Source of the DNA: Eubacteriales bacterium | Lineage (GTDB): Bacteria > Bacillota > Clostridia > Acetivibrionales > JANLFN01 | DNA: 64,000 bases | Assembly: GCA_024655885.1 (NCBI GenBank) | Contig: JANLFN010000007.1 | Coordinates: forward strand, 118,162-182,161 | Direction: 5' to 3' | In this document: in pieces, positions 1 to 64,000 of the stretch | Layout: each line of letters starts with the position of its first letter | How positions within the stretch are numbered: the stretch's first letter is position 1 | Translations under genes and position numbers: made by a program | Notes under the pieces: generated by a model | The model's input: only the letters and a program-made list of their open reading frames with translations | Databases searched by the model: none | What the model was told of the DNA's origin: nothing

Positions 1-765
1 GGCCTTCTTGACCATATCTGCATCACCGCCGAAACCTCCTGTAGCAATGACCACCGACTTGGCGTTGATCTTATAGGTTGTTCCGTCCTTTTTCTGGGCC
101 ATAACGCCTGTAACGGCGCCTGTACTGTCCTGGATCAGACTTTGCGCCGGTGTCTCATACATTATCTGGCCGCCGTTTTTTTCCACAATGGCCAGCAGCT
201 TTTTGAAGTACTCGACGCGTTTGCTGAAATCCGCATATCCGTGATACGTTTGAAGTACATGTGTACGCTGGACGTTGGGAGTCATCACCAGATCCACTCC
301 ACGCTGCATGAGCCAGTCCACCGTGCTGCCTGAAAGTTCCAGATACTCCCGCACTATGGCGGCATCCGCTTTCCAGTGGGTAAAAGTCATCCATTCCTGG
401 AACACATCATCCGTAGTGGTCTTGTAGCCCGCTTTGGCCTGCAGGCTGCTGTCGGTGGCAAGCAGGCCCTGTGCACCGATGGCACTGTTGCCGCCGGGCG
501 TTGCAAGCTTTTCAAGCACGATGACTTTCTTCCCGGCCTCAGCTGCCTCTACCGCAGCTGAAGTACCGGCGGCACCTGAACCGATGACGCACACGTCTGC
601 AGTCAGCTCGGTGGCTTTAGCACCTGCGGCCGACTGGGCAGGCGTAGCCGGCTGGGCACTCGAAGGCTGCTCGGAAGTAGTGCCGGAACAGCCTACCATC
701 GAGAAAATGAATACCAGACACAGTGTAAAGCAAAGCAGTTTTTGGAAAAAATGCTTTCTCTTCAT
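1..765 (-). CDS. FAD-dependent flavoprotein reductase (fumarate/urocanate reductase-like), lipoprotein; 3' part lies outside the window
   Basis: Reverse-strand translation MKRKHFFQKLLCFTLCLVFIFSMVGCSG (lipobox) then ADVCVIGSGAAGTSAAVEAAEAGKKVIVLEK (dinucleotide-binding fold); closely resembles the protein at 1511-3187. Confidence 0.85.
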   Translation of the reverse strand, partial: MKRKHFFQKLLCFTLCLVFIFSMVGCSGTTSEQPSSAQPATPAQSAAGAKATELTADVCVIGSGAAGTSAAVEAAEAGKKVIVLEKLATPGGNSAIGAQGLLATDSSLQAKAGYKTTTDDVFQEWMTFTHWKADAAIVREYLELSGSTVDWLMQRGVDLVMTPNVQRTHVLQTYHGYADFSKRVEYFKKLLAIVEKNGGQIMYETPAQSLIQDSTGAVTGVMAQKKDGTTYKINAKSVVIATGGFGGDADMVKKA

Positions 766-899
766 TTTTATCCCCCCTATTTTTTAGCGTTAGTGTACGC
801 TGCTGTCTAGCAGCTTATTATAAATATATATATAAGTATAAAGTTTAATGTAACATGAAGGTCAATATTTTTTTAACAATTATAAAAAAGGGCAATATA

Positions 900-941
900 G
901 AAAACAGCCTATCCGGATTGTTCACCGGACAGGCTGTTTTC
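900..941 (-). terminator. Hairpin terminator downstream of the FMN-binding gene
   Basis: gaaaacagcctatccgg / ccggacaggctgttttc inverted repeat with T-rich flank on minus strand. Confidence 0.7.
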
Positions 942-956
942 GTTAAACTGAAATCC

Positions 957-1406
957 TTATTTGGAATTCGTTTTTGGCGCTGCCGCTTTGAGAGCCTCTA
1001 CGTCACCGCCCGCCTGCTTGACGCAGTCTTCAACGGCTGTGAGAATGGCCTTGCTGGAATAAGTTGCACCGGTAACGGTATCAACGGCAAGAGTTTGTTT
1101 TGTCTTGATCTCCTCAGCGATGCTTTTTAGAGCTTCATCACCGAGGCCGGCGGTTTCATCCGATTTAACGATATCTACCGCTGTGATAGCCGTATTGCTG
1201 AAGGTAACCTTTATGGTTACAGGACCATTTTTGCCTTCTGCGGTAGCAGTGTAGGAGCCCGCCTTAAATTTGTTCTTGGCGGCAGCATTGCTGGAATCAG
1301 CGGAAGTACTGGAACCGCCGCCTGAACAGCCTGCCATTGAGAAGACGAAAACCAAGCAAACTACAAAACACAGCGCTTTCTTCAAAAAAACCTTTCCCTT
1401 CATCAT
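957..1406 (-). CDS. FMN-binding domain lipoprotein
   Basis: Lipobox FSMAGCSGG; FMN-binding motif DTVTGATYSSKAI near the C-terminus; GGAGG upstream of ATGATG. Confidence 0.85.
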   Translation of the reverse strand: MMKGKVFLKKALCFVVCLVFVFSMAGCSGGGSSTSADSSNAAAKNKFKAGSYTATAEGKNGPVTIKVTFSNTAITAVDIVKSDETAGLGDEALKSIAEEIKTKQTLAVDTVTGATYSSKAILTAVEDCVKQAGGDVEALKAAAPKTNSK

Positions 1407-1510
1407 TGACCTCCATTCTACCATTTGATTTAGTGCTCTTTCCATGACTGCATAGGAATCCTATGCATACAACCAGTATAATACTCCATGTCGTATGGAG
1501 TCAACACCAT

Positions 1511-3187
1511 TTATTTTGCCGTTACATACTTAACCGCATTCTCACCGGCTATTCTGCCTGAGTTGAATGCCCAGCCCAGGGTTCCGCCTTCAAGAAGCAC
1601 ATAAGAATCCCCATACAATCCACTTGCATCATTACCGGCAACATACAGGCCGGGGATGGGTACACCCTTGCTGTTAAGCGCTTCGGTTTTGTCGTCGATC
1701 TTGACTCCGCCGGCGGCAGTCAGATAGGATGCACGCTGCATTACAGCGTAGTAGGGGCCTTCGGTGAGAGGATACATAAGCTTGGGATCCTTTTTGAAAT
1801 CCTCGTCAACGCCTTTTTTGCACAGTTCATTATACCTGTTGATTGTTTCAGTAAGGATTTTTGCATCCATACCCGATGCCTTTGCAAGCTCGTCAAGAGT
1901 CTGTCCCTTGAATGCGAAGCCGGCAGCAACAGCGTTGTCGAGATCGGTCTGCAACCCTGTCCACGGTTTGTCGAGATCAGGAACCAGAGGCACGCCTGCG
2001 ATCCTGGCAGGGCTGTCGTAATTGCCGAGGGCGCGGGCACCCTTGGTCATAAGCGCATTGACCATATTGCCGCTAAGCAGGATAAAAATATGATCGCCTT
2101 GCGCATACGTTACATTTGCTACAAGCGCCGTGTCATAATTCACATCTTCATTGACAAAACGCCTTCCGGCAGGATCTACGTATGGATAGGAGCAAAGATT
2201 GAGCACACTCGACAGGTCGGGTATTTTTTTATCCCCCAGCTTGGCCATTAATTCCGGAGGTATGGTGGTCCCATGAAGCTGCAGAATTGAATCTCCCTTT
2301 GCGGCTCCCGCTTTCCATGCCATTTTTATACCGTCACCGCTGGTAAAGCTCACACCAAACAAATTCACCGCTTGTTTGTCGCCGCTCAGCTTCTCTTTTA
2401 CCATATCCGGGTTGCCGCCATAGCCGCCTGTGGCTACAATAACCGCCTTTGCGGAGATATTTAGCACGGTCCCGTCCTTCTTCTTGGCCGTAACACCGGT
2501 CACATTGCCGTTAGCATCGGTTATGAGGCTGTCGGCAGGTGTTTCCAAAAGAAACTGGGCTCCTTTATTTGCAGCAGCTGTTTGAAGATTTTTAAAATAA
2601 TCGGGTTTCTTGGAGTAATCCTTGAATGCGTGGTAGGTCCAATAACCATTCATGTGTGTTTTTTGTGCGGGCGGAGACAGTCTGAGATCCATCCCGTGGG
2701 CTATAAGCCAGTCGATAGTGGAAGCGGATTTCTGAATGTACGCACGTACTATGTTTGCATCGGCAAACCAGTGGGTGTAATCCATCCATTCCTTAAACAC
2801 CCCGTCTACAGGAACCTTTTTGCCGGCCTCTTTCTGAAGCTTGCTGTCTGCCGCAAGTAAGCCGAAAGCTCCCAAAAGTCCTGTGCCGCCAATCGCCGCC
2901 GTCTTTTCCAGGACGATTACCTTGGTACCGCCCTCTGCTGCCGTTACTGCTGCCGCCAGACCCGCAGGGCCGGCGCCTACAACAACCACATCCGCGCTCA
3001 TGCTTTCAACCTTCGCGTTGGTTTCAGGGGTTGTAGCTCCGCTTGCTTGAGACGTTGTTGGTGCCGCACCGCTCGCTTCGGGTTTGGCAGCAGTGGGACT
3101 GCTGTTGGAACAACCCGCAATTGAGAAAATGAAAGCAACACAAAGTACAAAACACAGTGCTTTTCTGAGAAAATGTTTTCTCATCAT
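1511..3187 (-). CDS. FAD-dependent flavoprotein reductase (flavocytochrome c/fumarate reductase-like), lipoprotein
   Basis: 558 aa; lipobox FSIAGCSNS; ADVVVVGAGPAGLAAAVTAAEGGTKVIVLEK; C-terminal GLYVAGNDASGLYGDSYVLLEGGTLGWAFNSGRIAGENA. Confidence 0.88.
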   Translation of the reverse strand: MMRKHFLRKALCFVLCVAFIFSIAGCSNSSPTAAKPEASGAAPTTSQASGATTPETNAKVESMSADVVVVGAGPAGLAAAVTAAEGGTKVIVLEKTAAIGGTGLLGAFGLLAADSKLQKEAGKKVPVDGVFKEWMDYTHWFADANIVRAYIQKSASTIDWLIAHGMDLRLSPPAQKTHMNGYWTYHAFKDYSKKPDYFKNLQTAAANKGAQFLLETPADSLITDANGNVTGVTAKKKDGTVLNISAKAVIVATGGYGGNPDMVKEKLSGDKQAVNLFGVSFTSGDGIKMAWKAGAAKGDSILQLHGTTIPPELMAKLGDKKIPDLSSVLNLCSYPYVDPAGRRFVNEDVNYDTALVANVTYAQGDHIFILLSGNMVNALMTKGARALGNYDSPARIAGVPLVPDLDKPWTGLQTDLDNAVAAGFAFKGQTLDELAKASGMDAKILTETINRYNELCKKGVDEDFKKDPKLMYPLTEGPYYAVMQRASYLTAAGGVKIDDKTEALNSKGVPIPGLYVAGNDASGLYGDSYVLLEGGTLGWAFNSGRIAGENAVKYVTAK

Positions 3188-3431
3188 TTTTAACCCTCCA
3201 TTTTTTTATTAAGTATTTCATATCATTACTGCATACGCAGTATGAATACAATAGGTTTGAAACTAAAATAAAAATCCAAAAAAGGGGGCTCACCGTATTT
3301 CCTGTAAAAGTTCGGTGCCGTTTTATGTAAAGGCCCTATAAATAAATCTTAATCCTTAGTGCTGCACCAAAGTCAATAAATTTTGAACAATCCGCCTAAG
3401 AATCGGAGATTTTAAATATCGGTCTGCTGTG

Positions 3432-4241
3432 TTATTCAATGGGTATTTGTATAGATATATAATGGTTTATTGTATTATTTGACTTTTCCGCAACAATATG
3501 TTTTCCCAGTGCGTCCCCACATATGGAAAACCCATTGCCGTCAATATACTCAAACATATATTTAAATGCATCAACTGTAAAAGGCAGGTTATCCGGTGCT
3601 TTTACCACCGTTGAAACACACTTGCGGGAAGGATAGTAATCCACATGTTCACTGATGCCTAAGTTAAAATCCCTCGCTTCATCTTCTGTGATAGCAATCC
3701 CCCAATCATACTCCATGGCGGCACTCTCATCCAGCAGTGAACTTTTAGCAATTTTAAGGGAAAAAAACGCAAACGGCAGCAGGTTCATCCATTCGCTGAT
3801 TATACTATGAAGCTCCTGGTTATGTACAAAAGTGACCTTGTCCGTCTGCCTCAATCTGTAGATTGACGGAGCCTGCTGTACACAGCAACGCCGTAAAGAA
3901 GATTCTATGTTGTCGCATTCCTGATGAATCTGGCGGATTTTCGCAAGAAGTCTCTGATATTTTTTAATCTCATTTTCCAGTTCGATCTCTTTTTCTTCAA
4001 ACTTACATATAATAGAATTTAGGGTTGCATCGTTGGTAAGCTGGGCCACATCGGGCAACGGAATATGCAGGCTGCGGTACCATCTGCTCCTTAACAAGTT
4101 GCGCGCATCCAGATCATGAAAATACCTGTAATGGTTTTTTTCATCCTTAACAGGTTTGATAATCCCATACTTTTCATATAACCTTAATGTATCTGCCGTT
4201 ACACCTAAAATACCAGCAAATTCAGCAATTTTATATTTCAT
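3432..4241 (-). CDS. MerR family transcriptional regulator
   Basis: MKYKIAEFAGILGVTADTLRLYEKYGIIKPVKDEKNHYRYFHDLDARNL, MerR-type N-terminal HTH. Confidence 0.9.
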   Translation of the reverse strand: MKYKIAEFAGILGVTADTLRLYEKYGIIKPVKDEKNHYRYFHDLDARNLLRSRWYRSLHIPLPDVAQLTNDATLNSIICKFEEKEIELENEIKKYQRLLAKIRQIHQECDNIESSLRRCCVQQAPSIYRLRQTDKVTFVHNQELHSIISEWMNLLPFAFFSLKIAKSSLLDESAAMEYDWGIAITEDEARDFNLGISEHVDYYPSRKCVSTVVKAPDNLPFTVDAFKYMFEYIDGNGFSICGDALGKHIVAEKSNNTINHYISIQIPIE

Positions 4242-4330
4242 TTAAATCCCTTCATTACCTGTTCTCAATTATACGATGGACAAACAAAGAATTCAAATTT
4301 GTATATTTTATACAATTTTACCTTTTGTTA

Positions 4331-5143
4331 TTAAACCGGCACACTGACGCCAAACCTGTAGAGCATCCTTCCGTTTTCCCTGACAATCTCAATCAGCTGC
4401 ACCAATGCCGCACCCTTGACTTTCATTCCGTTTTGTGCGATTAACTGCAGCACTCCTGAAAAATGCTGGGGCAGGAACTCATGCGTATCCTCTCTTTCAA
4501 TAACCGCGTGGGCATAGCGTCCATGTGGGAAGTACTTCACCAGAGACATCTTCTCTCCGGGAAAATGCTCCATGTCTTCTTCATTAATAGCAATTCCCCA
4601 GCTGTAATCAAAATCCTTTTCTCCGAGCAGTGCCTCCGCCGGAAATACGCCGGTAAAGTACACGCAGGGCAACTTCTTCATCCAGTGCCGGATAATCTCT
4701 TCACTGCCCTCCTCGAGAAAAAGATCTTCCCTCTTGCCTTCAGCCACCCAATATATTCCTCTTCTCTCGATGACGTGGAACCCGGTTAGACATTCCTCAA
4801 GGCTCTCGCAATAAGACTGCAGTTCGCGCAGCCTGAGGCGCTGGCGCTGTAAGTCGGCAATTGCTTCGTCGATCCGGGCGGCTCTCCGGGTAAGCCGCTG
4901 CTTCACCTGCTCGTGGCTGCAGTTGTTGATTAACTCCGCAGATTCGGCCAGACTAAAACCCAGGCTGCGGTAAAGCTTGCTGTTTAGCAGCTTACAGACA
5001 TCAAGCGAATTGTAATGACGATAGTTATTGGTGCTACGCTGGTCTGGATTTACAATTCCCTGCGTTTCATAGAAGCGGATTACATGGGTCGGTAAATCAA
5101 CCAAACGTGATATCTCCCCTATGCGGTACCTCATGTCCATCAC
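4331..5143 (-). CDS. MerR family transcriptional regulator (paralogue of 3432-4241)
   Basis: MRYRIGEISRLVDLPTHVIRFYETQGIVNPDQRSTNNYRHYNSLDVCKLL; C-terminal domain alignable with the neighbouring regulator. Confidence 0.9.
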   Translation of the reverse strand: MMDMRYRIGEISRLVDLPTHVIRFYETQGIVNPDQRSTNNYRHYNSLDVCKLLNSKLYRSLGFSLAESAELINNCSHEQVKQRLTRRAARIDEAIADLQRQRLRLRELQSYCESLEECLTGFHVIERRGIYWVAEGKREDLFLEEGSEEIIRHWMKKLPCVYFTGVFPAEALLGEKDFDYSWGIAINEEDMEHFPGEKMSLVKYFPHGRYAHAVIEREDTHEFLPQHFSGVLQLIAQNGMKVKGAALVQLIEIVRENGRMLYRFGVSVPV

Positions 5144-5251
5144 CTACTAAGATTTTATATTTATTTGAATTGTGTTTTGTGTTGAAGGATCAAAAAGTGC
5201 GGTATCTTCAGATCTTCTATTTATCTGGCAATCACAATGCTGCAAAAGAAA

Positions 5252-5288
5252 CAAAATACCCCTCAGAAGATTTATGAGAGGTATTTTC
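5252..5288 (-). terminator. Hairpin between the MerR and DoxX-like genes
   Basis: aaaatacccctca...tgagaggtatttt inverted repeat; lies upstream of the DoxX-like gene's stop on plus coordinates, so assigned side is tentative. Confidence 0.5.
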
Positions 5289-5347
5289 AGTGATATTTTT
5301 GCCTTTTCTACTATCACCCTTTCGAAAATTTCCTGATCAGGTGGACC

Positions 5348-5893
5348 CTATCCGGCTTTCTTTTTTTGGGCATAACGTTCCCACAGCTTGGCGAGGAAGG
5401 GCATCAGGTAATGATCGAGACCAAAAGACCTTCCGGCTCCACAAAGCATCGCTATGGCTGCCGGAATCATCCACCAGGTTTCGGGGAGCAAGCCTGTCGA
5501 TAACGCAAAGTTTAGGTTCAGACCCAACGCGACAAGCGCAGAAAGGAATGTGAAAGTCCCGCTGATAAAGGCCAGCCCAAGCCCGATTTCCGAAACTACA
5601 ATCAGTATTTGAAAAAAGAGGGCATGGGGTATAACGATATTTCCTGCAATCCAGGCATACCACCCAGGAGTGTGATCTGAAACTATACGAAATACCTTCT
5701 CACCCGTTTCGGTAACCGAAGCGCTTGTAACCGCATCTGCAAGTCCTGCAAGCATCGGTTTTTGAAGCCAACCTTCATTTATCTTGCCGATGCCTTCTAT
5801 AAGCCACGTGTATCCCAGAAAGATCCTGAGAGGAACCAGCCAAAACGTCCTGGACATACTTGATAAGTGCTTTACTAAGTGCTTTACAATCAT
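5348..5893 (-). CDS. DoxX/DoxD-like membrane protein
   Basis: Four hydrophobic segments; RIFLGYTWLIEGIGKINEGWLQKP and C-terminal GRSFGLDHYLMPFL typical of DoxX-type proteins. Confidence 0.7.
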   Translation of the reverse strand: MIVKHLVKHLSSMSRTFWLVPLRIFLGYTWLIEGIGKINEGWLQKPMLAGLADAVTSASVTETGEKVFRIVSDHTPGWYAWIAGNIVIPHALFFQILIVVSEIGLGLAFISGTFTFLSALVALGLNLNFALSTGLLPETWWMIPAAIAMLCGAGRSFGLDHYLMPFLAKLWERYAQKKKAG

Positions 5894-6246
5894 AGACTTC
5901 TCCTGCCTCTTATAAAAATTTTATAAAGTCCCATAGAGGATGGTAAAAAGCATTCCCCGGGAAACAATACCCACAGCAAAAACCATGGATGCTGAGGTAT
6001 TGTGCCAACCAAAAATTAGCGGTTACCCGCATTTGACATAAAGTTGACAATATTTTTACCAAAAGAATTATAACACATATTTACCATATTGGCTATAGAA
6101 AAATTTAATTCGGCGTGTTTTTCCATACTTGACACTACTCATATATTTGTATAAAATATATTGTCGATGGCACGCAAGAAGAACTATTCTAAAGATAATA
6201 AATAATGATAACTTGTGTCAATTAAAATTCAAAGGGGGCAAATATT

Positions 6247-6657
6247 GTGAAGAGGGTATTGGCGGTAGCAGTTTCAATTTTTCTGGTTATGGGATTGTTA
6301 GGAGGATGTGGCTCCGCAAAAGTTACATACAAAGATGGCACCTATGAGGCTAAAAGCGATCCTGACAAGGAAGGAAACTCAGGCACGATAAAGATTACTG
6401 TCAGCGGAGCAAAAATAACGGCCGTTGAGTGGAAGGAATATTATAACGGTGCCTTAAAGGATGAAAACTACGGAAAAGAATCCGGCGACAAGGTATATGC
6501 AATAGCGCAAAAAGCCCGCAAGGGATCCTCTACCTATCCGAACAAGCTGATAGAAGTTCAAAATCCGGAAAAAGTGGATGCCGTATCCGGCGCTACGCAG
6601 TCCAATGAACTGTTTAAAAAGCTTGCTCAGCAGGCCTTAAAGGACGCGAAGAGTTAA
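6247..6657 (+). CDS. FMN-binding domain lipoprotein
   Basis: GTG start after GGGGG; lipobox LLGGCGSAK; DAVSGATQSNELFKKLAQQAL matches FMN-binding motif. Confidence 0.85.
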   Translation: MKRVLAVAVSIFLVMGLLGGCGSAKVTYKDGTYEAKSDPDKEGNSGTIKITVSGAKITAVEWKEYYNGALKDENYGKESGDKVYAIAQKARKGSSTYPNKLIEVQNPEKVDAVSGATQSNELFKKLAQQALKDAKS

Positions 6658-6682
6658 ATAGGATCTGTTTGAGGAACTTAAA

Positions 6683-6716
6683 AAATGCCCCGGGATTTCC
6701 TTGGGGCATTTATTTT
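6683..6716 (+). terminator. Intrinsic terminator
   Basis: aaatgcccc...ggggcatttatttt. Confidence 0.8.
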
Positions 6717-6869
6717 ACAGGGTAATGCCGGTTCTTTCATCAATGGTCAAGCTGGCACAAAGCTTTGACGGCGTAGAAGCCGTGTTTATAACAAAAATAA
6801 AAAGTGCATGTTACCCCAGGCTTAAGAGTGGTTCTACATTTGATAATGGAAGTAAGGAGTTTTTATGTG

Positions 6870-7220
6870 ATGAAAAAAAATGATATTTTGCTTGTTGGAG
6901 CGGTAATCTTGGCGGTTTTGTTAGGCTTCATAGGTATGAGGCTCTATCAAGGCCGGAAGGAAAGTAATCACAAAATAGCTGTAATCGTTCAAAACAACCA
7001 GGTCATCGAGCGCGTAGACCTTGATACTGTTAAGGAGCCCAGGGAAGTAAAACTCTCCGGAAGTTTTCACGAGGTTATCCTAGTGGAAAAGGGAAGAATA
7101 AGGTTTAAAGAAGCGGATTGCCCCGACCAGATCTGTGTAAAAACAGGCTGGCTGACCGAACGCGGTGAAATAGCGGTATGCCTTCCCAACAAAGCCCTGA
7201 TTACCATTGAAGAGAATTAG
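6870..7220 (+). CDS. NusG domain II-containing protein (EetA-like)
   Basis: MKKNDILLVGAVILAVLLGF single TM then ADCPDQICVKTGWLTERGEIAVCLPNKALITIEE. Confidence 0.85.
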   Translation: MKKNDILLVGAVILAVLLGFIGMRLYQGRKESNHKIAVIVQNNQVIERVDLDTVKEPREVKLSGSFHEVILVEKGRIRFKEADCPDQICVKTGWLTERGEIAVCLPNKALITIEEN

Positions 7221-7274
7221 GCTTTAACACCTGTTCAAACCCGAAACGCATCTTTTTCCTTTGAAGGAGTTGTC

Positions 7275-7793
7275 ATGAAGAGCACAAGACGCCTTGTCCT
7301 GCTTGCGCTGATGGTTGCGCAAGCTCTTATACTTTCAATTATAGAGTCATGGATTCCTCTTCCCATTGCTGTTCCCGGTATAAAGCTGGGGCTGGCAAAT
7401 ATCGTCACTCTCATAACTTTGACTTTTTTCGGCTTTAGGGATGCGCTGTTTGTGGTGACCGTCCGCTGCGCGCTTTCTTCCCTATTCGGAGGCGGGTTAA
7501 TTGTTTTCCTTTTCAGTATTACGGGCGGCATTCTCAGCACCATTGTCATGGCATTCATGCTTAAAAAGTTTTTGAGGTCCTTCAGCCTTTACGGCATCAG
7601 CATTGCGGGTGCAATTGTCCATAATTTCGGTCAGCTTGTAATGGCGAGCATTATTATGAAGCAGTGGTCGGTCATGGCCTATTTGCCCATTTTGCTTGTT
7701 TCCGGCATTATTATGGGAAGTTTCGTCGGGCTTTGTTCCGGCTTTCTCTCAAAAGCACTGCAAAAAACCCATATTTTTGATAGAAGTGAATAA
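7275..7793 (+). CDS. Gx transporter family membrane protein (heptaprenyl diphosphate synthase component I-like; EetB-like)
   Basis: RRLVLLALMVAQALILSIIESWIPLPIAVPGIKLGLANIVTLITLTFFGFRDALFVVTVRC. Confidence 0.85.
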   Translation: MKSTRRLVLLALMVAQALILSIIESWIPLPIAVPGIKLGLANIVTLITLTFFGFRDALFVVTVRCALSSLFGGGLIVFLFSITGGILSTIVMAFMLKKFLRSFSLYGISIAGAIVHNFGQLVMASIIMKQWSVMAYLPILLVSGIIMGSFVGLCSGFLSKALQKTHIFDRSE

Positions 7794-7829
7794 AATTTTT
7801 CCAGACATAAAACAAGGTAGTTAAACCAT

Positions 7830-8387
7830 CTAAAGGGAATCCACATCCCACTGGATAGTAAAGTAGCCGAGATTTCTCGCCAGGCCTACCACATTATTGT
7901 TGTAGTCGCCGTAGGGAGCCCTGAAGAGTTCAATATTTTTTCCTGAAATTTCACTTAATTTTTTACCGCTCAATGAGATTTCCTGAATTATCTTTTTGCT
8001 GTCTAAGGCTCCCATTCTTAAGTGAGAATAAGAATGGTTGCCGATGTCATGCCCTTGTCCCGCAATAGATTTTACTGCGTCGGGGTTTTTTTCAGCCCAC
8101 TGCCCTACAATAAAAAAAGTTGCTTTCACATTTTCTCTTTTTAATACGTCCAGGATATGGGGTATGTCCTCTGCTCCCCAGGCGCAGTCAAAAGTGATGG
8201 CAACTTTTTTATCGCTGCGGTCCACGCAATAGATGGGCAAATCCCTCTCTGTTGAAAAAACGCTTATGGCGTCCTCTACAGGCAGGAAAAAAGCCGCCAG
8301 TATAACACTAACAATAACCAAAAGCAGAGCAAAAAAAAACTTGTAACTCCTCTTCACATTAAAAGCAAAAATCCTCATTCCGTTCAC
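7830..8387 (-). CDS. Polysaccharide deacetylase family protein (PdaB-like), apparently C-terminally truncated
   Basis: VAITFDCAWG, HDIGNHSYSHLRMG and FRAPYGDYNNNV motifs; ORF stops directly after IQWDVDSL. Confidence 0.8.
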   Translation of the reverse strand: MNGMRIFAFNVKRSYKFFFALLLVIVSVILAAFFLPVEDAISVFSTERDLPIYCVDRSDKKVAITFDCAWGAEDIPHILDVLKRENVKATFFIVGQWAEKNPDAVKSIAGQGHDIGNHSYSHLRMGALDSKKIIQEISLSGKKLSEISGKNIELFRAPYGDYNNNVVGLARNLGYFTIQWDVDSL

Positions 8388-8873
8388 TCCAAATTAATAT
8401 CCAACTATAATATATTTTGGAACTCTGAAGGATATGCCGCAAAAGTTTCTCCATAGCCCCCTATTTATTTTGTCTGACAGCGTTCCACCGTTTGTATACC
8501 ATTTTCAGACGTACATGCAATGCAATCATGATTCCTATTTTTCACAATATCAGAGGATCACAGCTTCAAAGCGGGTATTTTCCCCCAAACCTGCCTTTTG
8601 CTTTTCTCCTACAAGGTGTGTATGTTTTATTAAAATTAGACAATCATATCCCCCATATTGATTGTTGAATTACATAAAATAAACAATTGAAATCACCGGC
8701 TTCAAATGGTAAAATTACCATATTGAGCTGGGGAGTCAAAGACATTTTAGAATATGATGTATTTGAACCTGGAACGGCTTCAGCACAATAGTTGCTTTAG
8801 TACTTTGGCACTTCGAGTTTTTTGGGCAAGCAAAGGGCACTCATAAATTTTGAAAAAAGGAAGGAATGTAAGC

Positions 8874-9896
8874 ATGGATAAAATAGTGCTGGGACGGACA
8901 AATTTGCTGGCTTCAAGAGTGGGTTTCGGCTGTATTCCCATACAGAGAATCAGTTTTGATGATGCCAGGCATCTGCTGCGAAAGGCTTATAACAGCGGAA
9001 TCAACTTCTTTGACACCGCAAGGGCCTATTCGGACAGTGAAGAGAAAATCGGTTATGCGCTGGCGGATGTAAGAAAAGAAATAATCATTGCCACAAAAAC
9101 CATGGCTAAAGATAAAAACACTTTGTTGGAGCACCTTGACACCAGTTTGAAAAACTTAAAAACAGACTATATAGACATCTATCAATTGCATGCTCCTGAA
9201 TATATGCCCCGCCCGGATGGACCGGATGAACTCTATGATACCCTTATAAATGCAAAGAAGGCAGGGAAGATCCGTTTTATCGGGATCACAAATCATAAGC
9301 TGGAAATTGCAAAGGAAGCCGCACAGTCCAATCTGTACGATACCGTCCAATTCCCATTGAGCTCCCTCTCCTCTGAGGATGACCTGGAACTGGTGGAAAT
9401 ATGCAGGCAAAATAATGTAGGACTTATTGCCATGAAAGCCCTTGCCGGAGGTCTGATCACAAAGGCTTCATCTGCTTTTTCATTTTTATGGCAGTACGAT
9501 AATGTTGTTCCCATATGGGGAATCCAGAAGGAGCCCGAGCTGGATGAATTCCTTGACCTGGCGAAAAATCCCCCTGTCCTGGACGAAGAAATGATGAAAA
9601 TCATAGAGAATGACCGTGTTGAGCTCTCAGGAGCATTTTGCCGCGGATGCGGTTATTGTATGCCCTGTCCGGCGGGTATTCCTATACCCATGGCAGCCCG
9701 TATTTCTCTTCTTTTAAGAAGAGCACCCTATCAGCCTTATTTGGAAGACGAATGGAAAGAGAAAATGGAGCTGATTTCCGGTTGTCTTGAATGCGGGCAG
9801 TGCAAGAGCAAATGCCCTTATGAGCTTGATACTCCAAACCTGCTAAAGAGAATGCTGGGAGAGTACCGAGAATTTTACGCTGCACACAAGAAATAG
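8874..9896 (+). CDS. Aldo/keto reductase with C-terminal 4Fe-4S domain
   Basis: AKR N-terminus; CRGCGYCMPCPAGIPIP and CLECGQCKSKCPYELDTP cysteine clusters. Confidence 0.9.
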   Translation: MDKIVLGRTNLLASRVGFGCIPIQRISFDDARHLLRKAYNSGINFFDTARAYSDSEEKIGYALADVRKEIIIATKTMAKDKNTLLEHLDTSLKNLKTDYIDIYQLHAPEYMPRPDGPDELYDTLINAKKAGKIRFIGITNHKLEIAKEAAQSNLYDTVQFPLSSLSSEDDLELVEICRQNNVGLIAMKALAGGLITKASSAFSFLWQYDNVVPIWGIQKEPELDEFLDLAKNPPVLDEEMMKIIENDRVELSGAFCRGCGYCMPCPAGIPIPMAARISLLLRRAPYQPYLEDEWKEKMELISGCLECGQCKSKCPYELDTPNLLKRMLGEYREFYAAHKK

Positions 9897-10155
9897 GTGA
9901 GTAAGCGTCTCCCATCCGGGGCGTTAATTCTTCCAAACATGAGTTTTGTTCGTTGAATTTGCGGTCTCTTTCTTTAAAGTGCAATATCAACGATGCCGCA
10001 GATGTAATTTGTTGCAAACTGCTTATGAGCTAAGGATACCTTCAAAGCTTCCTCTATTGAGGCGAATTTGGCTTTTGCGGTATCTGTTCGCTCTATCAGC
10101 ACCCTTCCGGCCACCTATGCCCATCTATATTTTTTTGCCATATCATCAAAATATA

Positions 10156-10344
10156 GATCCCCTCTTGAGAATTAAATTTTTCCAGTCCTTGCGGCCGGAC
10201 GTTTCCCAACCGGTGCTTTTTAACATAACAAATTTCCAGTACATCCAAAATGTTAAAAAGCGCATCCATGATTGTTGTGCCCCCCTTCTAGAAGCAAATT
10301 CTGTTATGGGGCACTAGTTATTTTAAAGTTTAAAGTGCCCCATC
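10156..10344. other. Copy 1 of a structured intergenic element (second copy at 46353-46449)
   Basis: Shares agaattaaatttttccag, gtttcccaaccggt and gttattttaa(a/g)gtttaaagtgc, in the same order, with 46353-46449; contains nested inverted repeats. Confidence 0.6.
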
Positions 10345-10540
10345 TTTAGTAACGAAATTTTTCCTATTTCATATATTACTAATGGATTGAAGCATTATCC
10401 CCATTTTGATTATGCTTTTCAACAGCCGCATTGCCCAAGCCTTAAGTTTTGTCAAGGCTTGTTATCCTTTTTACGGCACTTGAAGCAGCTAACTGTAAAC
10501 CACAGCTTGATTATCTTTGTAAGGAAGGAGCTTGATAGAA

Positions 10541-12382
10541 ATGTGCGGAATCGCAGGATGGGCCGACCTGGAGGCTGATCTGTCCGAACAGCAGCCTATA
10601 CTGGAATTGATGTCCGAAAAGCTGTCCCACCGGGGGCCTGATGCCTCAGGTGTATGGATTTCTCCGCATGCAGCCTTTGCCCACAGGCGCCTGATTGTCG
10701 TCGACCCTGCCGGAGGAGGGCAGCCAATGGTCCGCAGGCGGGGAAACTGTACATATATCATCGTATATAACGGAGAACTTTACAACACCCTTGATTTGCG
10801 CCGTGAGCTGGAGAAAAAAGGCCACGTTTTTTTGAGCAGTTCGGATACCGAGGTTCTGCTTACCTCCTATATGGAGTGGGGTAAAAAATGCGTCGAGCAT
10901 TTAAACGGAATCTATGCCTTTGGCATATGGGATGAAAAGAGGCAAAGACTGTTTTTGGCGCGGGACAGGTTTGGAGTCAAACCCCTTTTTTATGCACAGC
11001 GCGGCAGCTCTTTGATTTTCGCTTCGGAGTTAAAAGCTCTTTTGGTCCATCCCCTAATTAAAGCCGAAGTAAACCGGGAAGGCCTTGCCGAAGTATTTGC
11101 GCTGGGACCGGCCCGGACACCGGGCCACGGTGTGTTTAAGGATATATGGGAGTTGAAGCCCTCCTATTCCATGACTTTCGATGCCCAGGGAATACGCCGG
11201 TACAAGTATTGGTCTCTTGAGAGCTATGAGCATACCGACAGTTTAGAGGATACAAGCGAAGTAATCCGGGGGCTGGTAAAAGACGCCATCGAAAGGCAAC
11301 TGGTGGCGGACGTGCCGGTATGTACCTTCTTATCGGGAGGACTGGATTCCAGCGCCATCTCTGCCTATGCGTCCAATGCTTTTATTTCAAGAGGTCTTGA
11401 CCGGCTGAACACATACTCGGTGGATTACGTGGACAATGAGCTTTTTTTCAAGCCCAGTGCCTTTCAACCCAATTCGGATGCACCCTGGATAAGGCGCATG
11501 GCTGACTTTTTAGGCACAAACCACCATAACATAGTCATCGATACGCCCCAGCTTGTGGAGGCTCTTGCAGGGGCATTAAAGGCCCGTGATTTGCCCGGAA
11601 TGGCTGATATTGATTCCTCCCTCTGGCTGTTCTGCAGGGAAATCAAGAAAAACGCCACCGTAGCTCTCTCCGGAGAGTGCGCAGATGAAGTGTTCGGCGG
11701 CTATCCCTGGTTTCACCGGGAAGACCTCATGAACGCAGGAACCTTTCCATGGGCGTGCTCTCTCAGTGAGCGCACGGCGGTCATGTCCCATGACCTGTAT
11801 GAATTTATCAGACCGGAGGAGTATGTGGCCAAAAGATATGAAGAGACGCTGGCCGAAGTTCCCCGGCTGCCCGGGGAATCCCCTCTGGAAGCCCGCAGGC
11901 GCGAAATATTCTACCTCAACATCACCTGGTTCATGACGACGCTGCTTGACCGGAAAGACCGGATGAGCATGGCCCACGGCCTGGAGGTGAGGGTTCCCTA
12001 CTGCGACCACCGGCTTGTGCAGTATGTGTGGAATATCCCCTGGGATATTAAATTCTGGAATGGGCTGTCTAAGGGGATCTTAAGGCATGCCTTGAGAGGC
12101 GTTCTGCCTGAGGACGTGCTGATGCGAAGCAAAAGCCCTTATCCCAAGACCCATAATCCGGCCTATGAGGCCGCCGTGGGCAAGCTGCTGCTGGAGGTAT
12201 TGAACGACAGCAACTCGGCGCTGCTGCCCCTCATCGACGTCAAGGCGGTCAGAGCGCTGGCCCAGAGCAAGTCGGACTACGGCAAGCCCTGGTTCGGCCA
12301 GCTGATGGCGACGCCGCAGATGTTCGCCTATCTGGTCCAGGTGGATGCCTGGTTAAAGGAATACCACATCTCCATTGTCTGA
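10541..12382 (+). CDS. asnB: Asparagine synthase (glutamine-hydrolyzing)
   Basis: MCGIAGWADLEADL with N-terminal nucleophile Cys; SHRGPDASGVW; synthase domain FLSGGLDSSAISAYA; AAGGAAGGAG upstream. Confidence 0.95.
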   Translation: MCGIAGWADLEADLSEQQPILELMSEKLSHRGPDASGVWISPHAAFAHRRLIVVDPAGGGQPMVRRRGNCTYIIVYNGELYNTLDLRRELEKKGHVFLSSSDTEVLLTSYMEWGKKCVEHLNGIYAFGIWDEKRQRLFLARDRFGVKPLFYAQRGSSLIFASELKALLVHPLIKAEVNREGLAEVFALGPARTPGHGVFKDIWELKPSYSMTFDAQGIRRYKYWSLESYEHTDSLEDTSEVIRGLVKDAIERQLVADVPVCTFLSGGLDSSAISAYASNAFISRGLDRLNTYSVDYVDNELFFKPSAFQPNSDAPWIRRMADFLGTNHHNIVIDTPQLVEALAGALKARDLPGMADIDSSLWLFCREIKKNATVALSGECADEVFGGYPWFHREDLMNAGTFPWACSLSERTAVMSHDLYEFIRPEEYVAKRYEETLAEVPRLPGESPLEARRREIFYLNITWFMTTLLDRKDRMSMAHGLEVRVPYCDHRLVQYVWNIPWDIKFWNGLSKGILRHALRGVLPEDVLMRSKSPYPKTHNPAYEAAVGKLLLEVLNDSNSALLPLIDVKAVRALAQSKSDYGKPWFGQLMATPQMFAYLVQVDAWLKEYHISIV

Positions 12383-12517
12383 GCTCTCCATTTCACTTGA
12401 GCGCGGATGCGGGCGCGGGAAGCACTGTGCCCGTATCCGGGCCTGCTGTGCTCCGGCGGCAGGCTATTGAAGCAAGGCGGAATTCCTTTTAAAAGGTTTC
12501 ACAGGCAGGAGTGATGA

Positions 12518-12548
12518 TTTTCAAAAAATGGAGAAGCGTCCCTGTCCC
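12518..12548. repeat. 31-bp direct repeat, copy A
   Basis: ttttcaaaaaatggagaagcgtccctgtccc, 29/31 identical to 14970-15000. Confidence 0.85.
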
Positions 12549-12573
12549 ATGTTATTCCGCTTAAGCTCCGGCA

Positions 12574-13761
12574 TTATGCCGCAGGAGGAGCATCTACAGG
12601 AGCTGCAGACGCTTTCGGCCTCAGGTTTACGACGGTATAGATCACCACAAAGACGACCATCAGAGCCAGGCCAAACACGAAGGGAAATCTTATCCACGTA
12701 ATCCCCAAAGCCTTCATTAATCCGTCGTAGAAAATCATGGTCACAAAACCCGCCACGCCGCTAAAGCTGTTCATTATGGAAAATGCCTTGGGTGCCGCAT
12801 GGGGAGGCATCATCCTTCCGGCAATCATCTGGATGGCAGGCATGGAAAGGCTGATCCCAAAACCGGCTAAAGTGTTTCCTACAACCAGGAGAGCCAGGCT
12901 GTTTCCCACGATAAGCAAGACAACCCCAATACAGGCGATGGAAAATGCGATGGGGAGAGTAAACCTTCCGGCCTTCTGAAATATTTTGCCGAATACTAAG
13001 CCCGACACCAATCCACCCACCGTGTACATCATGAGTGCAAATCCCGCTGAGGCCGCATTTCCCATACCGCCGTTGACGATGATCATAGACATGTTCAATG
13101 TCACAGGGATGGTCACAAGCATTACGGAGCCGAACCCCAGGCTTATACCCCAGATGGCAAGAGGCATTTTAAACTTGGGCGTATCCGCCGCCGCAGGAGC
13201 GGCTTTCGGTGGATTAGGCAGCCATAGGATTACCATTCCCAGTATGATAAACACAAGAAGGTATACCATAAAAGTGTGGCGCCAGCTGATTACGCATAAG
13301 AGCCCTCCAAGCATCTGGAATATGATGCCTCCCGTATTGATCAGCACACTGGTGAGGCCGATCATATTGGACACCGCCGGGCCTTCGAAAAGGCCGAATA
13401 TGATGCCTATGCTCAGGGGCATAATCAGACCCAGGGCTATTCCGAAAAGGCACCGCATGGCCAGAATCAAATAAAAGTCATTCATAAGAAATGGAACCAC
13501 TCCCGAAACACCCATGAGCGCCAGTGCAAATATCAGCATGGTCCTATAGCTCACAAGCCTCGGTGTAAGATAGCCGGACAGCAAATTGGCCGGCACTGAA
13601 AACAGCGATGGAATGGTTGCCAGCATCATGACCCTGGCCGGATCTATGCTGGAAAAGGCCATTGTCAGGTTTGCAACCGCAGGATTAACCGCTCCTGCTG
13701 CCATACCTATAAATGATAGAGATAAGACCGCGATCATTATCAAGGTTTTGTTTTTTGTCAT
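12574..13761 (-). CDS. MFS transporter
   Basis: 395 aa, about 12 hydrophobic segments; RCLFGIALGLIMPLSIGIIFGLFEGPAVSNMIG. Confidence 0.85.
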   Translation of the reverse strand: MTKNKTLIMIAVLSLSFIGMAAGAVNPAVANLTMAFSSIDPARVMMLATIPSLFSVPANLLSGYLTPRLVSYRTMLIFALALMGVSGVVPFLMNDFYLILAMRCLFGIALGLIMPLSIGIIFGLFEGPAVSNMIGLTSVLINTGGIIFQMLGGLLCVISWRHTFMVYLLVFIILGMVILWLPNPPKAAPAAADTPKFKMPLAIWGISLGFGSVMLVTIPVTLNMSMIIVNGGMGNAASAGFALMMYTVGGLVSGLVFGKIFQKAGRFTLPIAFSIACIGVVLLIVGNSLALLVVGNTLAGFGISLSMPAIQMIAGRMMPPHAAPKAFSIMNSFSGVAGFVTMIFYDGLMKALGITWIRFPFVFGLALMVVFVVIYTVVNLRPKASAAPVDAPPAA

Positions 13762-13935
13762 TTTCCCCCGTCCTTTTAACTAATATTTTTACATATGATA
13801 CTGAGTAGTATTTTCACACGGCACAGTACTGTTTGTCAATGCACTTCTATATACTTTTTTGGAATTCTACCGTTTTTAAGCGTTTTTATCTACATCCCAT
13901 TCCATCCCTGCTGCTTCAGACGTGCAGCGTTTTCG

Positions 13936-14027
13936 GGAGAGTGCGCAGATGAAGTGTTCGGCGGCTATCCCTGGTTTCACCGGGAAGACCTCACGGACAC
14001 AGGAACCTTTCCTATGGGGCGTGTCCC
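13936..14027 (+). pseudogene. Fragment duplicated from asnB
   Basis: 13936-13993 identical to 11672-11729 (58 bp), then diverged similarity; encodes GECADEVFGGYPWFHREDL out of gene context. Confidence 0.85.
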
Positions 14028-14037
14028 CATTTCTTTA

Positions 14038-14391
14038 TCACTGGGTTCTAGCGTCCCAATACTGAAAATTCAAAAACATATTGATTAGTTTAGTCTGCTC
14101 CTCAAGCTCATGCGGCTTTGCGACACCAAAGCTGCAGCCTTTGAAACCTCTTGATTCCAGTGTCCATAAAAAAGCTTTCATTTTCGGGTACCTTGCTATA
14201 TTTTTCTCCATATAAGCCAGCAGGTCATTCAGTTTCATAAACAGCACCGAATTGGATTGAATCTCCCTAGCATACTTGTCCGGGTCTGCCAGCAGCTCAA
14301 TGGGTTTGACAAGCAATGCACGGTACTCGTCCATATTTGAGAGGTATATATTTTTGTAATTGCTCAAGCTTTCACAAAATACCCTATACAT
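14038..14391 (-). CDS. Hypothetical protein, partner of upstream nucleotidyltransferase
   Basis: MYRVFCESLSNYKNIYLSNMDEYRALLVKPIELL...; start overlaps the stop of the nucleotidyltransferase ORF by 8 nt. Confidence 0.6.
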   Translation of the reverse strand: MYRVFCESLSNYKNIYLSNMDEYRALLVKPIELLADPDKYAREIQSNSVLFMKLNDLLAYMEKNIARYPKMKAFLWTLESRGFKGCSFGVAKPHELEEQTKLINMFLNFQYWDARTQ

Positions 14392-14905
14392 TATATTTCT
14401 CCCTGAAGACAGACAAATTTTTCTTAAAACCTTCCATTTTCGAAGGATATAAATCCTTCCTCTGCAACACCTCTTCAATGATTTTGCGGATAAGAGTTTT
14501 GTCGCTTTCTTTGATAAGTAAATCAATGTCCTCGGTATCTTTGGGCTCCATCCTGATAATTTTGCTCACAATGATATCTTCCCTTGACAGTACAAAAACC
14601 TGCAGGTATTTAAATTCCTCCAAACGCTTTGCTCTTTCCCTGTAGGAAGGTGCAAGAACAGTACTCTCATATTCCAGCATGTCAAAGTCATTCAGATACC
14701 TTAAAACCCTTCCATAATTAGCGGGATAATGCTGATCGACAAAATCAAAGTCCCTAGTTGCCCTTTGAGTATATTGTCCCAGTATGCAGGCCGAGCCTCC
14801 AAGGAAATATATCTGGAATGGTTCAATTTCCAGGGCCCTTGCCACTTTCTCCATATCCAGGATAATCTCTTTCATTGAATTATAATCGTTCATATCTACC
14901 GCCAA
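14384..14905 (-). CDS. Nucleotidyltransferase-fold protein (DUF6036/AbiEii-like)
   Basis: FLGGSACILGQYTQRATRDFDFVD (GGSA...TxDxD-like motif) and LSREDIIVSKIIRMEPKDTEDIDLLI. Confidence 0.75.
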   Translation of the reverse strand: MAVDMNDYNSMKEIILDMEKVARALEIEPFQIYFLGGSACILGQYTQRATRDFDFVDQHYPANYGRVLRYLNDFDMLEYESTVLAPSYRERAKRLEEFKYLQVFVLSREDIIVSKIIRMEPKDTEDIDLLIKESDKTLIRKIIEEVLQRKDLYPSKMEGFKKNLSVFREKYNV

Positions 14906-14969
14906 ACAAGAATTGAATTAATTAAGATGATTATATCATTGAAACAGGATTATTTCAAAAAGAACCTAC

Positions 14970-15000
14970 TTTTCAAAAAGTGGAGAAGCGTCCCTGCCCC
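14970..15000. repeat. 31-bp direct repeat, copy B
   Basis: ttttcaaaaagtggagaagcgtccctgcccc; see 12518-12548. Confidence 0.85.
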
Positions 15001-15142
15001 GCAGATTGCTTCCAATCCACTTGAAATAGAACAGATTTAGTGGTAAAATTTGTATGAAATAGACCATATTCATCGTGAACATGCTAGGTTTAAGAATAGA
15101 AAGCATTCACGAGGCATTTCGGCAATAATTAAGGAGGAATGA

Positions 15143-15811
15143 ATGATGAACGTTATAGAAGCGTTGCAAGCGCGTCACAGCACCAGGGCGTATAAGCCCG
15201 ACCCGGTGGACAGGGAAACCATCCGAAAGATACTGGAAGCTGCAAACCATGCCCCTTCATGGGCAAACACGCAGCCATGGGAAGTTTTCGTAGCTTCCGG
15301 GGAACCCCTGGAAAGGCTGCGCCAGCGCAACCTGGAAAATTTCCGGAATGGAGTCCCTCCGGAGCCCGATCAACCCACACCGCAGCATTGGCCTGAAGCC
15401 CATCAAAAACGCACCGGTGCCATGGCGGCAGCACACCAGGCCATACTCGGCATTAAGCGTGAAGATAAAGACGCAAGAAAGATCATGACAGAGAACAACC
15501 TCCGATTTTTCGGCGCTCCGGTAGTCATCTTTCTCTGCATGGACCGTACCCTTGACCCATGGTCCTTATATGATCTGGGTTCTTTCTCCCAAAGCATCAT
15601 GCTGGCCGCGCAGCACTACGGATTGAATACCATCCCGGCAATTATGATGTCTGTTTATCCGAAACTGATCCGTGAAGAACTCAATATCCCTGACAACCTT
15701 AAAGTTGTCTTCAGCATTGCTTTAGGCTACGGTGACCCGGAAAGCATCCAGAACAAGCTCATTACTACAAGAAGGCCCCTTGATGAGTTTGTAAGAATGG
15801 CCGGCATCTAA
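15143..15811 (+). CDS. Nitroreductase family protein
   Basis: VIEALQARHSTRAYKPDPVDRETIRKILEAANHAPSWANTQPWEVFVASG. Confidence 0.9.
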   Translation: MMNVIEALQARHSTRAYKPDPVDRETIRKILEAANHAPSWANTQPWEVFVASGEPLERLRQRNLENFRNGVPPEPDQPTPQHWPEAHQKRTGAMAAAHQAILGIKREDKDARKIMTENNLRFFGAPVVIFLCMDRTLDPWSLYDLGSFSQSIMLAAQHYGLNTIPAIMMSVYPKLIREELNIPDNLKVVFSIALGYGDPESIQNKLITTRRPLDEFVRMAGI

Positions 15812-15824
15812 ATTTTGCGTTGCA

Positions 15825-15890
15825 ATCGAGTAGGAGCTGAATAATTATTTTATTCAGCATCCTCTCACACCGCCGTACGTGCCGTTCGGC
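15825..15890 (-). mobile_element. Truncated group II intron 3' end (partial domain V plus domain VI)
   Basis: Reverse strand GCCGAACGGCACGTACGGCGGTGTGAGAGGATGCTGAATAAAATAATTATTCAGCTCCTACTCGAT; ACGTACGG 3' strand of DV, DVI stem with branch region CCTACTCGAT; 5' half of DV absent. Confidence 0.65.
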
Positions 15891-15901
15891 AAGTAATAAC
15901 A

Positions 15902-15920
15902 GGGGACGGTTCTCTGTTCT
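15902..15920. repeat. Short interspersed GGGGACGGTTCTCTGTTC-type repeat
   Basis: ggggacggttctctgttct; resembles dispersed repeats seen in Firmicutes. Confidence 0.5.
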
Positions 15921-16037
15921 ATGCAATAGTTAAATACCCGGAACAATGCATTTATCATACCGGAGCCCATCAAATCATGGGAGCCGGAAAACTGGAGCGT
16001 ATGGTTGTCTGAAGCCCTCAAGTGGTCCTCCAAAATT

Positions 16038-16901
16038 TTATCTTTCAACCCAGCTAATGACATACTCCATTCCATCCGGCATATTCTTAAGTCCCGGGTC
16101 CTGGACATGCCATCCTCCGTCCAGGCCGGATTCCTTTGCCGTTAAATCGAAATGGCAAATTGCAATTCCCATATCGATTTTCTGTATATCATACCCTAAA
16201 GCTCTGCCATATTCTCTGGTGCGCTGCAGATACAAATGGTATATACCGTCCTCCTTGACAATCCTCCACGGCTGTTTATTGGAAGCCGACGGAGCAAGCC
16301 TCAGCATCTCCAGGGGTACCGAATAAGTCCCCGTCTCAGCCTCACTCAACGGCCTGTTCAGGCTCTGGTTGAAAAACAGTTCTCCCCAGCCCTTCCGGTG
16401 CTTTGAACCTGCCGCCATTCTCATTAATGAATCTACAAAGCTGCCGTTTTCATCGGTGAATCCCACGGGAGAGACCACCGGAAGCATTTCATTCTCCTTT
16501 AAGCCTGCGGCTTTCGCAAACTCTCCCTTTTTAAAGGTGCCGCCCAGCCAGCACGTACCCAGGTCAAGAGAGGCAGCATACAGTATCAGTTTCTCCAGTT
16601 CATACCCTAATTCCACCAAAAAATGGTCCGACTTTTCCACCGCCGGCACAATAAAGGTGGAGGCACCCCGTATAACGCCATACGTGCCTAGCTTGGCATT
16701 TGCATGGCCCCCCATGGCCTTGTCGATCAGGCTAAACCGGATATTCGCATGAAAAGGGCCCCTTAGCCGGGAAAAATATTGCTCAAGCTTATTTCTTATA
16801 TCCAATGGAAGCGGCTGCTTTTTATAGGCCCTTATTGACCTTCTTGCGCGGATTACCTCCGTAATAGGCTTGTCAAACAATTGTATCTCATTTTCTTCCA
16901 T
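16038..16901 (-). CDS. Nitroreductase family protein (TM1586-like)
   Basis: PITEVIRARRSIRAYKKQPLPLDIRNKLEQYF and LRLAPSASNKQPWRIVKEDGIYHLYL. Confidence 0.85.
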   Translation of the reverse strand: MEENEIQLFDKPITEVIRARRSIRAYKKQPLPLDIRNKLEQYFSRLRGPFHANIRFSLIDKAMGGHANAKLGTYGVIRGASTFIVPAVEKSDHFLVELGYELEKLILYAASLDLGTCWLGGTFKKGEFAKAAGLKENEMLPVVSPVGFTDENGSFVDSLMRMAAGSKHRKGWGELFFNQSLNRPLSEAETGTYSVPLEMLRLAPSASNKQPWRIVKEDGIYHLYLQRTREYGRALGYDIQKIDMGIAICHFDLTAKESGLDGGWHVQDPGLKNMPDGMEYVISWVER

Positions 16902-16937
16902 ACCATTGCACCTCGTATCAATTCGCCGTTAAGCTGC

Positions 16938-17402
16938 TTACTTCCTTGCCTTTCCCGTCAAATATTCAACATTAATTTTAATGACTTTTGTCTTGATACT
17001 GTCCTTTTGTATATATTCCATCCCTTTTTCCATAAACTCGCCGGCGTATTTTTGAATGAGCGCCACCAAGGCATCCTCTTTTTCCTTATCATATACTTCC
17101 GTCGCCCGTCCGAAAACAATGACACTTTCATACCGGTAGCTGAACTTGTCGGGTATTGGCTGGGTATTGCCAACGACACAGAAGGAAACCTTATTATTAA
17201 ACTTGAGGTTGTCCCATTTATTTCCTTCCAGGGCGCAGTGAAAATAGATGCTTCCTTCCCGATATACGTAGTTTAACGGAACCCCATAGGCATATCCATT
17301 TTCACCCACCGTCGACAACACTCCATATTGTCCCTTTTCCAACAGATTTAAGGCCTGCTCGTTATCCATACTCCTGTCTTTCCTTCTCATATCCCGGAAC
17401 AT
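16938..17402 (-). CDS. Pyridoxamine 5'-phosphate oxidase family (NimA-like) flavoprotein
   Basis: ALNLLEKGQYGVLSTVGENGYAYGVPLNYVYREGSIYFHCALEGNKWDNLKFNNKVSFCVVG. Confidence 0.88.
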   Translation of the reverse strand: MFRDMRRKDRSMDNEQALNLLEKGQYGVLSTVGENGYAYGVPLNYVYREGSIYFHCALEGNKWDNLKFNNKVSFCVVGNTQPIPDKFSYRYESVIVFGRATEVYDKEKEDALVALIQKYAGEFMEKGMEYIQKDSIKTKVIKINVEYLTGKARK

Positions 17403-17742
17403 GTCCTACCCCCTGTGTAATAAGGCTTCCCTGCTTGACCGCTGCCTACTTCTCCGCTATATGAAAATTATACCACGCGGTTTCACAAAATGAACAATTT
17501 CCGATATTAAATTTTCTCCCTTAAATCAAGAGCACCCAAGCTCGGTTGATTTGAGGGATGATCTATTTTAAGCAGCTATTCGATTGTATATCCTTTTTAT
17601 GCAATATACGCTAAAAATGCGGTCCTTTCAGCCTTTCACCGCATCTGGTGAACCCATGCCAGAAATTTCATAAAGGGTTTTGCCCTCCCCCTGCAGAAGT
17701 ATTATGTAAACATATCGACTAACCTGCAAAATGGAGGAGTAC

Positions 17743-18780
17743 ATGAAGAGAATATTCACTTTCATGGTCTTATTATTTGTTTTAACTGCAAACTGCCTGC
17801 CGGTTTTTGCGCAATCTTCATCGGATATATATTCGGCTTCCCACGCCAGCGTCTTTATTGACGGAGAAAAATTGGACCTGCTGACCTCTCCCGTGATTAA
17901 AAACAACAGGCTGCTGGTGCCCCTGAGAAGCCTGTTTGAAGCCTTCGGGGCCGACATAGAGTGGCGGCCCGAAACCCGTGCCGTAAAAGTAGCCAAGGAC
18001 AGCATCGCCATTGACCTGGTCATCGGGAATAAAACGGTCACAGTCAACGGTTCCAGCCAGGACCTGGACGTGGAGCCCATCCTGGTCAACGACCGGACTA
18101 TGGTCCCCCTGAGGTTTATTGCGGAGACTATAGGATTCAGCATTCTGTGGAACCCTTCCAGCGCATCGGCATTCCTGTCGTCAGGGGACCAAGGCTCCGG
18201 TCCGTCCGGGGGCGGCGGCAGCGACAATCCGGTGGTTGTGGTTGATGCCGGCCACGGGGGAAGTGATCCCGGAGAGGTCAGCGGCGGCGTGTATGAAAAA
18301 AACCTGAACCTGGATGTGGCCAAAAGGTTGAACAAGCTTTTGACCGATGCCGGCATTAAAACCTATATGACCAGAACCGACGATTCCTATGTGGATTTAT
18401 ACGACAGGTCGGACCTTGCCAATTCAGTGAATGCGGACCTGTTCATCAGCATACACCATAACGCCCGGGGAGATACCTATACGGCCGGAACAATGACCCT
18501 GTACTATCCGGAGCGGATAAAGGGAGACCTGACAAGCCAGAATCTGGCGCAAATAGTCCAGCAAAATCTGCTGGGCAAGCTGGGCACCAATGATTTGGGC
18601 ATCATACCCCGGCCCAATCTGGCGGTTTTAAGAACCACAAACATGCCCGCCATTATAGCGGAACTGGGGTACATGACAAACAAAAACGAGCTTGCCAGGA
18701 TACAGACCGAATCCTTCAAGCAAAAATCCGCAGAAGCGTTAAGGGATGCCGTGCTAATCGCCTTAAAGAAAATGGGATAG
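17743..18780 (+). CDS. N-acetylmuramoyl-L-alanine amidase with N-terminal copper amine oxidase-like (stalk) domain
   Basis: Signal peptide; LLVPLRSLFEAFGADIEW and VPLRFIAETIGFSILW repeats; VVVDAGHGGSDPG and FISIHHNA amidase_3 motifs. Confidence 0.92.
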   Translation: MKRIFTFMVLLFVLTANCLPVFAQSSSDIYSASHASVFIDGEKLDLLTSPVIKNNRLLVPLRSLFEAFGADIEWRPETRAVKVAKDSIAIDLVIGNKTVTVNGSSQDLDVEPILVNDRTMVPLRFIAETIGFSILWNPSSASAFLSSGDQGSGPSGGGGSDNPVVVVDAGHGGSDPGEVSGGVYEKNLNLDVAKRLNKLLTDAGIKTYMTRTDDSYVDLYDRSDLANSVNADLFISIHHNARGDTYTAGTMTLYYPERIKGDLTSQNLAQIVQQNLLGKLGTNDLGIIPRPNLAVLRTTNMPAIIAELGYMTNKNELARIQTESFKQKSAEALRDAVLIALKKMG

Positions 18781-18783
18781 GGT

Positions 18784-20382
18784 TCATTCCCCAAAAAGAT
18801 TGCCCCTGTTCAACCTGCCGTCAGGATCAAACAGCCTTTTTAACCTGAGCATCTGCCGGACAGCCTCATGGCCGTACATTTTTCGGAGCATTTCCACCTT
18901 CAACTTGCCTATCCCGTGCTCCGCAGAAACGGTTCCTCCCATCCGGGCAACCCGGTCCCCCCAGTCCAGGTACAGCTCCCTGCCTCTATCATATTCCTCC
19001 GCGCTGTCCGAAAGGATATTCACATGGATGTGGTTGTTCCCTATATGCCCGAATTTCACATACTTTAGGCCGGATGCCGCCAGGCTTTGGTTGTAAAGGG
19101 CCATAACCTCCCCAAGCTTGTGGTCGGGCACCGCCATATCGGTTCCCAGTTTGGTTATGCTGCGGTTTACCCTGTTGCGCTGGCCGATCAGCAGATTGAC
19201 CGCCTCGGGTACCGCATGCCTGAAGAAGTGCATTTTTTCCATTTCCCTGGGGCCTGTGGCGAGCCAAGTGGCATCCTCACTGCCTCCGCACTCCGTTAAC
19301 GCCTCGACGGCCCGGGCAGCCATATCCTCTAGCCGGTTCTCATCTTCCCCGTCGTACTCGAAATACACCGCCGTGTGATATTCAGGAGGCAGCGCAGGAA
19401 TTTCACTAAAAGCCGGATTGCTTTCCTTCTGGCCTCTCAGCAGATTCAGGGCGTTGCAGTCGAAAAACTCAATAGCGGCAGGCTTATCCACCAGGGGCGA
19501 AGTCAAAAAATCCACCGATTCTCCCCGGAGGGCACGTACAAAATCAACAGCGCCTTCCTCGGAAGGGAAAAATGCCGTTATGCCCCAGGCATACGGGGGG
19601 GCGGGAATGAGCCGGATTTCTATTTCGGTAAGAATGCCCAGGGTGCCTTCCGATCCGATAAACAGGTGGATGAGGTCCATGCCCTCTTTCACGTAATAGC
19701 CGGAGGCATTTTTTACGTCAGGCATGCCATAATCCGGCAGAGTCCCCTCCAAAAGGGTCCCCGTATCCAGCAGAAGGTTGAACAACCGTCCCCGGGCCTT
19801 TTCCACTCCCCTGCGCAAGTATAATGCAGAACCGTCTACCAGAAGGATGCGGAGAGACTCAATATATTCCCTTGTGGAACCATATTTGAATGAACGGGCG
19901 CCCGACGCGTTGCATGCGGCCATACCCCCAATGGAAGCGGAGGTTTCGGTAGGATCGGGCGGGAAAAAATAAGCCTTCGAATTTTTCAGCAATTCCAGTG
20001 CTTCCATAGATTCCCCGGACCAGCCTTCCACATTGAATGTTTTTTGGGCGACAGCCTGTCTTATGTCCTTTAGCAGGACCCCGGGCTGCACCGTAAGCAA
20101 AAAGCTTTTGCCGTCCCTATGACAGCGGAGTCCGGTAATCTTATTCATTCTGCTGAGGTTAAGAATGTGTCCCCCCCGAGGAACCGCACCCGCCGTGATG
20201 CCTGTCCTCGCCCCCTGTACGGTTACCTGCTCACCGTTTTCTTTCAGTTGGGTTAAAATCCGCTTGATATCCTCCTCGGATTGAGGGAAGGAAATGGACT
20301 GTGCACACCCGGCACTACGGGATTCATCCTTGAGAAACTCCTCATAACCGTTCTCCAGCCTGTATATTGTACCACCAAACAT
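18784..20382 (-). CDS. FAD-linked oxidase (GlcD/D-lactate dehydrogenase-like)
   Basis: VTVQGARTGITAGAVPRGGHILNLSRMNKI, FFPPDPTETSASIGGMAACNASG, GEHGIGKLK-like C-terminus. Confidence 0.9.
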   Translation of the reverse strand: MFGGTIYRLENGYEEFLKDESRSAGCAQSISFPQSEEDIKRILTQLKENGEQVTVQGARTGITAGAVPRGGHILNLSRMNKITGLRCHRDGKSFLLTVQPGVLLKDIRQAVAQKTFNVEGWSGESMEALELLKNSKAYFFPPDPTETSASIGGMAACNASGARSFKYGSTREYIESLRILLVDGSALYLRRGVEKARGRLFNLLLDTGTLLEGTLPDYGMPDVKNASGYYVKEGMDLIHLFIGSEGTLGILTEIEIRLIPAPPYAWGITAFFPSEEGAVDFVRALRGESVDFLTSPLVDKPAAIEFFDCNALNLLRGQKESNPAFSEIPALPPEYHTAVYFEYDGEDENRLEDMAARAVEALTECGGSEDATWLATGPREMEKMHFFRHAVPEAVNLLIGQRNRVNRSITKLGTDMAVPDHKLGEVMALYNQSLAASGLKYVKFGHIGNNHIHVNILSDSAEEYDRGRELYLDWGDRVARMGGTVSAEHGIGKLKVEMLRKMYGHEAVRQMLRLKRLFDPDGRLNRGNLFGE

Positions 20383-20478
20383 GGGACTCCTCCTCACAAA
20401 ACAACTTTCCGGCCAAAACATAAACCACCCTTTCATTATATCCTTTTCAAAAGAAAAATCCAACTTGCCGTGCCGTGT

Positions 20479-20583
20479 AGGAGGCTGTAAAAAAAGAGGT
20501 TCTATAAGTTTTGCTACGCCGCGCGTAGCAGTCTACAAGCGGCCCGCAAAAATAGAACCTCTATGGCTTTTCTCATCCTCCTA
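20479..20583. repeat. Long imperfect inverted repeat / stem-loop (possible terminator or MITE-like element)
   Basis: Perfect 11-bp arms agaggttctat (20495-20505) and atagaacctct (20552-20562), outer aggagg/cctcct arms and an internal ctacgc-cgc-gcgtag hairpin. Confidence 0.6.
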
Positions 20584-20590
20584 AAAATTC

Positions 20591-21589
20591 TTATGAAACA
20601 GCCTGCTTCGTACCGTCCTCCTTTTTATTTTCCGTAAAATCCGTTGTGTCCCGCTCCTCCATATTGACTTCTTTATCAATAATAAACAGGGGTCTTCCCT
20701 TGCTCTCGTCATAAATCCGCGCCACATATTCTCCCACAATTCCGACAGAAAGCATTTGAACACCTCCAAAAAAAGTTACGGTCGTCATGATGGAGGTCCA
20801 CCCCGTAACGGGGCTGCCCATGCCGCTTATTTTACATACCATGGAATATAGAATGACCGCCAGGGCCAGCAGTACCGTCCAGAGGCCCAAATACTCCACA
20901 AATTTCAAAGGCTTGGATGAGAAGGAAAATATGCCGTCAAAAGCAAGCTTGAGCATCTTCCTGAAAGGATACTTCGTTTTGCCCGCAAATCTTTCCTCTC
21001 TTTCATATTCTATGGGGATCTGTCTGAATCCCACCCAGCTCATCATCCCCCTCACAAACCTGTTGCGCTCCGGCATTTTTTTAAAGGCTTCCGCCGCCTT
21101 CCTGTCAATAAGCCTGAAGTCTCCGGTATCCAAGGGTATTTTGATACTGGCCGTTTTATCAAGGACCTCGTAGAAAAGCTTTGCCGTCAGAAGCTTAAAC
21201 CAGGTTTCCCCTTCCCTCTTTTTTCTTTTGGCATAAACAACCTCATAACCCTTTTTCCAGAGCTTGATCATCTCCGGGATCAGCTCCGGAGGGTCCTGCA
21301 GGTCTGCATCCATGATAACGACGGCATCCCCTTTTGCCCTTTCTATCCCCGCCGTTACTGCAATCTGATGGCCAAAGTTCCTGGAAAAGCTTATGACCTT
21401 TACGCGCTTATCCCTGTCCGCAAGCCTTTCAAGAATTTCCATGGTCCTGTCCGTACTTCCGTCATTGACAAAAATCAATTCATATCTCAGCCCGCTTTTC
21501 TCGGCAATGGCCGTAATCCGTTTATAGCACTCCTCCGCCACATTTTCCTCAAGGTACATGGGTACCACTATAGAAATCAATTCATCCAT
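20591..21589 (-). CDS. Family 2 glycosyltransferase (GtrB/DPM1-like polyprenyl-phosphate glycosyltransferase)
   Basis: MDELISIVVPMYLEENVAEECYKRI, VIMDADLQDPPELIPEMI, two C-terminal TM segments. Confidence 0.92.
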   Translation of the reverse strand: MDELISIVVPMYLEENVAEECYKRITAIAEKSGLRYELIFVNDGSTDRTMEILERLADRDKRVKVISFSRNFGHQIAVTAGIERAKGDAVVIMDADLQDPPELIPEMIKLWKKGYEVVYAKRKKREGETWFKLLTAKLFYEVLDKTASIKIPLDTGDFRLIDRKAAEAFKKMPERNRFVRGMMSWVGFRQIPIEYEREERFAGKTKYPFRKMLKLAFDGIFSFSSKPLKFVEYLGLWTVLLALAVILYSMVCKISGMGSPVTGWTSIMTTVTFFGGVQMLSVGIVGEYVARIYDESKGRPLFIIDKEVNMEERDTTDFTENKKEDGTKQAVS

Positions 21590-21658
21590 CTCTATCCTCC
21601 ACCGCAATCTTCGATTTACTGTCTGTTAACTGCATCCCAAAGATAACGTTAATATGAT

Positions 21659-23137
21659 TCATGCCTGCTTCCCCAGCAGCCGGACCGGCTGGAGCTCCTC
21701 CCGGCCGCTGCCCCCATCCTCTCTTTTCTCTTCTTGATACTCTTCATCGGTATTTATATCCCATGTATCCAAAGCATGACTTTCACCCATGATTTTTTTT
21801 GCGGCACACAGGCCGGTCATTACCGAGTGGTCCATGTTATTATACTTGAATAAACCATACCTGCCCACCAGATGCAGGTTGACAAAACTCTTTAAGTACT
21901 CCCGTATGACGGCGATATGCCGCTGGTACCCCATAGCGTATACAGGGTAAGCTTTGGGCACCCTTACAACGGTATAGTCTTCAATCTCGGAGGCTTTGCA
22001 AATCCTTATTTTTTCAATTTCCGAGGAAGCCAGCCGGAACAGTTCGTAATCCGCCATATTCCAGAGATTGTCGTTTTCGGTGCAGAAATACTCCAGACCT
22101 AGGGAAGTCTTATCCGGGTCAGGTACCATTTGGGCACTCCAGTTTTTAAAGTTCTGTATTCTGCCCAGCTTAACCTCAGGTGAATGGATATAGATCCAGT
22201 TGTCAGGGAACACCTCCCGCCTGTTTACAATCACATCTACGGTAATGATACTTCTGTAGCTGAGGCTTTGAGCGGCCCCTGCCACTTCCTTCCCCGGCGC
22301 CGGATGAAGAATGCCTATTAATTCAGTTAAGGGAATACTGGAGATGAAATGGTCCCCTTCCTCTTTAAAGGTATGGCCATTCCCGTCCACGTATTCTATA
22401 CTTTTAATGACCGAATTTTCATGATTAACCCGGGTCACCCTGGAATTCAGGTTAATAATTCCGCCCATCCTCTCTATCCTGCGGCTCATTTCATTGTACA
22501 TCATGCCGGGGCCATAGACAGGATAGTTGAACTGGTCTATCAAGGTCTTTATATTTGTATTTTTAGGCTTAAAAAGCGCATTCCTTATGGCTGTGGAAAG
22601 GGACAGCCCCTTGATCCGCTGGGCCGCCCATTCCGCCTGTATTTCGGAGCAGGGTATTCCCCACACCTTTTCGGTATAGGTTTTAAAAAAGATGGAATAC
22701 AATTTTTTCCCAAACCGATTTGATACCCACTGTTCGAAGGTCTCTTCCCGCTCATAGGGAAACATCCTGGCTTTAAGATAACTCAGCAGTATGGCGGCCG
22801 TATCCGCTATGCCCACCCCCGATAATGCATTCACCGGGGTTAATGGATAGTTGAAAAACCGGTTGTTATAATATATCCTCGAAAGTCTGGGCGTATTCCT
22901 AAAAGCCTCTCCTAGTACCTCTTTCCACAGCCTGTCCACTTCCTCAAACTTGGTAAAAAATCTATGGCCTCCCAGGTCAAAGTAATAGTTCTTGTACTTG
23001 ATGGTTTTACTTATGCCGCCCACCTGTCTGTCCGCCTCCAGCAGCGTTACATTCAATGCATTCTTCGCCAGGTGATAGCCGGCGGATAACCCTGCAGGGC
23101 CCGCCCCCATGATAACTACCTTTTCCAATAAAACCAC
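21659..23137 (-). CDS. NAD(P)/FAD-dependent oxidoreductase (UDP-galactopyranose mutase/protoporphyrinogen oxidase-like)
   Basis: VVIMGAGPAGLSAGYHLAKNALNVTLLEADRQVGGISKTIKYKNYYFDLGGHRFFTKF. Confidence 0.85.
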   Translation of the reverse strand: MVLLEKVVIMGAGPAGLSAGYHLAKNALNVTLLEADRQVGGISKTIKYKNYYFDLGGHRFFTKFEEVDRLWKEVLGEAFRNTPRLSRIYYNNRFFNYPLTPVNALSGVGIADTAAILLSYLKARMFPYEREETFEQWVSNRFGKKLYSIFFKTYTEKVWGIPCSEIQAEWAAQRIKGLSLSTAIRNALFKPKNTNIKTLIDQFNYPVYGPGMMYNEMSRRIERMGGIINLNSRVTRVNHENSVIKSIEYVDGNGHTFKEEGDHFISSIPLTELIGILHPAPGKEVAGAAQSLSYRSIITVDVIVNRREVFPDNWIYIHSPEVKLGRIQNFKNWSAQMVPDPDKTSLGLEYFCTENDNLWNMADYELFRLASSEIEKIRICKASEIEDYTVVRVPKAYPVYAMGYQRHIAVIREYLKSFVNLHLVGRYGLFKYNNMDHSVMTGLCAAKKIMGESHALDTWDINTDEEYQEEKREDGGSGREELQPVRLLGKQA

Positions 23138-23145
23138 TCCCTTGC

Positions 23146-23604
23146 TTAACTCGAAAAAATCATCTTTTTACGGGCAAAAAAGTTCCAAAAAAACACCAGA
23201 ACAACAGTGATGATTTTGGCTGCCGATTTAACCAGGCCGCTGTCCGAAAACGGCAGGATAAAGTATAAAACCCTGCGGTCCACCAGTATAAACAGCAGGA
23301 TATCGCTTATCAGAAGCCCGATAACCCCGATGGCGGAAAATAAAAGGAAATCTTTTTTCACATGATGGACCTTTTGATTAAATACCCACTCCCTGCTTAA
23401 CCGGTAGTTGACGATCAAACCGGATATAAAGGACAGGATATTGGATATCCTGTGGTGGATTCCCAGGGCAATGACTCCCAGGCTGTATATGCCAATGTCC
23501 ACAAAAGATGCAATACCGCCTACCACCACACTCCTTACAAATTGTCCCAAGACATTGCCGCTTGAAAATATGGATATTTTTTTTATATAGTCTTCCATCC
23601 GCAC
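23146..23604 (-). CDS. GtrA family membrane protein
   Basis: FVRSVVVGGIASFVDIGIYSLGVIALGIHHRISNILSFISGLIVNYRLSREWVF. Confidence 0.88.
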   Translation of the reverse strand: MRMEDYIKKISIFSSGNVLGQFVRSVVVGGIASFVDIGIYSLGVIALGIHHRISNILSFISGLIVNYRLSREWVFNQKVHHVKKDFLLFSAIGVIGLLISDILLFILVDRRVLYFILPFSDSGLVKSAAKIITVVLVFFWNFFARKKMIFSS

Positions 23605-23691
23605 CCGTCCTCAAACCCAATCGGGACAATTCTATGGCGAGTTTGTCCCCTTGACCCATATATTATTTGCATTTGCATCCTTTATTATGTC

Positions 23692-23838
23692 CCATTTTTA
23701 AGGAAAGGGGACACTTCTTTAGGCTTACGCGGGTCATCCTTGCCAAGGAATGTCCCCTTTTGAAAGGTGAGGGGACACTCCTTTCTGAAAGATTAAGTAT
23801 TTCTTTTACGATAAGGAGTGTCCCCTTTTGATAAGTCT
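23692..23838. repeat. Tandem pair of inverted-repeat units with AAGGAGTGTCCCCTTTT-like arms
   Basis: aaggaaaggggacacttc...aaggaatgtcccctttt and ggtgaggggacactcctttc...ataaggagtgtccccttttg. Confidence 0.7.
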
Positions 23839-23858
23839 GCTTTCTCGGACTGCCCCCT

Positions 23859-25370
23859 TCATTTGTAATTTCCCAGGGCCAGGACGAATGCCGCCGACAA
23901 AATGCAAAACGCGGCAAGGGAGCCGTTGACCACATATTTGAGCCATAGGCGGTCCCGCCTTAAGGACCTTTCCGCGGCTTTTCCCAGGAAATAGCCCACA
24001 GAAATCAAAGCGGGCGCAATATACCTGAAATCCTGGGAGCAGGCTATGGGATAATCGGTTCTGAATTTCACAGCCAAGGCTACAGGCACAGCCAGGTTCA
24101 GAAGAAAAACAAGCCCATAGCCTTTTATTTCCTCCTTTTGGATAAAAAACATAGAAACCAGAAACACGGCCAGATTCGCTGCCGCAGCAATGATCAAGGC
24201 ATAGGCCGGCCCTTCCAGCCCCGGGTAGCTCCACTCCCCAAACAGGGAAGACTTAAAAAGGAACTCAAGAAAAAACTCTCCTCCTTTAAGTCCTCCACTA
24301 TTAAAGGGATTTTTTATCACATTCCCTATGGGAAGGTATAAAAGATTGTAAAGGGTAGGGGTAAACCCTTTTCCAAAGGATGGAACATAACCCGGCTTCT
24401 GGCCGAAAAGCAGGAAGTTTCTTATTGTGTAGCTGGATGCCAGGGGCAGGAATATAAGGCTGCAAATTGAAAACTGTTTTATGTACTCCATCCTGCTTTC
24501 TTTGCTTTCCGCCAGCTTAAGGCAAAAAGCCGCAAAAGCGGGTACCAGCAGCATAACCGCCGATAATTTGGTCAGTACGGCAAGAGAGGCAAATAGGGCA
24601 AACAGCACCATATCCCTCAGGGCACCGGTGTTAAGCCACTTTACCAGATAGTAAAACCCTATCACATAGAAGAAAAGCATGGTATTGTCATTATTCAGCT
24701 TGGATGAAAAAAATATGTTGGAGGGATGGAAGGCAAACAAGGCCACTCCTGCCAGTATGGCCCCATCGCCGCATTTTGCCTGCTTTAGGATTTTATGAAA
24801 GCATACGAGTGTTAAAATATTGAGCAAAGCCATTACCGCCTGCACAAGCTTGATTTGAAGGAATTCGCCGGCCACTGCGGCTCTTGCCCCAACCAGGGCA
24901 ACGGCACAGAGGATGTGATGTACGGGAGGATGGTAAGCTTGGCAGGTGTTCACGGGAGGCAGTGAAAAATGCCGGGCAATGTAGTCTATATAATCCATAT
25001 GCCCCCATTCTTCCCTGTAGACATCGTGGGTTCTGGTGCCCGGGCCGGTAAAAAGCATATAGCATATTCTCAGCGCGCTGCCTAAAACCATGAACACAAG
25101 AGTGGCCGTGGCCGTCTCCCATTTTCCGGCAAGGTAGGTGTACAGGAGAAAGGTTGAAGAAGCGATGAAAAGCACCGTAAATGCCAGCTGCAGACCCTTT
25201 ACCGTAAAATAGCCCGTATTGGAATTATGAAGGTCCAGTACTAAAGCCGATGCAAATATGCCTATAGCTGCAGCCACATAAAACCTCTGTAAGCTTTTTG
25301 AATCCGGGTGGGCTTCCGTCCTGTTTGCTCTCTTTCCCGCGCCTTTGAAATAATCCCTGATATTCAGCAT
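23859..25370 (-). CDS. Multi-pass membrane glycosyltransferase (GT39/ArnT-like)
   Basis: 503 aa polytopic; NTCQAYHPPVHHILCAVALVGARA, FAFHPSNIFFSSKLNNDNTMLFFYVIGFYYL. Confidence 0.7.
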   Translation of the reverse strand: MLNIRDYFKGAGKRANRTEAHPDSKSLQRFYVAAAIGIFASALVLDLHNSNTGYFTVKGLQLAFTVLFIASSTFLLYTYLAGKWETATATLVFMVLGSALRICYMLFTGPGTRTHDVYREEWGHMDYIDYIARHFSLPPVNTCQAYHPPVHHILCAVALVGARAAVAGEFLQIKLVQAVMALLNILTLVCFHKILKQAKCGDGAILAGVALFAFHPSNIFFSSKLNNDNTMLFFYVIGFYYLVKWLNTGALRDMVLFALFASLAVLTKLSAVMLLVPAFAAFCLKLAESKESRMEYIKQFSICSLIFLPLASSYTIRNFLLFGQKPGYVPSFGKGFTPTLYNLLYLPIGNVIKNPFNSGGLKGGEFFLEFLFKSSLFGEWSYPGLEGPAYALIIAAAANLAVFLVSMFFIQKEEIKGYGLVFLLNLAVPVALAVKFRTDYPIACSQDFRYIAPALISVGYFLGKAAERSLRRDRLWLKYVVNGSLAAFCILSAAFVLALGNYK

Positions 25371-26821
25371 AGTTTTGCCTTGCCGGGGAAAGCCTGGAAA
25401 AATCTTTTAAGCCATCCCGCCGCCGCGTTTAAAAGTCCCGTAAAACTCACCACAAGCATCATGTCAAAGCATACGTTGAATAAAAACATGTGCTTGCTCA
25501 GATCCGCCTCTCCGTCCCCGATGAGAGGAACGACAAATTGGCTTGCCCCGATGAGTCCTATGAGCATCAAAATCTCCAGGAATAATTTTAACTGTGTAGT
25601 GTCCGCTTTCTTGCGGCGTATCAGCAGCACCGCAAAATAGACGGCGTAAAACGACGCGACGAATCCCAGGGATCTGGGCAGTATTTTCAGCCTCAGATTA
25701 CTCCATAACCCCAGGGATTTTGCGGTTTTCCCGTATTCTATTCCCGGGGCCTTCTCATAATTCCCGAAGCCCTGCATTATATCAAATCCGTATTTCGCGG
25801 CTGTTTGGAGCTTACGCAGGAATCTGGACGGATGTTTTGCATAAAACAGGGCTATTTTTAAGGGGTTGACCTTTTCACTGATTTCCTTTGAGAAAGCGGG
25901 GTCTTTGATATCCAGGGGATACTGCTGCATAAAGTAGTTTGTGCCCGCAAGTACCGCCAGACCGGGGTCCATTCCCAGCTCCTCCAGGTCCTTCCGTGGG
26001 TCGGGAGAGTCTTTGAGCACCCCGTAGAAAACGGTCTGATATTTGTTGCATACCCTTATTCCTTCCGGTACCGACAGGTACGATGTCATCGAAGCAACGA
26101 CCATCAGCGCGCAAAAAAAAGCGATGCTGAATCTCCATACTTTATCCTTTCTGAGTCCCATCAGTCTTATCCCGAAAAATGCAACCAACAATCCCACCGG
26201 CGCATACTGCACCTTTGCAGCCACAAAAAAAAGGGCGGCGGTAAAAAAAGCTGCCAGTGCCGCAACCGGATACTTTTGCTGCCTTGCAAGCCACAGGGCC
26301 CAGCCGGTGGACAGTAAAAGGAATGAAAAGGATACGGCCTCCCCGTAAAAGGAATTGAAATAGGAAATATAGGCAATATCGGTAAAAGTGAAAATAAATG
26401 CGGCGGCAGCAGCTATGTTCAACAGAGGTGCATCCCCCTTGGCCGATTTAATAATGAGATAAAAAGATAAAAGCAGGGTACAGATATAAATGAACGATAA
26501 AAACCTTATGTCAAAGATTTGTTTTTGCAAAGTAAAAGTGCAATTGAGCAGTTTCGCAAGCCATACCAGCAGGACTTCGGAGGAAAAGTACCCCCTTCCG
26601 GGGGCCGCTTCATGCGTCATTTTATATTCCCTGTTTACATATCCAAAATACCTGTCGCTCCGGTCACTCGAAATATATTCCAGCCCTGTCTGCCCCATGA
26701 TTCTGCTGAAATCCCCATTATCCGCCACTCCTATGATGGGCTTTACCATCAGCATGGAAATCATTACGGCCGCCGCCCATAGAACTGCCAGAATTTCTAC
26801 TCTAAATATTTTTCCGGTCAC
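25364..26821 (-). CDS. Multi-pass membrane protein, likely glycan-assembly GT-C-type protein
   Basis: 485 aa polytopic; overlaps the next gene by 7 nt in the same operon. Confidence 0.6.
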   Translation of the reverse strand: MTGKIFRVEILAVLWAAAVMISMLMVKPIIGVADNGDFSRIMGQTGLEYISSDRSDRYFGYVNREYKMTHEAAPGRGYFSSEVLLVWLAKLLNCTFTLQKQIFDIRFLSFIYICTLLLSFYLIIKSAKGDAPLLNIAAAAAFIFTFTDIAYISYFNSFYGEAVSFSFLLLSTGWALWLARQQKYPVAALAAFFTAALFFVAAKVQYAPVGLLVAFFGIRLMGLRKDKVWRFSIAFFCALMVVASMTSYLSVPEGIRVCNKYQTVFYGVLKDSPDPRKDLEELGMDPGLAVLAGTNYFMQQYPLDIKDPAFSKEISEKVNPLKIALFYAKHPSRFLRKLQTAAKYGFDIMQGFGNYEKAPGIEYGKTAKSLGLWSNLRLKILPRSLGFVASFYAVYFAVLLIRRKKADTTQLKLFLEILMLIGLIGASQFVVPLIGDGEADLSKHMFLFNVCFDMMLVVSFTGLLNAAAGWLKRFFQAFPGKAKLC

Positions 26822-26916
26822 TTAGATGCCCTCCTGAAATGCTTGTATGCATGGAATAAATAATGTCACTAAAGAATAGCATTCCATTTTTCCGCGGCAA
26901 ATATCCATTGAATTCC

Positions 26917-26964
26917 AAAAAAAAGCCCAGGTGCGGGAAGAAAAAATTTCCTCCCTGCCCGGGC
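26917..26964 (-). terminator. Intrinsic terminator
   Basis: Reverse strand GCCCGGGCAGGGAGG...CTTCCCGCACCTGGGCTTTTTTTT. Confidence 0.8.
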
Positions 26965-26992
26965 CTGCTGTGGCAAAAGAGCCCTGTGCGTT

Positions 26993-28114
26993 TTACGGCA
27001 AATCCTCTGGCAAATTCACTTCAAAGTCTCCGTTGTAATCACTGTTGACGCTTGTCAGTTCCATATCGAAGTTTACATTCTCCGCTGACAAATCGGCAGT
27101 GCCGCTGACCTTGACATAAACCTTTTTTACCAGATTGGTATTCTTGTCAATGGTGATCTCGGTATAAGCCGTATCCAGTTTATACTGGCCTATATTTTCA
27201 TCGTCCAGGTTTTGCCGCAGCATTTTTTCCATAGCTATATCGCCTTTAAGAAGTATTTCGTCCGGATTGGAGCTATCGGCAACAACCAGCCCTGCATAGC
27301 TTATATCGCTGTTATCTATTTCTGAATAGACGAACTGCGCATTATATGTTTCTTCATCCATCTCTTTCTTTTCCCAGGTGTTGTCAAAAGGATTCCTTAC
27401 ATACAGGACATTGCCGCCGGCATACATCTCAGTGCTTGTAGTGGAATTGTAGCCCATGACGCTCTGCACCAGAGTCATGGCGGTATAGCCGGTTTTGTTT
27501 TTAATATCCGTTAAAGCGGTGAGCTCCATGGTTGAATTAACTGCAGCGTCCTCTCCGGTCAAATCGAATTTTAATGTGGCGTTTGTCTTATACCTATCCA
27601 CCGAATTCATAGCCGCTGTTGTTTTTTCCACTATACCCTTTACCCTGTCAAATTCGCTTTCATCGCGTATCAAGGCCATGGCCGCCGACGGGTCCCATAC
27701 CACCTTTTTCCCCAGGCTTTGGGAAACAAACCTTACAGGCACATAAGTCCTGTTGTTATAAAGGATAGGCGCAACATCCAGGGTTATAGCCGTCTTGTTT
27801 ACGTAAGCCGTATTTTTATCTATCCCCAGCGTAATCTCGGTTGAATCGCTGTAAACGGCTACACTCCGGTCGGACTGCTTCCACACGATATGCTGGTCGT
27901 CATTCTGGACTCCCAGGTTGGTCAAAACGGCTCTCAACGGCAGCAGCGTCCTGCCGTCTTTAATGAGGGGCACATCTGTGTAAGTGCCGATTTCCCCGTT
28001 TATGTTAATCTTTAGGTGGGGACTTTCGACTATACTGCCTGCCGCATAGGAAAAGGATGCATTTGAAATCAGAACGGCAGCCATTAAAAATACAGATAAG
28101 ATGAACTTCTTCAT
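26993..28114 (-). CDS. Secreted protein with copper amine oxidase-like N-terminal (stalk) domain and C-terminal DUF6612-like domain
   Basis: Signal peptide; LLPLRAVLTNLGVQ, YVPVRFVSQSLGKKVVWDPS. Confidence 0.8.
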   Translation of the reverse strand: MKKFILSVFLMAAVLISNASFSYAAGSIVESPHLKININGEIGTYTDVPLIKDGRTLLPLRAVLTNLGVQNDDQHIVWKQSDRSVAVYSDSTEITLGIDKNTAYVNKTAITLDVAPILYNNRTYVPVRFVSQSLGKKVVWDPSAAMALIRDESEFDRVKGIVEKTTAAMNSVDRYKTNATLKFDLTGEDAAVNSTMELTALTDIKNKTGYTAMTLVQSVMGYNSTTSTEMYAGGNVLYVRNPFDNTWEKKEMDEETYNAQFVYSEIDNSDISYAGLVVADSSNPDEILLKGDIAMEKMLRQNLDDENIGQYKLDTAYTEITIDKNTNLVKKVYVKVSGTADLSAENVNFDMELTSVNSDYNGDFEVNLPEDLP

Positions 28115-28235
28115 TCCAATATCCCCCCTTTGGCTAAATAAAATAGAGTTTCTATGTTCCACAAAAAGCTTTGCCACTGGTTATGATACCATATTCAAGG
28201 GGCGATATCAAAAATAAATGTTAGCACTGCTGGTA

Positions 28236-31200
28236 TTATTTGAAATAATTCACTCCCGCCTCAAATATTTTTTGGTCCTTTTCACCGGCTACATTTTTTA
28301 TGGTACCCGCTCCAATCCTTTCGGAATGGCCCATTTTGCCGAATACCCTTCCGTCAGGACTGGTTATACCCTCCACCGCTTGAATGGAGCCGTTGGGATT
28401 AAACCTTATATCGTAGGTGGCTTTTCCGTCGAAATCCACATACTGGGTGGCAATCTGCCCGTTTTTCTCCATCCAGTCCAGTGTTTCCTGGTTTGCCGTA
28501 AACCTTCCTTCGCCGTGAGACACGGCAATGGTATGAATATCTCCCGGCTTGGTATACGCAAGCCATGGGGACAATGCGGAAACCACCTTTGTCCGCACCA
28601 TGCGGGAAACATGACGGCCTATGGTGTTGTACGTAAGGGTGGGACAGTCCCCATCAATCTCCCTTATCTCCCCAAAAGGTACCAGCCCCAGCTTAATCAG
28701 CGCCTGGAAGCCATTGCAAATTCCCAGCATCAATCCGTCCCTGTTTTTTAGCAGATCCATGACCGCTTCTTTTATACGGGGATTTCTAAAAACAGTGGCA
28801 ATAAATTTGCCTGAACCGTCAGGCTCATCCCCTCCGCTGAATCCGCCGGGAAGCATGACAATCTGTGCGCTGCCGATTCTTCGGGCCATGGTTGCTATGG
28901 ATTCCTCAATATCCCTGGAGGACAGGTTTTTGAAGATCATCATGTCCACCCTTCCACCCGCTTTTTCAAAGGCCCTGGAAGTATCGTACTCACAGTTGGT
29001 CCCGGGGAATACGGGCATAAATATGCGGGGCTTGGCTATTGACAGGGAACTTTTTGCCTTATTGCGCAAGCCATAGGAATACTGCTTTGGTTCCCCTTCC
29101 ATTTCCTTTGCCCTGGTGGGAAAAATCTTTTCCAGGGGTTCCTCCCACTTTTCCAGGGCTTTTTTCAAATCAATCCTTATCCCGTTTACACGGATGCATT
29201 CTTCCCGCAGGGTATGCCCTACAAGCCTGTATTTCAAGCCGGCAAGGATTTTATCTATTTCTTCGCCTGCGGGAATTTCAAGCACCAGAGAACCGTAATC
29301 CGCTGCAAATAAACTCTTTACGTTTTCCATCCCTTCAAAGGCAAAGCCTATGCCATTACCGAAGCACATTTTGCCGATGGTCTCCGCTAATCCTCCGGCC
29401 TTTACGGTATGGGCGGAAAGGATTCTTCCCGAACCGGCCAGCTCATATACCCTGCTATAGTTTTTGTCCATCTGCTCAAAGTCCGGAAGCTCATTCCCAT
29501 CCCGTTCCAGGGGCAGTAAAACCACCTTGCTTCCTATACATTTGAATTCAGGGGAGAGGACATTTCCTACATTAACCACTCCCAGGGCAAAAGCTACAAG
29601 GGTAGGAGGCACAGCCAAATCTTTAAAGGTTCCCGACATGCTGTCCTTTCCTCCAATGGCGGGAATCCCCATTTTCATCTGGGCGTAATACGCACCCAGC
29701 AGTGCACTAAAAGGTTTACCCCACTTTCGGGGGTCCTTCCCCAGTTTCTCAAAATATTCCTGGAGGGATAATCTGATCCTCCTGTAATCGCCTCCCGCTG
29801 CGGCTATTTTTGCAGCCGCTTCCACAACGGCGTAAACTCCCCCATGGAAGGGACTCCACTTGGCTATGGACGGGTTATAACCATAGGCCATGACAGTCCC
29901 TGTGGTTGTTTCCCCATCCATAACCGGGATTTTTGCCGTCATGGATTCCGCAGGGGTAAGCTGGTACTTCCCGCCGAAGGGCATAATGACCGTACCGGCT
30001 CCGATGGTGCTGTCGAATCTCTCTACAAGCCCCTTCTGGCTGCATACACTCAGCCTTTGCAGGTTTGCCATCCATGCGCCTTCCATATCCTCCCGCCGGG
30101 CTTCCACTTCCGGCGGAATTTGATTAAAGTAATCCTTATCCCGGTCTACCGCCGCTACTATTACATCCGTATTCTGCTTTACCCCGTTGCTGTTCAGGAA
30201 ATCCCGGCCGATATCCACGATGGTTTTTCCCCTCCATACCATTTTCAGCCTTCTGTCCCCGGTGACGACCGCTACTTCAGTGGCCTCCAGGTTTTCTTCC
30301 CTGGCAGCGTCTATGAACCTCCTGCTGTCCTCCCTTGCAACAATTACCGCCATCCGCTCCTGGGATTCGGATATGGCCAGCTCAGTACCATCCAAACCTT
30401 CATATTTTTTTGGCACCGCGTCCAGGTTGATTTCCAGCCCGTCCGCCAGTTCACCGATGGCGACGGACACACCGCCTGCCCCGAAGTCGTTGCACTTCTT
30501 TATCATGGTGCTCACTGCGGGATTTCTGAACAGGCGCTGGATTTTCCTCTCTGTGGGCGGATTGCCCTTCTGCACCTCGGCCCCGCAGGTGAAAAGGGAC
30601 TCCTCGGTATGTTCCTTGGAGGATCCTGTGGCACCTCCGCACCCGTCGCGCCCTGTCCGTCCTCCCAGAAGTATTACCACATCCCCCGGGGCGGGAGCTG
30701 CCCTTTTTACGTTTTTTTTCGGTACTGCACCGATCACAGCCCCTATTTCCATTCTTTTCGCTACGAACCCCTCATCGTACACCTCCGCCACATGTCCGGT
30801 GGACAAGCCGATCTGGTTCCCATAAGAGCTGTACCCGGCCGCAGCGCCTGTGGTAATCTTCCGCTGGGGCAGCTTGCCCGGCAGGGTTTCTGAAACCTTT
30901 GTTCTCGGATCTCCGCTTCCCGTCACCCGCATGGCCTGGTAAACATAGGCCCTTCCCGACAGCGGGTCCCTTATGGCCCCTCCCAGGCAGGTGGCCGCCC
31001 CGCCGAAGGGCTCTATTTCGGTCGGGTGGTTATGGGTTTCGTTCTTGAACATGACAAGCCATTCCTGGTTTTCACCATTCACATCCACATCCACAACGAT
31101 ACTGCATGCATTGATTTCATCCGATTCATCAAGGTCTTCCAGCCTTCCCAGGGATTTCATGGCCTTCATGGCCGCCGTCGCAATGTCCATGAGGCATATG

Positions 31201-32015
31201 TCCCTGTCCTCGTTTTTATAAATACTCTTTCTTGTCTCAAGGTAGTCCTCGTAAACCGACTTTATGATATCGCAGCCGTATCCTTCATCAAATTGCACCC
31301 CGGCGATTCTGGTCAAAAACGTGGTATGCCGGCAGTGGTCCGACCAATAGGTGTCGATGAGCCTGATCTCGGTAATCGTAGGGTCCCTTTTTTCGGTGTG
31401 GGCAAAATAATCCCGGCAAAACTTCAAATCCTCTAAGGACATGGCCAGCCCAAGCCTTTGTGCAAAACCTTCAAGCTCCTCCTCCGCCATTTGAGTAAAG
31501 CCGCTGATGGTCATCACATCCTGGGGCAGGGTTACTTCCATATCCAGTGTCTCGGGCTTTTCCAGGGAAGCTTCCCGGCTCTCAACAGAGTTTATGCAGT
31601 AGTTTTTTATTTTCTCGTAATCGTCGTCAGTAATCCGTCCCTCCAGTACCATCAGCCTAGCCGCCTTGACCTTCGGCATCTCGCCCCGGGTAAGAATTTG
31701 CACACACTGGGCGGCGGAGTCGGCCCTCTGATCATACTGCCCCGGAAGGTACTCCACGGCAAAAATCCTGTCCTCTTTCCCAAACTCCACGGTTTCTTCA
31801 TAGATCCTATCGACCGGCGGGTCGGAAAAAATAGTGTTTTTGGAGAGCGCATACTCCTCATCCGAAACCCCTTCTATATCGTATCGGTGGATGATCCTCA
31901 CCGATTTCAAGCCGCTTATGCCCAGGTTCTCTTTCAGGTCGTAATGTAATTCCCGGGCTTCTACATCAAATCCCTTTTTCTTTTCCACATACAGTCTTCT
32001 CACTTGTCCGGCCAT
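28236..32015 (-). CDS. purL: Phosphoribosylformylglycinamidine synthase, single-chain
   Basis: 1259 aa; NETHNHPTEIEPFGGAATCLGGAIRDPLSGRAYVYQAMR; C-terminal glutaminase FMPVFPGTNCEYDTSRAF ... LMLGICNGFQALIKLGL. Confidence 0.95.
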   Translation of the reverse strand: MAGQVRRLYVEKKKGFDVEARELHYDLKENLGISGLKSVRIIHRYDIEGVSDEEYALSKNTIFSDPPVDRIYEETVEFGKEDRIFAVEYLPGQYDQRADSAAQCVQILTRGEMPKVKAARLMVLEGRITDDDYEKIKNYCINSVESREASLEKPETLDMEVTLPQDVMTISGFTQMAEEELEGFAQRLGLAMSLEDLKFCRDYFAHTEKRDPTITEIRLIDTYWSDHCRHTTFLTRIAGVQFDEGYGCDIIKSVYEDYLETRKSIYKNEDRDICLMDIATAAMKAMKSLGRLEDLDESDEINACSIVVDVDVNGENQEWLVMFKNETHNHPTEIEPFGGAATCLGGAIRDPLSGRAYVYQAMRVTGSGDPRTKVSETLPGKLPQRKITTGAAAGYSSYGNQIGLSTGHVAEVYDEGFVAKRMEIGAVIGAVPKKNVKRAAPAPGDVVILLGGRTGRDGCGGATGSSKEHTEESLFTCGAEVQKGNPPTERKIQRLFRNPAVSTMIKKCNDFGAGGVSVAIGELADGLEINLDAVPKKYEGLDGTELAISESQERMAVIVAREDSRRFIDAAREENLEATEVAVVTGDRRLKMVWRGKTIVDIGRDFLNSNGVKQNTDVIVAAVDRDKDYFNQIPPEVEARREDMEGAWMANLQRLSVCSQKGLVERFDSTIGAGTVIMPFGGKYQLTPAESMTAKIPVMDGETTTGTVMAYGYNPSIAKWSPFHGGVYAVVEAAAKIAAAGGDYRRIRLSLQEYFEKLGKDPRKWGKPFSALLGAYYAQMKMGIPAIGGKDSMSGTFKDLAVPPTLVAFALGVVNVGNVLSPEFKCIGSKVVLLPLERDGNELPDFEQMDKNYSRVYELAGSGRILSAHTVKAGGLAETIGKMCFGNGIGFAFEGMENVKSLFAADYGSLVLEIPAGEEIDKILAGLKYRLVGHTLREECIRVNGIRIDLKKALEKWEEPLEKIFPTRAKEMEGEPKQYSYGLRNKAKSSLSIAKPRIFMPVFPGTNCEYDTSRAFEKAGGRVDMMIFKNLSSRDIEESIATMARRIGSAQIVMLPGGFSGGDEPDGSGKFIATVFRNPRIKEAVMDLLKNRDGLMLGICNGFQALIKLGLVPFGEIREIDGDCPTLTYNTIGRHVSRMVRTKVVSALSPWLAYTKPGDIHTIAVSHGEGRFTANQETLDWMEKNGQIATQYVDFDGKATYDIRFNPNGSIQAVEGITSPDGRVFGKMGHSERIGAGTIKNVAGEKDQKIFEAGVNYFK

Positions 32016-32065
32016 ATCCTACCCTTCCCTTTCTCACTTTTCATAATATCAAAGACATTTTTCAT

Positions 32066-32155
32066 CCAAAAGGAGTGTCTCCTTACTTTTCAAAAGGGGA
32101 CATTCCTTATCGCAAAAGGAATGCTCACTTGTTCAGAAAGGAATGTCCCCTTACA
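32066..32155. repeat. Inverted-repeat unit of the AAGGAGTGTCCCC family
   Basis: aaaaggagtgtctccttacttttcaaaaggggacattccttat...aaaggaatgtcccctta; same arm consensus as 23692-23838. Confidence 0.7.
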
Positions 32156-32218
32156 TTATATTATGCTATAATAAATAAGTAAAATTAATAATATTAATCT
32201 TAAGGATAAGGATCACTT

Positions 32219-33106
32219 ATGGACATTAACTTTGAACTGTATAAAATATTCTATTTCGCTGCAAAGTCGGAGAACTTTTCGGATGCGGCGGAAAAGCTCT
32301 ACATTTCTCAATCGGCAGTAAGCCAGGCCATAAAAAGCCTGGAAGAAAAGACAGGCAGTGTTTTGTTTTTCAGGAAAAGGCGCCGCGTCAAACTCACCGT
32401 CGAGGGTCAAATCCTGTTTAAGCATATAGAGCAGGCCTATCATTTTATAAAGACTGCCGAAAATAAACTTCTGGAGGCACAGAACCTGGAATCGGGCGAA
32501 ATAAGGATCGGCGCAAGCGATACGGTGTGCAGGTACTTTCTGATACCCTACCTGCAAAAATTCAGCATTGAGCATCCCAAAGTCAAAATCAAAGTGGTAA
32601 ACAGGACTTCAACCCAGATTACAAGCATACTGCAGAATGGCATGATCGATATAGGCATCGTGACCCTTCCGGTGCAGGACAGTTCCACCAATTGCAGCGA
32701 ATTTTTAACGGTACAGGATATCTTTGTAGCCTCCCCCAAATACAGCGGCATAAAAAACAGGAAGATAGCGGTGAAAGGCCTTCTGTTAAATTATCCCATA
32801 CTGGCGCTTCCCCAGAACAGCACCACCAGAAAAAATTTGGACATTTACTTAAGCCAATACGGTTTAAGCCTCCTTCCCGAAATTGAGCTGGAAAGCATCG
32901 ACCTTCTTGTGGAATTTGCACGGATCGGGCTTGGTGTCGCCCATGTGCTCAGGGAAAGCGCTTTAAACTATATCAACAGCGGCGAGCTGTTCCAGGTTGA
33001 AACGTTGGAGAAGCTCCCTTTGCGAACCCTTGGCATAATCACCGTGGGCAGTGTGCCTCCTTCCCGTGCGGCAGACGAATTTATAAAACTGTTAACGGAA
33101 AAATGA
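32219..33106 (+). CDS. LysR family transcriptional regulator
   Basis: FYFAAKSENFSDAAEKLYISQSAVSQAIKSLEEKTGSVLFFRKRRRVKLT. Confidence 0.93.
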   Translation: MDINFELYKIFYFAAKSENFSDAAEKLYISQSAVSQAIKSLEEKTGSVLFFRKRRRVKLTVEGQILFKHIEQAYHFIKTAENKLLEAQNLESGEIRIGASDTVCRYFLIPYLQKFSIEHPKVKIKVVNRTSTQITSILQNGMIDIGIVTLPVQDSSTNCSEFLTVQDIFVASPKYSGIKNRKIAVKGLLLNYPILALPQNSTTRKNLDIYLSQYGLSLLPEIELESIDLLVEFARIGLGVAHVLRESALNYINSGELFQVETLEKLPLRTLGIITVGSVPPSRAADEFIKLLTEK

Positions 33107-33346
33107 ACAACAGAATTTTTCACGTTTATTTTTAATAACTATTTTTATTTTTTACGCATTATTATTAAAAAATTTATTATCTCCTATTCTCCTTTACTTG
33201 ACTGACTTTTCTATGGTATCATATTCATTAAAGCTTTTTTTCTTATATAACCTGACTCCCTCAGCTGTTACTGCTTCAATGATTTGCCGCTTCAGCATAG
33301 AATGCGTGCATTATATATTAATTCAATGGAAAGGATGTGGGGCTAA

Positions 33347-33901
33347 ATGTCAGAGGAAATTAAACAGATAGCTTCCAGAATTAAGGAGCTGCGGGAAATA
33401 TCGGGCGTTTCACTGGAAAAGCTGGCTGAGGAACTCGGTATTTCAGAGGAGACCTACCGGGAGTACGAAAGCGGAAATACGGACATTCCCGTCAGTTTCC
33501 TGTATAAAATTGCAAGCAGGTTCAAGGTTGAACTGACAGCCATACTGACGGGCGAGAATCCCAGGCTTCATATTTACTCCGTCGTAAGAAAAAATAAGGG
33601 CGTCAGTGTGGAGAGAAGAAAAGAGTATAAGTATCAAAGCCTGGCCTACAATTTTATGCACAAGAAAGCGGAACTCTTCCTTGTCACCGTAGATCCGGAT
33701 CCCGAAAATGCCCCCATTCATTTCAATTCTCACCCGGGGCAGGAATTTAACTATGTTTTGGAAGGAACCATGAAAGTCGTCATCAACCAGCATGAAGTCC
33801 TTCTCAATGAGGGGGATTCGCTTTTTTTCGATTCGGGCTATAACCACGGAATGAAAGCCATGGGAGGCAAACCGGCCAGGTTTCTGGCAATAATTCTATA
33901 A
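33347..33901 (+). CDS. XRE family regulator with C-terminal cupin domain
   Basis: IKELREISGVSLEKLAEELGISEETYREYESGN; HFNSHPGQEFNYVLEGTMKVVINQHEVLLNEGDSLFFDSGYNHGMKA. Confidence 0.93.
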   Translation: MSEEIKQIASRIKELREISGVSLEKLAEELGISEETYREYESGNTDIPVSFLYKIASRFKVELTAILTGENPRLHIYSVVRKNKGVSVERRKEYKYQSLAYNFMHKKAELFLVTVDPDPENAPIHFNSHPGQEFNYVLEGTMKVVINQHEVLLNEGDSLFFDSGYNHGMKAMGGKPARFLAIIL

Positions 33902-33927
33902 CCGTCCTAGAAACGAGGTAAAGGCAT

Positions 33928-35589
33928 ATGTTGAGCAAATTTATTTCGCGGGAAAAGTTTACTTCCTACGAGGATTTTGTTGCTAATTTTAAAGTAAATG
34001 TTCCTGAAAATTTCAATTTTTCCTACGATGTTGTGGATGAGATAGCGTTAAATACGCCGGATAAGGTGGCTATAGTATGGTGCAACGACCAGGGGGATGA
34101 GAAAATCTTTACTTTTGCCCAGATGAAGCACTACAGCGAGAAGGCTGCCAATTTTTTTAAATCCGTCGGAATCAAAAAGGGCGACCGTGTCATGCTCATC
34201 TTAAAAAGACGGTATGAGTTCTGGTTCTGTCTTCTGGCATTACATAGAATAGGCGCCGTCTGCATACCGGCAACGCATCTGCTCACAGCAAAAGATATCA
34301 TTTACAGGAATAATGCGGCAGATACCAAAATGATTGTTTCGGTAGCCGAGCCGGAAGTAATACGACATGTTGAAGAGGCTGAACTCCAATCCCCGTCCCT
34401 AGTATTAAAGGCCCTGGTGGGCGGTGAACGCGAAGGCTGGTACAGCTTTGACAGGGAATTGGAAAAGGCCTCCCATCAATTTGAAAGGCCCACTGGCCAG
34501 GATGCGCCTAAAAACGAAGACACCATGCTTTTATACTTTACATCCGGTACCACAGGAATGCCAAAAATGGTACAGCACAATTTTGTTTACCCTCTTGGAC
34601 ATATCGTTACGGCAAAATACTGGCAGAACGTACAGGATGGAGGGCTCCACCTCACCGTATCGGACACGGGCTGGGCAAAATCCGTCTGGGGGAAGATATA
34701 CGGACAGTGGATTTGCGGAAGCGCTGTCTTTGTCTATGACCACAACAAGTTCACACCCAAGGATTTGCTGGATGTAATTGTCAAATACGGCGTCACTACC
34801 TTTTGCGCGCCTCCCACCATCTACAGGTTTCTAATCAAGGAGGATTTGACCCGGTTTGACCTCAGCAAGCTGACCTACTGCGCCATAGCCGGGGAACCTT
34901 TAAATCCCGAGGTGTACTACCAATTCCTCAAGGCCACGGGCCTGAAGCTGAGGGAAGGCTATGGGCAGACAGAATTAACGATCACCATTGCAACCTTTCC
35001 GTGGATGGAACCAAAGCCGGGGTCCATGGGAAAACCCGCGCCCGGATATGACATAGACATTGTGGATGAAAACGGTAATTCCTGTGAAGTTGGGGAGGAG
35101 GGCCAGATAGTCGTCCGCACGGGCAAGAGAAAGCCCCTGGGAATCTTCAGCGGATATTACCGCGACGAAAATTTAACAAAGAGCGTGTGGCATGACGATG
35201 TATACTATACCGGCGATATGGCCTGGAGGGATGAGGACGGGTATTTCTGGTTTGTAGGCCGGGCGGATGATGTGATTAAAAGCTCGGGTTACAGGATTGG
35301 TCCTTTTGAAGTAGAGAGCGCCCTTTTAGAGCACCCTGCCGTTTTGGAGTGCGCAATCACTGCGGTGCCGGACCCGATCAGGGGACAAATTGTAAAGGCA
35401 ACGGTGGTATTGGCTAAGAATTATACTCCCAGCGACAGCCTGGTTACCGAGCTTCAGAATCATGTGAAAAAAGTCACCGCCCCATACAAATACCCCAGGG
35501 TCATCGAGTTTGTAACCGAGCTCCCCAAAACCATCAGCGGTAAAATCCGCCGGGTTGAAATAAGAGAGCAGGATACAGGAAAAGGTTAA
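33928..35589 (+). CDS. AMP-forming acyl-CoA synthetase/ligase
   Basis: [71 protein letters not shown]. Confidence 0.93.
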
Positions 35590-35651
35590 GCTTGGCCTAT
35601 TAACATCGGCCCATTTTCGAGGTCCTCTTCATCTGTGCAGGACCTCCCTTT

Positions 35652-35825
35652 TCATCCTCTGACCCGGTGGCTCACCCACCCGCACCGGGAACATCCGTTT
35701 TCGAGCAAGCTCTCCCTATCTGCTTTTCTACCGCACCTGGGGCAGGTTTTGGTACCCCTTTTATCCTCATTTTCTCTTATCAGCTCCCCCAGTACTTTCC
35801 ACCCATTCTCCCAGGGAAGCCCCAT
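35652..35825 (-). CDS. Small zinc-ribbon protein (not in ORF track)
   Basis: MGLPWENGWKVLGELIRENEDKRGTKTCPRCGRKADRESLLENGCSRCGWVSHRVRG*, two CxxC knuckles; overlaps 3' end of the GvpA/GRAM gene; start codon uncertain. Confidence 0.5.
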   Translation of the reverse strand: MGLPWENGWKVLGELIRENEDKRGTKTCPRCGRKADRESLLENGCSRCGWVSHRVRG

Positions 35826-36735
35826 TGCTGGAAAAACAGGCCACTTTGCTCTCTTTTCCTCTTTTGTACAATACGATCAGGGATTTTTCCTGTACCGGTG
35901 CGGTTCCGAACTGCACATTCTGCACAGTAACGTGCATGATCTGATGGGAAGGAATCTCAAAAAGCAGCTTCCTCTCAAAATCATACCACCAGCACAGCCT
36001 CCGGTTCGTCAGGTACAGATGTCCCGGCTTCCATTGGGAACGGATGCCTCCATCCGCCTCCGAGGGCAGTTGGTACCACATCTTTTCTGAATGAGTCACA
36101 TCTTCTTCAGGCTGCAGGAAATCCCCCGCCACTTCCTTCTTCTCCGGGAAGACAGGATTGTCTTCAAGGCTGAGCCCTTTTTCCTTTAAGATGTTTTCAA
36201 CGGCTTTTTTCAGAGCATCGATATCCTTGGTGTGCAGCCGTGCCACCTCGTTATCCTTGAATAAAATATGAAGTTCTTTCCTCTTTTCGCCGGTGAAATG
36301 ATCCCTTTTCTGAAGGGACATGGCCTTTATTTCCTCATAATATATCTCAAATAGGACTTCGGCCGGCATTTTTCTGAACATGACCAGCCTCTTGTCCGTA
36401 ATGCATATGGTCCCTGCCCTCCAGCTGTTATAGATACCCTTGCTGTACCAGTGGGTACCAAACACAGAAAAAACAATGGACTCATCCCTCCCCAGCGGAG
36501 GCCTATTTATTTCGGTTTCCCTCATGGCCGCAGCGCGCTGTGCTTCATCCCAATCCTTCATGATGCCGTATTCCAGCATTGTTTTCATCCCTGCCAGGGC
36601 CAGTTTCAGGTTAACTCCCAGTAAAGGGATTCCCGCAACAGATATAATCATGTCGGTATTCAGCAGGATTCCCTTATCCAGGATTCGATCCAGCAGGTCG
36701 TTAAGCGTCGCTTGGGGACTCCGGGTTGGCTCCAT
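35767..36735 (-). CDS. GvpA/GvpJ-family gas vesicle domain fused to two GRAM/PH-like repeats
   Basis: N-terminus ATLNDLLDRILDKGILLNTDMIISVAGIPLLGVNLKLALAGMKTMLEYGIM; then WRAGTICITDKRLVMFRKMPAEVLFEIYYEEIKAMSLQ and WKPGHLYLTNRRLCWWYDFERKLLFEIPSHQIMHVTVQ repeats. Confidence 0.75.
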   Translation of the reverse strand: MEPTRSPQATLNDLLDRILDKGILLNTDMIISVAGIPLLGVNLKLALAGMKTMLEYGIMKDWDEAQRAAAMRETEINRPPLGRDESIVFSVFGTHWYSKGIYNSWRAGTICITDKRLVMFRKMPAEVLFEIYYEEIKAMSLQKRDHFTGEKRKELHILFKDNEVARLHTKDIDALKKAVENILKEKGLSLEDNPVFPEKKEVAGDFLQPEEDVTHSEKMWYQLPSEADGGIRSQWKPGHLYLTNRRLCWWYDFERKLLFEIPSHQIMHVTVQNVQFGTAPVQEKSLIVLYKRGKESKVACFSSNGASLGEWVESTGGADKRK

Positions 36736-36977
36736 TGTAACTCTCTTACCCCTTTGACCGATTCGGTAATCCCCTGTTCTTCCTTTATTTCCTCAATGGC
36801 CAGGTCCAGTTCCATCAAGGCATTTCCTAACCTCTCTATCTCCTCACCGGTTAAAACTCCGCTTTTAATCCTTTCACGGGCCTGGTGTTTCAAAGCGTCC
36901 CTGATGATTTCCACCAAAGCCATAATCAGCCCCAGCAAACCGTGTTTCAAATTATCCTCATTAATATCCAGCGCCAT
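36660..36977 (-). CDS. gvpK: Gas vesicle protein K
   Basis: MALDINEDNLKHGLLGLIMALVEIIRDALKHQARERIKSGVLTGEEIERLGNALMELDLAIEEIKEEQGI. Confidence 0.85.
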   Translation of the reverse strand: MALDINEDNLKHGLLGLIMALVEIIRDALKHQARERIKSGVLTGEEIERLGNALMELDLAIEEIKEEQGITESVKGVRELQWSQPGVPKRRLTTCWIESWIRESC

Positions 36978-37003
36978 TCGCTTTATCCCTTCCTTCCCCG
37001 AAT

Positions 37004-37225
37004 CTACCGGAGTTTATCCAGCCGGATGCTCAAGATGTCGTGCCGCTGCTCTACCTTCACCCTGCCACTCACCGTGACCGAGGGAGGCACCTCAAAAACA
37101 ACCACCATGTGGTCGTCTTCCTCAAAAACATCTATCAGGGGCTTCCCTCCTTCCCCTGCCGGGAGAGAGCCGTCTTCTGCAAAGTCCGACAGCCACCAAT
37201 GAAAAAGCACCTTTTCCCCGGTCAC
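37004..37225 (-). CDS. Hsp20/alpha-crystallin-like protein (GvpH-like), short; possibly the 3' half of a gene interrupted by a stop
   Basis: GGKPLIDVFEEDDHMVVVFEVPPSVTVSGRVKVEQRHDILSIRLDKLR. Confidence 0.55.
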   Translation of the reverse strand: MTGEKVLFHWWLSDFAEDGSLPAGEGGKPLIDVFEEDDHMVVVFEVPPSVTVSGRVKVEQRHDILSIRLDKLR

Positions 37226-37255
37226 CGGGTCGATCCTGGATTTGCTGAATTCCGG

Positions 37256-37486
37256 TTAGAGGCTGCCGAGGATTCTCACCGCAGCGGGATTCATTACCTC
37301 CTTTAACCTGCATAAGACCTCCATATCGCCGGAGGCTCCGATAAAATCGGTCAGTTCGGAAAGCCTGGCATGTCTTTGGTCCCGAAGGTACCAGAATATT
37401 TTTCTGCTCTTCTCGTCCAGGGCCTCTAGGAATAGGCTTAAATCCCCTTTTGATCTGTTTTTCCCCCGGGGTCTCTCCATCCTCAT
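37256..37486 (-). CDS. Hypothetical protein, same frame as and immediately upstream of the Hsp20-like ORF
   Basis: MRMERPRGKNRSKGDLSLFLEALDEKSRKIFWYLRDQRHARLSELTDFIGASGDMEVLCRLKEVMNPAAVRILGSL*; GGGAGGTGG before ATG. Confidence 0.55.
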   Translation of the reverse strand: MRMERPRGKNRSKGDLSLFLEALDEKSRKIFWYLRDQRHARLSELTDFIGASGDMEVLCRLKEVMNPAAVRILGSL

Positions 37487-37525
37487 CCACCTCCCTCCCC
37501 AGGCTCTTTCACGAAATGTCATTTA

Positions 37526-37687
37526 TCATTTCTGACGGACAGGAGCTGCAATTCTCTGCATCCCTTCCAGTTCCTTCTCTTTTAGCTTCATTTCAGCTTT
37601 CGCGCTGATCCATCCGCACCACGGGCAGCACTCATTCAGCAATTCCTCTCTGCTCACTTCTTTTCCGCACTGGGGACATGTTTCCAC
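37526..37687 (-). CDS. Small zinc-ribbon protein (not in ORF track)
   Basis: GTG start; VETCPQCGKEVSREELLNECCPWCGWISAKAEMKLKEKELEGMQRIAAPVRQK*; similar to 35652-35825 product. Confidence 0.55.
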   Translation of the reverse strand: METCPQCGKEVSREELLNECCPWCGWISAKAEMKLKEKELEGMQRIAAPVRQK

Positions 37688-37800
37688 ACCGGCCTGGGCT
37701 TCCTTCCACGCTGCGGTTTAATAATTCGTTCCCGAAGGAAATAAAACCCCTGTTCTTTTTTATCATGAACAGGGGCTTTACTATTTCCTGTCTTAACCTT

Positions 37801-39678
37801 CTACGCCACCATTTCTGCCAGTTTCGCAAGAATCCTATTGCTTCTCTCGATAAATCTGGTCATTGCCTCCGAATCCAGCTGTTTGTGGCTTATCATGGCT
37901 AAATCGTAGATCTGTTCGCAAATCATTTTGGTGTCTTCCTTCTTATCCTCCTTGTCCTTCAAGCTTAAGAGCAGCCGTATCAAGCTGTTCTTTTTGTTCA
38001 GGACAAGGGTCTGCTCCTCCGGGAACATTCCTTTCATGTCCATGCCTCCGAACATCCTGCTCATATCCTGCATCCTTCTGGACTGCTCGGATAATAAAAT
38101 CATTCCCGGTATGGCCTCTGTTTTCAGGTTTTCAACCTGCACCTTCAGACTGTCGTTCTTCAGGGCACCCTTAAACAGTTTTTCAAGGCTTTCCCGCACT
38201 TCCTTTGCCCATTCCTTATCGCTGTCTTCTTCTGCTTCCTTCATGGTATCCGACAAATCCGAGTCTACCCTGGCAAACTTTACCGTGTCCTCCTTTGATT
38301 CCAGGAAGGTTATAAAATGGCTGTCGATCATGGATGACAGAACGAGGGCCTCCATATCGTGCTCCTTAAACATCTTGATATACTGGGCCTGCTGTTTTTC
38401 ATCCGTAACATAAAACACTTTGTTCTCGTGCTTTGACTTGCTGAGCTCAAGATATTCCTTTAAAGTTGTATAACCGCCGCTGATGGTCTTATAGATAATA
38501 ATATCCTTCACTTTATCGTAAAATTTCGATTCCCGTATGCAGCCGTACTTGACAAAGGGATTAATATCATCCCAGTATTTATTATAATTCTCCCTCTCAT
38601 TCTCATACAACGAGGTCAGCTTGTCCGCCACCTTTTTTGTGATGTGGGCCGATATCTTGCTCACGTAACCGTCGTTCTGCAGAAAGCTGCGGGATACGTT
38701 TAAAGGCAAGTCAGGACAGTCCATTACACCTTTCAGCAGCATGAGGAACTCAGGGATCACTTCCTTTATATTGTCTGCCACAAAAACCTGGTTGTAGTAC
38801 AGTTTGATCTGTCCTTCCGACGTCTCAAACTCATGTCTGAGCTTTGGGAAATACAGGATTCCTTTTAAGTTGAAGGGGTAGTCCATGTTCAAGTGGATCC
38901 AGAACAAGGGCTCGTTGAAGTCATAGAACACCTTCTTGTAAAATTCCTTGTACTCCTCTTCGGTACAATCCTTGGGGTTTTTAAGCCATAAGGGGTGAGT
39001 ATCGTTCAAGGGAGCCGGCTCTTTATCCTTGTCCTCTTTTTTTGCGCACTCATCCTCCAGGAAAATCTCGTAAGGGAGGAACGAGCAGTACTTCATCAAT
39101 ACCCCTCTGACCTTATATTCATCCAGAAACTCAAGGCTGTCCTCCGCCATAAACAGGGTAACCGTGGTCCCCCGTTGGGCCCGGTCCGAAGGCTCCATCT
39201 CATAATCCACTCCCCCAGTACTGATCCACCGCACAGCCTCCGCACCCTTGCGAAAGGAAAGGGTATCGATCTGTACCTTTTCAGCCACCATAAAAGCTGA
39301 GTAAAAGCCAAGACCGAAGTGACCGATGATCTGCCCTTCATCTGCTTTATCCTTATACTTTTCAAGAAAATCCTTTGCCCCCGAAAACGCAATCTGGTTG
39401 ATATATTTTTTTACTTCCTCATCCGTCATTCCTATGCCGTTGTCCACTATGCTAAGGGTCTTTTTGTCCTTGTTCACCACCACTTTAATAACATACCGCG
39501 CATTGGCGTCCACGTCGGCTTCCCCTATAGCGGCAAGTTTTTTAATTTTGCTGATGGCATCACAGGAATTGGAGACCAGTTCTCTTAAAAAGATATCTTT
39601 ATCGGAATACAGCCACTTTTTTATAATTGGAAAAATATTTTCGGTTTGAATGGAAATATTTCCGCTTTCTCGATCCAT
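37801..39678 (-). CDS. htpG: Molecular chaperone HtpG (Hsp90)
   Basis: ELVSNSCDAISKIKKLA, LSIVDNGIGMTDEEVKKYINQIAFSGAKDFLEKY, IGHFGLGFYSAFMVAEKV. Confidence 0.97.
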   Translation of the reverse strand: MDRESGNISIQTENIFPIIKKWLYSDKDIFLRELVSNSCDAISKIKKLAAIGEADVDANARYVIKVVVNKDKKTLSIVDNGIGMTDEEVKKYINQIAFSGAKDFLEKYKDKADEGQIIGHFGLGFYSAFMVAEKVQIDTLSFRKGAEAVRWISTGGVDYEMEPSDRAQRGTTVTLFMAEDSLEFLDEYKVRGVLMKYCSFLPYEIFLEDECAKKEDKDKEPAPLNDTHPLWLKNPKDCTEEEYKEFYKKVFYDFNEPLFWIHLNMDYPFNLKGILYFPKLRHEFETSEGQIKLYYNQVFVADNIKEVIPEFLMLLKGVMDCPDLPLNVSRSFLQNDGYVSKISAHITKKVADKLTSLYENERENYNKYWDDINPFVKYGCIRESKFYDKVKDIIIYKTISGGYTTLKEYLELSKSKHENKVFYVTDEKQQAQYIKMFKEHDMEALVLSSMIDSHFITFLESKEDTVKFARVDSDLSDTMKEAEEDSDKEWAKEVRESLEKLFKGALKNDSLKVQVENLKTEAIPGMILLSEQSRRMQDMSRMFGGMDMKGMFPEEQTLVLNKKNSLIRLLLSLKDKEDKKEDTKMICEQIYDLAMISHKQLDSEAMTRFIERSNRILAKLAEMVA

Positions 39679-39792
39679 TTCTTTAAATCCTCCTAAATCC
39701 TCTTACTCTAGTTGAAAAGGAACTTCACCGCATATGGTTTTTCCTCCATTAATATATGATACAACTCGTCCTTCAAAAATGTCAAGAGAAAA

Positions 39793-39819
39793 TTAGCACT
39801 CCACTCAAGAGAGTGCTAA
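39793..39819 (-). promoter_or_regulatory. CIRCE operator (HrcA binding site) upstream of htpG
   Basis: Perfect TTAGCACTC-N9-GAGTGCTAA. Confidence 0.95.
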
Positions 39820-39878
39820 TTTTGCGCTGGGCCAGGGAAGGGCTCTTTGCCACATTCCGACTCCTGCACCATTCTCCG

Positions 39879-40940
39879 TCATGTCTCTTCCTTCCCTGCA
39901 TCCCTGCTGCTCAAGCCTTTCTCTTTCGGGTCTTCCCTTTTCACGTCAAGCAAATCCAGGAGGAATATGAATAGCGGAATACCGATGACCAGGCCCCACA
40001 CCCCTATCAAATGCTCTGAAACGATGAGCACAATAAAGGTAAAAAAAACGGGCAGGTTTGTCTTATATGAATAAAGCTTTGGATTTAAAAAGTAGCTTTC
40101 CAGTGCGTGCAGGATTACAACCATTATCAGCACATACAAAACCATGTTGAATCCACCCACGCTGAATCCCAGTATGGTAAGGGGGATCAGGGAAATGATC
40201 ACTCCGGCCACCGGAATCAAGCCCAGGATGAAGATCATTGCCGCGATAAAGGGCAAATACGGGAAACCCATAATTGCCAAGGCTATTACCGATAATATGC
40301 TGTTTAGAAGGGCGATTAAGACCTGCGCTTGAAGCACCTTTCCAAAAGAATCCAGAAATCTTTTGCCGAAGTATTGAATCTCCTCATAAAAAACTGCGAT
40401 TTTGCTGCTTTTAAATCCTGCAACAAAGTTGGTAATTCTGTTTTTTTCAAGGAGAAAAAACAAGCTGAGCACAAGGGAAACGATCAGATCAAACCCTATT
40501 TTGCTTATGTCCTTAATGGATTTGAACAGGATGCCGGCACCTTTGCCGATATATTCGGCTTTGTCCAACTGCTTTATAAAAGCGACAATATATTCGGCAA
40601 TGGGATTGCCTTCAGGGTTATTATAGAGATGGATGGTTTGCTTTAAAATGATATTGCTTTCGTAGACCAGCACAGGCATATAGTTATATAAAAAAAATAC
40701 AATAATGGCTAAAAAGGCTAAAAAGAGCAAAACAATCATTACCTTCTGCTTGATTTGAATAATTTTTTTCAGCTTTAAAACCAGAAATCCCTGTACGCTG
40801 TACAGGAGGAAGGTGAAAATAAACGTCAATAAAAACATGTTCAACATATCCCTCATAATATACAAGAGCAGCCCCAGTACTGAAAGTACGATTATTCTTC
40901 TTGTTATGTCCCTCTTCATTATCTCATGTAAAAATTGCAT
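39879..40940 (-). CDS. AI-2E family transporter
   Basis: 353 aa polytopic; LIALLNSILSVIALAIMGFPYLPFIAAMIFILGLIPVAGVIISLIPLTIL. Confidence 0.88.
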   Translation of the reverse strand: MQFLHEIMKRDITRRIIVLSVLGLLLYIMRDMLNMFLLTFIFTFLLYSVQGFLVLKLKKIIQIKQKVMIVLLFLAFLAIIVFFLYNYMPVLVYESNIILKQTIHLYNNPEGNPIAEYIVAFIKQLDKAEYIGKGAGILFKSIKDISKIGFDLIVSLVLSLFFLLEKNRITNFVAGFKSSKIAVFYEEIQYFGKRFLDSFGKVLQAQVLIALLNSILSVIALAIMGFPYLPFIAAMIFILGLIPVAGVIISLIPLTILGFSVGGFNMVLYVLIMVVILHALESYFLNPKLYSYKTNLPVFFTFIVLIVSEHLIGVWGLVIGIPLFIFLLDLLDVKREDPKEKGLSSRDAGKEET

Positions 40941-41077
40941 AAGCCCGCCTTCTCTCCTTTATAGTAAAGCGTATACAGGGTGCCGATATAAAAACTAATT
41001 CGTAAAAAATACAGTGCAGATTTATTTCTTAGTGCAGATATATTTCTTATTGTAACATTTTTAATAATACAAAGCAA

Positions 41078-41113
41078 AAGGGGATTCTGAATAACCGGTT
41101 CAAAATCCCCTTA
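41078..41113 (-). terminator. Intrinsic terminator
   Basis: aaggggattctgaa...ttcaaaatcccctt. Confidence 0.7.
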
Positions 41114-41118
41114 ATTTT

Positions 41119-41541
41119 CTATTTGCCAACTTCTATCTTCGTCAGGACCTTCTGACCGTATTCGTTTTTCACATAGGTGAATATGACGTTGTCATCTTCA
41201 TTGAGAGCTTGTATGGCAGAGCTTAAGCTTTCATTGTAGATGTACGCTTCCGGCTTTCCGTCGGCAACAATCTCAACCGAATGGCCGTCTATTTCCCCCA
41301 CATATTTTCCACTTGCTTTGATGGAACTGTCATTTCCGGTTCCTGCGGCGGTGCCGTCCGTGTTCCCCGTACTTTCCCCCGGCTGTCCTCCCGCTTCAGT
41401 AGTATGATTGACGGCATTGTTGACGGTAACCTCCCGTCCCTGGGTGCTCGATTGCACCGCAGTACTTTTTTTAATTGGACTGCAGGCTGCTAAAACCGCC
41501 ACAGCCGCCAAAATGATTAAAATCAGCGCCAGCTTCTTCAT
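41119..41541 (-). CDS. Hypothetical lipoprotein
   Basis: MKKLALILIILAAVAVLAACSPIKK lipobox; 140 aa. Confidence 0.7.
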   Translation of the reverse strand: MKKLALILIILAAVAVLAACSPIKKSTAVQSSTQGREVTVNNAVNHTTEAGGQPGESTGNTDGTAAGTGNDSSIKASGKYVGEIDGHSVEIVADGKPEAYIYNESLSSAIQALNEDDNVIFTYVKNEYGQKVLTKIEVGK

Positions 41542-41599
41542 CCAGGTCCTCCTCCCTTCCCACCGGATATAATTTCTAAATTTTTCTTAAGCTCCCGGA

Positions 41600-42529
41600 C
41601 TATCTTTCCTCCCTGAAATAAGGCTCGCCCAGCCCTTTTGGCGGTGCGTTGTCCTTTGACCTCCTCAGGGATATGGCTATCAGTACCAGAATGGTCACCA
41701 CATAGGGAAGCATGTCCAGTATATACTGGGACAGCCTTATATTGAACTTTTGCAGCCGGAAACCTATAATATCAAGCCCTCCGAAAAAGTAGGAGCCCAG
41801 GAGCACCTTATAGGGATTCCAGGTTGCAAAGATAACCAGAGCCACGGCAATCCACCCTCTTCCCGCCGTAATGTTCTCCTGCCATGCAGGCACATACACC
41901 AGGGACAGGTATGCCCCGCCAAGGCCGCACAGGGCTCCGCCTATGAGGATGTGCAAATACTTGTACAGCGAAACATTGATCCCCGCCGCATCCGCTGCCG
42001 CGGGATTCTCTCCCGTAACCCTCAAGTTTAAGCCCTTTCTCGTGTGGTATAGGTATATGCCTGAAAGAATAATAACAATATAGCCCAGATAAACCAGCAG
42101 GTCCTGGTTGAACAGGATCTGGCCTACATAGGGAACATCGGCCAGCAGAGGCACCTTAACGGGCTTGAAAAAGTTCTTCACAACGTTCGGCAAAACCTTT
42201 CCGGCCAGCTTTTGACCGATGAAACCCGCAACACCGCTGCCAAAGATGCTCAGCACAAGCCCCGTTACCGTCTGATTTGCCCTCAGGGTGACGGTAAGAA
42301 AGGCAAAAATCAATGCTCCCAGGCTTGCCGCAACCACCGCGCCCACTAAAGCCAGTACCGGGTTTGAGGTGGAAAGACCTATCTGAAAGCCAAAAACCGC
42401 CCCCATAAGCATCATTCCTTCCACTCCCAGATTAAGATTCCCGGATTTCTCGGTAATAGTTTCTCCCAGCGTAGCGAACAAAAGAGGAGTCCCTGCCTGA
42501 ATGGCCGCGGTCAAAAACGATACAAGCAT
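41600..42529 (-). CDS. ABC transporter permease (BMP/nucleoside type)
   Basis: TPLLFATLGETITEKSGNLNLGVEGMMLMGAVFGF. Confidence 0.9.
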   Translation of the reverse strand: MLVSFLTAAIQAGTPLLFATLGETITEKSGNLNLGVEGMMLMGAVFGFQIGLSTSNPVLALVGAVVAASLGALIFAFLTVTLRANQTVTGLVLSIFGSGVAGFIGQKLAGKVLPNVVKNFFKPVKVPLLADVPYVGQILFNQDLLVYLGYIVIILSGIYLYHTRKGLNLRVTGENPAAADAAGINVSLYKYLHILIGGALCGLGGAYLSLVYVPAWQENITAGRGWIAVALVIFATWNPYKVLLGSYFFGGLDIIGFRLQKFNIRLSQYILDMLPYVVTILVLIAISLRRSKDNAPPKGLGEPYFREER

Positions 42530-42531
42530 CC

Positions 42532-43614
42532 TTATGCTCCCTCCTTTTTTGTTTTTAAGGGGTGCTCATTTTTGAACACCAGTCGATACTGTATGAAAAA
42601 CTCACTGCCCAGCACAAAAAACAAAATTGTCCCCTGTATAATCTGGGCCGCCGCCTGGGGAATCTGGAATGCGGACTGAATGTAGGCGCCTCCCTGGAGA
42701 AGAGCGGCGAAGAGAAAAGATACGATAAAAATTATGGGTGCCGAAAGCTGACCCAGCCAAGCGGTAATGATGGCGGTGAACCCAACCCCTCCCGTCACTT
42801 CAACCGCCAGGGTGTTGTTTACGGCGGAAGCCTGGATCATTCCCGTAAGGCCGCATATGCCTCCGCTGATAAAAATCGCTGTCAGTATGATTTTTCTTAC
42901 ATTCATTCCCGCATACCGGGCCGTGTTTTCGCTTTCTCCTATGACCGATATCTCGTAACCCTTCTTGGTGCGGTTGATGAAGACATAAACCGCAGCTATA
43001 AGGATAAGAGTTATGATCCACCCTATGTGGATGCCGAAAACCTTTGGGAGAATGGCATTGTCAGAAAAATTTGCCACCTTGGGGAACCCGAAAGAGGCCG
43101 GATCCTTCCATGGTCCATACTGCAGGTATGTGACCCACTTTAGCGCAATATAGTTCATCATCAATGTAAAAAGAGTTTCGTTGGTGCCGAACTGAGCCTT
43201 AAAAAATGCGGGTATCAAAGCCCACAGGCCTCCGGCAATGATTCCCGCCGCAGCCATGATCAAAAGCATAAGGGGTTTTTGCATATCCCTGAAATGCAGT
43301 GCAAACAAGCTGGCCGCAAAAGCCCCCATAAAAATTTGTCCCTCCGCGCCGATATTCCAGAACTTCATTTTGAAGGCAATAGCAATTCCAAGGGAAGTAA
43401 TGGTCAGCGGTATGGCCTTTATAATGATTTCTCTAAACCTGTAAGAGGAACCGAAAGCGCCCTTAAGCATGGACAGGTATACATCCACAGGATTTCTCCC
43501 CAGGGCAAAAATAAATACGGCTGCCGCCACGAGGGCCAGAACAATGGCTGCCGCCCTGATGGCTATCGCTTTCTTTTTGGACAATTCAGCCCTCTTGACT
43601 ATACGGAAAATCAT
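42532..43614 (-). CDS. ABC transporter permease (BMP/nucleoside type)
   Basis: FKMKFWNIGAEGQIFMGAFAAS; TNETLFTLMMNYIALKWVTYL. Confidence 0.9.
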   Translation of the reverse strand: MIFRIVKRAELSKKKAIAIRAAAIVLALVAAAVFIFALGRNPVDVYLSMLKGAFGSSYRFREIIIKAIPLTITSLGIAIAFKMKFWNIGAEGQIFMGAFAASLFALHFRDMQKPLMLLIMAAAGIIAGGLWALIPAFFKAQFGTNETLFTLMMNYIALKWVTYLQYGPWKDPASFGFPKVANFSDNAILPKVFGIHIGWIITLILIAAVYVFINRTKKGYEISVIGESENTARYAGMNVRKIILTAIFISGGICGLTGMIQASAVNNTLAVEVTGGVGFTAIITAWLGQLSAPIIFIVSFLFAALLQGGAYIQSAFQIPQAAAQIIQGTILFFVLGSEFFIQYRLVFKNEHPLKTKKEGA

Positions 43615-45140
43615 AGGCCACCCCCAATACCGTCCGATATCGCTTCCCCTGCCATCATCAGTCCCAACTGCTCTTTGGTTGTGTCCCTGGCATCGACTAT
43701 TCCGGTAATCCGGCCTTCACAGAGCACCATGATGCGGTCGCACAATTCCAGCAGCACGTCCAGGTCTTCTCCAATGTACAGAATCGCTACATTTTTCAAC
43801 TTTTGTTCATTGAGAAGGTCATATATGGTGTAGGAAGAGCCGATATCCAGTCCCCTCACCGGATATGCCGTAATCAGGAGATGAGGGTTAGACTCGATTT
43901 CCCTTCCCAGGAGCACCTTCTGGATATTCCCTCCTGAAAGCAACTTCACCGGATAGTGCACGCCGGGAGTCTTTATATCCAGCTTTTTAACAAGCTGTTC
44001 CGCCTTTTTTCTCGCAGGCCTTCTATCAATTAAAAAACCTTTTTGGTTTTGATATTCCTTTAGAATAAAATTGTCCACCATGTCCATGGAAGCCACCAGA
44101 CCCATGCCCAGTCTGTCTTCCGGTATAAAACTCATGCTGATGCCCATTTTTATAATTTCCCGGGGATTTTTTCCGACGATGTTTTCCCCTTCAAACAGGA
44201 TTTCTCCCCCCGCTACGGGATAAAGCCCCGCGATGGCTTCACAGAGCTCTCTCTGACCGCTGCCTGCTACGCCGGCGACGCCGAGAATTTCACCGGCGCT
44301 TAATTCAAAGCTGATATTGTCCAGGGCATGTCTTTTATCCTCATTCAGAACGGTAAGGTTCTTCACCTGGAGAGCCGGTGACCTGGGATTTTTTTCAATT
44401 CTCTTAATAGACAGGTCAATGGGCCTTCCAACCATCATCTCGGTCAATTCCCGGATATTGGTTTCATTTTTGTTCACCGTACCCACCGTTTCTCCCCTGC
44501 GCAGTACGGTGATACGGTCGCTGATCTCCATTACCTCGTTGAGCTTATGGGTGATGATGATCACAGCGCAGCCCGCGTCTTTCATTTTCCTCAAAATATC
44601 AAAAAGCCTTTTCGTCTCCTGGGGTGTTAAAACCGCTGTGGGTTCGTCCAGGATCAGTATGTCGGCGCCCCTGTACAGGACCTTTATTATTTCCACCGTC
44701 TGCTTTTCACCTACAGACATGTTGTAAACCTTTTTGTCGGGGTCGATTTCAAGCCCGAATTTTTCGGATATATCCTTGATTTTGCGGGATAGGTCCTTGC
44801 TCCCGATAAAAAAGCTTCCTTTTTGTCCCGCAATAATATTTTCCTTCGCCGTAAGCACCTCCACCAGTTTGAAATGCTGGTGGATCATCCCAATGCCTGC
44901 TTTTATGGAATCCTTCGGAGAATTAAAGTGGACTTCCTTTCCGTCAATAAAAATAGAACCGCTGTCAGGGGAATAAATCCCTGACAGCACGTTCATCAAA
45001 GTACTTTTGCCTGAGCCGTTCTCACCCAGAAGGGCGTGAATCTCACCTTTACAAATGTTTAGGCTTATATTGTTGTTTGCCGTAACGGCACCAAACGTTT
45101 TGGTTATGCCCCGTATTTGAATAAAAGCCCGCCTATTCAC
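43611..45140 (-). CDS. ABC transporter ATP-binding protein, two NBDs (BMP/nucleoside type)
   Basis: LLGENGSGKSTLMNVLSG, MSVGEKQTVEIIKVLYRGADILILDEPTAVLTPQE; 4-nt overlap with the downstream permease. Confidence 0.93.
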   Translation of the reverse strand: MNRRAFIQIRGITKTFGAVTANNNISLNICKGEIHALLGENGSGKSTLMNVLSGIYSPDSGSIFIDGKEVHFNSPKDSIKAGIGMIHQHFKLVEVLTAKENIIAGQKGSFFIGSKDLSRKIKDISEKFGLEIDPDKKVYNMSVGEKQTVEIIKVLYRGADILILDEPTAVLTPQETKRLFDILRKMKDAGCAVIIITHKLNEVMEISDRITVLRRGETVGTVNKNETNIRELTEMMVGRPIDLSIKRIEKNPRSPALQVKNLTVLNEDKRHALDNISFELSAGEILGVAGVAGSGQRELCEAIAGLYPVAGGEILFEGENIVGKNPREIIKMGISMSFIPEDRLGMGLVASMDMVDNFILKEYQNQKGFLIDRRPARKKAEQLVKKLDIKTPGVHYPVKLLSGGNIQKVLLGREIESNPHLLITAYPVRGLDIGSSYTIYDLLNEQKLKNVAILYIGEDLDVLLELCDRIMVLCEGRITGIVDARDTTKEQLGLMMAGEAISDGIGGGL

Positions 45141-45150
45141 CCAATCACCC

Positions 45151-46296
45151 TTATTTGCTCTCTATTTTTCCTTCTACGCCCTGCACGAACCACATCATGC
45201 TGAGCACATCCTGGTCGGTCAATGCCTTGCCCGCTTCGACCTTAACAGCTCCGGACTGGTCTTTGATAGGACCGCTGAATACATTAAAGGAGCCGTCCAG
45301 CATTTTGCTTTTAACCGCTTCCACTTTCTCTTTAGCGCCTTCCGGTGCTACGGATGTCAGCGGTCCCAGGTCAACCACACCGTCCTTCATAGTCCCCAAA
45401 TAGCTTGAAGCTTTCCATGTCCCGTCCATTATGGCTTTAACCTGCTCCACATAGTACGGACCCCAGCGGAATACGGGAGCGGTCATGTATGCTTTGGGAG
45501 CTGCCTGGGGATTGTAAATGTCATATCCGATAGCCCATACGCCTCTCTGCTCCGCCGCAATTTGGGGTGCAGGCGAGTCGTTATGCTGTGCAAGCACGTC
45601 GCAGCCCTCGTCCAGAGCAGCAATGGCGGCATCTTTTTCCTTGGCGGCGTCAATCCAGGTGTGGGTCCATTTTACAATGACTTTTGCATTCGGGTTGACA
45701 GACTGCACTCCCAGGGTAAAGGCATTGATGCCGGAAATTACTTCAGGTGTTTCATATGCAGCCACATAGCCTATTTTATTAGCTTTTGTCTTCATGCCCG
45801 CAACTATACCCGACAGGTACCTGGGCTCATTGATCTTGCCGAAATAGTTGGACATGTTTTCTGCCATTTTGTTTCCCGAGCAGTGGAAGAACTTAACATT
45901 GGGATACTGTTTTGCAACCTTTTCCGTCGGGTCCATAAAACCGTAACTGGTAGTAAATATTACGTTGCATCCCTGGTCAATCAGGTCGGTGATGGCTTTT
46001 TCACATTCCGGGCCCTCAGGTACGTTTTCCCTGTAGAGAGTTTTTACTCCCAGCTTTTCTTCCAGGTATTTCCTTCCCTCGTCATGAGCCTGGCTCCATC
46101 CACCGTCATTGGCAGGTCCCACATAAATAAACCCGACCTTTACATCCGTTTTCGCGTTCGTGCTTGCAGCAGGCGCCTTATCCGTCGAAGTACCCTCCGT
46201 TTTGGCAGCGGGTGCCTGTGAACCACCACAGCCGGCAAGTACCAGTGACAGCATCATAACCAGTGCGACCACCGAACTAATAACCTTTTTACTCAT
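45151..46296 (-). CDS. BMP family ABC transporter substrate-binding lipoprotein
   Basis: Lipobox LVLAGCGGS; VGFIYVGPANDGGWSQAHDEGRKYLEEKLG. Confidence 0.92.
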   Translation of the reverse strand: MSKKVISSVVALVMMLSLVLAGCGGSQAPAAKTEGTSTDKAPAASTNAKTDVKVGFIYVGPANDGGWSQAHDEGRKYLEEKLGVKTLYRENVPEGPECEKAITDLIDQGCNVIFTTSYGFMDPTEKVAKQYPNVKFFHCSGNKMAENMSNYFGKINEPRYLSGIVAGMKTKANKIGYVAAYETPEVISGINAFTLGVQSVNPNAKVIVKWTHTWIDAAKEKDAAIAALDEGCDVLAQHNDSPAPQIAAEQRGVWAIGYDIYNPQAAPKAYMTAPVFRWGPYYVEQVKAIMDGTWKASSYLGTMKDGVVDLGPLTSVAPEGAKEKVEAVKSKMLDGSFNVFSGPIKDQSGAVKVEAGKALTDQDVLSMMWFVQGVEGKIESK

Positions 46297-46352
46297 TTGA
46301 CTTCCCCCTTATAAAATATGTTTTCTATTTTTTTATCTGAATAAACTGTATA

Positions 46353-46449
46353 GATACCGCACCTCAGAATTAAATTTTTCCAGCTGCTCCGGCGTCCTTC
46401 ATGCCGATTGTTTCCCAACCGGTTATTTTAAGGTTTAAAGTGCGTTATC
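46353..46449. other. Copy 2 of a structured intergenic element (first copy at 10156-10344), upstream of the BMP transporter operon
   Basis: Reverse strand GATAACGCAC TTTAAACCTTAAAATAA CCGGTTGGGAAAC ... CTGGAAAAATTTAATTCTGAG GTGCGGTATC; the terminal segments are complementary. Confidence 0.6.
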
Positions 46450-46466
46450 TCTAAATAAGCAGCTTT

Positions 46467-47048
46467 TCAGAATTCGTCCTCCTCAAATTCAATCTTTCCG
46501 CTGTCCATGGATTTAATGATGGCCAGCGAATGGATGCGGATCCCCTGACTGCGCAAAATTTTTCCGCCTTCCTGGAAGCCTTTTTCTATGACAATCCCCA
46601 CTCCTACCAATAACGCATTTGCCTTTCCAATGATGTCCTTAAGCCCCAAAACCGCTTTCCCGTTTGCCAGAAAGTCATCTATGATGAGGACACGGTCCTC
46701 CGGTCCGATATATCTCTTTGAAACCCTGATTTTATAGGTTTTACCCCTTGTGAAAGAATACACTTCGCTCTCATAGGTTTCCCCGTCAAGGTTTTTGGAC
46801 TCCGTCTTTTTGGCAAATATCACGGGAACGCCGAAGTACTGCGCCGTAATACAGGATATTCCTATTCCGGAGGCTTCCACCGTCAGAATCTTTGTGATCT
46901 TTTCATCCTTGAACATCCTTTTAAACTCTTTGCCCATTTCATTGAGCAGCTGGACATCAATCTGATGATTCAGGAAGCTGTCGACTTTTAAAATATCTTT
47001 GCCTATGACCTTGCCGTCTCTTTGTATCCTCTGCTTAAGCAGCTCCAT
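46467..47048 (-). CDS. xpt: Xanthine phosphoribosyltransferase
   Basis: MELLKQRIQRDGKVIGKDILKVDSFLNHQIDVQLLNEMG; PRPP motif VLIIDDFLANGKA. Confidence 0.92.
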   Translation of the reverse strand: MELLKQRIQRDGKVIGKDILKVDSFLNHQIDVQLLNEMGKEFKRMFKDEKITKILTVEASGIGISCITAQYFGVPVIFAKKTESKNLDGETYESEVYSFTRGKTYKIRVSKRYIGPEDRVLIIDDFLANGKAVLGLKDIIGKANALLVGVGIVIEKGFQEGGKILRSQGIRIHSLAIIKSMDSGKIEFEEDEF

Positions 47049-47092
47049 CCAGCAGCCTCTCCCATCCATGTAAAACATTGTGAACTACACCA

Positions 47093-47127
47093 GAAAACTC
47101 CCATCTTTAAATAAAGTTGGGAGTTTA
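47093..47127 (-). terminator. Expression-platform hairpin of the xpt riboswitch
   Basis: aaaactccca...tgggagttt between aptamer and xpt. Confidence 0.6.
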
Positions 47128-47198
47128 ACACTGCAGACATGAAAACAACCGGACACACAGTTGCCTGCTTGTCCATAGTTGTCCCACACACCCGCTAA

Positions 47199-47269
47199 AC
47201 ACCCGTAGTCGGACTATTTACGGTAGTCCGGTAGAAACTTCCAGACCCTATCTCTAAAAATATACGAGC
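47199..47269 (-). ncRNA. Purine riboswitch, guanine/xanthine type
   Basis: Reverse strand GCTCGTATATTTTTAGAGATAGGGTCTGGAAGTTTCTACCGGACTACCGTAAATAGTCCGACTACGGGTG; C at the specificity position; upstream of xpt. Confidence 0.93.
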
Positions 47270-47441
47270 AAACATTTCTATAGCTTTTTCAAATAATGTT
47301 CGGATTTCTGAATAAAATTATTGTATCTTAGACAGCTTTAAAAATCAAGAATTATATGAGAGAATTCCATAGAATTTTATGTTTGTTTTATCAATGCGGT
47401 ATGGTTTTCGACAATTCTGCTGTTTTTCAGTATACGCCGTC

Positions 47442-47921
47442 CTATTTGAAAATCCGGTCCTTGTATTTATCCAGCCGCACCAGCAGGATGTAGCCCAGAA
47501 TATAACACGCCGCTGCCTCTCCTACGGCTACCCAGAGCATGGTTTCCAGCAAGGGCAGGTTATACTCGTAGCTGAGGGTGGCCCCCACGATGATCCCGTT
47601 CAGGATAACCGGGGGGAGCGGTACGAGATACTTTTTCGGCATTTTATAAGACAAAAATGCCGCCGCAAGGGTGGCCAGGCTGCCAAAAATGATGTCCAGC
47701 ATTCCCACGCCTCCAAAAATATTGGCGATGACGCACCCTATGAACAATCCCGGAATAGCCGCAGGGGTAAACGCAGGAAGGACGGTGAGGGCTTCGGATA
47801 CCCTGACTTGAACCTGCAAATAGCTTATGGGTGCAAACAGAATGGTCACTGCCGCGTACAGCGCGGCAATGATTGCCGCCTGGGCCAAGAATATCAGTCT
47901 CTTTCTCATTTTGTTTTCCAT
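47442..47921 (-). CDS. queT: QueT family queuosine-precursor transporter
   Basis: AALYAAVTILFAPISYLQVQVRVSEALTVLPAFTPAAIPGLFIGCVIANIFGG. Confidence 0.88.
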   Translation of the reverse strand: MENKMRKRLIFLAQAAIIAALYAAVTILFAPISYLQVQVRVSEALTVLPAFTPAAIPGLFIGCVIANIFGGVGMLDIIFGSLATLAAAFLSYKMPKKYLVPLPPVILNGIIVGATLSYEYNLPLLETMLWVAVGEAAACYILGYILLVRLDKYKDRIFK

Positions 47922-47996
47922 AAGGCAAGCTCCTTTTCAAGTTTTTTTGCATTTAATCTTTCAGTCCCATACCCTTACCCGTCAAAAGGCAGCAAC

Positions 47997-48020
47997 AAAA
48001 AAAGGCAGACCTGCCCCTTT
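47997..48020 (-). terminator. Attenuator-like terminator between preQ1 riboswitch and queT
   Basis: Reverse strand AAAGGGGCAGGTCTGCCTTTTTTT. Confidence 0.7.
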
Positions 48021-48035
48021 ATGAAAAACGATTCC

Positions 48036-48073
48036 GTAGTTTTGTTTATAGACAGGATGGTTTCGAACTGTCT
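48036..48073 (-). ncRNA. Probable preQ1-I riboswitch
   Basis: Reverse strand AGACAG-TTCGAAACCATC-CTGTCT-ATAAACAAAACTAC: P1 stem, C-rich loop and A-rich tail; followed by terminator and queT. Confidence 0.65.
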
Positions 48074-48215
48074 TATTAAGTTTTAAATGAATTATAACAT
48101 CCCTTTATTCTATTTTCAACAATACCTTTATATTCCTGTAATTCCTTAATACCTCAATGGTGCGTATTTGCATGCGGCTATACTATTCCGGTTGCCTGCG
48201 GAATATATATGCACT

Positions 48216-48812
48216 ATGAAAACTCATTTGGCAAAAAGGCGGGCAGGAAAAAAGCGCAAATACGGCGAAAAACTCCGGAAATTGCTTCCCGCAATAGGTG
48301 CAATCTTGCTGCTGGCCCTGTTCCTGAAGTGTTTTAACGGAATAGATACCGTTCAAAAAAAGAGGGAAGCCAGATCCCGGTCCTATATCATCAATGAGTA
48401 CTTTTTAAAGGAGCAGGCAGATTCCCAGCCGGTCCAAAGGGATATTTTGCTGAGGGACCTGATGTTGACGCAGTTGGGGAAACCCTATGGGTACGAGAAG
48501 GAAGGGCCTGATTCCTTTGACTGTTCCGGGCTGGTAAGATATATTTATTCAAAGTTGGGCATAAGCCTTCCCAGGACCGCATACGAACAGTCGGAAAGCA
48601 GCCTTGTGGTCCAAAAAAGCGAATTAAGGTTCGGGGATCTGGTCTTCTTTTCGGCGGATGGAATAAACATCACTCATGCGGGCATATACATCGGCGGAGG
48701 GTATTTCATGCATGCCCCTAAAACCGATGATGTCGTTAAAATCAGCCGGATGGATTCCGGTTACTATTCTAAAACATATAAAAAGGCGGTACGGGTGATT
48801 GATCCGCCTTAA
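48216..48812 (+). CDS. NlpC/P60 family peptidase with N-terminal TM
   Basis: LGKPYGYEKEGPDSFDCSGLVRYIYSKLGISLPRTAYEQ; ITHAGIYIGGGYFMHAPKTDDVVKIS. Confidence 0.93.
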   Translation: MKTHLAKRRAGKKRKYGEKLRKLLPAIGAILLLALFLKCFNGIDTVQKKREARSRSYIINEYFLKEQADSQPVQRDILLRDLMLTQLGKPYGYEKEGPDSFDCSGLVRYIYSKLGISLPRTAYEQSESSLVVQKSELRFGDLVFFSADGINITHAGIYIGGGYFMHAPKTDDVVKISRMDSGYYSKTYKKAVRVIDPP

Positions 48813-48975
48813 TCCTACTTTCTTTCAAACAAAAGCCTGAATTTAAAGAGGCCCTGTCTATGAAATCCTATAGGCCACTAAAAGGAAAAAAACATGATAT
48901 CATTTTATCGTTGCAGTCCTTACCGCCACTGGATTATAATGTACTTGCCAATGCATTCTATGGAGGTCTGTAAAA

Positions 48976-49446
48976 ATGCTGAGACTTACTATACCCGGGC
49001 GAAGTGAACTTTATGTGGAGAATGTCGTCTTTGATTTCAACGGTACCCTGGCCACGGACGGAAAACTGTCCCCTTCGGTCAGAGAAAAAATCGCACGCTT
49101 AAAGGCTGAACTCAATGTATTCATCCTATCGTCAGATACCTATGGCACTGTGGCAAAAGAATGCAGGGACCTGGGGGTCAGCGTTTCCACCTTAAGCGGG
49201 GAGCACTGCAGCACACAAAAAAAGAATTTTGTAAGCGCCCTTGGACCTGAGAAAACTATCTGCATTGGAAACGGCGCGAACGATATCGGAATGTTTCAGG
49301 TATGCGCCCTTTCCATCATCATCATAGGAGCGGAAGGGTGTTCAGCCAAAGCCCTGGTTGAAGCGGACATAGCGGTCAGGGATGTTGAAGAAGCCTTGGA
49401 TCTCCTGTTCAATCCTAAAAGGATTACGGCCACACTGAGAGAATAG
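48976..49446 (+). CDS. HAD family hydrolase (soluble P-type ATPase-like)
   Basis: VVFDFNGTLATDGKLSPSVREKI; CIGNGANDIGMF. Confidence 0.88.
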   Translation: MLRLTIPGRSELYVENVVFDFNGTLATDGKLSPSVREKIARLKAELNVFILSSDTYGTVAKECRDLGVSVSTLSGEHCSTQKKNFVSALGPEKTICIGNGANDIGMFQVCALSIIIIGAEGCSAKALVEADIAVRDVEEALDLLFNPKRITATLRE

Positions 49447-49549
49447 CCTTTTTAATAACATCAAATAGATGTTAAAAACATTAACATAATTGAAGCAGGA
49501 TTCATATGATGAAAAAGGATATTGAAGTTCTCTAGGAGGTCGGAGTACT

Positions 49550-49672
49550 ATGGCAGATGACAGAGGTGGCTTTGGTTTTGGTTTCGGGATCTGGTGGATT
49601 TGGATAATTATCATTATCCTTCTTCTGTTCTGCTGCGGGGGGTTTGGTTTCGGCTGGGACCCCAAAGACTAA
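49550..49672 (+). CDS. Small glycine/aromatic-rich membrane protein (YjcZ-like), not in ORF track
   Basis: AGGAGGT upstream; MADDRGGFGFGFGIWWIWIIIIILLLFCCGGFGFGWDPKD*; terminator at 49716. Confidence 0.7.
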   Translation: MADDRGGFGFGFGIWWIWIIIIILLLFCCGGFGFGWDPKD

Positions 49673-49715
49673 CAGACATCGAACAAATGGAATAAAATGA
49701 TATAAGTTGCATGAT

Positions 49716-49749
49716 TCTCCCCTTCGTTATACGCCGGGGAGATTTTTTA
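49716..49749 (+). terminator. Intrinsic terminator
   Basis: tctccccttcgttatacgccggggagatttttt. Confidence 0.85.
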
Positions 49750-49897
49750 TTTCATGGAGAAATAACATAATCTCTGGTTTAACTCTTTCTTTTCAAAATA
49801 AATTACGAATATTTCAAAAATTATTGTATCCATACCACCCTTTTTAATGTAAAGCATATAATACTAACATAATAGAATAGAAAAGGAGAATAAAACA

Positions 49898-50851
49898 ATG
49901 CTTTCACTGCCATTAACCGGACTCGCGCTTGCGGGAAGTACATTACTGTCAAAATATTATAGATATTCTTCGAAAAACAAAGGTAAGACACAATTCAAGC
50001 GGAATACCCACAAAAAACGCATGAAAATCAAACCCTCAAGAGCGGTCAACCCTTTTCGACCCCTGTACAAGGGTTTGAAATCGGCACTGTCACAAATTGC
50101 AAAAATAACTGCCAGGGAAGATTACAGCACCGTTATAAAAGATTTTCTTCCAAGCGGTGCAGCGCTTCTAAAACCAAGATACCCTTTGAATTCCAAAGAA
50201 ATCCAGCTGGCAGACCTTGACGGCGATTCGGTGAAAGAACTGGTTGCTTCCTTCAAGCACAACAATGAAATTAAAACCGTTATCCTGAAAAAGGAAAAGG
50301 AACGCTGGCATAAGGCGGCCGAAATCAGCAACCCCGGGTACAATGCCATCCACTTCAGGGATACCATCAGCATTACCGGGGAAGGTAAAAGGCAGCTGCT
50401 GTTAGGACTGACGTCAAATGAAAAACTTCCAACCCTCTACGGATATGATTTCAGCAATAACGGTGCTGATAAAATATTGGACCGTACATACAAAAGATTT
50501 GAACTTTTAAGAGCACCTCAAAGGAAAAGCATTCCCGCCAGAGCACAACTGGCGGTCTGGAACAAAAACGATACCGGAGGCTACGATATTGATGTGCTGC
50601 ACTGGAAGGACTCGCAGCTCCAGCCGCAAAAAAACATTTCCACTTATTACGCCAACAGTGTGGTACCGTATTATGCACGGAAAATAAGGCAATCACCTTA
50701 CGACCCCTCTCTCTGGTATAACTTTGCCGAAGCCCTGTCAAAAACAGGTTTGCGAAGGGATACGCTGATTGCCATTAATGTTGGAATGAGCCAGGCTCAA
50801 GATGCTTCTCTCAAGGAAAAATTTCTGGAGTTACGGAGTAAAATCGTTTAG
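49898..50851 (+). CDS. Hypothetical protein with FG-GAP-like repeat
   Basis: RBS AAAAGGAG; IQLADLDGDSVKELVASFKHNNEIKTVIL. Confidence 0.65.
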   Translation: MLSLPLTGLALAGSTLLSKYYRYSSKNKGKTQFKRNTHKKRMKIKPSRAVNPFRPLYKGLKSALSQIAKITAREDYSTVIKDFLPSGAALLKPRYPLNSKEIQLADLDGDSVKELVASFKHNNEIKTVILKKEKERWHKAAEISNPGYNAIHFRDTISITGEGKRQLLLGLTSNEKLPTLYGYDFSNNGADKILDRTYKRFELLRAPQRKSIPARAQLAVWNKNDTGGYDIDVLHWKDSQLQPQKNISTYYANSVVPYYARKIRQSPYDPSLWYNFAEALSKTGLRRDTLIAINVGMSQAQDASLKEKFLELRSKIV

Positions 50852-51176
50852 CTGTGCAGCCTTATCCGCGGCGCTCCGCAGGGTTCCTGCGGCAAAAAAG
50901 CGGAAAGAAGGGATTCAGGTGTGCCCAATTCCTTCTTTTCGCTTCACAGACATGTTTCATTATTTCACCGGCCCAAGAAATGAATGCCTCCCATCTTTCG
51001 AACCAAAATATGAACCGGGATATCTCCATACTGACAGACACGTACAGGCTGACTGCATTCACATTCAAAGCTTAACACCTTTTGGCAGTCCTTGGCCGAT
51101 GCCTCTACCCATTATCCTCCAGGCATTTATGTTCCTCCTTTTATGACAGGATCACAGACAATCAGGTTTTTGGGGA

Positions 51177-52373
51177 TTATGCATTAATTTGATTTGAAGG
51201 AGCTGCCGATTTCCTCGCTAATGCTAAGAATGTGACCACCATCATTATTCCATAGCAGACTAATCCCGACCAATACTGGAATCTCATCGAAGTTATTCCC
51301 ATTGCTCCCATTACAGCTGCATAAATGAAAGCGGAAAGGAAGCCGCCTATATTCATTCCCGCCATCATAAAGGACATGGCCATAGGAGATTTGTCGGGAG
51401 TAACGGCACCGCCAACAGCCATCATTATTGCAGTCATGACAAAGGTGTTTCCTATACCTAAGAGTGCTTCAGCGCCTGCAAACATTATGAAGTTGCTTCC
51501 GGTAGCCATCAGAAGCTGCGAGCAGCCTATTATTATAAATCCAAGCGGAATACATTTGAAGCTGATTGCTCCAAAGATTTTTCCAAAAACCATTCCTGTT
51601 ACCATTCCGCCTATCGTCATAAGAATAATAGCTGTACCAGCCATTGCAGGATTCAGTCCCATCTGCTGGAAGATAGTCGAAATATTCGTAAGAGAGGGGT
51701 AAAATAAAATCGTGGAAATCATCATTACTAAAGACCAGATCCATACTGGTGCAGGCATGCCACCCGATGCTTTAGGTGCGCCAGCTGCCGGCGTGCCAGC
51801 AGGCATTTCGGGCTTTTGAGGTTCCGGAAGGAAAATCGCTACTATTATCAATATTATAAGTGCAATGCCATGTATCAGGAAAGGTAAGCTCCAATGCATT
51901 GTTGCCAGGACTCCTCCGAGTAATGTGATCACCATTCCTCCTACGTTACCGACAACACCGTTTAATCCCATGATGTTTGCCTGTTTTTCAGGAGCAACCA
52001 GGTTGAATACCAGTGCGCCTCCCAACGGCATCATAAGTCCCAAACCAATTCCGAACACTGCCCTTGCAACAAGGATCATCGCCCAATCCTTCATCCAGTA
52101 TGGAGCCATACCGCCTAAGGCTAACAACAGTAAAGAAATATACGTGACCGTCTTATATTTCAGGACTTTACCGGTAATAGCTCCTCCTATAACAGAGAAT
52201 GGCACTGCAATAAGGGAAGGCAGTGTCGAAACCAGCATCAAGCTAGTAAAGGGTACATCCGGGAATGCATTTCCTATTGCCTGGATTGCAGGTGTGATGG
52301 CACCTATTATTTGAGCTATAAAGCCAAGTGAAAGTATAGCAAATACGATTGCTGACTGCCTCTTTTGATTCAT
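51177..52373 (-). CDS. MFS transporter (paralogous to 12574-13761)
   Basis: ARAVFGIGLGLMMPLGGALVFNLVAPEKQANIMGLNGVVGNVGG. Confidence 0.88.
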   Translation of the reverse strand: MNQKRQSAIVFAILSLGFIAQIIGAITPAIQAIGNAFPDVPFTSLMLVSTLPSLIAVPFSVIGGAITGKVLKYKTVTYISLLLLALGGMAPYWMKDWAMILVARAVFGIGLGLMMPLGGALVFNLVAPEKQANIMGLNGVVGNVGGMVITLLGGVLATMHWSLPFLIHGIALIILIIVAIFLPEPQKPEMPAGTPAAGAPKASGGMPAPVWIWSLVMMISTILFYPSLTNISTIFQQMGLNPAMAGTAIILMTIGGMVTGMVFGKIFGAISFKCIPLGFIIIGCSQLLMATGSNFIMFAGAEALLGIGNTFVMTAIMMAVGGAVTPDKSPMAMSFMMAGMNIGGFLSAFIYAAVMGAMGITSMRFQYWSGLVCYGIMMVVTFLALARKSAAPSNQINA

Positions 52374-52530
52374 TCGCCTTCATCCTTTCATTTTTCAACT
52401 TATGATTACTAGCTTTTACTAAATTACCAAGGAACTGTCTTCATAGAATAATGCTTTACGTGATGAAGATATTCTTCTTTTTGCCGCACAAACCATATCA
52501 AAATGCTCTGATTATAATAGAATAAATGTG

Positions 52531-52576
52531 GTAGCGGGGTACTGTTGCCATAATTTTGCACCAATACCCCACTACG
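52531..52576. other. Inverted repeat between the methyltransferase and MFS genes
   Basis: gtagcggggtact...aataccccactac; could be a terminator-like hairpin. Confidence 0.45.
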
Positions 52577-52643
52577 CATAGTATAAAAATGTAAAAAATT
52601 CCATTAACGGTTACTGCCATTTCTTTAAAGCAATAAACCCGGT

Positions 52644-53789
52644 CTACTTACCCAATGTTGCCAAAATGATTGCTTCTACATTTTCTCTCTTGGCATTTGC
52701 AGGCACACCACAGCCTACCCCCATCATAAAGCCTGTATCGCCCATCAGATCGATCAGTCTTCTGGCCTCTTTATAACAATCATCGGGAGTTCCAACAGCT
52801 AAAAGTCCCGGAGGAATATTTCCTTCAATGCACATCTTGTCCCCCAATACCTTTTTCAAAGTCTCCATAGGAGTCAGATGGTCAGGATCGAATATGCACT
52901 GTGCTTTCGGGAATTCAGTGAAATATGGCAGGAAGCCGCTCCAGTCGGAATCGTTATGGAACCAAGTCTTGACGTTGATATCCTGCAAAGCGGGAACTAA
53001 TTTTTGATAATATGGATGGTAAAACTGCTCATATACCTTTGCAGATATGAAGTCACTGCCAGCGCGGGTACCTCCAACAAAAAGATATGGGTTGTAAGGC
53101 CCTTTCTTTACAGTCTCTACGGTCTGTGCGATGGTTTCCTCATTCATTATTTCCAGGACGGCTTTCACCTTGTCCGGCATGCGGCGAATATCTTTGAAGA
53201 AATTTGTCATCTTGCGTGCACCGCTTAAAACCTCAAAGGAAGGCATAGGCATTGCACTGCCCATTCCTATACTGGTTTTCCCAAGTTCAGCAACCTTCTT
53301 CATGAGCTCTCCCATGTATTCCATGTCTGGCGGAGGCAAGCTTGCGGGATCAAAGCCTATCCTTTTGTACAATTCAGCCGTCAAGTACGCCCAGCCTTTA
53401 TCAATGGCAACATCATAGTCTTCTTCGGTCATTGGACCTAATTCGTCAATATTCCAAATTGCATCCTCAGGAAGTTCGCGCCCTGGAAGTTTGATCTTGG
53501 CAAAATAACAAGCTGCAAAGGCCGCCAAGCCTGCTTCACTGGAAAAGCCGACCATAGGAGCTGAATCCATTTCCTCTATTATCGGTAGTTTATAAGCTTG
53601 TAAAGTCAGATCATCTATATACTTTGGTTTTCTGAACATATCAGCCAAAACTGCCTTGGGATCAATCCATTTGAAATATCCCTGTCCCGAAAGGTTAATG
53701 GGTATCCTGTCGGGTTTCTCCATGTTTAAAGCGGCCATGATTCTTTTATTACGTATTTCAGTCATTTCTTGTGGCGTCATAATTATCAC
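52644..53789 (-). CDS. Uroporphyrinogen decarboxylase (URO-D) family methyltransferase
   Basis: AALNMEKPDRIPINLSGQGYFKWIDPKAV; GNIPPGLLAVGTPDDCYKEARRLIDLMGDTGFMMGVGCGVPANAKRENVEA. Confidence 0.9.
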   Translation of the reverse strand: MIIMTPQEMTEIRNKRIMAALNMEKPDRIPINLSGQGYFKWIDPKAVLADMFRKPKYIDDLTLQAYKLPIIEEMDSAPMVGFSSEAGLAAFAACYFAKIKLPGRELPEDAIWNIDELGPMTEEDYDVAIDKGWAYLTAELYKRIGFDPASLPPPDMEYMGELMKKVAELGKTSIGMGSAMPMPSFEVLSGARKMTNFFKDIRRMPDKVKAVLEIMNEETIAQTVETVKKGPYNPYLFVGGTRAGSDFISAKVYEQFYHPYYQKLVPALQDINVKTWFHNDSDWSGFLPYFTEFPKAQCIFDPDHLTPMETLKKVLGDKMCIEGNIPPGLLAVGTPDDCYKEARRLIDLMGDTGFMMGVGCGVPANAKRENVEAIILATLGK

Positions 53790-54412
53790 ACCCCCATGTA
53801 TTTTTTGGAATACTCTACAGTTTCCTGTGCGTTCTTGCAGACGTGGTCAGCTCCAACATACTTGCAGGTAGCTTCGTCAACAGGACCGCCACCTATTAAT
53901 ATTTTCAAGTCTTTACGAAGACCTGCTTTTTCTATGGATTGGATGCATTCCTTGATATTGTCGAATGCCGTGGTAAGAAGACAGGATATGCCTATTACCT
54001 TGGGTTGATATTGCTTGATTGCTTCTATATACTTTGCAGTAGGTACGTCAACACCAAGATCCACCACATGGAAGCCATTACTGCTCATTACGGTAGTAAC
54101 AATATTTTTACCGATATCATGGATGTCATCGTAGATAGTGCCCATTACAAAAGTACCATATTTAGAGGTTGCTCCTTCTCCACCAACTCCTCCTAGCAGT
54201 TGGGAAGCTTCATTAAATATCTCTGCCGACATGATCAGTTCTGAGAGGAAGTATTCCTTCTCCTCGAATCGCTTTCCTACGGTGCTCATACCCTCTTGCA
54301 GTGCTGCAATGATATCCAGTGCAGGCACGCCCTGGCTCACCAAGGTTTTAACCTCAGATATTACCAGGTCTTCATCCAGATCTGCCATTGCGTCAATTAA
54401 TTTCTTACTCAT
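53786..54412 (-). CDS. Corrinoid (B12-binding) methyltransferase protein
   Basis: GTIYDDIHDIGKNIVTTVMSSNGFHVVDLGVDVP (DxHxxG cobalamin motif); 4-nt overlap with the URO-D-like gene. Confidence 0.93.
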   Translation of the reverse strand: MSKKLIDAMADLDEDLVISEVKTLVSQGVPALDIIAALQEGMSTVGKRFEEKEYFLSELIMSAEIFNEASQLLGGVGGEGATSKYGTFVMGTIYDDIHDIGKNIVTTVMSSNGFHVVDLGVDVPTAKYIEAIKQYQPKVIGISCLLTTAFDNIKECIQSIEKAGLRKDLKILIGGGPVDEATCKYVGADHVCKNAQETVEYSKKYMGV

Positions 54413-54561
54413 TGACCCTCCTCCTTATTTTTCATGATCAAGCTTTTTTAATTTCTAATGCTATTTGTTAATTTCTATTTGTTACTGACTTTGCCCTTTA
54501 GACATAATGTAGAAATTTTTATATGAGAATTACTATATTTTATACATTTATAATCAATATG

Positions 54562-54598
54562 ATATATGAGATAATTATATGTTAATTATCTCATATAT
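54562..54598. promoter_or_regulatory. Perfect 16-bp inverted repeat in the divergent intergenic region; candidate operator
   Basis: atatatgagataatta-tatgt-taattatctcatatat between the corrinoid gene and the PucR-type gene. Confidence 0.65.
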
Positions 54599-54722
54599 AT
54601 AGATGACTGTATCTTATAATTATTCTTATGGAATGCTATAATAGAATGAGACCCAGGATATAAACATGAAATGCTCGTATTTAAATTAAAGTTGTCTAAT
54701 GAATCATATTTAGTGAGGTCTT

Positions 54723-56306
54723 ATGAAAACCAACATCAATTTTCTTACTGAAATATTAGCACCTTTTCAGCCGGTATATATTCAGATAAAGAGCGAGAAT
54801 ACAAATATCAGTGCAATAAAATTCTTAAGCGAGACGCAGTCAACATTTGAGCCTGATATCCTATATGTAGCAAGAGGCTTAATGGATCCAGGAATTTTTT
54901 CTGACCCTTATCTTTTGAACATAATTTGCATGGGCAGCGTTCCTTTACAAAATAATGATTCCTGGAACCCTAAATTAAACCTAATTGTATTAAAGGAAGA
55001 TGTAGACATCTATAATGTTTTCAATGCAATCCAGGCTGCTCTTTCAAAAGAGCAGCAGTTGGATTTCTGGTCATCGAGATTTATCAGTTCCCTCGCGAGC
55101 GCTCAAAGCTTGCAAGATTTAATTGATACCGGATATGAAATGCTTGGAAACCCAATATACATTTCTGACGTTTATGGTAAGTGCATCGGAATGACAAATA
55201 ATGTTGATGTTATTGATGATATAGTGTGGAATGAGCTCTCAACCTCAGGATACATTTCTCATGATACATTTGTTTTTAATACAAAAAACAATTTGGCTAA
55301 AATGATAGACAACAGTGATGAACCGTTTATTTGGCATGATTCATATACCAAATCCGGAAAAATCTATAGAAAAATCTTTAGAAAAATAAAAATTGAGGAC
55401 AAACACAGGGGAACAGTGGCAATTGTTGAATATAACAAGCCTTTTAATGAATATGATCTCAAACTGGCTTCTCTTTTTTGCGATGTTGTTTCAGCTTATT
55501 TGCAGGAAAACGAGCTGCTGGATGATTCAATCCGAAAAATGTATGAAAGTATAATCGTAGAGCTGCTTTCCGAAAAAATAATTAGCAAAGAAATTATGGA
55601 AGAAAAAAGGAAAATGTTAAATTTTCAATCAAAAGCAACGCTATGTGCGGTTTCCATTGATTTATGTATGGCTTATGAACAAACAGAGCTTACACTGACT
55701 AACTTGTCCAGAATTATTGAAAAAAAGATAACAAACAGCAAGGCTATTGTATACAATAATATTATTTTCCTGCTTTTAAGTTCCAATAACAAAAAATATT
55801 TTTTTGAAAAGGAATTGAAAATTCTTGAAGAATTTATTAAAGGCAGACAAATTCAAGTAGGTGTAAGCCGTTTATTTCATAAATTTGAATACTTGTATCA
55901 ACATTACATCCAGTCTGTCAAGGCATTGGAATTAGGCAAAAAGATCAATAAGGAAAAGCAAATCTACTTGTATGATGATTATTCCGTCTATCATATTATT
56001 GAAGATTTTTTGACAAAACGAGATTTTTTTGAGTTTTGCCATCCTTCACTTCTCGCTTTAATTGAATATGACAAACAAAATAACACTACATTTACGCATA
56101 CATTATATACTTATATTAATTCTTCCAAAAGCATTTCTGATACCTCAAATATTCTTAATATCCACCGGAATACAGTTATTTACCAAATAAAAAAAATCAG
56201 TGATATTACGAATATTGATTTTGAAAACAGTAATGTTATTTTGCAGCTTCAAATTTCATTTAAAATGCTGGAGCTTTACAAGGCAAAGCAGACTCAGATT
56301 ACTTGA
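54723..56306 (+). CDS. PucR-type transcriptional regulator (C-terminal HTH)
   Basis: HTLYTYINSSKSISDTSNILNIHRNTVIYQIKKISDITNIDF. Confidence 0.87.
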   Translation: MKTNINFLTEILAPFQPVYIQIKSENTNISAIKFLSETQSTFEPDILYVARGLMDPGIFSDPYLLNIICMGSVPLQNNDSWNPKLNLIVLKEDVDIYNVFNAIQAALSKEQQLDFWSSRFISSLASAQSLQDLIDTGYEMLGNPIYISDVYGKCIGMTNNVDVIDDIVWNELSTSGYISHDTFVFNTKNNLAKMIDNSDEPFIWHDSYTKSGKIYRKIFRKIKIEDKHRGTVAIVEYNKPFNEYDLKLASLFCDVVSAYLQENELLDDSIRKMYESIIVELLSEKIISKEIMEEKRKMLNFQSKATLCAVSIDLCMAYEQTELTLTNLSRIIEKKITNSKAIVYNNIIFLLLSSNNKKYFFEKELKILEEFIKGRQIQVGVSRLFHKFEYLYQHYIQSVKALELGKKINKEKQIYLYDDYSVYHIIEDFLTKRDFFEFCHPSLLALIEYDKQNNTTFTHTLYTYINSSKSISDTSNILNIHRNTVIYQIKKISDITNIDFENSNVILQLQISFKMLELYKAKQTQIT

Positions 56307-56425
56307 ATCAAGCAGAACATGTGCTATAATGTACATTAGATCATCTAATTGGACTTCCATAATGAATTAAATAGAACGGCAAATATAAACCCTATCACGC
56401 TTTCATGGCTTTATTGGAGGATCTT

Positions 56426-58015
56426 ATGAAAACTGACATAAATTTTATTGCTCAGGTTTTAAGCCATTATCAAATTAGCCAAATCCAGATTAATGGAGAG
56501 TGTACAGATATAAGATCCATAGAATTTCTTACTGAGACACGAACTTCAATAGAGCCTGATGTACTTTATTTTGGACAAAGTGCTGCAATGAAAAAGTATT
56601 TACCATTGCAAAACACGTTAAATATGATTTTCCAGGAAGATCTCCCTAATGATTTTATGGATATTCCTAATCTAAACATGATAGTTCTTCCACGCAATTT
56701 AGATTTTTTAAGCATTTTTAATGAGGTTCAGGACGCGCTTATAAAAGAAAAGAAGTATAATTTATGGTCATATGAGCTACTAGCACAGTTAACTCATCAT
56801 GAGGGAATAGACTCCATAGTTAAGATAGGTTATCAAATGCTCGGAAATCCTATATGCGTAACTGATCTGAGTTATAATACTATAGCAATCACAAGAGATA
56901 AAAATGTAGATGATGATCCTGTATGGAATGAACTTTATACTAAAGGATACTCAATTTATGATACATCTTCTCTTTATATAAATGCTGATTTGTACCACTT
57001 TAAGGGAAACTCTTTTCCACCTTTTTACTGGCAGGACACCGTTTCAAAATATAGGAAAATCCTATGCAGCATAGATGTAGGAAACAAACCTGCAGGTCAT
57101 TTGGCTGTTATTGAATATGAAAAGCCCTTCGGAGATGATGATATTAAATTGGTATCCATCTTAAGAGAAGCATTGTCTGCTGAATTTCAAATTAATAAGA
57201 ATATTTATTCTTCAGATGGGACCAGGCATAAAAGTATTCTGAGAGATATTCTTTCTGGGAAAACAAAGGATAAGGAATCAATTGAAGACAAAGGGCAGTT
57301 ATTGAAATTTCCATTGAATGTAGATATGTATGCCATAACAATTAAACCTGGCGATGTTTCCATAATACCCGGCGATTCTTTGGAATATTTATGCAATACT
57401 TTAGAAAATTTAATCAGCAACAGCAAAACAGTTGCATATGAAGGCAATGTTTTTATGCTGGTATACTGCAATAAAACAAGAAATCTATTTAAAGAAGATT
57501 TTCAAATATTATACAAATTTCTCCTGGAAAATAAAATGAAAGCAGGCGTCAGCCGTTGCCTATACAGTCTTGTAGACTTACGGGCACATTATTTACAGTC
57601 GCTTCATGCGTTAAGGCTGGGAAAAATACTCAAAGATAAAAATGCGATTTACTTTTATGAAGATTATGCCATATTCCATATGATGGAGGCTGGTTCAAGT
57701 CAGGGAAAACTGCAGGAATACTGCCATCCCTCATTATTATCACTTATGGATTATGACAGGCAAAATAATACTTCATTTACTAAAACCTTGTATGAATTCA
57801 TAAAAAATTCTTGCAGTATTGCCGATACGGCAAATATTCTTAAAATACACCGTACTTCCCTGATTTACCGTTTGGAGAAAATCAAGGAGATCATGAATGT
57901 TGATTTAAACGATAACAATATTCTGCTTCTATTGCATCTTTCACTTAAAATGGTTGAATACTCAGATAGAAACATTAATTTACTGGGTTTTAATACTGTG
58001 AATTTTTACAAATAA
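56426..58015 (+). CDS. PucR-type transcriptional regulator, paralogue of 54723-56306
   Basis: GGAGG RBS; MKTDINFIAQVLSHYQ...; TLYEFIKNSCSIADTANILKIHRTSLIYRLEKIKEIMNVDL. Confidence 0.87.
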   Translation: MKTDINFIAQVLSHYQISQIQINGECTDIRSIEFLTETRTSIEPDVLYFGQSAAMKKYLPLQNTLNMIFQEDLPNDFMDIPNLNMIVLPRNLDFLSIFNEVQDALIKEKKYNLWSYELLAQLTHHEGIDSIVKIGYQMLGNPICVTDLSYNTIAITRDKNVDDDPVWNELYTKGYSIYDTSSLYINADLYHFKGNSFPPFYWQDTVSKYRKILCSIDVGNKPAGHLAVIEYEKPFGDDDIKLVSILREALSAEFQINKNIYSSDGTRHKSILRDILSGKTKDKESIEDKGQLLKFPLNVDMYAITIKPGDVSIIPGDSLEYLCNTLENLISNSKTVAYEGNVFMLVYCNKTRNLFKEDFQILYKFLLENKMKAGVSRCLYSLVDLRAHYLQSLHALRLGKILKDKNAIYFYEDYAIFHMMEAGSSQGKLQEYCHPSLLSLMDYDRQNNTSFTKTLYEFIKNSCSIADTANILKIHRTSLIYRLEKIKEIMNVDLNDNNILLLLHLSLKMVEYSDRNINLLGFNTVNFYK

Positions 58016-58140
58016 AAACTAATTTTGTTAATTATAAGGGATATTGTGTGATTTCCAAAGCAATATTTTATCGACTTGCGTTTTTTCAATATAAGCTTAA
58101 AATCGGAAAAGGGGCAAATGATAAAAAAGTGGAAGCAGAA

Positions 58141-58170
58141 AATGGCTGGCGTCTAAAGACACCAGCCATT
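58141..58170 (+). terminator. Hairpin downstream of the PucR-type gene
   Basis: aatggctggcgtctaaagacaccagccatt; weak T-tract. Confidence 0.5.
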
Positions 58171-58313
58171 TAGTTGAGTATGAAGAAGATTTTTATATTC
58201 TCACATAATCTGAATTGTATTGCATCGAATGCAATGGTCAATACGCTAGGGCAGATTTACATAAACATTTTTCTTAAATCCACTATCTGCAATGGTTTCG
58301 GCTATAATATATC

Positions 58314-60641
58314 CTACCCGCATTTGGAAAACCCGCAGTTCCTGCACACCACGCAACCGCCCTCATGCTCCACCGGCCTGCCGCATTCCGGGCAGGTATT
58401 AACCGCGGATAAATCCGTATCATCCTCGTGTTTTCTGTCAGGATTCACATCATATTCAGAGAAATTATTAGCTGTGGGTCCGGGAAAATTTCTCTCATCC
58501 ATGTAGGCCAGTTCTGTAGATATTTCCTCGTCATCCTTCCCGTTTTGGAGCCTCATTACCTTTTCAATCAGCCTTCCGATGGCATCCGGGCACGACATTA
58601 CCTTCAAGCCCTTTTGCCGTATTGTAGACGGGCATCGGATGCCTTTCAACTGTTCCACAATGGCTTTGGCATCGATCCCCGACCTTAAGGCAATAGACAC
58701 AAGCCTGCTTGTAGCTTCCGACTGAGACGGGCACCCTCCGGCACGGCCTGTGTTGGTAAATACTTCACAAATGCCATGCTCATCATAGTTCACTGTTATA
58801 TACAGGTTTCCACAGCCTATCTTTACTTTTTCGGTAAAGCCTGTAGTTATGTCCGGCCTTACCCTGGGTTCAATCCGCCTATTCCTGCCTTCATTTTCAC
58901 TGCCCGTCTGGGTTTCTTCCTTGCCTGCAACCTTACCGATGTTTAACACCTGCATATCCCTGCTGCCGTCACGGTAGAGAGTAACTCCTTTGCAGTAAAG
59001 CTTATATGCCTGTTCAAAAACAGCCCTGACATCTTCCCTGGTTGCCTCATGCCTCAGATTAACCGTTTTTGAAACCGCATTATCGGTATATTTTTGGAAC
59101 GCAGCCTGCATTTTCACATGCCAGTCCGGGGATATATCATGGGCCGTCACAAAAATATTCTGCACGGATTTCGGGATTTCAGGAAAATCCTTTATTGTTC
59201 CCTTCTTGGCTATACGCATCATCAGTTCATCCGAGTAAAATCTACCTGCCATGGCAACCTCTTTGAATAACGGGTTTACCTCAATGAGCTCATCATTATC
59301 CATCACGTTTCTAATGTAGGATATGGCGAACAGGGGCTCTATCCCGCTGGAAACGCCCGCAATTATGCTCAAGGTACCGGTAGGGGCAATGGTCGTCGTT
59401 GTGGCATTGCGTATTCTGATACCTTTCTCCTTGTATATGCTCCGGTCATAATACGGAAAAACACCCTTTTGCTCCGCTAGGCCCACGGATGCCTTCCTTG
59501 ATTGGTCCTGTATAAAATTCATCACCTTTTCCGCAAGGTTTACGGCCTTCTGGGAATTGTACGGTATGTTCAATTTGCAAAGCATATCGGCCCATCCCAT
59601 AACTCCCAGTCCGATTTTTCTTGTACCCCTTGTCATTTTTTCAATCTCGGGCAGGGGATAAATGTTCACATCAATTACATTATCAAGAAAATGTACGGCT
59701 TTTTCCACCGTGGCTTTCAGCTTGTCAAAATCCACCTCCGACCTACCGCCGCCATCGTTTTTAATCATAAGGCTTAGGTTTATGGAACCCAGATTGCAGG
59801 CCTCATAGGGAAGCAACGGCTGTTCCCCACAGGGGTTGGTGCTTTCTATGGTACCCAGCTCCGGTGTCACATTGTCCTTGTTCAGTCTGTCTATAAATAT
59901 AATTCCTGGCTCACCATTATTCCATGCCATATCCACAATCAGATCAAAGACTTTCCGCGCATTCAGGCGTCCCACAGGCTTTTTTAAATGGGGGTCTATC
60001 AGGTCATAGTTCCTTCCCTCCTGCACCGCTTTCATAAATTCTTCTGTGATGGCAACGCTTATATTAAAATTGGTTATATCCGAATTATCCCTTTTTGAGG
60101 TTATAAACTCCAGTATGTCCGGATGGTCCACCCTCAGTATTCCCATGTTGGCGCCCCGCCTGGTTCCTCCCTGTTTCACCGCTTCAGTTGCGGCATTAAA
60201 CACCTTCATAAAGCTGATAGGACCGCTGGCAACACCGCCGGTTGAATTGACCGTTGCCCCTTTGGGTCTAAGCCTTGAAAAACTGAATCCCGTTCCACCT
60301 CCACTTTTATGGATCAGCGCAGCGTTCTTGATGGTTTCGAATATTCCTTCCATTGTGTCTTCCACTGGAAGGACAAAACATGCACTCAATTGTCCCAGGG
60401 GCCTTCCTGCATTCATCAGCGTAGGAGAGTTCGGTAAAAATTCCAAATTCGCCATCATGCTGAAAAAATCATCTTCTATTTGCTGCAGTTCTGAAGCCGA
60501 ACAATAATCAGCGTCTGCTTTTGCAACCGCCTTGGCAACCCTCCTGAACATACCTTCAACATCTTCCAGCAGTGCACCGTTTTCATCCTTGGCCAGGTAT
60601 CTTTTTTCAAGAACTTTAATAGCATTATCTGTTAAATTCAT
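58314..60641 (-). CDS. nrdJ: Adenosylcobalamin-dependent ribonucleotide reductase (class II)
   Basis: NSPTLMNAGRPLGQLSACFVLPVEDTMEGIF, ESTNPCGEQPLLPYEACNLGSINLS, C-terminal zinc ribbon. Confidence 0.95.
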   Translation of the reverse strand: MNLTDNAIKVLEKRYLAKDENGALLEDVEGMFRRVAKAVAKADADYCSASELQQIEDDFFSMMANLEFLPNSPTLMNAGRPLGQLSACFVLPVEDTMEGIFETIKNAALIHKSGGGTGFSFSRLRPKGATVNSTGGVASGPISFMKVFNAATEAVKQGGTRRGANMGILRVDHPDILEFITSKRDNSDITNFNISVAITEEFMKAVQEGRNYDLIDPHLKKPVGRLNARKVFDLIVDMAWNNGEPGIIFIDRLNKDNVTPELGTIESTNPCGEQPLLPYEACNLGSINLSLMIKNDGGGRSEVDFDKLKATVEKAVHFLDNVIDVNIYPLPEIEKMTRGTRKIGLGVMGWADMLCKLNIPYNSQKAVNLAEKVMNFIQDQSRKASVGLAEQKGVFPYYDRSIYKEKGIRIRNATTTTIAPTGTLSIIAGVSSGIEPLFAISYIRNVMDNDELIEVNPLFKEVAMAGRFYSDELMMRIAKKGTIKDFPEIPKSVQNIFVTAHDISPDWHVKMQAAFQKYTDNAVSKTVNLRHEATREDVRAVFEQAYKLYCKGVTLYRDGSRDMQVLNIGKVAGKEETQTGSENEGRNRRIEPRVRPDITTGFTEKVKIGCGNLYITVNYDEHGICEVFTNTGRAGGCPSQSEATSRLVSIALRSGIDAKAIVEQLKGIRCPSTIRQKGLKVMSCPDAIGRLIEKVMRLQNGKDDEEISTELAYMDERNFPGPTANNFSEYDVNPDRKHEDDTDLSAVNTCPECGRPVEHEGGCVVCRNCGFSKCG

Positions 60642-60941
60642 GGGACAACCTCCTGATACATTATCTTTTGTTTGAAGAAAATCACTATATTTTGTATATA
60701 AATAATTTTCTTGGCACTGTATATTGTATCATTTCTATTAAGTAAGTCAATACAATTGAGGAAAATATTTTTACTTGTTTAATACCGCGTAGTATAAACC
60801 TATTCTCAAAAATAAAAGGCATTATGAACCATAACGCCTTCAAAAAAATTGAAATGGAAATTGAGGATAAAGAATCTTCAGTCTCACAAATTAGAAATAT
60901 GAATGAAAATTATTACATGCAATTTGATAATAAATTATAAC

Positions 60942-62183
60942 CTATTTTTCCTTTAACAGCGCATCCTCCGAATATCTATTTGTTACATCCCACAGTATCC
61001 ATTCCTCATACCCGGCATCATATACCGCCTTAATTTGCTGCCTTACCTGCTCTGCTCCATAATGCTGATAGTAGCCTTTCCCAAGCCAAGTAGCGGTGAA
61101 GTCCTGTAAATACGGCCTCACTCTGGCTTTATATCCCTGTACCTTGGAAATCCTGTCCTTTGCTTTAATAAGAGTATTGTACACCACTCCATAGGGGTCG
61201 AAATCCGGTTTGACAAATGTAATCTCGTTTATCACCTGGCCCACAGCATAATGGGAGGGATAGGCCATCGGTGAAATATAGTCGATATCTTTGCCCATAT
61301 ATTCAAGGTATTGGCCGATGTCCTCAGTATCGGCGGGACTTTCGCAAATGATTGCGAAAACATCGGCGGAAAGCTTGACTCCAGGGAGTTCTTTCCTTGC
61401 ATAGGCAAGGAATTCATCGATGGCTTCATATTTTTCTTTCCCTGTATCGCCAAAATTCATTGCCTTTTTGTTACCGTCATTTGCAAATCTCACATAGTCA
61501 AACTGTATTTCATCAAAGCCTTTTTTAACAGCCTCTCTGGCAATCTCGACAATGTATTCCCATGAGTCCTTGTTATAGGGATTTAGCCATGTGAGCCCGT
61601 GATTATCCCTCCATAACCCTCCGCTGGTATTCTTGATTGCAAGGTCCGGCCTCTTGGAGGAAAGGATAGGGTCCTTAAAGCATACCACTCTTCCGATGAT
61701 ATGTATATTATTGTCATGCATTGCCTTCAGCACCTTATCTACATCGTATTTAGGCTGCCAGGCCTTGATTTCTCTTACCGCCGGTATGTCGGACTCATAG
61801 CCTACATAGCCGTCATCATCCTTCACATCTATAACATAGGAATTTATTTCAGTTGTCTTGGCCAGTTCTACGAAATGATTGACTTTGTCCATACTTCCCA
61901 TAGTCCAGCCTGTGAGATACAGGGCTTTTACCTTCAAGCCGTCTCTTCCGTTTTTTTCGGCCTGCTCGGTGTTTTTAGCACTGGGAACGGGTGCCCGATT
62001 TGCGTCGGGATTTGCCGTAGTCTCGGGTGTTACTCCTCCGCCGGTATTATTCTGTATCAGAATAGGGTTATTCCGGTCGCCTTTCGGTTGAGAGCTGTTT
62101 ACAGTAAATGCTATAGTAAGACCTACTGCAACAACAGCCACAATAATTACTGGTACAATGCTTCGAATAAAATTCCTATTCAT
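60942..62183 (-). CDS. Putative glycoside hydrolase (DUF4015-like), membrane-anchored
   Basis: VKALYLTGWTMGSMDKVNHFVELAKTTEINSYVIDVKDDDGYVGYESDIP; KKGFDEIQFDYVRFANDG. Confidence 0.85.
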   Translation of the reverse strand: MNRNFIRSIVPVIIVAVVAVGLTIAFTVNSSQPKGDRNNPILIQNNTGGGVTPETTANPDANRAPVPSAKNTEQAEKNGRDGLKVKALYLTGWTMGSMDKVNHFVELAKTTEINSYVIDVKDDDGYVGYESDIPAVREIKAWQPKYDVDKVLKAMHDNNIHIIGRVVCFKDPILSSKRPDLAIKNTSGGLWRDNHGLTWLNPYNKDSWEYIVEIAREAVKKGFDEIQFDYVRFANDGNKKAMNFGDTGKEKYEAIDEFLAYARKELPGVKLSADVFAIICESPADTEDIGQYLEYMGKDIDYISPMAYPSHYAVGQVINEITFVKPDFDPYGVVYNTLIKAKDRISKVQGYKARVRPYLQDFTATWLGKGYYQHYGAEQVRQQIKAVYDAGYEEWILWDVTNRYSEDALLKEK

Positions 62184-62336
62184 TTTGCCCCCCGTATGCT
62201 TATGTCAGACGTCCCCGGCAATAAAAAGTTCCACTCTCTGCAAAATGATATTATATACATCCTCTATTCAATATATTTCATATATTTATTATAAATATTC
62301 TTGAATTTTTCGTCATAGGAAATCGTTTACAACAAT

Positions 62337-62374
62337 AAAAAACAGCCGTGCCAGCAATGATTACGGCTGTTTTA
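62337..62374 (-). terminator. Hairpin between tandem DUF4015-like genes
   Basis: aaaacagccgt...acggctgtttt. Confidence 0.65.
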
Positions 62375-62380
62375 CAGCTC

Positions 62381-63670
62381 CTACCTTTTTTCAAAAACAT
62401 CTTCCGGGTAAATATTCGAAGGGTTCCAGAGGATCCACTCGTCTCCTCCTGCGTCATATACCGCCTTGATTTGCTGCCTTATTTGCTCCGTTCCATATGT
62501 CTGGTAATACCCCTTTGAGAGCCATGAGGCTGTAAACGCCTGTAAATACGGACGGATTTTGGCGTTATAGCCCTGAACCTTTTCTATTCTGCTCTTAGCC
62601 TTCACAAGGCTGTTATACACCACTTTGTATGGCTCCAAATCTGGGGCAGTAAATTTTACATCATTGATAATCTGTCCTACGCCGTTTCCGTTGATGCCGT
62701 GAGAAGCATTGGCATAATGAGAGGGATATATCATGGGAGATATGTAATCAATGCTCTCACCGACTTTTTCTAACTCCTGTCCTATGCCTTCCACATCCCC
62801 TTTGCTTTCACATATGATTCCGAATACGTCAGCCGATACGGTAGCTCCCATTTCATCATGCAGCTGTTTTTTCGCTGTCTCTAGGAATTTACATATGGTG
62901 TCGGATTTAGACGGCATATTGCTCCCATAGTTCACTTCTGAGTTTTTCGTTGCGGGAAACCTTACATAGTCAAACTGTATCTCATCAAAGCCTTTATTTA
63001 GAGCTTCTTTTCCTATATCAATATTATATTGCCATACCTCTTCCTTGTATGGATTGGTCCATGCAAATTTTCCCTCTTTCCACAATTGGCCGTTGACTTT
63101 TTTAACTGCCAGGTCAGTGCGCTTTTCCGCAAGTACAGGATCCCTAAAGCATACCACTCTGCCAATTACATAAATGTTGTTATCGTGAAGTGTTTTTATA
63201 ACACTTTCAGCATCATAAAGCGGAACCGAATAGTTGGCCATAACCTTTTTTACTTCGGGCAGATCCGTTGCATAGTTTACTTTTCCCGCTTCCTTTACAT
63301 CGATCACTACTGCGTTCAACTCAGTAGCCTTTGACAATTCCACGATTTTGTCAATGACCCTCTTATTTCCCGCAGAATCCCCCGACAGATAGACTGCTCT
63401 GACCTTAACGTCCTTCATCCTTTTTCTATCTTTACTACTTTCCGATGGTTTCTCTTGCTGCTTACCATTATTACCGGCAGAATTTCCAGTTAATCCCGGA
63501 GTTCCAGATGTTGCTGCATTGTTTTTTTGCCCCTCCTGGGTAGTATTCTGCTGTCTATTGTTAAAAAGCTTCTTTCCGGCAAACGGTCCGGCTCCTAAAG
63601 ATACCGCTATTATGCCTATGATTACTATGAATCCTGATGCAGCTATTGCGATTTTCAGTCTTTTTGACAT
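62381..63670 (-). CDS. Putative glycoside hydrolase (DUF4015-like), membrane-anchored, paralogue of 60942-62183
   Basis: VRAVYLSGDSAGNKRVIDKIVELSKATELNAVVIDVKEAGKVNYATDLP; NKGFDEIQFDYVRFPATK. Confidence 0.85.
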   Translation of the reverse strand: MSKRLKIAIAASGFIVIIGIIAVSLGAGPFAGKKLFNNRQQNTTQEGQKNNAATSGTPGLTGNSAGNNGKQQEKPSESSKDRKRMKDVKVRAVYLSGDSAGNKRVIDKIVELSKATELNAVVIDVKEAGKVNYATDLPEVKKVMANYSVPLYDAESVIKTLHDNNIYVIGRVVCFRDPVLAEKRTDLAVKKVNGQLWKEGKFAWTNPYKEEVWQYNIDIGKEALNKGFDEIQFDYVRFPATKNSEVNYGSNMPSKSDTICKFLETAKKQLHDEMGATVSADVFGIICESKGDVEGIGQELEKVGESIDYISPMIYPSHYANASHGINGNGVGQIINDVKFTAPDLEPYKVVYNSLVKAKSRIEKVQGYNAKIRPYLQAFTASWLSKGYYQTYGTEQIRQQIKAVYDAGGDEWILWNPSNIYPEDVFEKR

Positions 63671-63867
63671 AAAAATCTCCCATCTTCTTATTATATTTTA
63701 GGATGTCATAAAAATTGAGCAGTTATGTAAAATAACACTAACTATAAATTTATCAGATATTGGCATTGAAGGCAATATTTCTTTTTATATTTCTATAACC
63801 ATCCGTCATCGATAAGAAAAAACACTTTATAAACAAGAAAAAGAAAGATGATATTTCATCTTTCTTT

Positions 63868-63943
63868 TGGCTCCTCAAGTAGGACTCGAACCTACGACCC
63901 TGCGGTTAACAGCCGCATGCTCTACCTGCTGAGCTATTGAGGA
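63868..63943 (-). tRNA. tRNA-Asn (anticodon GTT), CCA encoded
   Basis: Reverse strand TCCTCAATAGCTCAGCAGGTAGAGCATGCGGCTGTTAACCGCAGGGTCGTAGGTTCGAGTCCTACTTGAGGAGCCA. Confidence 0.97.
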
Positions 63944-63950
63944 ATATCAA

Positions 63951-64000
63951 TCTGGCGGCGACCTACTTTCCCGGGCCGCTGCCGGCCAAGTATCATCGGC
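63951..64000 (-). rRNA. 5S rRNA, 3' end only (continues past window)
   Basis: Reverse strand GATGATACTTGGCCGGCAGCGGCCCGGGAAAGTAGGTCGCCGCCAGA matches the 5S 3' region. Confidence 0.88.

Follow-up and report, generated by a model that had tools for sequence, protein, structure and literature searches.

A gene in the 64,000-nucleotide stretch of DNA analysed here (the window) encodes a minor gas-vesicle shell protein of GvpM type that carries two PH domains in its tail; a four-cysteine zinc-ribbon motif once came after them. The gene is a relic of a decayed gas-vesicle (gvp) operon. The domain assignment is far above chance level, and the architecture is kept in eight other Firmicutes. Minor GvpA-family proteins are already known; the GvpM-PH-PH-ribbon architecture appears to be new within the literature searched. 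The window copy is broken and hence less interesting, and the family is better studied in relatives; the window itself is an instance of gas-vesicle loss captured part-way. The parts of the fusion gene are as follows (L021 denotes an orthologue described below).

35767..36735, minus strand: fusion ORF with GvpM-type domain, PH1 and PH2; 322 aa, ATG start, frameshift after about residue 311
36535..36735, minus strand: GvpM/GvpJ-type gas-vesicle domain, aa 1-67; PF00741 core at aa 10-48; NCBIfam GvpM match
36178..36495, minus strand: PH1, aa 81-186; bPH_3 above cut-off; Vps36 PH/GLUE matches here in orthologues; L021 strands 87-169, helix 172-185
35803..36120, minus strand: PH2, end truncated, about aa 206-311; Vps36 PH/GLUE at aa 232-269 (its best stretch), GRAM at aa 234-271; L021 strands 213-302, helix 305-323
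35664..35813, minus strand: putative C-terminal zinc-ribbon module, CPRCG...CSRCGW, in another frame after the frameshift; found by tblastn and six-frame reading

An earlier note on this DNA, made from the letters alone, had read the N terminus as a GvpA/GvpJ/GvpM-family domain and proposed an HMM search, and the results bear it out. In a profile search, aa 10-48 of the fusion matched the full Gas_vesicle profile (PF00741, positions 1-39) at E 3e-13, scoring 50.1 bits (cut-off 25). The gene setting agrees, as gvpK adjoins the fusion and the gvp clusters of relatives are fuller. The best NCBIfam model for aa 1-67 was haloarchaeal GvpM (NF046091), with which these residues align end to end (E 7e-25) at a score of 86.5 bits, under the curated cut-off of 109; judged by sequence, the protein is GvpM-like and is not classed as GvpM by that cut-off. 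Its likeness to GvpM and GvpJ of Halobacterium salinarum extends to the setting among gvpK, gvpF and gvpL genes and to a shared EYG motif typical of GvpJ/M (PMC8716928). However, GvpM has 84 aa, and the fusion family adds ~240–300 aa of PH-PH-ribbon. In Anabaena flos-aquae, GvpJ and GvpK are also minor GvpA homologues whose C-termini are unusually extended or fused to other parts, but what is added there is 21-aa repeats or, on GvpK, a GvpA-like domain, and not PH domains (PMC10903477).

The remainder of the protein had been described as a tandem GRAM/PH-like module, a description upheld by profiles on the window copy and by AlphaFold and Foldseek on an orthologue. The window fusion scored 23.7 bits with bPH_3 (PF14470; cut-off 23) and 25.3 bits with Vps36 PH/GLUE (cut-off 24.1), while GRAM (PF02893) fell narrowly under its cut-off of 23.6 at 22.7 bits. 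Among orthologues, GRAM reached 27.9 bits in L021 and 17.7 and 19.3 bits in two others, and L021 was above cut-off for bPH_3, Vps36 PH/GLUE and GRAM alike. AlphaFold was run on L021 (72% identical to the window fusion) with a nine-sequence alignment. In the resulting model (mean pLDDT 66.6), the gas-vesicle region formed a helix (7-20), two short strands and a second helix (43-55) at a pLDDT below 50, and the PH region formed two consecutive units, each with seven strands closed off by a helix, at residues 87-185 and 213-323. In a Foldseek search of the PDB, tandem-PH proteins came back at a probability of 1.00, namely BBS5 (E 1.8e-8), centaurin-alpha, Spt16 and Rtt106; whole-chain TM-scores were low (~0.2), plausibly because of domain placement and a gas-vesicle domain without confident modelling. 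With two profiles above their cut-offs and fold and Foldseek matches in agreement, the tail belongs to the PH superfamily, and the repeats of L021 fold as PH type, not as something unrelated. The likeness to bPH_3, GRAM and Vps36 PH/GLUE thus lies in profile scores near or above curated cut-offs and in the seven-strand-plus-helix fold. The difference is the fusion to a gas-vesicle domain: the searchable literature, which leaves most subscription journals outside, yielded no report of a gas-vesicle protein with a PH or GRAM domain.

Although the domains named in the earlier note stand, the ORF is a shortened form of a longer family protein and lies in a degenerate operon; the frameshift, the operon decay and the putative C-terminal zinc ribbon of the full protein had all been missed. 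Comparison with orthologues placed the frameshift near residue 311, within the last helix of PH2. Intact orthologues, at 359-372 aa, run beyond PH2 into a four-cysteine motif, CPxCGxxxxxxxLLxxGCSRCGW, and CPxCG...CxRCGW was present in all eight of them, with a weak match to Pfam Zn_ribbon_3 (E 0.06-0.09). In the window this motif is readable in another frame and matches orthologue aa 311-357 (tblastn E 3.5e-16); the window gene has therefore lost its frame towards the end of PH2.

A scan of one genome per species by exact peptide patterns, which picks up close relatives only, found the full-length fusion in eight further Firmicutes, 62-79% identical to the L021 protein. The carriers are two Desulfosporosinus, the Hungateiclostridiaceae MAG UBA1305 (source of L021), a Dethiobacter MAG, Lachnotalea, Clostridium sp. 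ZS2-4, Anaerosacchariphilus and Anaerobacterium. In these relatives the fusion lies inside fuller gvp clusters, and in two of them the fusion clusters hold GvpA, GvpN, GvpF/L, GvpG and GvpK together. GvpK was present in 15 of 398 sampled genomes of the phylum, two of which (the window's genome and one other) carried the fusion; in six more, a GvpA-with-ribbon gene was accompanied by a GvpM-type gene that lacks the PH region. For these genera, no paper on gas vesicles was found in the searchable literature.

In the Actinomycetota, where the search and any frequency drawn from it cover plasmids alone, a plasmid of Streptomyces sp. SGAir0924 encodes a 303-aa GvpM-PH-PH protein annotated only as 'GvpJ' (WP_137962300.1; 34% identity over 289 aa). 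Its gene lies between those for GvpA-with-ribbon and GvpK, and it and GvpA-with-ribbon are the only two PF00741 genes of the plasmid. Like the Firmicutes fusions, it has a GvpM-type domain followed by tandem PH domains and sits beside gvpK and gvpL/F, but it ends after PH2 without a ribbon, and its cluster has neither a single-PH neighbour nor a P1-extended GvpF (see below). The cluster (L067:7625-11594) consists of four genes, for GvpA-ribbon, GvpM-PH-PH, GvpK and GvpL/F, and is adjoined by a gene for a B12-binding sensor-like protein.

Beside the window fusion, the following remnants of the operon were found.

36741..36977, minus strand: gvpK remnant; PF05121 E 2.3e-15; tblastn matches aa 1-81 of 106; 3' end deleted
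37004..37522, minus strand: gvpH-like gene with Hsp20-like C-terminal half (Hsp20 E 3e-5); in-frame TAA at 37256-37258; homology in one frame to aa 1-153 of a relative's protein
37529..37750, minus strand: GvpA paralogue with zinc ribbon, reduced to its C-terminal half (aa 60-133); tblastn 85% identity; GvpA domain gone; one in-frame TAA

In relatives with fuller clusters, the gene order is Cdc48-type AAA+ or GvpL/F, (GvpG), GvpA-with-ribbon, Hsp20-like, GvpK, N-terminally extended GvpF, a single-PH gene (sPH), the fusion and a Cdc48-type AAA+. In the window, a deletion joins gvpK to the fusion, so that GTAAGAGA of gvpK abuts GTTACAATGGAG, the sequence immediately upstream of the fusion in relatives. 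This deletion, the junction of which abuts the fusion ATG, took out the GvpF and sPH genes together with the Shine-Dalgarno-like AAAGGTGG that precedes the fusion in relatives. No Cdc48-type AAA+ gene was found downstream of the window fusion. Adjacency to gvpK was considered and rejected as proof of function by itself, the gvpK being truncated.

A second gvp locus of the same genome (contig C15, L004:8800-15700) retains GvpN and one GvpA intact, with GvpG, GvpF/L, Cdc48, GvpH and the other GvpA genes reduced to fragments. A PF06386 search of the whole genome gave no full GvpF/L, the sole match being a 54-residue piece. What the genome holds is therefore an intact GvpN and one intact GvpA beside a fragment of GvpF/L, a truncated GvpK and a frameshifted fusion. 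GvpF and GvpL belong to the assembly complex in studied systems (PMC7688916, PMC11445434), and with only that piece left the strain in all likelihood forms no gas vesicles.

Across what survives of the coding sequence of the window fusion, no sign of relaxed selection was seen: in the PH part, unique changes at otherwise invariant sites numbered 4 of 68, within the range of the other sequences (0-9), and dN values were ordinary. The damage is therefore probably recent, or the window protein may retain some use. The latter would mean that the 322-aa protein still functions with a dispensable ribbon, kept for a purpose other than gas vesicles, which would fit both the ordinary site changes and the Streptomyces homologue that stops after PH2. 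However, its partner genes are broken or missing, its reading frame is lost within the last PH2 helix and its Shine-Dalgarno-like sequence has been removed, and we regard continued function as distinctly improbable. Far more improbable still is an intact operon obscured by sequencing or assembly errors. A single-base frameshift alone could be such an error in the assembled sequence analysed here; yet at least five separate lesions fall in a 2-kb stretch (the frameshift, two nonsense codons, deletions and gene loss), a second locus is degenerate, and the genome that lacks a full GvpF/L is rated 100% complete.

In all eight other fusion clusters, a GvpF with an N-terminal extension and the sPH gene lie directly upstream of the fusion. 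A profile of seven of these GvpF proteins matched the archaeal ribosomal stalk protein P1/L12p over its first 46 positions (profile against PDB, 3a1y, E 4.2e-11), and there was no Pfam match above cut-off for this P1-like domain. Such GvpF genes, at L021:4866-6008, L019:4740-5990 and equivalents, carry this archaeal-P1-like domain in a bacterium; the window has lost it by deletion. The sPH protein was modelled with a confident PH fold (pLDDT 85.8, pTM 0.76), its best PDB match being Vps36 PH/GLUE, and is strongly basic (net charge +6 to +16). The sPH and P1-extended GvpF profiles each matched every fusion cluster, and neither had a match in six clusters with an unfused GvpM (10-19 kb inspected in each). 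A Cdc48-type gene directly follows the fusion in seven of the eight clusters, and both Cdc48-type proteins scanned with Pfam had CDC48_N and two AAA domains. Cdc48-type AAA+ genes in Firmicutes gvp clusters were noted at L028:9837-11960, L029:1651-3816, L047:12551-14563, L048:11357-13393 and L049:6515-8557, and several fusion-bearing clusters contain two copies. Nothing relevant on Cdc48 with gas vesicles was found in the searchable literature. Two neighbouring Gvps have added domains, a PH-PH-ribbon on GvpM and a P1-like domain on GvpF, which suggests that several Firmicutes lineages, and Streptomyces in a reduced version, possess a branch of the Gvp machinery that we did not find in the searched literature.

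Gas-vesicle nucleation and the roles of minor GvpA-like proteins are an open question, and GvpJ, GvpM and GvpS are found in bicones and not in the cylinder wall (PMC10903477; for GvpJ/S in bicones also PMC11445434). It was previously shown that haloarchaeal GvpM uses its C-terminal part to bind GvpF, GvpH and GvpJ, and that up to 25 C-terminal residues can be deleted with gas vesicles still formed (PMC6107691, PMC8716928); this end of GvpM is therefore exposed and tolerant. In B. megaterium, every GvpS fusion tested still gave vesicles (PMC11445434). On balance, we lean towards the view that the intact relatives of the window protein use the PH-PH-ribbon tail as an enlarged docking surface, on a tip or nucleus subunit, where assembly factors bind from the cytoplasm. 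In relatives with fuller clusters, the GvpM domain would, like GvpJ/M/S elsewhere, become part of the emerging bicone or tip, and the tail would point to the cytoplasm as a docking platform, where it might recruit factors encoded by its neighbours to the growth site: the P1-like GvpF, the basic single-PH protein and the second Cdc48-type AAA+. Such a dock would extend the role of haloarchaeal GvpM, with its short, partner-binding C-terminus. More speculatively, the basic sPH and the acidic PH2 would suit mutual contact. Against obligatory partners, the PH-PH version of Streptomyces occurs without ribbon, single-PH gene or P1-extended GvpF, and these partners are therefore not needed everywhere; that they occur together in eight clusters may be due to shared ancestry instead of interaction.

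The earlier note had proposed that the tail could tether a Gvp-type polymer or nucleus to the membrane, a role for which we found no supporting evidence. Binding of lipid head groups is common among PH/GRAM folds, sPH, encoded next to the fusion, is strongly basic, and the nearest folds include BBS5 and Vps36, which bind phosphoinositides. However, PH2 was acidic in all eight intact orthologues (net charge -1 to -10) and PH1 near neutral (-2 to +5), net charge being a weak test, and Spt16 and Rtt106, also close folds, are protein-binding tandem PH modules; to our knowledge, phosphoinositides are generally absent from bacteria. We therefore consider attachment of the nucleus to the cell membrane through lipid-binding PH domains rather unlikely. 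The other role suggested, a scaffold unrelated to flotation, is likewise unsupported and was rejected as a default, as the clusters of relatives hold a fuller gas-vesicle set; the fusion therefore looks like part of ordinary gas-vesicle assembly.

A foldable, built-in tail on a minor shell protein offers an experimental handle on the gas-vesicle nucleus. A bolder form of the docking reading, to which we give little credence, is that in the intact Firmicutes clusters the tandem PH and ribbon on GvpM, the single-PH partner and the P1-like GvpF make up a nucleus adaptor platform through which a dedicated Cdc48-type AAA+ is brought in so that vesicles can be assembled, remodelled or dismantled; if true, this would be a layer of control that we have not found described for any gas-vesicle system.

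Other genes of these clusters were also recorded. The GvpA paralogue ending in a CPxCG...CPWCGW ribbon (L028:17514-17915, L067:9001-9456 and the window remnant at 37529-37750) occurs in many Firmicutes clusters and in Streptomyces. A protein of 467-499 aa lies beside gvp genes in three genomes (L004:11734-13233; L028:6084-7487, minus strand; L032:388-1884); the one copy scanned had no Pfam match and by eye appears propeller-like with a coiled-coil end. Two uncharacterised proteins of 295 and 244 aa, with no Pfam match, are conserved beside GvpA genes in two genomes (L028:14505-16270, L032:2242-4326).
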